Shown: positions 1 to 35,884 of the stretch, in pieces | Layout of the letters: each line of letters opens with the position of its first letter | Position numbering within the stretch: the first letter of the stretch is position 1 | Program-made: the position numbers and the translations under genes | From: Gammaproteobacteria bacterium | GTDB taxonomy: Bacteria; Pseudomonadota; Gammaproteobacteria; JAHELT01 | Assembly: GCA_029861595.1 (NCBI GenBank) | Contig: JAOTYY010000009.1 | Coordinates: 1-35,884 of the forward strand | Length of the DNA: 35,884 nt | Direction: 5' to 3' | The notes under the pieces: model-generated | The model's input: only the letters and a program-made list of their open reading frames with translations | Told to the model about the DNA's origin: nothing | Database searches by the model: none

Positions 1-49
1 CGTTGAACGCCGCATCAAAGTGATAGGCGCGTGCTCCCATAACGAACGG
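1..49. repeat. 49-bp direct repeat, copy 1 (left edge)
   Basis: These bases are identical to 163-211, with 162 bp between the two starts. The copy begins at the first base of the window, so the repeated unit may extend further left. The left flank expected from copy 2 contains the interrupted palindrome at 118-156. No gene is supported here. Confidence 0.9.
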
Positions 50-117
50 CCAAGGATGAACGCAACACCGGATCACGAGTGCGTGACTATCGCTTTCAGG
101 CAAGGCGGACGGCTAGA

Positions 118-156
118 TCAAAAGCGCAGTGTACCTGCAGTACATGAGCATTTTGA
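118..156. repeat. Interrupted palindrome between the direct repeats
   Basis: The arms are symmetric: TCAAAA, 6 bases, TGTAC, 5-base centre, GTACA, 6 bases, TTTTGA. Both arm pairs are exact reverse complements and the spacers are equal (6 and 6). It could form a stem with an internal loop, or bind a dimeric protein. From memory, intergenic repeats with a similar core (cagtgtac ... gtacatgag) occur in other gammaproteobacteria, so a dispersed repeat family is likely. That is inference. Confidence 0.6.
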
Positions 157-162
157 GCGAGT

Positions 163-211
163 CGTTGAACGCCGCATCAAAGTGATAGGCGCGTGCTCCC
201 ATAACGAACGG
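163..211. repeat. 49-bp direct repeat, copy 2
   Basis: Exact copy of bases 1-49. It ends 11 bp before the flgG start codon, so it forms most of the immediate upstream region of flgG, which in most clusters follows flgF closely. Bases 1-222 otherwise hold no convincing gene. An open frame at 20-226 passes through both repeat copies and has no family resemblance. Confidence 0.9.
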
Positions 212-222
212 GAAAACCTAAG

Positions 223-1008
223 ATGAATCCAGCTTTATGGGTAGCCAAAACCGGCCTCGACGCACAGCAGTCCCGCATGTCGGTTATTTCCAACAACCTC
301 GCCAACGTCAACACCAACGGGTTTAAACGTGACCGCGCGGTGTTCGAGGATTTGATGTATCAGACGGTGCGCCAGGCAGGCGGGCAAACCTCCCAGGACA
401 CGGAGCTCCCTACGGGACTGGCGCTGGGCACCGGCGTGCGACTCGTGGCTACGGAAAAACTGCACACACAAGGCAACATCGTACAGACCGACAACGCGCT
501 GGACGTCGCTGTCAACGGCCGCGGTTTGTTCGAGGTGGTGCTGCCCAACGGCAGCGCCGCCTATACACGTGACGGCAGCTTCAACATTGACAGTCAAGGG
601 CAGCTGGTCACCTCAAGCGGGTACACGGTGCAACCGGCGATAACCATTCCGGATGGCGCGCAGTCGGTCACTATCGGGATGGACGGCACGGTTTCGGTGA
701 TGCTCGCCGGCAACTCATCACCCACGCAGGTAGGCACTCTGCAGCTCAGCGACTTTATCAATCCCGTGGGATTGCAAGCGATCGGCGAGAACCTGTTCAC
801 GGAAACCGCTGCCAGTGGTCCGGCACAGCCCGGTACGCCGGGTTTGAACGGCCTCGGACGTTTGCTGCAGGGCTCGCTTGAGACATCCAACGTAAACGTC
901 GTCGAAGAGATGATCAGCATGATCGAAACGCAGCGCGCCTACGAAATGAACTCGCGCGCAATTTCCACCACCGACGGCATGCTGCAATTCCTGACGAACA
1001 ACGTCTGA
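223..1008 (+). CDS. flgG: Flagellar distal rod protein FlgG
   Basis: FlgG builds the distal rod, the drive shaft crossing the periplasm and outer membrane. The 261 residues match the usual family length. The N-terminus carries the basal-body rod signature [13 protein letters not shown] at residues 23-35. The C-terminus has the matching helix ([19 protein letters not shown]), which pairs with the N-terminal helix in the rod. The start [12 protein letters not shown] is typical for FlgG and separates it from FlgF. The ribosome site is weak (GGGAAAA). flgH follows after 8 bp, so the two are co-transcribed. The upstream DNA is unusual in holding a direct repeat. Confidence 0.97.
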
Positions 1009-1016
1009 GCAGCATC

Positions 1017-1700
1017 ATGATTGGTATCGCGCGATTTCTTCTGTTGGTTCCGTTGCTGGCACTCGGCGCTTGCTCGATCACACGCACGGTCACGCCCGAT
1101 CCCAATTTTGCGATCACCGAGCCTCCGCCGCCACCGCCCGCTGGAGTGATCAGCGACGGTGCAATTTATTCGCCGCAAACGGGGTTGAGTCTGTTCGAAG
1201 ACCGGACCGCGTTGCGCGTTGGCGATATTCTAACCGTTTTGCTGAGTGAGAGCACTGCGGCAAGCACCAGCGCTTCCACGTCTACGCAAAAAAATGACAG
1301 CATCGACACGGGTATTCCGACGGTGTTTGGGAACGGTGTCACGTACAAAGGCAAAAATATTCTACAAAACGTCTTGGAAGCCGAACGCAGCTTCACCGGC
1401 TCGGGAGACAGCTCGCAAAGCAACAGTTTGACCGGTGATCTTACGGTTACGGTTTCGCGAGTTCTGGCCAACGGCAATCTGCAGGTGCGCGGCGAAAAAA
1501 TCATCGGCATCAATCAAAGTGCGGAGTTCGTTCGCCTGAAGGGCGTCGTTCGGCCGCAGGACGTCACGCCCGACAACACGGTGCTGTCATCGAAAGTTGC
1601 CAACGCGCAGATTTACTATGGCGGCGGCGGCGCCGTCGCCGAAGCCAACACCAAAGGTTGGTTGTCGCGCTTCTTCAACAGCGCGTACTGGCCGTTCTGA
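1017..1700 (+). CDS. flgH: Flagellar L-ring lipoprotein FlgH
   Basis: FlgH forms the L ring, the outer-membrane bushing around the rod. The 227-residue product begins with a lipoprotein signal peptide whose lipobox LGAC ends at Cys19, the lipidation site. A proline-rich stretch follows (around residues 36-41). The body has the FlgH pattern [19 protein letters not shown] and ends in [21 protein letters not shown]-type sequence and a terminal aromatic WPF. It lies between flgG and flgI with short gaps, as in the standard order. Length and domain content are normal. Confidence 0.96.
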
Positions 1701-1710
1701 GGAATTCTAT

Positions 1711-2853
1711 ATGCTCGCACACCTGACACACCGGCTTGTTGCGTCGTTACGCAGAACCAGCGTGGCTTTTTTGGTTCCATTAATGATGTTGAGTGCCGGC
1801 AGCGCGCAAGCCGAGCGCATCAAGGATCTCGCGGGCCTCGCCGGTGTACGCTCTAACCAGCTCGTGGGCTACGGTCTGGTGGTCGGACTGGACGGTACGG
1901 GCGACCAGACCAGCCAGACCCCGTTTACCATTCAAAGTCTGATATCCATGTTGTCACGCTACGGCGTAACCGTTCCACCGGGTGTGAATGTGCAGGTCAA
2001 GAATGTCGCAGCTGTGACTGTGCACGCCGATCTGCCGGCATTCGCGAAACCCGGCCAGGGCATCGATGTGACCGTATCGTCACTCGGCAACGCAAAAAGC
2101 CTGCGCGGCGGCAGCCTGTTGCTAACGCCCTTGCGCGGTGCCGATAACCAGGTTTATGCAATGGCTCAGGGCAGTCTGGTGGTCGGCGGTTTTGGCATTG
2201 ACGGTGGCGACGGCTCACGCGTTACGGTGAATGTTCCCAGCGTCGGACGAATTCCGAACGGGGCCACCGTCGAGCGCAGTGTCGCGAGTCCGTTCGCACG
2301 GGGCGATGCAATATTCTTTAATCTGCACACCGCCGATTTCACCACGGCGCGGCGTGTTGCCGACTCGATCAATGCTGCGGTGGGGCCGGCGACCGCGCAA
2401 CCGGTAGATGCCACCACTATTCGCGTCGCCGCACCGCGTGACGTTGCGCAGCGCGTGGGATTCGTCGCGTTTCTCGAGGACATCCAGCTGCAGCCTGGCG
2501 AAGCACCCGCTCGGGTGATCGTCAACTCGCGCACCGGCACCATCGTGATCGGCAGTCATGTGCGCGTAAATCCGGCGGCCGTCACGCATGGCAGTCTGTC
2601 AGTAAGCATTACGTACAACCCGCTGGTCAGCCAGCCGCAGGCGCTGGCGCAAGGCGAGACGCAGGTGGTGCCGCGCAGCGATATAGAAGTGACACAGGAT
2701 GCCAACCGCATGTTTCTGTTCGACGCGGGGGTGTCGCTACAGGAAATCGTGCACGCGGTTAATCAGGTTGGCGCCGCGCCCGGCGATCTGGTGGCCATCC
2801 TGGAAGCCTTGAAGCAGGTCGGCGCGCTGCGCGCCGAATTGATAGTGATTTGA
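1711..2853 (+). CDS. flgI: Flagellar P-ring protein FlgI
   Basis: FlgI forms the P ring in the peptidoglycan layer. I chose ATG 1711 because a GAGGA ribosome site overlaps the flgH stop just upstream and a signal peptide follows directly. An open frame extends to 1597 but would overlap flgH by about 100 bp and lose the signal peptide at the N-terminus. The 380-residue product has a Sec signal with cleavage predicted after SAQA (residue 34), giving a mature start ERIKDLAG, which is the family hallmark. The motifs [16 protein letters not shown] and the C-terminal [14 protein letters not shown] are typical of FlgI. Confidence 0.96.
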
Positions 2854-2856
2854 ACG

Positions 2857-3975
2857 ATGACGCCGGCCGGGTTTTACTTCGATCCACAAACGCTGACGGG
2901 TCTCAAGCAGGCCGGTGAGCAGCAACAGACGCTGGAGCGCGTTGCACAGCAATTCGAAGCGCTGTTCGTGCATATGCTGCTGAAACAGATGCGCCAAGCC
3001 AGTTTCGGCGACGGCTTGTCCGATTCGTCGCAAAGCACTTTTTACCGGGACATGTTCGATGCGCAAATGGCGCAGCATGTCGGCGGAAAGGCTGGCCTCG
3101 GCATCGCCCAGCTGCTGGTGAGCGCGTTGGGTAAAACAATGCCAGTCATGTCAGCGGGTGAGCAGCAGGACTCGGTTCGGCCGGCGCCATCGCCAGCACC
3201 GTCAGCAACCGCGACCATACCCCGGCCGCTCGCCGAACTGCACCAAACAGCCGTGGCTGGTGCGCAAAAAGAAACTCTCTGGCCCGCGGTTGCCGGCATT
3301 CATGCAACGCAACCTTCGTTGGGGATTCCGCCCGGTGACATACCGATGCTGCGTTTGCAAGGGCTCGTTCACAGTCCGACTGCGCAACCGGCGGAAGTGG
3401 CGCCGCCGCCTGCCCAAGCGGCTCGTATGGGACAGGAGCCCGCTGCATCGGACGCGAGCGTGGATTGGCAATCTCCGCAGGAATTCCTGGCGCACCTGCG
3501 ACCGTTCGCCCGGCAGGCCGCGCAACAGCTGGGCGTGGCAAGCGAGGTGTTGCTGGCGCAGGCGACACTGGAGACCGGCTGGGGGCGCAAATTGCCGCGC
3601 CACCCCGACGGACGCAGCAGCTTTAACCTGTTCGGCATCAAAGCCGACGCACGTTGGGCGGGTGAATGGGTAAGCAAGCCGACGCTGGAATTCACGCAAG
3701 GTGGCATGCGCCGTGTGCGTGCGCAGTTCCGCGCTTACGCATCGCCGCACGAATCCTTCCAGGACTATGCGAGTTTTCTGAAAACCAGTCCGCGCTACGC
3801 GGGCGCATTGGACGTAGCGGGGGATCCCACAGCGTATCTGCATGCTCTGCAGAACGCCGGCTACGCGACCGATCCGCACTACGCGGAAAAAATTCTCTCG
3901 CTGCTCGACAGCGAACAGTTTCGCAGCGCGTTACCGCAAGCCGCGGCTAAAGAAAGCAGTGATGGTGCCGTTTAG
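2857..3975 (+). CDS. flgJ: FlgJ, rod-assembly factor and peptidoglycan hydrolase
   Basis: FlgJ is a two-domain periplasmic protein. The N-terminal rod-binding part (about residues 25-95, with FEALFVHMLLKQMR) scaffolds rod assembly. The C-terminal glucosaminidase-type domain (about 205-360) cuts peptidoglycan for rod passage. The likely catalytic glutamate is Glu239 in ATLETGWG, equivalent to the known acid residue of Salmonella FlgJ. The C-terminal block ALQNAGYATDPHYAEK is also conserved. At 372 residues it exceeds the roughly 310 of Salmonella because of a Pro/Ala-rich linker (about 100-205). It starts 3 bp after flgI. Its last codons contain a sigma-28 promoter for flgK. Confidence 0.95.
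   Translation: MTPAGFYFDPQTLTGLKQAGEQQQTLERVAQQFEALFVHMLLKQMRQASFGDGLSDSSQSTFYRDMFDAQMAQHVGGKAGLGIAQLLVSALGKTMPVMSAGEQQDSVRPAPSPAPSATATIPRPLAELHQTAVAGAQKETLWPAVAGIHATQPSLGIPPGDIPMLRLQGLVHSPTAQPAEVAPPPAQAARMGQEPAASDASVDWQSPQEFLAHLRPFARQAAQQLGVASEVLLAQATLETGWGRKLPRHPDGRSSFNLFGIKADARWAGEWVSKPTLEFTQGGMRRVRAQFRAYASPHESFQDYASFLKTSPRYAGALDVAGDPTAYLHALQNAGYATDPHYAEKILSLLDSEQFRSALPQAAAKESSDGAV
3948..3974 (+). promoter_or_regulatory. Predicted sigma-28 (FliA) promoter for flgKL
   Basis: The sequence shows TAAAGAAA (3948-3955), an 11-base spacer, then GCCGTTTA (3967-3974). The gammaproteobacterial FliA consensus is TAAAGTTT-N11-GCCGATAA, so five of eight -35 bases, the exact spacing and six of eight -10 bases match. 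The element lies in the last codons of flgJ and overlaps its stop codon. It would let flgK and flgL be made late, together with flagellin. Confidence 0.7.
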
Positions 3976-4059
3976 TCGTACGACGGAAAGTGTTTTTGCC
4001 CGCAACATGCAGGCCTGGGAGCGAGCACCAACGATGGTTGCGAGAACGGAAAAACAGCG

Positions 4060-5940
4060 ATGAGCGACTTCGTCAACAATGCGGTGACCGGCCTGCTCAG
4101 CTATCAGCGCACGCTGGGCACGATCAGCCATAATATCGCCAACGCGACCACGCCTGGATTCAGCCGGCAGCAGACACTGTTGAGCGCGCAACCGGCCGTC
4201 GTCAGAGGGCGCGAAGGTAACGGTGTGCAGGTGCTGGACGTACGCCGTCACTACGACCAGTTCCTGACTCTGCAGTTGCGCGACACCCAGGCGCTGCAAA
4301 GTCAGCTGGAAGCGTTTCACTCGCAGGCCGCGCTGCTGGATGACGTGCTGGCGGATCCCCAGGGTGGCGTGACCCCCGCGTTGCAGGCGTTTTTCTCCGC
4401 CGTGCAGGAACTCGCGGACGACCCGGCTTCCACAACCGCGCGCATTGCCCTGCTTAACGAAGGCGACGCGCTGGCGGCACGCTTCCACTATCTGGATGAC
4501 CGCATGGCGGATCAGGCGACCTCGGCCAATCAACGCATCGAGGGCATGGTCAATGAAATCAACGCGCTCGCCAGGTCGTTGGGCGAAATCAATCAGGACA
4601 TTCTCGGCGTAGGTGGTAGCCGCGCACAATCCAATCCGGATCTGCTGGATCGTCGTGATCAGACCTTGCTGGAGTTGTCGAAACTGGTCACGGTCAGTGC
4701 CGTGGAGCAAGCCGACGGGCGAATAAACGTATTCATCGGCAGCGGTCAGACATTGGTCACCAACGATTCCGTGTTTACGCTGTCGACGTTCGCCGATGCT
4801 GCGGACGCATCGCGTCTGCGCATCGGTTACAACGGTGTCGCTGGCAGCGGCGACATAACCGATGCACTGAACGGTGGTGAACTGGGCGGCGTGCTGCAGT
4901 ACTCACAAAGTCTGTTGCCGGAGGCGCGCAATATGCTGGGTCGCGTCGCCATTGCGCTCGCTCAGAGTTTCAACGCGCAGCACCGCGATGGCATGGATTT
5001 GAATGGCAACCTGGGCGGGGATTTCTTCAGCGTCGCCGCGCCACCAGTACTGGGCAACGCGAACAATATCGGTGCGGCGACCGTGACGGCCGCGGTCACT
5101 GACATCACGCAGCTCACGGTGCAGGACTATACGCTAGGTTTCGACGGCGCGCTGTTTACGCTGAGCGCCGCCGACGGCAGCAGCAGTGTCGCCGCAGCCG
5201 GACCGACGCTTACGCTCGATGGAATCACAGTGAATGTCGCCGGGGCGGCGGCCGCAGGCGATAGCTTCATAATTCGGCCGACCCGCATTGGCGGCCAGAC
5301 GCTGGCGGTGGCGATCGCGGACAGCGATGCGATCGCGGCTGCCGTACCCATCACGACGAGTACCGCCCTGGGTAACGCGGGTAGCGCGAGCATCAGCACC
5401 GGCGAGGTGCTGGACGTCAACGATCCGAACCTGCTCGATACGATCACGCTGCGGTTCAATTCCGCCACCGATTACGATGTGCTGGACCCAAACGGCATGG
5501 TGCTGGCCGCCGCGCAGCCGTATACCAGCGGCGCGAACATCGACATCAACGGTTGGCGGGTACAGATCAGCGGTGTACCGCAAGCCGGGGACAGTTTCAC
5601 GGTGCAGTCCAACGTCGGCGGCATTTCCGACAATCGCAATGCCCTGCTGCTGGGCGGACTGCCGACCACCGGCATCATCGACGGCGGCACGGCCACTTAT
5701 CAGGAAGCGTACAGCTCTCTGGTCGGCAGCGTCGGAGCCCAAACCCGCGAAGCGCGCGTTAATGCCGATGCGCAACAAACATTGTTCGACAGCGTGCAAG
5801 GCCGACGCGAGTCGGTCTCCGGCGTGAACCTGGACGAAGAAGCCGCCAATCTGATTCGTTTCCAGCAGGCTTATCAGGCGTCGGCGCGCGTCATAGCGAC
5901 AGCCGATGAGCTGTTTCAAAGTCTGCTCAACGCGGTCTGA
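4060..5940 (+). CDS. flgK: Hook-filament junction protein FlgK (HAP1)
   Basis: FlgK is the first junction protein between hook and filament, exported through the flagellar secretion channel. The 626-residue product starts with the rod/hook-type helix (SHNIANATTPGFSRQQ, about residues 22-37). It ends with the family signature VNLDEEAANLIRFQQAYQASARVIA, the C-terminal coiled-coil partner. The middle holds two related beta domains, each ending in a GDSF motif (near nt 5260 and 5590), a common FlgK arrangement. The 84-bp gap after flgJ, longer than its neighbours, fits an independent sigma-28 promoter overlapping the flgJ end. flgL follows after 5 bp. Confidence 0.96.
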   Translation: MSDFVNNAVTGLLSYQRTLGTISHNIANATTPGFSRQQTLLSAQPAVVRGREGNGVQVLDVRRHYDQFLTLQLRDTQALQSQLEAFHSQAALLDDVLADPQGGVTPALQAFFSAVQELADDPASTTARIALLNEGDALAARFHYLDDRMADQATSANQRIEGMVNEINALARSLGEINQDILGVGGSRAQSNPDLLDRRDQTLLELSKLVTVSAVEQADGRINVFIGSGQTLVTNDSVFTLSTFADAADASRLRIGYNGVAGSGDITDALNGGELGGVLQYSQSLLPEARNMLGRVAIALAQSFNAQHRDGMDLNGNLGGDFFSVAAPPVLGNANNIGAATVTAAVTDITQLTVQDYTLGFDGALFTLSAADGSSSVAAAGPTLTLDGITVNVAGAAAAGDSFIIRPTRIGGQTLAVAIADSDAIAAAVPITTSTALGNAGSASISTGEVLDVNDPNLLDTITLRFNSATDYDVLDPNGMVLAAAQPYTSGANIDINGWRVQISGVPQAGDSFTVQSNVGGISDNRNALLLGGLPTTGIIDGGTATYQEAYSSLVGSVGAQTREARVNADAQQTLFDSVQGRRESVSGVNLDEEAANLIRFQQAYQASARVIATADELFQSLLNAV

Positions 5941-5945
5941 TCATC

Positions 5946-7745
5946 ATGCGCATATCCACTGCCCAGCTGTTTCAGCAAAGCATCCAACAGATCCAGCAAC
6001 GCCAGGCCGACATCAACGAACTGGTGGAAAAGATCAGCTCGGGGCGTGCGCAGCTGCGGCCGTCCGACGATCCGTTCGTGGCGGCGCGTAGTCTGGAAAT
6101 GCAGCAGAAGATCGCGCGCACCGATCAGTTTCAGGAAAACATCGTGCTGGCGCGCACCAACCTCGCGACACAGGATACGGTGTTGCAGGATGTCAACGTT
6201 GCGCTGCAGCGGGTACGAGAACTGGCAGTGCAGGCGAACAACGCGAGTCTCACTGCCGAGAATCGCGCCCAGATTGCGGCAGAAGTCAATGAGCGCATCA
6301 GCGAGCTCAGACAACTGGCCAATACCGTGAACGCCGACGGCGATTTTCTGTACGCGGGATTTCGCGGCGATACCGAACCGTTTGCAACGGCCGTAGTGGG
6401 GGCGCTCAGCTACATTGCGTATCAGGGAGACGACGGCAGCCGCTTCATGCAGGTGGGCGACAAACGGCAGTTGCAGACCAGTGAGCCCGGCAGCGATGTG
6501 TTTCAGAGAATTCGCAGTAACAACGCGCTGCTGACCGAAACACAGGCCGCCAACCTGGGCACCGGACAGATCGCACCGGCGACGATCGTCGACCCGACCC
6601 GGATAGGCGAATACGCCTACACGTTTACCGGCGCCGCCGCTCGTAATGACATCATGTTTCTGGACGACATGGCCGGCGGGCAGGACGGCGTGACCTTTAC
6701 CCTGCAGGGCCGCACCTACGAGCTCGACGTTGGTGGCGGTGGCGTCTTGGCGGGGAACATTGGCGTCGCCATAGCGGCCAACGATCCTGCGGCGACGATT
6801 GCCGGACTGGTGCAGGCGCAGCTGGCCGCCGATGTGACGGCGGGGGATCTCAATAACATCACGGTCACGGCGGCCGGTGCGGACGTGCAGATCATGTCCG
6901 ATGTGGCGACCGGCACTACGACGCATACGGATGTGGCTACCGTGCTGGCCACCAACTATGCAATTACGCCCGCTGGCCAGACCAATGTCAGCACCGTGAC
7001 GCTGGACGGGGTCACCTACGAATTCCGCTTCGACAACGAGGCGGCACTGGCGGGGAACGTGAAAGTATCGCTAGGCGCCCTGACGGCCGGCACCACGGAC
7101 GATCAGGCGAGTAACTTCGCCGCGGCGATCAACGCCCAGAATGCCGGGGGCAACACGACTTACAGTGCTGTCGCGGACGCCAATGTCACCGCAGTGCAAA
7201 CGGGTGCACAGCATAACTATCGCATTGTGATCAAAGCTGGCGGTTTGTACGACGTGGTCGACGATACGCTCGGCTTGAACGTGATCACCGATGCGACCTA
7301 TACACCGGGACAACTGATTGCCTTCAACGGCATTGAGACCGCCGTCATCGGTACGCCCAACGTAGGGGACTCCTTCAGTATTTCCGCGGGCACGCACCAG
7401 GATATTTTTACCACGGTTGCGACGTTCGCCCACGGCCTGCGCGATCCGATCGACGATACGGTCACGGCGGAACGCATTCGTCTGACGCTGGAGGATCTTG
7501 ATGCGGCGATCGACCACGTATCGCAGCAACAGGCGAACGTGGGGGGGCGCTTGAACGCGCTGGAGACCCAGCAGGATGAAAACGCGGCTTTCAATCTGCA
7601 GTTGCGCGAAAGCCTGTCCGATATCGCCGATCTGGACTACGCTGATGCGGTTGCACGACTGGAGTACAGCCTGTTCGTGCTGCAGGCCGCGCAGCAGAGC
7701 TTCGCTCGGGTCGAATCCGTCAGTCTGTTCGATTTTATCGGTTGA
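5946..7745 (+). CDS. flgL: Hook-filament junction protein FlgL (HAP3), enlarged
   Basis: FlgL is the second junction protein, joining FlgK to the first flagellin ring. Both flagellin-like ends are present: MRISTAQLFQQSIQQI with [16 protein letters not shown] at the N-terminus, and LEYSLFVLQAAQQSFARV at the C-terminus. The conserved FlgL block before the C-terminal helix (YDVVDDTLG ... GTPNVGDSFSI ... DIF) is intact. The protein has 599 residues, against roughly 300-440 in most FlgL proteins. The excess lies at about residues 225-405 and matches a segment of the flagellin encoded just downstream (see module entries). The frame is continuous, so this is an inserted domain and not a broken gene. 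Confidence 0.93.
   Translation: MRISTAQLFQQSIQQIQQRQADINELVEKISSGRAQLRPSDDPFVAARSLEMQQKIARTDQFQENIVLARTNLATQDTVLQDVNVALQRVRELAVQANNASLTAENRAQIAAEVNERISELRQLANTVNADGDFLYAGFRGDTEPFATAVVGALSYIAYQGDDGSRFMQVGDKRQLQTSEPGSDVFQRIRSNNALLTETQAANLGTGQIAPATIVDPTRIGEYAYTFTGAAARNDIMFLDDMAGGQDGVTFTLQGRTYELDVGGGGVLAGNIGVAIAANDPAATIAGLVQAQLAADVTAGDLNNITVTAAGADVQIMSDVATGTTTHTDVATVLATNYAITPAGQTNVSTVTLDGVTYEFRFDNEAALAGNVKVSLGALTAGTTDDQASNFAAAINAQNAGGNTTYSAVADANVTAVQTGAQHNYRIVIKAGGLYDVVDDTLGLNVITDATYTPGQLIAFNGIETAVIGTPNVGDSFSISAGTHQDIFTTVATFAHGLRDPIDDTVTAERIRLTLEDLDAAIDHVSQQQANVGGRLNALETQQDENAAFNLQLRESLSDIADLDYADAVARLEYSLFVLQAAQQSFARVESVSLFDFIG
6618..7139 (+). repeat. FlgL copy of a 174-residue module shared with flagellin
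   Basis: This stretch encodes FlgL residues 225-398. It aligns without a gap to flagellin residues 337-510 (nt 8974-9495). By hand I count about 124 identical residues of 174. At DNA level 6683-6746 and 9039-9102 match at 55 of 64 positions. The best conserved parts are [17 protein letters not shown] and YEFRFDNEA. The module itself contains two related halves, each with a beta-type (T/L)xGxxYE(L/F) start followed by an Ala-rich helix-like part. Confidence 0.9.
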
Positions 7746-7873
7746 CGCCGAGTCCGTTCACGCTGTGTTCAAGTATTTTTCAAACTCGCCGTTACCCCTT
7801 TTCCGCCTGCCACCGGGGGCAGTGCATACGTCACATTTTCAAGGGATTACGCGCGCTATTTACCCGGGTGTAT

Positions 7874-7900
7874 TAAAGCTCAAACCTGCAACGCCGATAA
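7874..7900 (+). promoter_or_regulatory. Predicted sigma-28 (FliA) promoter for fliC
   Basis: TAAAGCTC (7874-7881), 11 bases, then a perfect GCCGATAA -10 element (7893-7900). This is close to the full FliA consensus. It lies in the 220-bp gap between flgL and the flagellin gene, giving a leader of roughly 55-60 nt. An AGGAG ribosome site (7954-7958) stands 7 bp before the flagellin ATG. The remainder of the gap (7746-7873) shows no clear gene or terminator. Confidence 0.9.
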
Positions 7901-7965
7901 ACGAGGCAGGTCCTGGTCCATGAAAGCTGCGACAACGCGGCCACTGAATATGTAGGAGCTTAGAT

Positions 7966-10092
7966 ATGCCTCAGGTAATCAACAGCAACATTATGTCGCT
8001 GAACGCGCAGCGGAATCTGAACAACACTCAGTCGTCACTACAGACGTCGCTGGAACGGTTGTCGTCCGGTCTGCGCATCAACAGTGCGAAAGACGACGCT
8101 GCCGGTCTCGCGATCGCGGAGCGCTTCACTTCGCAGATTCGCGGTCTCAATCAGGCGGTACGCAACGCCAACGACGCGATTTCACTGGCGCAGACCTCGG
8201 AAGGTGCGCTAGCGGAATACAGCAACAACCTGCAGCGGGTACGCGAGCTGGCCATCCAGTCGGCCAACGCCACCAACTCCGCTTCTGACCGGCAGTCGCT
8301 GAACGCGGAAGTCCAGCAGTTGCTCGCAGAGATGCAACGAGTTGCCGTGCAAACCAGTTTCAACGGCCGCAACGTCCTGGACGGCACCTTCAACGGCGCG
8401 CAGTTCCAGATCGGTGCGTTCTCCGGCCAGACCATCAACGTGAACGTCACCAACTCGCAGACCAGCGCGTTGGGTTCATACCAGGTCGGCAACTCGGCGA
8501 CCAACGTCAGCGGTCAAGCGCTGGCCGCAGGCGACCTGACGGTCAACGGTGTGGACGCCGGCATCTCGGTGTCGGGGTCGGCGGAGGATATTTCGGCCGC
8601 GATCAATGCCATCAGCAGCGAGACGGGCGTTACCGCCTCGGCCAGCACGTCGGTCACCAGCGCGAATACGTTGCAGCGCAACCAGGGCCTGTTGTCTGGC
8701 GACATCGTGATCAACGGTGTGAACATCGGTGCGGTCAACGGCTCGAACAATATCTCCACTCAGGGTTCGAACGTCGCTTCGGCGATCAATAACCTGACCA
8801 ACCAGCACGGTGTGATCGCCACTTCCGATCAGGCTACCGGTCAGCTGACGCTCAGCTCTTCGACTGGCGCCAACATTATCATCACCAGCGACAATGGTGA
8901 CGCCGGTTACTCGCGAATCGAAAACGCCGCGGGCATCGAAGTCAGTGCCAGCACCGAGCAGTCACAGGCCACCTACACCATCACCGGCACCGCCGGTCGT
9001 AACGACATTACCTTCGTTAACGACACAGCGGGCGATCAGGACGGCGTGACCTTTACGCTGCAAGGCCGTACGTACGAGCTGGATGTCGGTGGCGGTGGTG
9101 TTGCAGCCGGTAACATCCAGGTCACTTATGCCGCTAATGACACCGGTGCGACTATCGCAGGCGCCGTGCAGGCAGTGCTGGCCGCGGATGTCACCGCTGG
9201 TAACCTGAACAACGTCACCGCGACGGCCGCGGCGGCGGACGTTCAGATTCTGTCTGATGTCGCGACCAGCACCCTCACGCACACCGACATGACCACGGGT
9301 TTGGCCACGAACTACGGCATCGTGTCTGCCGGTGTAGCCAACGGCGACACGCTTACTCTGGGTGGTGTGATCTACGAGTTCCGCTTCGACAACGAAGCTG
9401 CCACAACGGGCAACACCAAAGTGAGCCTCGGCGTCAACGCTGCCGGTACGCAGGACAACCAGGCGACCAACCTGTCGACTGCGATTACCGGTCAGTATAC
9501 GGCGATCAACACCAACATCACCTCCGCAGTGGCCACGAACGTTGTCACCGTGACCTCGGATCTGCTGGGCAGCCCGGGCGATACGACCGTTGACGGAACG
9601 TTCAGCGGCGTTGCAGGTGCTGCTGAAGACTTGAACGGTGGTACCGGTACCGCGCTTGACGGCGCCGGCACGGCACAGAACAACTACGGCATTCTGCAGT
9701 TGAACTCGCCGCAGCAGTTCGTGATCTCCGGTAACAACACTACGAAGGCAGGCTTGCAGTCGGCGACTTCGACCCTGATTGCGATCAACTCGATCGACGT
9801 GAGCACGGTCTCTGGTGCCAACACTGCCATCGACCTGGTCGACGGCGCCTTGTCTCAAGTGGCGAGCATCCGGGCCGACCTCGGTGCGGTGCAGAATCGA
9901 CTGCAGTCGACGATCTCGAATCTGTCGACCGCCTCGGAGAACTTCAGTGCTGCCCGTTCACGCATCCAGGATGCTGACTTCGCCGCGGAAACTGCCGCCC
10001 TGACCCGCGCACAGATTCTGCAGCAGGCCGGCATAGCGATGCTGTCGCAGGCGAATGCACAACCGCAGACGGTATTGGCGCTGCTCCAGTAA
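7966..10092 (+). CDS. fliC: Flagellin, enlarged variable region
   Basis: This is the filament subunit. The N-terminal D0/D1 region (residues 1-170) is standard: [37 protein letters not shown], and [12 protein letters not shown] from residue 89, the region that TLR5 recognises in known flagellins. The C-terminal D1/D0 ends in [20 protein letters not shown]. The centre has two hook-IN-like repeats ([10 protein letters not shown] and [10 protein letters not shown] types, about residues 185-300) and then the module shared with FlgL (337-510). At 708 residues it is longer than the 400-500 usual in Pseudomonas-type flagellins. It has its own sigma-28 promoter and a strong terminator, so it is a single-gene transcript. 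The symbol fliC is by convention (fliC/flaA/flaB). Confidence 0.97.
8974..9495 (+). repeat. Flagellin copy of the 174-residue module shared with FlgL
   Basis: This stretch encodes flagellin residues 337-510, ungapped against FlgL 225-398 (nt 6618-7139). The copies are in direct orientation, 2356 bp apart. In the flagellin the module sits in the variable, surface-exposed part of the protein, which is inferred from the usual flagellin layout. The internal halves begin near [13 protein letters not shown] and [13 protein letters not shown]. Confidence 0.9.
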
Positions 10093-10110
10093 GCAGTACC
10101 GTGACGACCT

Positions 10111-10146
10111 CCGCTCCCGGTGAGCCTGGCACCGGGAGCGGATTTT
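10111..10146 (+). terminator. Rho-independent terminator after flagellin
   Basis: A perfect 12-bp GC-rich stem (CCGCTCCCGGTG at 10111-10122 with CACCGGGAGCGG at 10130-10141) closes a 7-base loop and is followed by ATTTT. It begins 18 bp after the flagellin stop. It should end the abundant flagellin mRNA and limit read-through into flaG. Confidence 0.9.
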
Positions 10147-10168
10147 AAACGCCCTAGAGGGTTGGGCA

Positions 10169-10555
10169 ATGTATACAGACGCAAACAACTCGTTGCTGAG
10201 CAAAGCGCCGCAAACCGGTCTCACGAGACAGGATGCGGTATCGCAGGCAAACAAAACCCAGCGCGCAGCGGAAGTAGTCGAGCTGCGGCCGGGTACCAAT
10301 GGACAACCGCTCCGCGAACTGCCGCCGGCTGAGATGGCCGAACTAGAGCAGGCTGTTGAAAATCTCAATCAGACACTGCAGGACATCAAGCGCGAACTGC
10401 GGTTCAGTGTGGACGACGACACTGGTCGCACGATCGTGAAAGTCATCAATGCTGATACCGACGAGGTGGTGCGCCAGATCCCCAGCGAACAGCTGTTGAA
10501 CACCGTGCGCCATATGGAGCAGCAAGCCGGTTTACTGCTGGACACTGAGGCCTGA
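10169..10555 (+). CDS. flaG: FlaG family protein
   Basis: FlaG proteins are small and usually lie between flagellin and fliD. Loss of FlaG in other bacteria alters filament length. The 128-residue product has a variable, polar N-terminal half. Its conserved C-terminal half carries LRFSVDDDTGRTIVKVINADTDEVVRQIP, with RQIP followed by an amphipathic helix, which is the family signature. A GAGGG-type ribosome site lies before ATG 10169. The flagellin terminator stands between this gene and fliC. I see no clear separate promoter in the 22 bp after it, so expression may rely on read-through. Confidence 0.92.
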   Translation: MYTDANNSLLSKAPQTGLTRQDAVSQANKTQRAAEVVELRPGTNGQPLRELPPAEMAELEQAVENLNQTLQDIKRELRFSVDDDTGRTIVKVINADTDEVVRQIPSEQLLNTVRHMEQQAGLLLDTEA

Positions 10556-10602
10556 CAGCAGGTGGGTGATCTGCGGCAAGAAACTGCGCGTGGCGCTGGC
10601 GC

Positions 10603-12000
10603 ATGATCACCGCGACGGGAATTGGTTCCGGGCTGGATGTTTCCGGCATCGTCGCGCAACTGGTCGAAGCGGAAAGTGCGCCACAAACGTTTCTGCTGGA
10701 TCAGCGCGAGGCCCGGTTACAGGCGCAGATTTCCGGGTTCGGCACACTTAAATCCGCGCTGCTCGAATTACGCACCTCGCTCGCCGGCATCGAATCCGTC
10801 AGCGACTTCCAGCAACGTGCCGCCACTTCCAGCGACGACGCGCTGTTTACCGCAAGTGCCAGCAGCGATGCAGTCTCCGCGAGTTATCAAATCAAGGTCG
10901 ATGAACTGGCGCAATCGCGCAAGCTTAGCAGCCAGGGATTCGGCAGTTCGGTCGCCACTGTCGGCAGCGGTCAATTGACGTTCAGTTCGGGTGGCGAGTC
11001 GTTCACGGTGGACATCGGCGCTACCGAGGGGTCGGTCGCGGAGATTCGCGATGCGGTCAACGCCGCGACGGGTAACGACATCGTTTCCGCGACCACTGTC
11101 CAGGTGTCTGACGGCAGTGGCGGCAAAGAGACCCGTCTGCTGCTCACGGCGCTGGGTGCCCAGGATCTGACCATCAGCGTCGCTGATATCGACGGTCAGG
11201 ACACCGACGGGACCGGTTTGTCACAGCTGGTTTTCGAAGCAGGTGGCACGGAAAACATGCAGTCGATTCAGGCGCCCAAGCCGGCGCGCGTGTTCATCGA
11301 CGGTCTGCTGGTGGAAGGCGATACCAACACCATAGAGGACGCAATAGAGGGCGTGAAGCTGGAGCTCAAAGCGGCCGATGCGGGGGCCACTAACGTGTTG
11401 ACGATAGCCGATGACAGCTCCGCGGTTAAACAATCGTTGCTGGCGTTTGCCGACGCCTACAACACCTATGTCGAGACGGTGAATGGACTGAGTCGATTCA
11501 ATTCGCCGGAAGACGCCGGAATATTGGTCGGCGACTCGACCCTGCGCAATCTGCAGGCGCAGATCCGCCGGGAATTTTCCCAGCGTTCCGTGCAACCCAA
11601 CCTGCCGAGCAATCTTGCCGAATTCGGTATCACCACTCAGGACGACGGCGCGCTGACCTTCGACGAGGCGATGTTCGAAACGCAGTTGCGTAACAATCCG
11701 CAGGCAATGAGCGATTATTTCGCCGGCGAAAAAGGCTTGGCGAAACGCCTGGGAACACTGCTCGACGGATATCTCGGCAGCAATGGCGCGCTGGATGCGC
11801 GCACCACTCGCCTGGATGGCGATATCGACAGAATCGGTGATGCACGGGAGCGGCTGGATTTTCGCGTGCAAGCCTCGGAGCGCCGATTACTGGCGCAGTT
11901 CTCAGCCATGGACGCTTTGGTCGCACAGCTGAACGTGACCAGCGATTTCCTCGACCAACAGCTTAATGTGCTGTCGAACATTGTTCGAAACGACAGCTAG
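10603..12000 (+). CDS. fliD: Filament cap protein FliD (HAP2)
   Basis: FliD forms the cap at the filament tip and folds arriving flagellin. The 465-residue product starts with ITATGIGSGLDVSGIVAQLV, the hallmark N-terminus. Coiled-coil ends (residues about 30-60 and 400-460) flank beta domains. The C-terminal region has the FliD block YFAGEKGLAKRLGTLLDGYLG. The final helix (MDALVAQLNVTSDFLDQQL) is the expected FliS/FliT and pentamer contact region. The ribosome site is poor. It is followed after 11 bp by fliS, its usual partner. Confidence 0.96.
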   Translation: MITATGIGSGLDVSGIVAQLVEAESAPQTFLLDQREARLQAQISGFGTLKSALLELRTSLAGIESVSDFQQRAATSSDDALFTASASSDAVSASYQIKVDELAQSRKLSSQGFGSSVATVGSGQLTFSSGGESFTVDIGATEGSVAEIRDAVNAATGNDIVSATTVQVSDGSGGKETRLLLTALGAQDLTISVADIDGQDTDGTGLSQLVFEAGGTENMQSIQAPKPARVFIDGLLVEGDTNTIEDAIEGVKLELKAADAGATNVLTIADDSSAVKQSLLAFADAYNTYVETVNGLSRFNSPEDAGILVGDSTLRNLQAQIRREFSQRSVQPNLPSNLAEFGITTQDDGALTFDEAMFETQLRNNPQAMSDYFAGEKGLAKRLGTLLDGYLGSNGALDARTTRLDGDIDRIGDARERLDFRVQASERRLLAQFSAMDALVAQLNVTSDFLDQQLNVLSNIVRNDS

Positions 12001-12011
12001 GAGACACTGAA

Positions 12012-12461
12012 ATGGGCGCATTCAATCAGGCTACACCGCTGTCCGCGTATCAGGAGGTTGGCAAGTCCGATCTCGCCTACGCCGATCCGCATCGGTTGAT
12101 TTCCATGTTGATGGACGGCGCGCTCGATCGCATCGCGCGTGCCAGACACGCCATGCAGGTCGGCCAGGTGGCGAAGAAAGGCGAACTGATCAGCAATGCA
12201 ATAACCATTATCACTGGGCTGAAAGGCTGCCTTAACATGGAAGCAAGCGAGGCGCTGTCCGCGAACCTGGCTGATCTGTACGACTATATGTGCCGGCGCC
12301 TGGTGCAGGCCAACGCCCAGGATGACGACTCGCTGCTGGACGAAGTATCCAGCCTGCTGGGCGAAATCCGCTTCGCCTGGGACGCGATTCCCGAATCCGC
12401 AAAGCGCACCGGCGACGGCAATGCCCCGCAACCGGCGCAAAACGCAAACCCCGTTGACTAG
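12012..12461 (+). CDS. fliS: Flagellin export chaperone FliS
   Basis: FliS binds the C-terminal end of flagellin in the cytoplasm, prevents early polymerisation and hands it to FlhA. The 149-residue product shows the family pattern: a tyrosine start region (SAYQEVGKSDLAYADPHRLI), then MLMDGALDRIARARHAM, and LISNAITIITGLKGCLNME, followed by LYDYMCRRLVQAN. All helices are present, with an acidic and Pro-rich tail. GGAG at 12000-12003 serves as ribosome site. Confidence 0.96.
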   Translation: MGAFNQATPLSAYQEVGKSDLAYADPHRLISMLMDGALDRIARARHAMQVGQVAKKGELISNAITIITGLKGCLNMEASEALSANLADLYDYMCRRLVQANAQDDDSLLDEVSSLLGEIRFAWDAIPESAKRTGDGNAPQPAQNANPVD

Positions 12462-12492
12462 CGGCAAACGCCGAACCCTGCCTGCAGCTGGC

Positions 12493-12810
12493 GTGACCGG
12501 CCGCGTTTCTGAACGGCCGCTGGCCGCCGCAACGCGGCATTGCGAGAACGCCGAACGGGCCGCCGATGACGGTCGTTGGGACTGTGCACATTCGGAGGTC
12601 GGCGCGGTCCACGCGATGTTGCAGGATTTGCTGCAGTCGCGTGCACTCAGCGACCTAGATTCGGGCGAAGCGCAGCTTCTGACGGCGATCGACGGACGCA
12701 TAAAGCGCTTGCGGGCACGCGCCGCGGCATCACTCGAAACAACTGCGCAAACGTTGCGCACGATGCGGAATCGGCGCGACGCCGCGGCTGCCTACAGGCG
12801 GCACGGATAA
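12493..12810 (+). CDS. Probable FliT-like flagellar chaperone
   Basis: A frame open to the stop at 12810 encodes about 105 helical residues directly after fliS, where fliT normally sits. The start is uncertain. GTG 12493 gives a FliT-sized product, TTG 12454 overlaps the fliS stop, and ATG 12322 would overlap fliS by 140 bp. Visible features are a first helix with WDCAHSEVGAVHAMLQDLL, a second with LLTAIDGRIKRLRARA, and a tail NRRDAAAAYRRHG. FliT proteins are small helical bundles that bind FliD and have weak sequence conservation. The assignment rests mainly on size, helix pattern and position. Confidence 0.6.
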   Translation: MTGRVSERPLAAATRHCENAERAADDGRWDCAHSEVGAVHAMLQDLLQSRALSDLDSGEAQLLTAIDGRIKRLRARAAASLETTAQTLRTMRNRRDAAAAYRRHG

Positions 12811-13004
12811 CTGCCCCGCGCCGCCGAACGCGGGAAAACCGCGTCGGCCGGCAGTGCCGAAAACAGCGTCATTTCACCGCGCCAGCAGTTGCACTTGCCC
12901 TCAGCTGGATGCGCAACGGCTTGCCGATTGCCTGATCACGCGGTTTGGCGCGGGTTTTCCGCATGACCGCGAACCTCTCCGAGCACATAACGCGTGAGTT
13001 TCTC

Positions 13005-13032
13005 TTGCAATGCGAGAACGATTGGCTACTAT
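13005..13032 (+). promoter_or_regulatory. Possible sigma-70 promoter for fleQ
   Basis: TTGCAA (13005-13010), 16 bases, then TACTAT (13027-13032), about 40 bp upstream of the fleQ start. FleQ of Pseudomonas is expressed from a sigma-70-type promoter, so this fits. The rest of the 12811-13073 gap holds a GC-rich hairpin (ACGCGG/CCGCGT, 12828-12844) without a T run, and no gene that I can support. Confidence 0.5.
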
Positions 13033-13073
13033 TACACCCCTTTCGCGCCCGGCCCTCCGGATGAGGGCACCAC

Positions 13074-14528
13074 ATGGGTGCGCTTGGCGAGTCAATTCAA
13101 CGACCGAGAATGTCCGACACCTCCAAATCCATTCTAATTGTCGATGAGGATACCCAACGCGCGAACCGCCTGAGCGATGTGTTGCGTTTCATCGAGTACG
13201 AACCGCAGGTCCTGGATTGGGCCGATTTCCTCGCCGACACTACCAACGATGACCATCTGGCCGCATTTGTCGCCGATCGGGCGGGCGTGATGGACGTGCT
13301 GCAGAGCAAAGCCAGCGAAAGCGGTTATTCGGGTTTCGTATTGTTGATGGACGAAGAAGACCTGGCCCACCAGACGACGCCCCTGGAAGATTGTCTGCTG
13401 GCGCGGGTCAAACACTCGATCAAATACGCGGAACTTACCAATCTGATGCACCGCGCGGAAGTGGCGGCGCGCAACCGCGGCCCCGGCGAGGCGCACTCGG
13501 CGCACCTGTTTCGCAGCCTGGTCGGCAACGGCCGCGCAATTCGCCATGTTCGCAAGCTGGTGGAGCAGGTGGCTGCCACCGACGCCACCGTGCTGATTAC
13601 CGGTGAGTCCGGCACCGGCAAGGAAATCGCCGCGCGCAATATTCACTATTATTCGGCGCGCCGCGATCGTCCGTTTGTACCGATCAACTGCGGAGCCATC
13701 CCCGGTGATTTGCTGGAGAGCGAGCTGTTCGGCCATGAGAAAGGCGCCTTCACCGGTGCGATCAGTTCCCGGCAGGGCCGCTTCGAACTGGCCGAAGGCG
13801 GCAGCATTTTTCTCGACGAGATCGGCGATATGCCGCTGCCAATGCAGGTGAAACTGTTGCGGGTCATCCAGGAACGCTGTTTCGAGCGGGTCGGCAGCAA
13901 TCGCAGTATCGGCAGCGACGTGCGCATTATTGCAGCGACGCATCGCGATCTGGAGGAGATCATCGAAAGCGGTAAGTTTCGTGAAGATCTTTACTACCGG
14001 CTGAACGTGTTTCCCATCCATATGCCCACGTTGCGGGACCGGCTGGATGATTTGCATCTACTTATCAACGAGTTGATAACCCGCCTGGAGCACGGCAAGG
14101 TGGGCAGTGTGCGTCTGACGCCGGCCGCGGTGATGGCGCTTTGCCATTATCGCTGGCCGGGCAATGTTCGCGAACTTGCCAATGTGATCGAACGCATGGC
14201 CATCCTGAATCCGTTCGGCGTAGTCGATGTGAAGGATCTGCCGGAAAAACTCATCCCGGAGCACACCGGCGTCAACGCCAGCGAGCCGCAGTTGGGACCG
14301 GCGGCGGCAGTGATGCCGGATCCCGAAGCGTTCAGTGAACCGCGCTTGCCCCGTGAAGGCATAGATCTCAAAGAACACCTGCAGCGAATCGAGGTCACTC
14401 TCATTCAACAGGCACTGGACGAAGCCGACGGCGTGGTCGCGCACGCTGCCAATCGTCTAGGCATGCGCCGTACGACCCTGGTCGAGAAAATGCGTAAGTA
14501 CAATATCCACCGCCAGGATGCGTCGTGA
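13074..14528 (+). CDS. fleQ: FleQ/FlrA-type sigma-54 master regulator of flagella
   Basis: FleQ is the top-level activator of flagellar genes and in Pseudomonas a c-di-GMP sensor. Domains: a degenerate receiver-like N-terminus (about 18-135), AAA+ domain (145-385), and a Fis-type helix-turn-helix at the C-terminus ([20 protein letters not shown]). Walker A GESGTGKE lies at 177-184 and the sigma-54 contact GAFTGA at 224-229. The three c-di-GMP contact motifs known from P. aeruginosa FleQ are present: LFRS (145-148), KEIAARN (183-189) and ELITR (333-337). Start 13074 has a GAGG ribosome site 7 bp upstream. ATG 13110 is an alternative that begins [14 protein letters not shown]. No kinase lies next to it except FleS, which pairs with FleR. 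Confidence 0.95.
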
Positions 14529-14566
14529 GTTTGACGCAGGATTTGGGCGAACATCATAACTAGCGG

Positions 14567-14580
14567 ATTTATATATAAAT
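14567..14580. repeat. AT-rich 14-bp perfect palindrome upstream of fleS
   Basis: ATTTATATATAAAT is its own reverse complement and stands 7 bp upstream of the sigma-54 element for fleS. In an otherwise GC-rich region it could be a protein-binding or bending site, or simply easily melted DNA. No function can be assigned from sequence. Confidence 0.45.
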
Positions 14581-14587
14581 AATCTCG

Positions 14588-14602
14588 TGGCATAGATTCT
14601 GC
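14588..14602 (+). promoter_or_regulatory. Predicted sigma-54 promoter for fleSR
   Basis: TGGCATAGATTCTGC contains GG and GC separated by exactly 10 bases, the invariant -24/-12 spacing, and it matches TGGCACG-N4-TTGC well. It lies about 40 bp upstream of the fleS ATG in the 114-bp gap after fleQ. FleQ activation of fleSR by sigma-54 is established in Pseudomonas. Confidence 0.8.
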
Positions 14603-14642
14603 TATCCATCGTTTCACCGACGATTGATAACGGATTCCAACG

Positions 14643-15785
14643 ATGTCACAACGCCTTCCCGCCGTCTTCGCAGCCAGCGAGCCGACTCCGCCCCTTCCGC
14701 TTCTGGACCAAACTCTGCAACGTTTGCAGGGCGTGGTGAACCACCTGCATTCGACTTTGGATGAGGCTGCCATGGCTGACTGGCAGACGGTGCCTCTGTC
14801 GGGCAGAGCTGCGACGCTGCTCGATTCCCTGCCGGCCGGCGTTTTGTTGATCGACAGCTCAGGGCACATCGCCGCGTGCAATCGCGAGGCACGTGCGCTA
14901 CTGGGTTCCGCGCTGCTGGGCGAGGCATGGGAGACGATCGTGAAAACCTACCTGGCCGCCAGCGAGGATGCCACCGAGCTGGTGCTGGCGGACGGCCGGC
15001 GGCTCAGCGTGGCAACGCGCCCCATGTCCAGCACTTCGGGACAGGTCGTGATGTTGAGCGACGTGTCGGAAACACGCGCGCTGCAGCACTTGCTCAGCAG
15101 GCGCTCGCGCCTGGCAGAGCTTGGCGAGATGCTGGCACGCCTTGCCCATCAACTTGGCACGCCGCTGGCGACATCGGCCCTTTATGCCCATGAATTGTCC
15201 CGCGCCGGCAACGACCCGCAACGCAGCCGCGAACTGGCGCGCCGGATAGAAAAATCGCTGGCCCGGCTGCGCGCACAGATTCGTGATATGCAAGTGTTCA
15301 CCAGCACTGCCGTGGTGGCTGGAACCGAGACTCGTGTCGGTGATTTGATCGCTGCGTTCCAGGAACTCGTGCGTCCGGCATACGGTGCGGCCGGCGCCCT
15401 GCTGCGGGTTGACTCGCAGGCCGATGAGAATTGTGTGCGGGTTAACGCACACGCGCTCGCCAGTGTTTTCGCCAACCTGGCTGACAATGCGTTGCAGGCC
15501 CGTGCACAGGGGCTGCAACTCGACGTCCGGGTCGAGGCTTGCGACGGCACCGTCATGTTTACGTTCTCGGACAACGGCCCCGGTTTGACGGAACAGATCG
15601 CCGCACAGATGTTCGAAGCGTTTTTCACCACCCGGGAAGAGGGTACGGGCCTGGGACTGGCGGTCGCGAAATCGGTCGTGGAAGCACACGGCGGTAGCAT
15701 CCGCCACGATGCGCAGGCGAGTGGCTGCCGCATCATCGTCGAGTTGCCGCGTCTGGATGACGATGCGCGTGGGAGAAGCCAATGA
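14643..15785 (+). CDS. fleS: FleS/FlrB-type sensor histidine kinase
   Basis: FleS phosphorylates FleR to switch on mid-class flagellar genes. The 380-residue protein has no membrane segment, so it should be cytoplasmic. A PAS-type domain (about 58-140, with LPAGVLLIDSSGHIAACN) precedes the kinase core. The phospho-acceptor is His169 in LARLAHQLGTPLA. The ATPase part has the N box NLADNALQA (from 278), G1 box DNGPGL (310-315) and G2 GTGLGLAVAKS. The H box reads HQLGTPL where HQLRTPL or HEIRTPL is more usual. Its stop overlaps the fleR start (ATGA), so the pair is translationally coupled. Confidence 0.94.
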   Translation: MSQRLPAVFAASEPTPPLPLLDQTLQRLQGVVNHLHSTLDEAAMADWQTVPLSGRAATLLDSLPAGVLLIDSSGHIAACNREARALLGSALLGEAWETIVKTYLAASEDATELVLADGRRLSVATRPMSSTSGQVVMLSDVSETRALQHLLSRRSRLAELGEMLARLAHQLGTPLATSALYAHELSRAGNDPQRSRELARRIEKSLARLRAQIRDMQVFTSTAVVAGTETRVGDLIAAFQELVRPAYGAAGALLRVDSQADENCVRVNAHALASVFANLADNALQARAQGLQLDVRVEACDGTVMFTFSDNGPGLTEQIAAQMFEAFFTTREEGTGLGLAVAKSVVEAHGGSIRHDAQASGCRIIVELPRLDDDARGRSQ

Positions 15786-17116
15786 CTTTACCCAGGGTAC
15801 TGGTCGTCGACGACGATGCGGCGTTGCGCGAAGCTTTGTGCGAAACACTCGACGGCGCGGGCTATCGCGTCAGCGGACACCTCGACGGCAGCGATGCCCT
15901 GAGCGAGTTGGGACGCTGCGAAGACGTCGACCTGATTCTTACCGATGTGCAAATGCAGCCTATGGACGGGCTGTCCCTTTTGGGCCGGGTGCACAAGCAG
16001 TTCCCTGGCGTGGCGGTGCTGTTGATGACCGCCTACGCGTCCGTGGAACACGCCGTGGCCGCGGTCAAAGCCGGCGCCGAAGATTATCTGGTCAAACCAT
16101 TCGATCGCGATGAGTTACTTGGCAAAGTAGCAAACCTAATCGACGTATGCAGGGCACCGTTGCAGAGCGGCACGGTAGTCGCAGATGCGCGCCAGCGGGA
16201 ATTGTTCGAACTCGCAACGCGGGTCGCGGCCACTGAAGCAACCGTACTCATCAGCGGCGAAAGCGGTACCGGAAAAGAGGTGCTCGCCCGCTACGTTCAT
16301 GAGCATTCACCGCGTACGGACGGGCCGTTTGTCGCGATCAACTGCGCGGCGATACCTGAAAACATGCTGGAAGCCGTTTTGTTCGGCTACGAACGCGGTG
16401 CGTTTACCGGCGCTGTTCGCGCAACACCGGGTAAATTCGAGCAAGCGCAGCAGGGCACGCTACTGCTGGACGAAATTTCCGAAATGGACCTCGGCCTGCA
16501 GGCCAAATTGCTGCGGGTTTTGCAGGAACGCGAGGTTGAGCGAATCGGTGGTAGTCGCATGATCGAGTTGGATGTACGTGTGCTGGCAACCACCAATCGG
16601 CGGCTGCGCGAAGAAGTCGCTGCCGGCAGATTTCGCGAAGATCTGTTCTACCGTCTCAACGTCTTTCCATTGCACCTGCTGCCACTGCGGGAGCGGCCGG
16701 GAGATCTGCAGCCACTTGCGGAGTCGTTGCTGGCGAGACACTCGCGAGGCGCTGCGAAACTGCGCGATACTGCCCTGGCGAAACTTCGTGCGCATGCCTG
16801 GCCGGGCAACGTGCGCGAACTGGACAACGTTCTGCAGCGCGCGGTCATTCTGGCACCCGATGGCAAGATCGATGCCCAGGCGATCCAGTTCGAGCACGCA
16901 GCAGCTGACGAAACCGAGTCGGCAGAGCTGGACTTGTCCAGCAGTTTGCGCTCGCAGGAGCATCGACGCATTGTCGAAGTGCTTCGCGAAACGGTGGGAA
17001 ATCGCAAGTGCGCTGCGCAAAAACTGGGCATAAGTCCACGCACCCTGCGTTACAAGCTTGCACAAATGCGTGACGCCGGTCTGGCCATTCCCCGACGTGA
17101 TGGGTCGTTGTCATGA
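15782..17116 (+). CDS. fleR: FleR/FlrC-type sigma-54 response regulator
   Basis: FleR is the partner of FleS and activates hook, rod and basal-body genes through sigma-54. The 444-residue protein has a full receiver domain with acidic Asp10/Asp11, acceptor Asp55 (LILTDVQ), Thr83 and Lys105 (LVKPFD). The AAA+ domain follows, with Walker A GESGTGKE and GAFTGA at 206-211. A Fis-type helix-turn-helix ends it (NRKCAAQKLGISPRTLRYKL). Unlike FleQ, the receiver here looks fully functional. fliE starts inside its stop codon (ATGA). Confidence 0.95.
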   Translation: MTLPRVLVVDDDAALREALCETLDGAGYRVSGHLDGSDALSELGRCEDVDLILTDVQMQPMDGLSLLGRVHKQFPGVAVLLMTAYASVEHAVAAVKAGAEDYLVKPFDRDELLGKVANLIDVCRAPLQSGTVVADARQRELFELATRVAATEATVLISGESGTGKEVLARYVHEHSPRTDGPFVAINCAAIPENMLEAVLFGYERGAFTGAVRATPGKFEQAQQGTLLLDEISEMDLGLQAKLLRVLQEREVERIGGSRMIELDVRVLATTNRRLREEVAAGRFREDLFYRLNVFPLHLLPLRERPGDLQPLAESLLARHSRGAAKLRDTALAKLRAHAWPGNVRELDNVLQRAVILAPDGKIDAQAIQFEHAAADETESAELDLSSSLRSQEHRRIVEVLRETVGNRKCAAQKLGISPRTLRYKLAQMRDAGLAIPRRDGSLS

Positions 17117-17442
17117 CCGCCGTCGATCCACAAGCGGCCGCCACCAGTCTTATTGCGCAACTGGATTCCATGCGTGACAACGCAGCCGGTTTGCAGGCTG
17201 ACCGCAAAGCTGGCTCGGGTGGCGATTTCAGCGCGGTGTTCCGGCAATACATCGACCAGGTGAACAGTGTGCAGCAGCAGGCAACGGCGCTGGCCGCCGA
17301 CTTCGAGTCCGGCGCGCGTGACGTGCAGTTGCTGGACGTGATGGTGTCGCTGCAGAAATCCCGCATCGCCTTTGAGGCGTTGACGCAGGTGCGCAACCGT
17401 TTTCTGAGTGCATATCAGGAAATCATGAACATGCAGGTTTGA
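17113..17442 (+). CDS. fliE: Hook-basal body adaptor FliE
   Basis: FliE is the first rod component and links the MS ring and export gate to the rod. The 109-residue product has the typical length. Its C-terminal block (DVQLLDVMVSLQKSRIAFEALTQVRNR) and end (YQEIMNMQV) are the family signature. It starts in an ATGA overlap with fleR, suggesting co-transcription with fleSR. A sigma-54-like element inside fleR (16861-16876, TGGCAAG and ATGC, correct 10-base spacing) may give additional expression, but such matches occur by chance in GC-rich coding DNA. Confidence 0.95.
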   Translation: MTAVDPQAAATSLIAQLDSMRDNAAGLQADRKAGSGGDFSAVFRQYIDQVNSVQQQATALAADFESGARDVQLLDVMVSLQKSRIAFEALTQVRNRFLSAYQEIMNMQV

Positions 17443-17480
17443 AGGTTCTCGGTTGATGAAAACAACTCTGGAGGTGGCAG

Positions 17481-19148
17481 GTGGCACAAGCCGCTGAGGT
17501 ATCGGACGATCCAAAACAGCCCGACTCGCTGTTGGAGTTTCCCTGGGTGCGGCAATTGCTGGGGCTGGCGGGTCTGGCTCTGGCGGTGGCCGCCGGAGTG
17601 GTGGTCGCGCTCTGGTCGCAGCAACCGAACTATGCATTGTTGTTCAACGATCTCGCAGACCGCGACGTGCTGGCGGTCACCGAAGCCCTGACCTCTGAGC
17701 AAGTCGATTTCCGGATCGACGAGCGCTCCGGTGCGGTGATGGTGCCGCAAAGCAAGTTGCACGAGTTACGCATGCGACTGGCCGCGCTTGGGTTGCCGCG
17801 GGGATCTTCGATCGGCATGGAAATACTGGACAAGGAATCCAGCCTTGGCACCAGTAGATTCATCGAGAGCGCCCGTTATAAACACGCGCAGGAAGGTGAA
17901 CTAGGCCGCTCGATAGCGGCGCTGCGTAATGTCGATTCGGCGCGCGTGCACCTGGCATTGCCAAAACAGTCCATATTCGTTCGCGAACGCACTGCGCCTA
18001 CCGCGTCGGTGCTGGTGAGATTGTTTCCCGGCAGGATTCTGGAAGCCGGCCAGGTCAATGCGATCGTGCATATGGTAGCGTCGAGTATTCCGCAGCTGGA
18101 ACCGGGTAATGTTACCGTGGTCGACCACTTGGGCCGGTTGTTGTCCGACGGCGGCAACAACGAACCTTTGGCTTTGTCTTCGCGTGAGTTCGACTACCGG
18201 CGCCGCATCGAAAGCGACTACAGCGATCGTATCACGCGCCTGCTGGAACCGTTGGTGGGTATTGGGAAAGTCCGCGCTCAGGTCACCGCTGCGCTGGATT
18301 TCACACGCAGTGAAACGACTCAAGAATCGTACGATCCGGCGCGGCGTGCAATCCGCAGCGAACAGATCAACGAACAGAAGAATCGCGGCGCGGAAATCGC
18401 GCAGGGCATACCCGGCGCATTGAGCAATCAACCGCCTGCGGCCGGTGTCACCAATCAAATCGACGACGCGCGAGCTGGGGAGCAAGTTGAGCCACCCGAA
18501 CCGCCAACGTCTGAAACGCGTGCGGAAACCCGTAACTTCGAACTTGATCGCGAGATCAGCCATACGCGGCGGCCGTTGGGGACGATTCAGCGCTTGTCGG
18601 TAGCCGTCATCATTGATGAACCGGCCGCTACCGGTAGCGGCGGAGACACGCCGACACGATCGCACAGCGAAGAGGAACTTGCACGGTTCACGGCGTTGGT
18701 CAAAGAGACAATAGGATTCGACGAACAGCGAGGCGACACGGTCAATCTGTTGAGTTCATCGTTCCTGCGCCCGGAGGTCGCCGATGTGCCCGAGGTTCCC
18801 GTGTGGGAGCAGCCCTGGGTATGGGATCTCGGCAAGCAGGTGCTTGGTGGTGTGTTCGTGTTGCTGGTTCTGTTGTTGATCGTGCGCCCGGCTGTGCGCA
18901 CGTTGACCGCTGCGCCGCGGCTGGCGCCTCCACAGAATAGTGCGGCGTACGGCAACGCCGGGCAGGAAGCGTTGGCGCCCGGCGCCGGGTTGCGTGAAGA
19001 TCAATTGCAGCTGAGCGGCGGATCCGGGAGCCAGCCCGGTCTGACCAACGCGTATGACGAGAAGATGGCGCTGGCACGCACTCTGGTGAAGGAAGATCCC
19101 GCAAGAGTGGCGAACCTGATGAAGACCTGGGTAAGCGAAGATGCCTGA
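17481..19148 (+). CDS. fliF: MS-ring protein FliF
   Basis: FliF forms the MS ring in the inner membrane, the base of the motor. The 555-residue product starts at GTG 17481 with a strong GGAGG ribosome site. Transmembrane segment 1 is at about residues 25-45, and segment 2 at about 454-473 (VLGGVFVLLVLLLIV). The periplasmic region has the ring-building motifs NYALLFNDLADRD and RVHLALPKQSIFVRE. The last 30 cytoplasmic residues (LVKEDPARVANLMKTWV) form the FliG-binding tail. The length matches the family. Confidence 0.96.
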   Translation: MAQAAEVSDDPKQPDSLLEFPWVRQLLGLAGLALAVAAGVVVALWSQQPNYALLFNDLADRDVLAVTEALTSEQVDFRIDERSGAVMVPQSKLHELRMRLAALGLPRGSSIGMEILDKESSLGTSRFIESARYKHAQEGELGRSIAALRNVDSARVHLALPKQSIFVRERTAPTASVLVRLFPGRILEAGQVNAIVHMVASSIPQLEPGNVTVVDHLGRLLSDGGNNEPLALSSREFDYRRRIESDYSDRITRLLEPLVGIGKVRAQVTAALDFTRSETTQESYDPARRAIRSEQINEQKNRGAEIAQGIPGALSNQPPAAGVTNQIDDARAGEQVEPPEPPTSETRAETRNFELDREISHTRRPLGTIQRLSVAVIIDEPAATGSGGDTPTRSHSEEELARFTALVKETIGFDEQRGDTVNLLSSSFLRPEVADVPEVPVWEQPWVWDLGKQVLGGVFVLLVLLLIVRPAVRTLTAAPRLAPPQNSAAYGNAGQEALAPGAGLREDQLQLSGGSGSQPGLTNAYDEKMALARTLVKEDPARVANLMKTWVSEDA

Positions 19149-20154
19149 GGCGGACAAGGCGGACGTGAGGGGAATCGATAAAGCCGCGATCCTGCTGATG
19201 TCGCTGGGCGAGGAGGAAGCCTCGGAGATACTGCGCCACATGGGGCCGAAGGAAGTGCAGTCAGTGGGTACTGCGATGTCCGGTGTGGCAAACGTTGGTC
19301 GCGATAAAGTGGAATCGGTGCTGGACGCCTTTCTGAACTTGCTGACCAATCAAACTTCCCTTGGCATCGGCTCCAACGACTATATCCGCTCGGTTCTGGT
19401 GAAAGCGCTGGGTGAGGAAAAAGCGTCCGGGGTGATCGATCGCATTCTGCTGGGTGGCAACAGCCAGGGATTGGAATCGTTGAAGTGGATGGATCCCAAG
19501 GCAGTGGCTGAAATAATTCGCTTGGAACATCCGCAGATCGTCGCGATCGTGCTGTCCTACCTGGAACCTGATCAGGCGGCGCTGGTGCTCGCGGCTTTGC
19601 CGGCACGCACGCGCTCGGATATTGTCATGCGCATCGCAACCATGGAAGGCATTCAACCCAGCGCGATCCGCGAGCTGGACCAGATCATGGAGAACCATTT
19701 CAGTAGTGACTCGAATATCAAATCGGCGTCCGTGGGCGGCACCAAAACCGCGGCCGAGATTCTGAATTTCATCGACTCCTCGCTGGAGTCCGAAATCATG
19801 GACAGCGTGCGCGAGTCCGACAACGATCTGGGTGACGAAATCTCTGAACTGATGTTTGTATTCGACGATCTGATCGACGTCGACGATCGCGGCATCCAGA
19901 CGTTACTGCGCGACATTTCTACCGATACGCTGGTGCTGGCATTGAAAGGCGCCGATGGAAAACTCAAGCAGAAAATCCTGAAGAACATGTCACAACGCGC
20001 CGCACAGATGCTCAGCGAGGATATGGACGCGAAGGGCCCGGTAAAGGTCAGCGATGTAGAGGCCGCGCAAAAGGAAATCCTCGCGGTGGCGCGGCAGAAA
20101 GAAGCCGACAGCGAAATCTCGCTTGGCGGCGGAAGCGGCGAGGCAATGATTTAG
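19141..20154 (+). CDS. fliG: Motor switch protein FliG
   Basis: FliG is the C-ring rotor protein that interacts with the stator and sets torque direction. The 337 residues match the family. N-terminal part: GIDKAAILLMSLGEEEASEIL, which binds FliF. Middle part: EHPQIVAIVLSYLEPDQAA, the EHPQ motif that contacts FliM. C-terminal part: LMFVFDDLIDVDDRGIQTLL, the torque helix with alternating charges. The start overlaps the fliF stop by 8 bp. The 145-bp gap after it, unusual in this tightly packed cluster, holds a repeat element. Confidence 0.97.
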   Translation: MPEADKADVRGIDKAAILLMSLGEEEASEILRHMGPKEVQSVGTAMSGVANVGRDKVESVLDAFLNLLTNQTSLGIGSNDYIRSVLVKALGEEKASGVIDRILLGGNSQGLESLKWMDPKAVAEIIRLEHPQIVAIVLSYLEPDQAALVLAALPARTRSDIVMRIATMEGIQPSAIRELDQIMENHFSSDSNIKSASVGGTKTAAEILNFIDSSLESEIMDSVRESDNDLGDEISELMFVFDDLIDVDDRGIQTLLRDISTDTLVLALKGADGKLKQKILKNMSQRAAQMLSEDMDAKGPVKVSDVEAAQKEILAVARQKEADSEISLGGGSGEAMI

Positions 20155-20199
20155 TGCCTATGTTGTACGAGCCGCCCGCAGAAACGTCGTTGCAGATTG

Positions 20200-20271
20200 A
20201 GGGGACATTCTTCTTTTTCGGCGGTGAACGACTTTGTGTGCCACCAACACGAAGAAATAAGAATGTCCCCT
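20200..20271. repeat. REP-like inverted-repeat element between fliG and fliH
   Basis: Exact 13-bp inverted arms AGGGGACATTCTT (20200-20212) and AAGAATGTCCCCT (20259-20271) bound a 72-bp element. The arms continue imperfectly inward (CTTTTTCG against CGAAGAAAT). The right arm is followed by TTT, so as RNA it could form a long hairpin. From memory, palindromes with GGGGACATTC arms are linked to REP-associated tyrosine transposases in gammaproteobacteria. It is probably a non-autonomous REP/MITE-like insertion, but no transposase lies in this window. Confidence 0.65.
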
Positions 20272-20299
20272 TTTATGGCCCCGACAAGGGGTCGGTGAC

Positions 20300-20935
20300 G
20301 TGACCAGGGATGTGAAAACCGACGGCGCCGAGGCGGTGCCCTGGAAGATTCCCAGCATGGCGGCCGACGGTTTCGGCTCCGATACCGTGTTTACCGGCGG
20401 TCCCGTTGCGCCACCGACCGCGGCCGACGTGGAGCGCTGGGAGAAGGCCGGACGCGAAGAGGGCTACGCGGTTGGCTACGCCGAGGGTCAGGCGCAGGCG
20501 CGCAGTGAAAATGCCGACCTTCAGGCACGCTTGCGTGCGATCCTCACCAGCCTGGCTGATGTGTTCGCGGAATTCGACGAACATGCCGAACGCGAGCTGG
20601 TCCATCTGAGTGTGGTGTTCGCGCAGCAACTGGTGCGGCGCGAACTGCATCTCGATCCGGGTGAACTGGTGCCAGTGGTGCGCGAATCGATCGGCCTGCT
20701 GCCGTCCGCATCGCGAGATATTCGCGTACACGTACATCCCGACGATGCACCTTTTGTCCAGGAAGCACTGCGCGGCGGCGAATTCGAGGGCGGCATCAAG
20801 TTCATCGAGGATCCACTGATTTCACGCGGCGGATGCAAGGTCGATACCGACACCTCTCGTGTTGACGCCACCCTGGAAACGCGTCTCGCAGCGCTGACTG
20901 CAAAAGTGCTGGTTGGTGAACGCGATGGAGACTGA
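20300..20935 (+). CDS. fliH: Flagellar assembly protein FliH
   Basis: FliH binds the FliI ATPase and anchors it to the C ring and export gate. The 211-residue product begins at GTG 20300. It has the FliH layout: polar N-terminus with WKIPS, a Gly-patterned helix ([17 protein letters not shown], the GxxxG-like region), then a domain with [16 protein letters not shown] and the conserved [16 protein letters not shown]. It lies between fliG and fliI as usual. The start codon is preceded by AAGGGGT and a small hairpin (CCGAC/GTCGG), so initiation may be modest. Confidence 0.92.
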
Positions 20936-22316
20936 AGCGGTTTCCAGCGCCCCGGGCAGAGACTGGGCCGGGCGGCTGCGGGCAAGATCCTCCAATCCTC
21001 CGATACTGCCACGACCTGCGGTCGAGGGGAAACTGACCCGCATCGTCGGTTTGACCCTGGAAGCAGTCGGTTGCTCGGCCGCCATCGGCACTCGTTGCGC
21101 GGTGATGAACCCGGACGGCTCGGCGATCGAAGCGGAAGTCGTGGGGTTCGCCGGCGAACGTTTGTATCTGATGCCCACAGAAAGCATTCAAGGGCTTGTT
21201 CCCGGTGCGCGTGTGCTGCCTAAATCGCGGGTCTATCGCGTACCCGTGGATGATTCCCTGCTCGGCCGAATACTCGACGGGCGCGGTGAGCCGCTGGATG
21301 GGCGCGGCGAATTGCTGCCCCGGTCTACCTACCCGTTACAAGCCGAACCGCTGAATCCTCTGAAACGTTCACCGATTCGCGAAACGTTGGATGTCGGCAT
21401 CCGTTCTATCAACGCCCTGTTGTCCGTGGGACGTGGTCAGCGCCTCGGACTGTTCGCCGGCAGCGGTGTTGGCAAAAGCGTTCTGCTCGGCATGATGACG
21501 CGCTATACGCAAGCCGATGTGGTCGTGGTGGGACTCATCGGTGAGCGCGGTCGCGAAGTAAAGGAATTCGTCGAAGACATCCTGGGCGACAGCGGTATGC
21601 AGCGGGCGGTAGTCGTTGCGGCACCCGCCGACACATCGCCGTTGATGCGTTTGCACGGGGCCATGCTGGCGCACAGCATCGCCGAGTATTTTCGCGACAA
21701 CGGGCGCAAAGTTCTGCTGTTGATGGATTCATTGACACGTTTTGCGCAGGCACAGCGGGAAATCGGTTTGGCGATCGGCGAAGTGCCGGCGACCAAGGGC
21801 TATCCGCCCTCGGTGTTCGCGCGTCTGCCCCAGTTGGTGGAGCGCGCCGGTAACGGTGAGCACAACGCCGGTTCGATCACCGCTTTCTATACCGTTCTGG
21901 TGGAAGGTGACGACCATGCCGATCCGATTGCCGATGCGGCGCGCGCAATCCTCGATGGACACATTGTGCTATCCCGTGAGATCGCGGAGTCCGGCCAGTA
22001 TCCTGCGATCGACGTGCAGGCTTCGGTGAGTCGTGCGATGCCGGCCATCGCCGACGCGCAGCAGCTGGCGTGGGTCGGCGAGTTCCGGCGGCTGCAGGCG
22101 CTTTATCAAAGCAATCGTGATTTGATCAGTGTCGGCGCTTACCAGGCAGGCGCAAATCCGCAGCTGGATGCGGCGGTGCAGCACTATCCGGCGCTGCAGG
22201 CGTTTCTCGCGCAGGACATGCACGATCCGCAAGACCTTCCAGGCAGTCTGCAGCAACTTGCACAGCTGGTCGGCAGCTTTCATCTACCCGACAACGCCGG
22301 ACAATCGGACGAGTGA
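20925..22316 (+). CDS. fliI: Flagellum-specific ATPase FliI
   Basis: FliI is the hexameric ATPase of the flagellar export apparatus, related to the F1 beta subunit. Using ATG 20925 (TTG 20913 and GTG 20916 are alternatives), the product has 463 residues. Walker A AGSGVGKS is at about 178-185, followed by the export-ATPase signatures [16 protein letters not shown] and [17 protein letters not shown], then [22 protein letters not shown]. The ATG overlaps the end of fliH by 11 bp. Length and motifs are normal. Confidence 0.96.
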
Positions 22317-22329
22317 GCAGTGACACGCA

Positions 22330-22767
22330 GTGAATCGGTCCACACGCTTCAAGCCGGTGCAACGACATGCCGACTACCTGCTGCGCGACGCGGGCATGGC
22401 ACTTTCGCATGCGCACGAGGAGTTGCGGCGGCAAGAGGAGAGTCTCCGCCAGCTCATCACTTACCGTGACGAGTACGGCCGCGACTTCAGGCTGCATGGC
22501 GAATCCGCCCGGGACGGGGCGTGGTTGCGGAACTATCAGATATTTCTCGCGCAACTCAACCGCGGCGTGGAACAGCAAAAGACGGTCGTCAACGAGTGTC
22601 GTCGCCGCGCAGCCGAGGCGCGCTCAAAGTGGGAGACAGCCAGCCAGAAAGCGCGGGCGCTCGATAATGCGGTCGAGCGCATCCGCCGTGACGAGCAACG
22701 CGGTGAACAAAGACGTGAACAGCGCCTGCTCGACGACCGTGTGCCGGGCGACGATTCGCTGGATTGA
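22330..22767 (+). CDS. fliJ: Flagellar export chaperone-stalk protein FliJ
   Basis: FliJ is a coiled-coil protein inserted in the FliI hexamer, comparable to the gamma subunit stalk of F1. The 145-residue product is highly charged and helical throughout. It contains the FliJ pattern RRQEESLRQLITYRDEYGRDF and LRNYQIFLAQLNRGVEQQ. It starts at GTG 22330, 13 bp after fliI. The end is rich in Arg/Gln/Glu (RRDEQRGEQRREQR). No abnormality is seen. Confidence 0.92.
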   Translation: MNRSTRFKPVQRHADYLLRDAGMALSHAHEELRRQEESLRQLITYRDEYGRDFRLHGESARDGAWLRNYQIFLAQLNRGVEQQKTVVNECRRRAAEARSKWETASQKARALDNAVERIRRDEQRGEQRREQRLLDDRVPGDDSLD

Positions 22768-22785
22768 GCGGCCGTTCCGCCCGTC

Positions 22786-22802
22786 TGGCCCGGCCGTTGC
22801 AA
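22786..22802 (+). promoter_or_regulatory. Predicted sigma-54 promoter for fliK
   Basis: TGGCCCGGCCGTTGCAA has GG and GC exactly 10 bases apart and matches TGGCACG-N4-TTGCW with one difference in the -24 element. It lies in the 67-bp gap after fliJ, about 35 bp before the fliK start. In P. aeruginosa fliK is a sigma-54 and FleR-dependent gene, which agrees. Confidence 0.6.
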
Positions 22803-22834
22803 TAGCCACTGCGGGTTAAACGATCAATCGCACT

Positions 22835-24001
22835 ATGCTTACCGATCTAGCGTTTCTGCAATTACCGCCGCAAATCACCGGTGAGTCCGATGGGTTGTCG
22901 CAACTCGCACTGCAACCGGTTGAAAATAGTGAGTTTTCCACTTTTTTGCCGATCGTAGAGCAAACCCTGCTGCCGGTGCCGGGGAGTGTTTCAGGGCAGT
23001 TGTCGGCGGTACCGTGGAGCGATCCGACATCGCTCGAAGTCCTTAGCGGCGGCCAGTTATTGCCGCCGAGCGGAGAGCCGTTGCCGCCGCCGGCAATCGG
23101 GCAACCGTTGGCGGTAGAAATCCGGGCGGCAGATATTGCGACTCTGCAACAGGTAACCGAACCGGGGGTAACCGTATCGCTCGCAACGGCACAACCGGCA
23201 ATGGCGAAATCCGCAACGGTGCGACCCGAGCCCAAGCAGCTACTGACGACGCCAATGAGCACGGTACCGCTGGATACGGCGCGTGCGGCCGCGGCACCAT
23301 TGAATGCCGCGCATCAGACCCCGGCGCCTCTGACTACGGTGCCATTTGCCACGTCGCAGGATGTGCGAGGTGGCTCCCCGGCGGCCGAATTCGCTCTCGA
23401 GCGCCAACTGCCGCCACAGCTGGCGATCGCGTTGACCCAGGTACGCTCGACGCAGTCCATAACGGCGGCCACGCCCGTAGAGGTGTATCACGACTCGATC
23501 GAGCCAGGCGTGGAGGAAGTGCAACTACGCCCCGTCGCCAACGACAGGTCGATAACCGCTCGCTCATCCTCGGCGCCGACGATAATCCTCAACGCCGAAC
23601 GGCCCGGGTGGCAGCCGACGCTTGGGGAGCGGCTGGTATGGATGGTTTCGCACGGACAGCAACGCGCCGAAATAAAACTCGATCCACCACAACTCGGGCG
23701 CGTCGATGTGCAGATCGTGATGCAGGGCGAGCGGGCACAACTGGTGTTCGCCGCCGAGACATCCGTAAGCCGGGAATTGCTCGAGCAATCACTGCCCCGG
23801 CTGCGCGAGATGATGGCCGATGCCGGCGTCGATCTGGCGAGTGTTGACGTTGCTAATCGTGAGCGGCAATCGGCGCAACGCGACGATGGGTATCGGGAGA
23901 ATGGTACAGAACTGCCCGGGCAGGCTCCGCAGGCGGTCAGCGAAATCGACAGTCTGGATACGGCGTCGGGCAACACTGCGCTGCTGGATTTATTCGTTTA
24001 A
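22835..24001 (+). CDS. fliK: Hook-length control protein FliK
   Basis: FliK is a secreted molecular ruler that measures the hook and switches FlhB from hook to filament export. The 388-residue product has a long Pro/Ala/Thr/Gln-rich N-terminal ruler (about 30-240). The compact C-terminal domain (about 255-345) shows LGERLVWMVSHGQQRAEIKL, then DPPQLGRVDVQI, the conserved hook-length core. A Gln/Asp-rich tail follows. It appears to have its own sigma-54 promoter. The low-complexity ruler varies in all FliK proteins, so only the C-terminus is diagnostic. Confidence 0.93.
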   Translation: MLTDLAFLQLPPQITGESDGLSQLALQPVENSEFSTFLPIVEQTLLPVPGSVSGQLSAVPWSDPTSLEVLSGGQLLPPSGEPLPPPAIGQPLAVEIRAADIATLQQVTEPGVTVSLATAQPAMAKSATVRPEPKQLLTTPMSTVPLDTARAAAAPLNAAHQTPAPLTTVPFATSQDVRGGSPAAEFALERQLPPQLAIALTQVRSTQSITAATPVEVYHDSIEPGVEEVQLRPVANDRSITARSSSAPTIILNAERPGWQPTLGERLVWMVSHGQQRAEIKLDPPQLGRVDVQIVMQGERAQLVFAAETSVSRELLEQSLPRLREMMADAGVDLASVDVANRERQSAQRDDGYRENGTELPGQAPQAVSEIDSLDTASGNTALLDLFV

Positions 24002-24150
24002 CGCGGCTGGTCGACGGCCTTTCGCCTAAACATTTTCTCGCCTGCGTCGGCACGTCTGCCCGCGCTGTTTAGATCACCCCGCCAAGGTTCCGGCAAGGCA
24101 CTTCACGCCAAGCAGTCAAAGACCTGACACGCGGTGTTGCCCATCGCGTA

Positions 24151-24169
24151 ACTCATTGAAAAAATGAGT
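24151..24169. repeat. Short inverted repeat upstream of the fliL promoter
   Basis: ACTCATT (24151-24157) and AATGAGT (24163-24169) flank GAAAA, 10 bp before the sigma-54 element. It may be an activator site or a weak stem. The rest of 24002-24150 shows no gene and no clear terminator for fliK. Confidence 0.45.
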
Positions 24170-24178
24170 AAAACATTG

Positions 24179-24195
24179 AGGCATGCTAATTGCTA
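24179..24195 (+). promoter_or_regulatory. Predicted sigma-54 promoter for the fliL operon
   Basis: AGGCATGCTAATTGCTA has GG (24180-24181) and GC (24192-24193) separated by 10 bases and matches TGGCACG-N4-TTGCW closely, including TTGCT. It lies in the 270-bp fliK-fliL gap and would give a leader of about 65 nt. That leader contains a possible hairpin, CACTGC/GCAGTG (24214-24235, 10-base loop). An AGGGGA ribosome site precedes fliL. Confidence 0.8.
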
Positions 24196-24271
24196 TTTTG
24201 CTTTCGTGAATGCCACTGCTGCGCAGCGCGCAGTGCCGGTTCACGACGATCAATTAGGCTAGGGGACGAGC

Positions 24272-24772
24272 ATGCCAGACAAGCAAGATACTCAAGCGCC
24301 ACCCGCCAGCGGGGGCTCGAAAAAAAACATCGTCATAACGGCTATCGGTGCGATCGTGCTGATTGCGGCAAGTGCCGGCGCCACATTTTTTCTGGTCGCC
24401 GGAAAAGACACCGAGGTGGCACAGTCGCAAACGCCCGCGGCGGAACCCGCTGAGCCACGCGGCGATCCTCGTTACCTCAATCTGGATCCGCCGTTCACGG
24501 TCAATCTGGAAGGCAGTTCCAGTCTATTGAGCATCTCCATTTCCATTCTGGTGTACGGGTATGACGTTGAGAAAGTGGTGGCCGAACATATGCCGCAGAT
24601 TCGCAGCAGTCTGGTGCTGCTGTTCAGCAATCAGGATGCGGCGTCAGTCAAGGATCGCAGCGGCAAGGACAAGTTACGCGCAAGCACGCTGGAAACGATT
24701 CGCGGAATCGTTTCGCAGTATACGGATAACGACGACATGGAAGTGTTCTTCACCGGGTTTGTGATGCAGTAG
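24272..24772 (+). CDS. fliL: Flagellar basal body-associated protein FliL
   Basis: FliL is an inner-membrane protein near the stator that supports motor torque. The 166-residue product has a cytoplasmic N-terminus, one transmembrane segment at about 20-43, a Pro/Glu linker, and the periplasmic FliL domain (YLNLDPPFTVNLEGSSSLLSISISILV, then HMPQIRSSLVLLFSNQ). The end, VEVFFTGFVMQ-like (MEVFFTGFVMQ), is the usual C-terminus. It is first in a long operon fliLMNOPQR-flhBA. Confidence 0.95.
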   Translation: MPDKQDTQAPPASGGSKKNIVITAIGAIVLIAASAGATFFLVAGKDTEVAQSQTPAAEPAEPRGDPRYLNLDPPFTVNLEGSSSLLSISISILVYGYDVEKVVAEHMPQIRSSLVLLFSNQDAASVKDRSGKDKLRASTLETIRGIVSQYTDNDDMEVFFTGFVMQ

Positions 24773-24776
24773 TCGC

Positions 24777-25790
24777 ATGTCGGATAAAGACATCCTCAGT
24801 CAAGATGAGATCGATGCGCTATTGCACGGTGTCGACAGCGGACACCTCATCGCCGAGACCGAAGCACCGCTCAACGACAATATCGCGCGTCCATTCGATA
24901 TCGCCAATCAGGATCGAATTGTACGCGGTCGCCTGCCGACGCTGGAAATGATCAACGAACGTTTTGCGCGTTACTTAAGGGTCAGTGTCTTCAGCATGCT
25001 GGGGCGGTCGCCCGAGGTGTCCGTGGATGGTGTGCAGATGCTGAAATTCGGCGACTACATTCATGCCCTGTACGTACCCACCAGCCTCAGCATCGTGAGA
25101 ATCGCGCCTTTGCGCGGGCGGGCAATCGTGAACATGGATTCGAAGCTGGTATTCGCCATCGTGGATAACTATTTTGGCGGCGACGGGAGATTCCAGGCGA
25201 AGATCGAGGGCCGGGAATTCACGCCTACCGAGCTGCGTGTCGTACGCATTGTCGCGGACTCTGCGTTCGAAGACTTCAAACGTGCCTGGCAACCGGTAAT
25301 GGATTTACAGTTTGATTACGTTGGTCATGAGGTCAATCCCCATCTGGCGAGCATAGCTACGCCGTCCGAACTGGTCGTGGTGTCGACGTTCAATATCGAA
25401 CTCGAAGGCGGCGGCGGCGAGTTACATATGACCATGCCTTATTCGATGGTCGAACCGATACGGCAGCTGCTGGATGCCGGTATTCAGAGCGATCGCTCCG
25501 ACACCGACACGCGCTGGAATCGCGCGTTGCGAGAGCAGGTGTTCAGTTCGCAGGTGGAGATATCGACTTCTCTTCTGGAGCTGACGGTATCCCTCAAACA
25601 ACTTACCGAACTCAAACCAGGAGACATCCTCCCGATAGATCCGCCATCTCTGGTGACCGCGAGCACCGAGGGTATTCCGTTGTTTCGCGGTCAGTATGGC
25701 GAGTCTCGCGGTAACGCGGCATTGCGCATCGCAGAGTTGATTCGTTTTTATGATACGGAACCGTCAGCCGAACTGGGGAATGATAAATGA
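24777..25790 (+). CDS. fliM: Motor switch protein FliM
   Basis: FliM is the C-ring protein that binds phosphorylated CheY to reverse rotation. The 337-residue product begins with the CheY-binding peptide DILSQDEIDALLHG (residues 5-18). The middle CheC-like domain includes RVSVFSMLGRSPEVSVDGVQ and LVFAIVDNYFGGDG. The C-terminal SpoA-type domain has LKQLTELKPGDILPIDPP. It starts 4 bp after fliL and its stop overlaps fliN (ATGA). CheY and CheZ are encoded at the end of the window, consistent with a CheY-controlled switch. Confidence 0.97.
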   Translation: MSDKDILSQDEIDALLHGVDSGHLIAETEAPLNDNIARPFDIANQDRIVRGRLPTLEMINERFARYLRVSVFSMLGRSPEVSVDGVQMLKFGDYIHALYVPTSLSIVRIAPLRGRAIVNMDSKLVFAIVDNYFGGDGRFQAKIEGREFTPTELRVVRIVADSAFEDFKRAWQPVMDLQFDYVGHEVNPHLASIATPSELVVVSTFNIELEGGGGELHMTMPYSMVEPIRQLLDAGIQSDRSDTDTRWNRALREQVFSSQVEISTSLLELTVSLKQLTELKPGDILPIDPPSLVTASTEGIPLFRGQYGESRGNAALRIAELIRFYDTEPSAELGNDK

Positions 25791-26218
25791 GTGATGACGA
25801 CGAACTGGGCGACGAATGGGCGCAGGCCCTGAACGAGCAGCAGGTTGATGATGCCGCAGTTGCCGCCCAACCCGCAGCGCAGGCAGTAACTGCAACCACG
25901 CAGGCCGAAATCGCGCCGTTGCAGACGTTGCAGCCGGATTCCGCACCGGGTGAGGGTGAAGTCAATATCGAGAATATTCTGGATATTCCTCTCGCGATCT
26001 GCATGGAAGTGGGTAAAACCAAAATCAGCATTCGCAATCTACTGCAGCTGAACCAGGGTTCGGTGGTGGAACTGGATCGATTGGCCGGCGAGCCGTTGGA
26101 CGTGACAGTCAATGGCACGCTGATCGCACACGGTGAAGTAGTTGTGATCAACGAAAAGTTCGGCATTCGATTGACCGATGTGGTCAGTCCCATGGAACGG
26201 ATAAAGAACCTGAAATGA
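25787..26218 (+). CDS. fliN: Motor switch protein FliN
   Basis: FliN forms the base of the C ring and helps dock FliH. The 143-residue product has an acidic, Ala/Gln-rich N-terminal half. The SpoA domain at the C-terminus (about 62-140) has the pattern ILDIPLAICMEVGKTKISI, LLQLNQGSVVELDRLAGEP and INEKFGIRLTDVV. The length is normal. It overlaps fliM and fliO by 4 bp each. Confidence 0.97.
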   Translation: MSDDDELGDEWAQALNEQQVDDAAVAAQPAAQAVTATTQAEIAPLQTLQPDSAPGEGEVNIENILDIPLAICMEVGKTKISIRNLLQLNQGSVVELDRLAGEPLDVTVNGTLIAHGEVVVINEKFGIRLTDVVSPMERIKNLK

Positions 26219-26667
26219 AATTTCTCGCCGCCACAACTTGTTTGATCGCGATTCCGCACCTGGCACTGGCGCAGAGCGCCGAAAATCCATTGAGCTACCA
26301 GGTGTTGTTACGCATGAGCGGCGGGCTGCTGCTGGTGGTCGCGCTGGTGTTTGCGGCGGCCTGGGGCGTGCGGCGCTTCGGGCGCTTGCCGACAGCAGGC
26401 AGCGGCACACTGCAACTTCTGGGTGGAATCGCGGTCGGTCAGCGCGAGCGCGTGGTGTTGATCAAGGCGGGAAATGAGCGCCTGTTGCTGGGCGTCGCGC
26501 CGGGCCGTGTACAGATGCTGCACACACTGGCCGGCGACGGCGAAATGCACGAAGCCTTCGAATCCGCCGATGCCGACGAACAAAACGACTCGCCGGGACC
26601 GAGCGGCGTGGAGGATTCGTTCCACCTCAAATTACGCGGCCTGCTGAAGCGGGGTGGTGTTCGATGA
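26215..26667 (+). CDS. fliO: Flagellar export protein FliO
   Basis: FliO assists assembly of the FliP ring of the export gate. The 150-residue product has an N-terminal hydrophobic signal-like segment (residues 1-20, ending ALAQ) and a transmembrane segment around 36-52 ([15 protein letters not shown]). A small cytoplasmic domain follows with [21 protein letters not shown] and [14 protein letters not shown], the pattern typical of FliO. Sequence conservation is low in this family, so the neighbours fliN and fliP (both overlapping by 4 bp) strengthen the call. Confidence 0.9.
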
Positions 26668-27413
26668 GCAAATTGCTGGCTATTTTCGCGCTGCTGACAG
26701 TCGCATTTTCGGTCGACACGGCGCTGGCACAACCGCCCGGATTGACCGCAATCACGGTACAGCCTAACGGTCAGGGCGGAGAAACCTATTCGCTGACGTT
26801 ACAGATTCTCGCAGTGATGACAGCGCTGACGTTGCTGCCTGCCGCGATACTTATGATGACTTCGTTTACCCGCATCATCATCGTACTGGCGATACTGCGA
26901 CAGGCGTTGGGCACAACCCAAACGCCGTCCAATCAGGTGTTGCTGGGTCTGGCTCTGTTTCTCACCATCTTCGTGATGATGCCGGTATTTGACCAAATCA
27001 ATGTGCAGGCGCTGCAGCCGTACCTCGCGGAGGAAATCGATGCCGTACAGGCGACTCAGGCAGCTGTCGATCCGTTCAAGAGTTTTATGCTCGCACAGAC
27101 GCGGGAAGACGACGTTGGATTGTTCGCCGGAATTGCCGGACACGAAACAATCGAGTCTGCAGAACAGACGCCGTTTTCTCTGCTGCTGCCCGCGTTCGTC
27201 ACCAGCGAGCTGAAGACCGCGTTCCAGATCGGTTTCCTGGTGTTCATCCCGTTCGTAATAATCGACCTGGTCGTCGCCAGTGTGCTGATGTCCATGGGCA
27301 TGATGATGTTGTCGCCCATGATCATATCGTTGCCGTTCAAAATTATGCTCTTCGTACTGGTCGACGGTTGGTCGCTGATCATGGGTACTCTGGCGGCGAG
27401 CTTCTATACCTGA
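26664..27413 (+). CDS. fliP: Flagellar export gate protein FliP
   Basis: FliP is the main subunit of the FliPQR export pore. The 249-residue product has a cleavable signal peptide (residues 1-22, ending ALAQ), as usual for FliP. Membrane helices carry the signatures [20 protein letters not shown] and [16 protein letters not shown]. The C-terminal pair has [22 protein letters not shown] and ILFVLVDGW-like sequence (MLFVLVDGW). A 37-bp gap separates it from fliQ. Confidence 0.97.
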
Positions 27414-27450
27414 TCGCCCAACGGCAGCGACAGCGAACAAGAACAAGATC

Positions 27451-27726
27451 ATGTCACCAGACAGCGTTATCGACATCAGCCAGCAGGCATTGCAGGTTAC
27501 CACCCTGGTGGCGGCTCCGATGCTACTTTCCGCGCTGGCAATCGGTTTGCTGATCGGCATGTTTCAAGCGGCTACGCAGATCAATGAAATGACGTTGAGC
27601 TTCATTCCGAAACTGCTAGCGTTGGTTGCCGCATTGTTCGTCGCCGGGCCGTGGATGCTGGAGCTGTTAACAAGTTATACCTTGCGCTTGTACGAAGGTA
27701 TTCCCTACATCATCGGTGGCTCATGA
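27451..27726 (+). CDS. fliQ: Flagellar export gate protein FliQ
   Basis: FliQ is a small gate subunit with two membrane hairpin helices. The 91-residue product matches the family length. It carries the pattern APMLLSALAIGLLIGMFQAA with TQINEMTLSFIPK, the FliQ signature, and a second helix (LLALVAALFVAGPWML). The fliR start overlaps its stop (ATGA). Confidence 0.96.
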   Translation: MSPDSVIDISQQALQVTTLVAAPMLLSALAIGLLIGMFQAATQINEMTLSFIPKLLALVAALFVAGPWMLELLTSYTLRLYEGIPYIIGGS

Positions 27727-28502
27727 TTCTACCGGCTGCCGAACTGGTCAAAGCGATGCATGAATTTCTGTGGCCATTCATGCGCGTGAGTGCGCTGCTG
27801 CTGGCGGCCCCGGTGTTCGGTACGCGGCTGGTTCCGGTGCGGGTGCGGATCGTGATCGCACTGATATTGACCTGGGTGATCGTGCCGCTGTTGCCCGACA
27901 TGCCGGTATTGGACGTTTTGTCGTTGCCGGCACTGCTATTGATTGCGCAGCAGGTGCTGATCGGGTTGTCAATAGGGTTTGCGCTGCAGTTGATATTCAA
28001 TGCGCTGATCATAGCAGGGGAAAACATAGCCATGTCGATGGGGCTTGGTTTTGCATCGATGATCGATCCGCAGAACGGTGTCAACGTGCCTGTGTTGTCA
28101 CAGTTCTTCGTAATTATCGCGACGTTGATATTTCTCAGCTTGAACGGGCATCTGGCGATCATATCGCTGCTGGTGAAGAGTTTCGAGCTCATGCCTATCC
28201 AGGGCGCCGGGCTCGCGCGAGAAGCCTACTGGACGGTCGCGTCGTGGGCCAGTGAAATGCTTATCGGCGCGGTGCGCATCGCATTACCCGTGGTCGCCGC
28301 CACACTGATCGCTTACCTCGCGCTTGGCGTGATGACTCGCGCTGCGCCGCAGCTGAATGTCTTCTCGGTCGGTTTTCCGGTGATTCTGCTTTTTGGGTTC
28401 GTGGTGCTGGGGCTGACCATGCCCTCGTTCCTGCCGGCATTTACCGAGTTGCTCGACCGCGGTATCGGGATGATCGGTACGCTGTTTCTGGTTTCGCCGT
28501 GA
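27723..28502 (+). CDS. fliR: Flagellar export gate protein FliR
   Basis: FliR completes the export pore with FliP and FliQ. I place the start at ATG 27723, overlapping the fliQ stop, giving 259 residues, the usual family length. An upstream start at 27651 would run 75 bp into fliQ. Several membrane helices are visible, with RVSALLLAAPVFGTRLVPVRVRI-type sequence near the N-terminus, IAMSMGLGFASMIDPQNGVNVPV in the middle and the C-terminal TRAAPQLNVFSVGFPV, all typical of FliR. Confidence 0.95.
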   Translation: MILPAAELVKAMHEFLWPFMRVSALLLAAPVFGTRLVPVRVRIVIALILTWVIVPLLPDMPVLDVLSLPALLLIAQQVLIGLSIGFALQLIFNALIIAGENIAMSMGLGFASMIDPQNGVNVPVLSQFFVIIATLIFLSLNGHLAIISLLVKSFELMPIQGAGLAREAYWTVASWASEMLIGAVRIALPVVAATLIAYLALGVMTRAAPQLNVFSVGFPVILLFGFVVLGLTMPSFLPAFTELLDRGIGMIGTLFLVSP

Positions 28503-28519
28503 GCGGTTGGTGCACGTAG

Positions 28520-29674
28520 GTGGCTGAGCAGGACTCTTTTCAGGAACGCACCGAAGACCCGACGCCAAAGCGCCTTCGCGAAGCGCGGGAGCGCGGACAG
28601 GTGCCGCGTTCGCGTGAACTCAGCGGCATGGCGGTCATGATGTTCGGTGCCTGTGGCGTATTGATGCTGGCGCCTGGCATGGTGGAGCGCATCAGCTCAT
28701 TGTTTCGGCAGATTTACTCGCTGCCCGGCGCACGGGCGCTGGAAAGCGATCTGCTCGTGAACGTATTCGCGAACGCTGTGGTGGAGGCACTGATTGCTCT
28801 GACGCCGTTCCTGTTGGTAGTGGCGTGCGCGGCAATCGGTGCCCCATTGTTTATCGGTGGCTGGGTGTGGAGCGGGCAACAGTTGCAGTTCAAGGGCGAG
28901 AAGATCAATCCGCTGAAGGGCTTCAAGCGTATGTTTTCACTGCGCGCCCTGGTCGAGCTGGGCAAAGCGCTGGGCAAGTTCCTGTTGGTGGCGGTGTTTG
29001 CCGGCGTGCTGCTGGTGGCGTTGTGGGAACCGTTGCTGTCTCTGCGCAACAGCTCGCTGTCTGTGGGATTGCGCGACGCGGGCTGGATGGTCGGTGTTGC
29101 GTTCATCGTTTTATCGGCGGCGCTTATTCTGATCGCGGCGATTGATGTGCCGTTCCAGATATGGCAGCACAAAAAGCAGTTGCGTATGACCCGCCAGGAA
29201 GTGCGCGACGAAATGAAAGACACGGAAGGCAAGCCGGAAGTGCGCAATCGCATCCGCCAGCTCCAGCAGCAGCTGGCGCAAGCGCGCATGATGGAGGAGG
29301 TGCCGCGCGCCGACGTGGTAATCACCAACCCCACGCACGTCTCCGTCGCCCTGCGCTACGATGAACGGCGCATGCGCGCACCAGTGGTCGTAGCCAAGGG
29401 GGTTGACCTGATCGCTTTGCGGATTCGTGAACTGGCGCGGCAGCACGACGTGGAGATCGTGGAAGCCGCACTGCTGGCGAGAGCGTTGCAGGCCAGCACC
29501 GAGTTGCGGCAACCGATCCCGGCGCAGCTGTATCTGGCTGTAGCGCAGGTGCTCGCATTTGTCCTGCAATTGCGAATGGCAAGGAAACGCGGCAGTGCAC
29601 GTCCGCCACAGCCGCAGCCCGAAGTGCCTCAGGCTTTCATTGACGCGCTGCGCACGGCGAACAAACCGGTATGA
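28520..29674 (+). CDS. flhB: Flagellar export switch protein FlhB
   Basis: FlhB switches export specificity from rod/hook to filament substrates, in response to FliK. The start at GTG 28520 gives MAEQDSFQERTEDPTPKRL, which matches the family N-terminus. Four membrane helices occupy about 30-210. The cytoplasmic domain has the autocleavage site NPTH at residues 270-273 in VVITNPTHVSVALRY. The 384-residue length and the Arg/Pro-rich tail are normal. flhA starts in an ATGA overlap. Confidence 0.96.
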   Translation: MAEQDSFQERTEDPTPKRLREARERGQVPRSRELSGMAVMMFGACGVLMLAPGMVERISSLFRQIYSLPGARALESDLLVNVFANAVVEALIALTPFLLVVACAAIGAPLFIGGWVWSGQQLQFKGEKINPLKGFKRMFSLRALVELGKALGKFLLVAVFAGVLLVALWEPLLSLRNSSLSVGLRDAGWMVGVAFIVLSAALILIAAIDVPFQIWQHKKQLRMTRQEVRDEMKDTEGKPEVRNRIRQLQQQLAQARMMEEVPRADVVITNPTHVSVALRYDERRMRAPVVVAKGVDLIALRIRELARQHDVEIVEAALLARALQASTELRQPIPAQLYLAVAQVLAFVLQLRMARKRGSARPPQPQPEVPQAFIDALRTANKPV

Positions 29675-31788
29675 ACACCGCGGTACTGATGGGAGGTGTG
29701 CGTACGCTGGGCCGTCGCGGGGTTGGGGCGCCGCTGCTGCTGGTGATGATGCTGGCGATGATGGTCGTGCCATTGCCGCCGCTGGCGTTGGATCTTCTGT
29801 TCACGTTCAACATCGCGTTGAGCCTGATAATTCTGCTGGTTGTGGTTTATGTATTACGGCCTCTGGACTTCGCCGCATTTCCTACCATTCTGTTGATCGC
29901 GACGTTGCTGCGTCTGGCGCTCAATGTCGCCTCGACACGAATTGTATTGCTCGAGGGGCACACTGGAAGCAGCGCCGCCGGCAAGGTAATCGAGTCTTTC
30001 GGCGAGTTCGTTATCGGCGGCAACTACGCGGTGGGTCTGGTGGTCTTCAGTATTCTTGTGATCATCAACTTCGTGGTCGTCACCAAGGGCGCCGGGCGCA
30101 TATCTGAAGTCACTGCGCGCTTCACACTGGACGCGCTGCCCGGCAAGCAGATGGCCATCGACGCTGATTTGAACTCCGGATTGATTACCCAGGACGAGGC
30201 GCGCTCACGACGAGCCGAAGTCGCGCAGGAGGCGGATTTCTACGGATCCATGGACGGCGCGAGTAAGTTTGTGCGCGGCGATGCGGTGGCGGGAATCATT
30301 ATTCTGTTCATCAACCTGATCGGCGGGCTGGCAATCGGCATGGCGCAGCACGCCCTCGCATTCAGCGACGCGGTGCGTAACTATTCGCTGCTTACCATCG
30401 GCGACGGTCTGGTCGCGCAAATACCGTCGCTGGTGTTGTCGACCGCCGCTGCGATCATCATCACACGTGTGTCGACGGCGCAGGACATGGGCGCGCAGGT
30501 TGCCCAGCAACTCTTCGAGAATCCCAAGCCGTTGTTCGTTACTGCCGGTGTGCTCGGCGCTCTGGGCGTAATTCCCGGAATGCCCAATCTGGCGTTCCTC
30601 ACGCTGGCGTCGCTGTTTGCCTTCGGGGCCTGGTACGTCAGCCGGCGACGTGCGGAAGCGGTCGCGGAGAGTATTCCAGAAGTGCTCCCCGAGGCGCCTG
30701 CAACGGAGTTGCGCGATCTCAGTTGGGACGACGTGCCGCCGGTGGACGTTATCGGTCTGGAAGTCGGTTACGCGCTCATACCACTGGTGGACAAAGACCA
30801 GGGCGGGCAGTTGATGACGCGCATCAAGGGGGTGCGCAAAAAACTCTCGCAGGAACTCGGTTTCCTGGTGCCGGCGGTGCATATCCGCGACAACCTGGAA
30901 TTGAATCCCAACAGTTATCGTATCAGCCTGCTGGGTGTGCCCGCCGGCGAGGCCGACGTGTTCCCCGGTCTGGAAATGGCGATCGACCCGGGCAACGTCT
31001 ACGGCACCGTGGAAGGACGCGAGGCCAAGGATCCCGCGTTCGGGCTCGATGCCTGGTGGATCGAGCCCGGCACCAAGGATCACGCACAGACGCTGGGTTA
31101 CACGGTGGTCGATGCGAGCACCGTGATCGCCACTCACTTGAGTCAAATTCTGCAGAGTAATGCGCAACAACTGTTGGGCCACGAGGAAGTGCAGCAATTG
31201 CTCGACGTGCTCGCGCGGAACATGCCCAAGCTGGTTGAGAATCTGGTGCCGGATGTCGTGCCACTCGCGGTGGTGGTGAAGGTTCTGCAAAACCTGTTGC
31301 GCGAAGGTGTGCCGATTCGCGACACCCGAACCATCGCCGAAACCTTGGCGGAATACGCGCCAAAGAGTCAAGACCCTGGCGTGTTGACAGCAGCTGTAAG
31401 GACGGCGCTTGGGCGGCTGATCGTGCAACACATTAACGGTATGGCGCCCGAACTGCCGGTTATCACTCTGGATCCTTCACTGGAACAGTTATTGCACCAG
31501 TCGATGCGGAGTGAATCGGGTGACGGATTTGCGTTTGAGCCAGGAATGGCGGAGCGCTTTTTGCGATCGTTGCAAACGGTTGCCCAGCAACAGGAAGTAA
31601 AGGGCGAGGCGGCTGTGCTGCTGGTTTCGCCGGCTTTACGTGCCGGATTGGCGAACTGGTTACGGCACAGCATCGCACGATTGCATGTGCTGAGTTACCA
31701 GGAAGTTCCGGACGCCAGGCAGATAAAGATCGTTGCCACGCTTGGCGACCAGCACCCGGGTGATGGTGGCGGTGTGCCGGCAACCTGA
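29671..31788 (+). CDS. flhA: Flagellar export gate protein FlhA
   Basis: FlhA is the largest gate component and forms the nonameric ring that receives chaperone-substrate complexes. The 705-residue product has an N-terminal half with about eight membrane helices (to about 330). It contains the FHIPEP signature region LDFAAFPTILLIATLLRLALNV and GDAVAGIIILFINLIGGLAIG. The C-terminal cytoplasmic domain (about 350-705) has WIEPGTKDHAQTLGYTVVDAS and VLQNLLREGVPIRDTRTI. No signs of damage. Confidence 0.97.
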   Translation: MNTAVLMGGVRTLGRRGVGAPLLLVMMLAMMVVPLPPLALDLLFTFNIALSLIILLVVVYVLRPLDFAAFPTILLIATLLRLALNVASTRIVLLEGHTGSSAAGKVIESFGEFVIGGNYAVGLVVFSILVIINFVVVTKGAGRISEVTARFTLDALPGKQMAIDADLNSGLITQDEARSRRAEVAQEADFYGSMDGASKFVRGDAVAGIIILFINLIGGLAIGMAQHALAFSDAVRNYSLLTIGDGLVAQIPSLVLSTAAAIIITRVSTAQDMGAQVAQQLFENPKPLFVTAGVLGALGVIPGMPNLAFLTLASLFAFGAWYVSRRRAEAVAESIPEVLPEAPATELRDLSWDDVPPVDVIGLEVGYALIPLVDKDQGGQLMTRIKGVRKKLSQELGFLVPAVHIRDNLELNPNSYRISLLGVPAGEADVFPGLEMAIDPGNVYGTVEGREAKDPAFGLDAWWIEPGTKDHAQTLGYTVVDASTVIATHLSQILQSNAQQLLGHEEVQQLLDVLARNMPKLVENLVPDVVPLAVVVKVLQNLLREGVPIRDTRTIAETLAEYAPKSQDPGVLTAAVRTALGRLIVQHINGMAPELPVITLDPSLEQLLHQSMRSESGDGFAFEPGMAERFLRSLQTVAQQQEVKGEAAVLLVSPALRAGLANWLRHSIARLHVLSYQEVPDARQIKIVATLGDQHPGDGGGVPAT

Positions 31789-31820
31789 TCACCGACGCGC
31801 AGTAGACGAGGATTGACAAG

Positions 31821-33281
31821 ATGAAAGTAAAGCGCACGTTCGCGCCCGATATAAGACAAGCGATGCGCCGGGTTCGCGAGGAACAAGGTGCTGACGCCGT
31901 AATCCTCGGTAACCGCCGGGTGGATGGTGGCATCGAAATAATTTCTGCGGTCGACTACGACGAAGATGTCTTCTACCAGGCAATAGAAAACTCCAGCGAA
32001 CAATCGAGCCCGAGAAGCACACAGCCCTACGCTGAAGTTGCTGCGAGTGTGGAAGCCTCGGAAAAACCCACCCACGAGCACGTTCTGATGCGCAGCACAC
32101 GCGCGCCACGTAAACCCGTGAGGCGCCCGCCCGCACAACGCAAACCGGCCACTACGAAACGCGTAGCGTCGGCAAGAGCGACGCACGGGGAGCAACCCGA
32201 ATCTGGCAATGTGGTCAAGCCGTTGCAGCAGGCAACGCCGTCACGCGAAATCGAACCGCTCGAAAATCTTGCCGACACGCAGATCGCGTCGCTGCGGGAA
32301 AGGCGACCCGCGGCAGACACGCCGGCAGCCCGGCCCGCGGCGCGCACCGAAATCAACCATCTGCGCGACGAGTTACGGGCCTTGCGCGGGCTGATGGAAA
32401 ACCAGTTGCACGTGCTGGAGTGGGACCGGTTGTCGCGCCGCCACCCCAACCGGGTAACCGTGCTGAGCCGGCTCAACGAAATGGACATAGGCACGGAACT
32501 CTCGCGCAAACTCGTCGCGGAGCTGCAGGACGACCGCGATCTGGAACGATCATGGCGCAATGTGCTGGCGAACCTGGCGCGCCAGGTGCCGATCTCCGAC
32601 GATGATTTCATGCAGCGTGGCGGCGTGATCGCGCTGGTGGGTGCCACTGGTGTGGGTAAAACCACGACGGTCGCCAAGCTCGCCGCACGGTTCACTATGC
32701 AGCACGGACAGCGCGATGTGGCGCTGGTTACAACCGATACGTACAGAATTGGCGCGAAAGAGCAATTGCTGCACTTTGCGCAGATTATAGGTATTCCTCT
32801 GTATGCCGCTAACGATCAGCAGGAGCTGGAAAGGATTCTGGCCAAGTTGTGCGACAAGAAGCTGGTGCTTATCGATACCGCTGGCATGAGCCAGCGTGAC
32901 ATTCGCCTGACCGAGCAGTTTGTCACTTTGCGGGAAGTTTCGCCGTTGTTGAGAAGTTATCTGGTGATATCGGCTAATACGCAGCTCGCGGCGCTCGACG
33001 AGGTCGTGCGTACGTTCGGGGGTGCGGAACTGGCTGGCTGCATAGTCACCAAGCTCGATGAGGCAACCAGTCTCGGCAGCGCGATCACCGTATCCATCCG
33101 CCACCGTCTGCCCATCGCTTACGTGGGTACCGGGCAGCGTGTTCCGGAGGACCTCAGTCCGGCACGCGCGCATCGGCTGATCGGGCGCGCCGTACCGCTG
33201 GCGCGCCGCTACGGCGAGCGGGAGGACGACGACACGCTGGCCGTCAAGTTCGCGGGAATGGGTGGTCATGCAGACCGCTGA
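31821..33281 (+). CDS. flhF: Flagellar placement GTPase FlhF
   Basis: FlhF is an SRP-type GTPase that marks the pole where the flagellum is built. The 486-residue product has a basic/low-complexity B domain (about 1-170) starting MKVKRTFAPDIRQAMRRVRE. An N domain follows, then the G domain with P loop GATGVGKTTT (from 274), TTDTYRIGAKEQL, and DTAG at 352-355. TKLDEATSLGS gives the guanine-specificity and closing motifs. A possible sigma-54-like site at the end of flhA is weak. flhG overlaps its end by 14 bp. Confidence 0.95.
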   Translation: MKVKRTFAPDIRQAMRRVREEQGADAVILGNRRVDGGIEIISAVDYDEDVFYQAIENSSEQSSPRSTQPYAEVAASVEASEKPTHEHVLMRSTRAPRKPVRRPPAQRKPATTKRVASARATHGEQPESGNVVKPLQQATPSREIEPLENLADTQIASLRERRPAADTPAARPAARTEINHLRDELRALRGLMENQLHVLEWDRLSRRHPNRVTVLSRLNEMDIGTELSRKLVAELQDDRDLERSWRNVLANLARQVPISDDDFMQRGGVIALVGATGVGKTTTVAKLAARFTMQHGQRDVALVTTDTYRIGAKEQLLHFAQIIGIPLYAANDQQELERILAKLCDKKLVLIDTAGMSQRDIRLTEQFVTLREVSPLLRSYLVISANTQLAALDEVVRTFGGAELAGCIVTKLDEATSLGSAITVSIRHRLPIAYVGTGQRVPEDLSPARAHRLIGRAVPLARRYGEREDDDTLAVKFAGMGGHADR

Positions 33282-34155
33282 ATTTCAGGAAGACCAGGCT
33301 TCGGGATTGCGCCGCATGTTGAATCCTCAACCGGTGCGCGTGATAGCGGTGTCCAGCGGCAAAGGTGGCGTTGGGAAAACCAACGTGTCTGTAAACCTCG
33401 CCGTGGCCATGCAGAACGCCGGGCACGACGTGCTGATCATGGACGGTGATCTGGGTCTCGCAAATGCCGACGTGTTGCTGGGCGTGCAGCCCAGCTACAA
33501 CCTGTCACATGTGCTCAGCGGCGAGGCGACGCTGGAGGAAACAGTCGTTACTTCGACGAGCGGTGTAAAACTCGTGCCCGCAGCGTCGGGCACCAAAAGC
33601 ATGACCGAGCTGTCCGAGGCCGAGCACACTGGCGTGGTACGTGCGTTCAGCGAACTGAACATGCCGCTGGATACGCTGATTGTCGACACCGCCGCCGGGA
33701 TATCGGACGGCGTGGTTTCCTTCGTGCGAGCGGCTCGCGAAGTTCTGGTCGTGGTATGTGACGAGCCGGCATCCATCACCGACGCCTACGCGTTGATAAA
33801 AGTGTTGAGCGCCGAATATGGTGTCAATAGATTTCATGTATTGGCGAACATGGCGCAGTCGGCACAGCACGGCCGCCAACTGTTCGCAAAACTGGTAGCT
33901 GTTACCGACCGGTTTCTCGACGTGACCTTGACCTTGCTCGGTGTGATCCCGCGAGACGACTACCTGCTCAAGGCGGTGCAGAAACGCAAGCCGGTAGTGG
34001 AAGCGTTTCCACGCAGCCGTGCAGCGCTGGCCTTCAGCAAACTGGTTCAGAAAATCGACCGTTGGCCAATACCCGATGCGGCAGCCGGTCATCTCGAGTT
34101 TTTTGTCGAACGTCTAATTCAGTACAGCGCTGATCAGGGAGGGCCATATTCGTGA
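33268..34155 (+). CDS. flhG: Flagellar number regulator FlhG/FleN (MinD-like ATPase)
   Basis: FlhG limits flagellar number, by stimulating FlhF GTP hydrolysis and, in Pseudomonas, by restraining FleQ. ATG 33268 gives 295 residues (GTG 33262 is an alternative). The N-terminal DQASGLR (residues 9-15) matches the DQAxxLR helix that activates FlhF. The deviant Walker A SGKGGVGKT is at about 30-38, followed by DGDLGLANADVLLG, and the Walker B-type DTLIVDTAAGIS. The C-terminal membrane-binding helix is plausible (LEFFVERLIQYS). It overlaps flhF and fliA. Confidence 0.95.
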   Translation: MQTAEFQEDQASGLRRMLNPQPVRVIAVSSGKGGVGKTNVSVNLAVAMQNAGHDVLIMDGDLGLANADVLLGVQPSYNLSHVLSGEATLEETVVTSTSGVKLVPAASGTKSMTELSEAEHTGVVRAFSELNMPLDTLIVDTAAGISDGVVSFVRAAREVLVVVCDEPASITDAYALIKVLSAEYGVNRFHVLANMAQSAQHGRQLFAKLVAVTDRFLDVTLTLLGVIPRDDYLLKAVQKRKPVVEAFPRSRAALAFSKLVQKIDRWPIPDAAAGHLEFFVERLIQYSADQGGPYS

Positions 34156-34883
34156 ATGCGCACGCCATGTACAGTTCAGTCCAGAATCTGGATAGGGAAA
34201 AGCTCGTTGCCGAGCATTCCGATCTGGTGAAACGGATTGCGTTTCACTTGTTGAACCGGTTGCCTCCCAGCGTGCAGGCGGAAGACCTGGTGCAGGCCGG
34301 GATGATCGGGTTGCTGGAGGCGGCCAGCCACTACGATCCGTCACGCGGCGCAAGTTTTGAAACCTACGCTGGAATACGCATACGCGGTTCGATGCTTGAC
34401 GAGATTCGGCGTTCTGACTGGACGCCTCGTTCCGTGCATCGCAAAGCACGCGAAGCGGCGGAAGTGCTGCGGAAAATCGAACAGCGCACCGGGCGCGATG
34501 CAAAAGATACGGAAGTCGCCGGGGAAATGGGCATCAGTCTGAAGGAGTATCAGCAGATATTGGCGGAGAGCAATTCGGCACGAATTTTCAGCGTCGATCA
34601 GCCCGACGACTCCGTTTCGGAACAGCCGAATTTTGGTTCCAGCAACACCACGGGTCCACTGGAAGAACTGGAAGCAGGTGATTTCCGCGGCGCTTTGGCA
34701 AGGGCCATAAGCAGGCTTCCGGGACGCGAGGGCATGGTGATGTCCTTTTACTACGATGAAGAGTTGAACCTGCGCGAAATCGGCGAAATTCTGGGCGTCA
34801 GTGAATCCCGGGTATGCCAGATACACGGTCAGGCGTTGATCCGGCTCAGAGCCCGGCTGTCAGACCATCTGGAAGAAATGTAG
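34152..34883 (+). CDS. fliA: Flagellar sigma factor 28, FliA
   Basis: FliA directs RNA polymerase to late flagellar genes such as fliC and flgKL. The start is GTG 34152, overlapping the flhG stop (GTGA). ATG 34167 is an alternative. The 243-residue protein has region 2 (HSDLVKRIAFHLLNRLP, DLVQAGMIGLLEAA, then FETYAGIRIRGSMLDEIRRSDW) and region 4 helix-turn-helix (LREIGEILGVSESRVCQIHG). The family match is very good. No FlgM anti-sigma gene is seen in the window. Confidence 0.97.
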   Translation: MNAHAMYSSVQNLDREKLVAEHSDLVKRIAFHLLNRLPPSVQAEDLVQAGMIGLLEAASHYDPSRGASFETYAGIRIRGSMLDEIRRSDWTPRSVHRKAREAAEVLRKIEQRTGRDAKDTEVAGEMGISLKEYQQILAESNSARIFSVDQPDDSVSEQPNFGSSNTTGPLEELEAGDFRGALARAISRLPGREGMVMSFYYDEELNLREIGEILGVSESRVCQIHGQALIRLRARLSDHLEEM

Positions 34884-34924
34884 CGTTGTTGGACCGGCCT
34901 ACGGAGACGAACTTGGACAGGAAC

Positions 34925-35305
34925 ATGAAAATCTTGATCGTGGATGATTTCTCCACGATGCGTAGAATAATCAAAAACCTGCTTCGTGATCTGGGATTCA
35001 ACAACACACACGAAGCCGACGACGGCAATACTGCGTTACCGATGCTGCGTACGGGTAATTTCGACTTCCTGGTTACGGACTGGAACATGCCGAACATGAC
35101 CGGCATCGACCTGCTCAGAGCGGTACGTGCCGAAGAACGGCTCGCCTCGATGCCCGTGCTGATGGTGACCGCCGAACAAAAGCGTGAGCAAATCGTAGAG
35201 GCGGCAAACGCGGGCGTGAATGGCTACATCGTCAAACCGTTTACTGCCGTCACGCTGAAAGAGAAACTAGAAAAAATATTTGACCGGCTCGAGGCTACGG
35301 CTTGA
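34925..35305 (+). CDS. cheY: Chemotaxis response regulator CheY
   Basis: CheY-P binds FliM to change rotation. From ATG 34925 the product has 126 residues and begins MKILIVDDFSTMRRI, which is the usual form. TTG 34913 (better-spaced GGAG) would add four residues. The active site is complete: Asp7/Asp8, acceptor Asp52 (FLVTDWNMP), Thr82, Tyr101 and Lys104 (YIVKPF). It lies 41 bp after fliA, as in Pseudomonas-type clusters. The long upstream open frame to 34814 overlaps fliA and is not supported. Confidence 0.96.
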   Translation: MKILIVDDFSTMRRIIKNLLRDLGFNNTHEADDGNTALPMLRTGNFDFLVTDWNMPNMTGIDLLRAVRAEERLASMPVLMVTAEQKREQIVEAANAGVNGYIVKPFTAVTLKEKLEKIFDRLEATA

Positions 35306-35884
35306 ATTCCGCACAGCCCGAAATCCCGCCGGAGGAAGTTTGCAGCGGCGAATACCTGACCCGGGCGCAGGCTCTTGTGGACGCGCTGAAAACGGGTAGC
35401 TCGAATGAGGTCGCGCGCCTGGTAGACGAGTTGACGTCACTTCGAGAAACACAGATCTATCAGCGCATCGGTCGCCTGACTCGCGAACTGCACGATTCAA
35501 TCGCTACCTTTTGCGAAGATACACGAGTCAGCGCGATCGCGCACGAAGAGATGCCCAACGCCCGTGAGCGGCTGCAACACGTTATTACGCTGACACAGGA
35601 TTCTGCGGATAAAACCCTGACTGCGGTCGAGGAGTGCATACCGCTTGCGCACGGAATTGGAGCGCGCGCACAGATCCTGAGCGAACGGTGGATCGAGTTT
35701 CGCGAGCGGCGCCTGACCGTGGAAGAGTTCCGTGCCTTGAGCGCCGAACTCGAGAAATTTCTCGCCAGCACCCGCAACGATGCGGACCGTCTGCATGCCG
35801 GTCTGTCCGATGTACTGATGGCGCAGGAATTTCAGGACCTCACCGGACAAATGATTCAGCGTGTGATCAGTCTCGTGGGCGAGG
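35302..35884 (+). CDS. cheZ: CheY-P phosphatase CheZ (3' end outside window)
   Basis: CheZ dephosphorylates CheY-P. The frame begins at TTG 35302, which overlaps the cheY stop (TTGA), and remains open to the window end, giving 194 residues. GGAGG at 35331-35335 is inside the frame. The long helical hairpin pattern is present (IYQRIGRLTRELHDSI; MPNARERLQHVITLTQDSADKTL). The catalytic signature QDLTGQ is at 178-183 (in MAQEFQDLTGQMIQRV), with the expected catalytic Gln183 and Asp179. The C-terminal CheY-binding end lies beyond the window. The non-ATG start makes this gene easy to miss. Confidence 0.93.
   Translation, partial: MNSAQPEIPPEEVCSGEYLTRAQALVDALKTGSSNEVARLVDELTSLRETQIYQRIGRLTRELHDSIATFCEDTRVSAIAHEEMPNARERLQHVITLTQDSADKTLTAVEECIPLAHGIGARAQILSERWIEFRERRLTVEEFRALSAELEKFLASTRNDADRLHAGLSDVLMAQEFQDLTGQMIQRVISLVGE

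What the first reader, a model, noticed from the sequence alone, without database searches (positions are those of the whole stretch)
6618..9495. Same 174-residue module in the junction protein FlgL and in flagellin
FlgL 225-398 and flagellin 337-510 align without gaps, at about 124/174 identical residues by hand count, and the DNA is also clearly related (55 of 64 bases in the best block). Both proteins are much longer than usual because of it. FlgL and flagellin are known homologues only in their terminal helices, and their outer domains normally differ. A shared outer domain suggests module transfer or gene conversion between neighbours, or matching outer-surface chemistry at the junction and along the filament, for example adhesion, sheath formation, glycosylation or phage/immune recognition.
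Basis: partly seen in the sequence, partly recalled or inferred. Interest (0 to 1): 0.82.

Follow-up and report, generated by a model that had tools for sequence, protein, structure and literature searches.

The report
Flagellin outer domain copied into FlgL
In one little-known lineage of swimming bacteria, the ring protein that joins the flagellum's hook to its filament carries a copy of the filament protein's own outer surface domain, which suggests that the filament's surface pattern is continued down onto its base.

Summary
Confirmed: FlgL 225-398 and flagellin 337-510 align without gaps at 124/174 residues (71%), against 68% of bases and 43% of third codon positions. The module is two ~80-110-aa beta-rich units. 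In FlgL it is an insertion of about 200 aa beside an intact D2. A congeneric genome, the only other one held of this order, has both copies.

The copies are not recently converted: FlgL orthologs (80%) are closer than the two copies within a genome (71%), and synonymous sites are saturated. Flagellin is the older owner: the two-unit module sits at the same place in flagellins of several other gammaproteobacterial orders, while in all genomes searched the units were found in FlgL in only four. In the tree the FlgL copies nest inside this lineage's flagellin copies (98/95). So flagellin was copied into FlgL before the two species split, and the copy has been kept under purifying selection (dN/dS 0.11, equal to the FlgL core). 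Later, unit A of one flagellin was replaced.

In 34 genomes with both genes in hand, same-genome sharing occurred in three. Two other outer domains are shared between FlgL and flagellin across genomes. Most likely role (inferred): FlgL supplies a matching outer-domain partner for the lowest flagellin row.

The parts
5946..7745 (+). flgL, hook-filament junction protein, 599 aa (about 200 aa longer than the usual ~400)
   Evidence: TIGR02550 266.8 bits against cut-off 127.2; Flagellin_N and Flagellin_C; most FlgL of the class have open frames near 400 aa
6381..6605 (+). first part of FlgL D2 beta-sandwich (residues 146-220)
   Evidence: AF2 model, pLDDT about 80-90 for residues 146-220; aligned to standard FlgL
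6606..7217 (+). inserted region of FlgL (residues 221-424), absent from 400-aa FlgL; holds the flagellin-type module
   Evidence: A8 alignment: standard FlgL jump from 'VIDPT..' to 'Y.I.F...Y.V.D'; hmmsearch with an insert-free FlgL profile splits in two around it
6618..6947 (+). FlgL module, unit A (residues 225-334)
   Evidence: 76% aa identity to flagellin unit A of the same genome
6948..7202 (+). FlgL module, unit B (residues 335-419)
   Evidence: 55% aa identity to flagellin unit B; second repeat of the same unit
7218..7442 (+). second part of FlgL D2 (residues 425-499), resumes at 'YRIVIKAGGLYDVVDD'
7966..10092 (+). flagellin gene, 708 aa, the only flagellin in the genome
   Evidence: Flagellin_N 155 bits, Flagellin_C 95 bits; the genome search finds only this and FlgL
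8476..8955 (+). flagellin residues 171-330, two Flagellin_IN-like repeats before the module
   Evidence: weak Flagellin_IN match at 190-233; aligned repeats
8974..9303 (+). flagellin module, unit A (residues 337-446)
   Evidence: excess synonymous divergence against G001 confined to this unit
9304..9573 (+). flagellin module, unit B (residues 447-536)
4060..5940 (+). flgK, neighbouring junction protein, with FlgK D1 and D2-like domains; no copy of the module
   Evidence: the module is found only twice in the genome
10603..12000 (+). fliD, filament cap; no copy of the module

Best explanation
The FlgL of this lineage carries a second-hand flagellin outer domain. Shown by sequence: (1) a two-unit beta-rich module is an old outer domain of certain gammaproteobacterial flagellins; (2) before the two known species of this genus split, a copy from this lineage's flagellin was inserted as a whole (about 200 aa) just before the 'YxIxF' strand of FlgL's D2 sandwich, leaving D0, D1 and D2 intact; (3) it has since been inherited vertically and held by purifying selection as strong as that on the FlgL core, while unit A of one species' flagellin was later replaced. 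Inferred: in the assembled flagellum 11 FlgL subunits form the ring on which the first flagellin row stands. Flagellin outer domains often contact the outer domains of neighbours along the protofilament, so the lowest row would lack partners. The FlgL copy gives that row a matching outer-domain neighbour, anchoring the outer-domain lattice at its base, presumably to stiffen the junction for swimming in viscous surroundings.
For: Identity and coordinates. Both copies in the sister genome. Flagellin as the older owner: two-unit modules at the same place in flagellins of G201, G099, G290, G269, G072, G309, G384 and others; FlgL carriers only G000, G001, G290 and G344. Tree: FlgL copies nested in this lineage's flagellin copies, 98/95 and 98/97. 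Clean insertion beside an intact D2; AF2 gives D1 and D2 pLDDT about 80-95 and matches solved FlgL 5zj0, 5yti and 7c7z. Constraint: FlgL module dN/dS 0.109 against D0/D1 0.108 and D2 0.100. Mosaic flagellin: unit A dS 2.18 against 0.6-0.9 elsewhere in flagellin, and {G000_Fla,G001_Fla} rejected in unit A (p_AU 0.015) but not in unit B. Functional inference rests on literature: FlgL ring directly under FliC with its D2 exposed (PMC12221982); outer domains contact the +11 neighbour and the network is needed in viscous media (PMC10256154); outer domains dimerise into sheaths (PMC8931119).
Against: No structure or experiment shows FlgL-flagellin outer-domain contact. In related genomes (G201, G072, G099) flagellin carries this module while FlgL carries a different one, so matching is not required. 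In Salmonella the outer domains are splayed and largely dispensable (PMC10256154). Unit B has drifted to 55% between FlgL and flagellin, less than expected if both faces of one interface were fixed. Only two genomes of this order exist for comparison.
Confidence: 0.55

Rival explanations
1. Decoration without a specific partner: the copy was a chance domain insertion into a permissive part of FlgL. It is kept as a stable, exposed surface (bulk, adhesion or glycan scaffold) and not for contact with flagellin.
For: FlgL D2 tolerates different inserts at or near this place in other genomes, mostly not matching their own flagellin. The unit's predicted fold resembles inserted domains of phage virion proteins, a generic surface decoration.
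Against: The module is as constrained as the FlgL core (dN/dS 0.109 against 0.108), and unit A, 76% identical to its flagellin counterpart, is the best kept part.
Confidence: 0.25
2. Recent or repeated gene conversion between the adjacent flgL and flagellin genes keeps the two copies alike.
For: The genes are adjacent. Unit A of G000 flagellin is closer to FlgL (76%) than to G001 flagellin (67%).
Against: Third positions saturated (43%), no long identical runs (20 bases at most) and no excess of genome-specific shared sites (unit A: 2 sites of each split; unit B: 16 orthologous, 0 genome-specific). G000 FlgL+Fla pairing rejected (p_AU 0.03 and 5e-5). FlgL orthologs 80% against 71% within the genome.
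Confidence: 0.06
3. Independent acquisition: FlgL and flagellin each received the module from a wider pool of outer domains, not from each other.
For: Outer domains move: distinct families recur in FlgL and flagellin of different lineages, and G290 and G344 have divergent units in FlgL.
Against: The four copies of this order form one clade against all other flagellin modules (98/97). No outside sequence approaches 71%; the next best are about 40-48%.
Confidence: 0.1
4. Uniform outer surface: FlgL and the filament present the same epitopes or glycans to phages, protists or hosts, and selection is on recognition.
For: Shared T/A/G-rich beta surface; flagellin outer domains are known targets (established knowledge).
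Against: No glycosylation gene was seen among the 24 window genes scanned. FlgL is only about 11 of thousands of subunits, so its effect on recognition would be small. The FlgL copy shows no elevated dN/dS.
Confidence: 0.04

Closest known systems
FlgL D2 domain of Xanthomonas campestris and Legionella (PMC6155364; PDB 5zj0, 5ziz, 5yti, 7c7z)
   Same: This FlgL has the same D1 rod and D2 beta-sandwich. The paper already describes a D2 resemblance between two axial proteins, FlgL and FlgK, and suggests quasi-homotypic D2 contacts.
   Different: Here an additional ~200-aa domain is inserted, and it resembles flagellin's outer domain, not FlgK's.
DE (domain-extension) regions of Oceanospirillales giant flagellins (PMC6248924)
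   Same: Flagellin outer domain built of duplicated units in Gammaproteobacteria, enlarged by internal duplication.
   Different: Those authors' profile hit only flagellins; here the domain is in FlgL too. Sequence relation to DE was not testable (their profile is in supplements that were not available).
Outer-domain networks of P. aeruginosa PAO1 and sheath-forming E. coli flagellins (PMC10256154, PMC8931119)
   Same: Provides the proposed mechanism: outer domains contact neighbours along the protofilament and support swimming in viscous media.
   Different: The P. aeruginosa flagellin structure 4nx9 is only a weak fold match (E 0.64, prob 0.28); FlgL is not discussed in either paper.
Phage tail-sheath and baseplate inserted domains
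   Same: Predicted fold of the module resembles them (PDB 8kee E 6e-3, prob 1.0; BFVD best 4e-8).
   Different: No sequence match in 50,697 phage genomes or viral contigs; fold likeness only, from a model with mean pLDDT 74.

Membership tests
FlgL (TIGR02550) | score above the curated cut-off of the equivalog model | tested here: met
   266.8 bits against 127.2
FlgL (TIGR02550) | flagellin-like D0/D1 ends with FlgL-type D2, gene next to flgK | tested here: met
   Pfam Flagellin_N/C, AF2 and Foldseek to solved FlgL, flgK at 4060-5940
Flagellin (PF00669 and PF00700) | both terminal domains above gathering cut-off | tested here: met
   155.4 and 95.2 bits
Flagellin_IN repeat (PF07196), as identity of the module's units | profile match | tested here: not met
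   no Flagellin_IN match in the module; hhalign of units against the IN repeats of these flagellins 5.7%
Any described Pfam or NCBIfam domain, for the module | match above curated cut-off | tested here: not met
   no NCBIfam family for the module alone; only sub-threshold Pfam matches
DE region of Oceanospirillales flagellins | match to the authors' profile | not testable with these tools
   profile is in a supplement not available here; the paper reports hits only in flagellins
Outer-domain sheath or dimerising outer domain | outer domains pair in the filament | not testable with these tools
   needs cryo-EM or multimer prediction

The most novel reading that the evidence does not exclude
FlgL has a general habit of borrowing flagellin outer domains: its D2 acts as a socket into which flagellin-type modules are repeatedly inserted (at least three module families found here). 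In some lineages the module matches the bacterium's own flagellin, so that the junction ring acts as row zero of the filament's outer-domain lattice.
Probability: 0.3. Interest if true: 0.7.

Novelty: new variant of a known kind. Interest (0 to 1): 0.52.

Why it matters
FlgL and flagellin are known as homologues through their cores, and their outer domains are treated as unrelated; a published profile search for one flagellin outer domain hit flagellins only (PMC6248924). A documented flagellin-to-FlgL domain transfer, kept under strong purifying selection, makes it testable whether the filament's outer-domain network is anchored at the junction and why FlgL has variable outer domains at all, whose role has not been determined experimentally (PMC6155364). 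It also gives a natural chimera that shows which part of FlgL tolerates a large insertion.

Tried and rejected
Recent gene conversion: rejected by saturated third positions, FlgL orthologs closer than paralogs, and AU tests. Chance similarity: rejected (E 1e-66). Assembly chimera: rejected, both copies in a second genome. My first alignment put all FlgL inserts in one loop; the cleaner alignments show that this module sits just before D2's 'YxIxF' strand, while the other common insert sits about ten residues later, so 'same loop' was dropped. I first read 16 'x' sites in unit A as proof of conversion of G000 flagellin; in a four-taxon pattern they are singletons of G001 flagellin, so the claim was moved to outgroup trees and synonymous divergence. 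Module as an elaborated Flagellin_IN repeat: not supported. Weak Lsr2 and DUF4178 matches: sub-threshold, taken as chance. Phage or plasmid source: no match. Genome-contig scans found only the sister genome. A phylum-wide sample of 399 genomes found no further carrier at E<=1e-5. AF2 of whole FlgL left the module unresolved (pLDDT about 25-40) because only two rows cover it.
Full report
OBSERVATION. FlgL (5946-7745, 599 aa) residues 225-398 and flagellin (7966-10092, 708 aa) residues 337-510 align without gaps at 124 of 174 identical residues and 357 of 522 bases. With gaps the homology continues to about FlgL 419 / flagellin 536. The genome holds these two copies only and only these two flagellin-family genes. 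Base identity at codon positions 1, 2 and 3 is 79, 83 and 43%. Where the residue is the same, the codon is the same 57 of 124 times, against 55.8 expected from codon usage. The similarity is old at the DNA level and kept at the protein level.

WHAT THE MODULE IS. It consists of two related units: A (about 110 aa) and B (about 85 aa) align with each other and with units from other flagellins. No Pfam or NCBIfam family covers it, no solved structure matches it by sequence, and the phage families matched by PHROGs are weak, mostly of unknown function. An AF2 model from ten homologues (mean pLDDT 74) gives each unit three strands, a helix and two strands. Foldseek likens it to domains of phage tail sheath and baseplate proteins: best PDB hit 8kee, E 6e-3, probability 1.0; best predicted viral protein E 4e-8. 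There is no sequence match in phages, plasmids or viral contigs, so this is a likeness of fold only.

THE HOST PROTEINS. FlgL passes the FlgL equivalog model by a wide margin. Against insert-free FlgL of about 400 aa, the extra sequence is residues ~221-424, between 'IVDPTR' and 'YRIVIKAGGLYDVVDD'; the D2 strands resume exactly where standard FlgL has 'YTIxF...YxVxD'. AF2 with 14 FlgL rows gives D1 and D2 at pLDDT mostly 80-95 and leaves 221-421 unresolved, and the model matches solved FlgL structures. The module is therefore an added domain beside an intact D2. In flagellin it follows two Flagellin_IN-like repeats.

DISTRIBUTION. Of 369 genomes sampled across the class, 12 have the unit. Reading the open frames, the two-unit form is a flagellin outer domain in G201, G099, G290, G269 (two flagellins), G072, G309, G384 and more, and a one-unit form is in others. 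In FlgL it is found only in this genome, its one sister genome, G290 (two diverged units) and G344 (one unit). In the order of G201, 8 of 20 genomes have it; all the frames examined are flagellins. The three congeners of G290 have it in neither gene. The sister genome's record is 'Chromatiales bacterium isolate Ww634'. Only two genomes of this order are held.

HISTORY. Amino-acid identities in the module: FlgL G000/G001 80%; flagellin G000/G001 69%; FlgL/flagellin 71% in G000 and 62% in G001. In a maximum-likelihood tree of 16 modules the four copies of this order are one clade (98/97). Inside it the FlgL pair (100/100) joins G000 flagellin (98/95), with G001 flagellin outside. Unit trees differ. 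In unit A, FlgL plus G000 flagellin is a clade (99/96) and the two flagellins together are rejected (p_AU 0.015). In unit B the flagellins are not rejected as a pair, and FlgL stands apart on a long branch. A pair of G000 FlgL with G000 flagellin is rejected in both units (p 0.03 and 5e-5). Synonymous divergence between the two species' flagellins is 2.18 in unit A but 0.6-0.9 in the rest of the gene, so unit A of one flagellin (by the tree, more likely G001's) was replaced from a diverged allele. FlgL shows no such break: dN/dS is 0.108 in D0/D1, 0.100 in D2 and 0.109 in the module. The simplest account is one copying from flagellin into FlgL before the species split, vertical inheritance since then, and a later exchange inside flagellin. 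Ongoing conversion between the two genes is not supported.

HOW UNUSUAL. FlgL is present in 181 of 340 class genomes, mostly near 400 aa. I took loci from about 60 of them, favouring long FlgL, and compared middle regions. Among 34 genomes with both genes in hand, same-genome FlgL/flagellin matches at E<1e-5 occur in G000 (2e-69), G001 (4e-53) and G290 (2e-10) only. The sample is biased towards long FlgL and module-bearing genomes, so the true rate is probably lower. Across genomes, 17 of 63 FlgL middle regions match some flagellin, and they fall into three module families: this one; one shared by FlgL of G201, G072, G099 and relatives with flagellins of G227 and G202 (hhalign 98.4%); and one shared by G132 and G244 FlgL with G308 flagellin (97.5%). 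The unrelated control gave 6%. FlgL and flagellin thus draw on partly common outer domains, usually without matching inside one cell.

HOW IT PROBABLY WORKS. This part is inference. FlgL forms an 11-subunit ring directly under the first flagellin row, with its D2 exposed (PMC12221982). In P. aeruginosa PAO1 each flagellin outer domain contacts the next subunit along the protofilament, and the unbroken network is needed in viscous media (PMC10256154); in several bacteria outer domains pair into sheaths (PMC8931119). A FlgL with the flagellin's own outer domain could give the lowest row the partner it otherwise lacks. The constraint on the FlgL copy fits a role but does not identify it. The main rival is a neutral or generic surface domain that FlgL tolerates.

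NOVELTY. The papers searched describe FlgL D2 as FlgK-like (PMC6155364), describe a flagellin outer-domain profile that hit only flagellins (PMC6248924), and do not describe a flagellin outer domain in FlgL. The library lacks most subscription journals, so absence there is weak evidence. I file it as a new variant of a known kind: an ordinary FlgL with a borrowed flagellin outer domain.

Noticed in passing
L122, L113, L116, L123, L118, L120, L117, L127, L129, L111, L121 (FlgL genes of G201, G072, G099, G179, G203, G226, G269, G094, G214, G037, G305) against L141 and L151 (flagellins of G227, G202): A different ~110-aa outer domain inserted in FlgL D2 is homologous to flagellin outer domains of other genomes (hhalign 98.4%), a second case of FlgL-flagellin domain sharing.
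   Followed up: partly
L119 and L124 (FlgL of G132, G244) against L136 (flagellin of G308): A third shared outer domain, inserted later in FlgL (after D2), matches a flagellin outer domain (phmmer 9e-16, hhalign 97.5%).
   Followed up: partly
L021:1266-2852 and L022:6112-7350 (FlgL of G290 and G344): These FlgL carry two and one diverged units of the module and seem to lack the usual D2, unlike G000, where D2 is intact; the congeners of G290 searched have the module in neither gene.
   Followed up: partly
window 8974-9573 and 6618-7202: The module's predicted fold resembles inserted domains of phage tail sheath and baseplate proteins although no sequence match exists.
   Followed up: partly
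window 7966-10092: The flagellin matches a phage protein family, phrog_16088 (E 1e-89 over residues 1-402), so flagellin-like genes sit in phage-derived collections; not examined whether these are genuine phage genes.
   Followed up: no
L005:8711-9040 against window 8974-9303: Unit A of the two species' flagellins has far higher synonymous divergence (2.18) than the rest of the gene (0.6-0.9), a sign of allele replacement inside the flagellin outer domain.
   Followed up: yes
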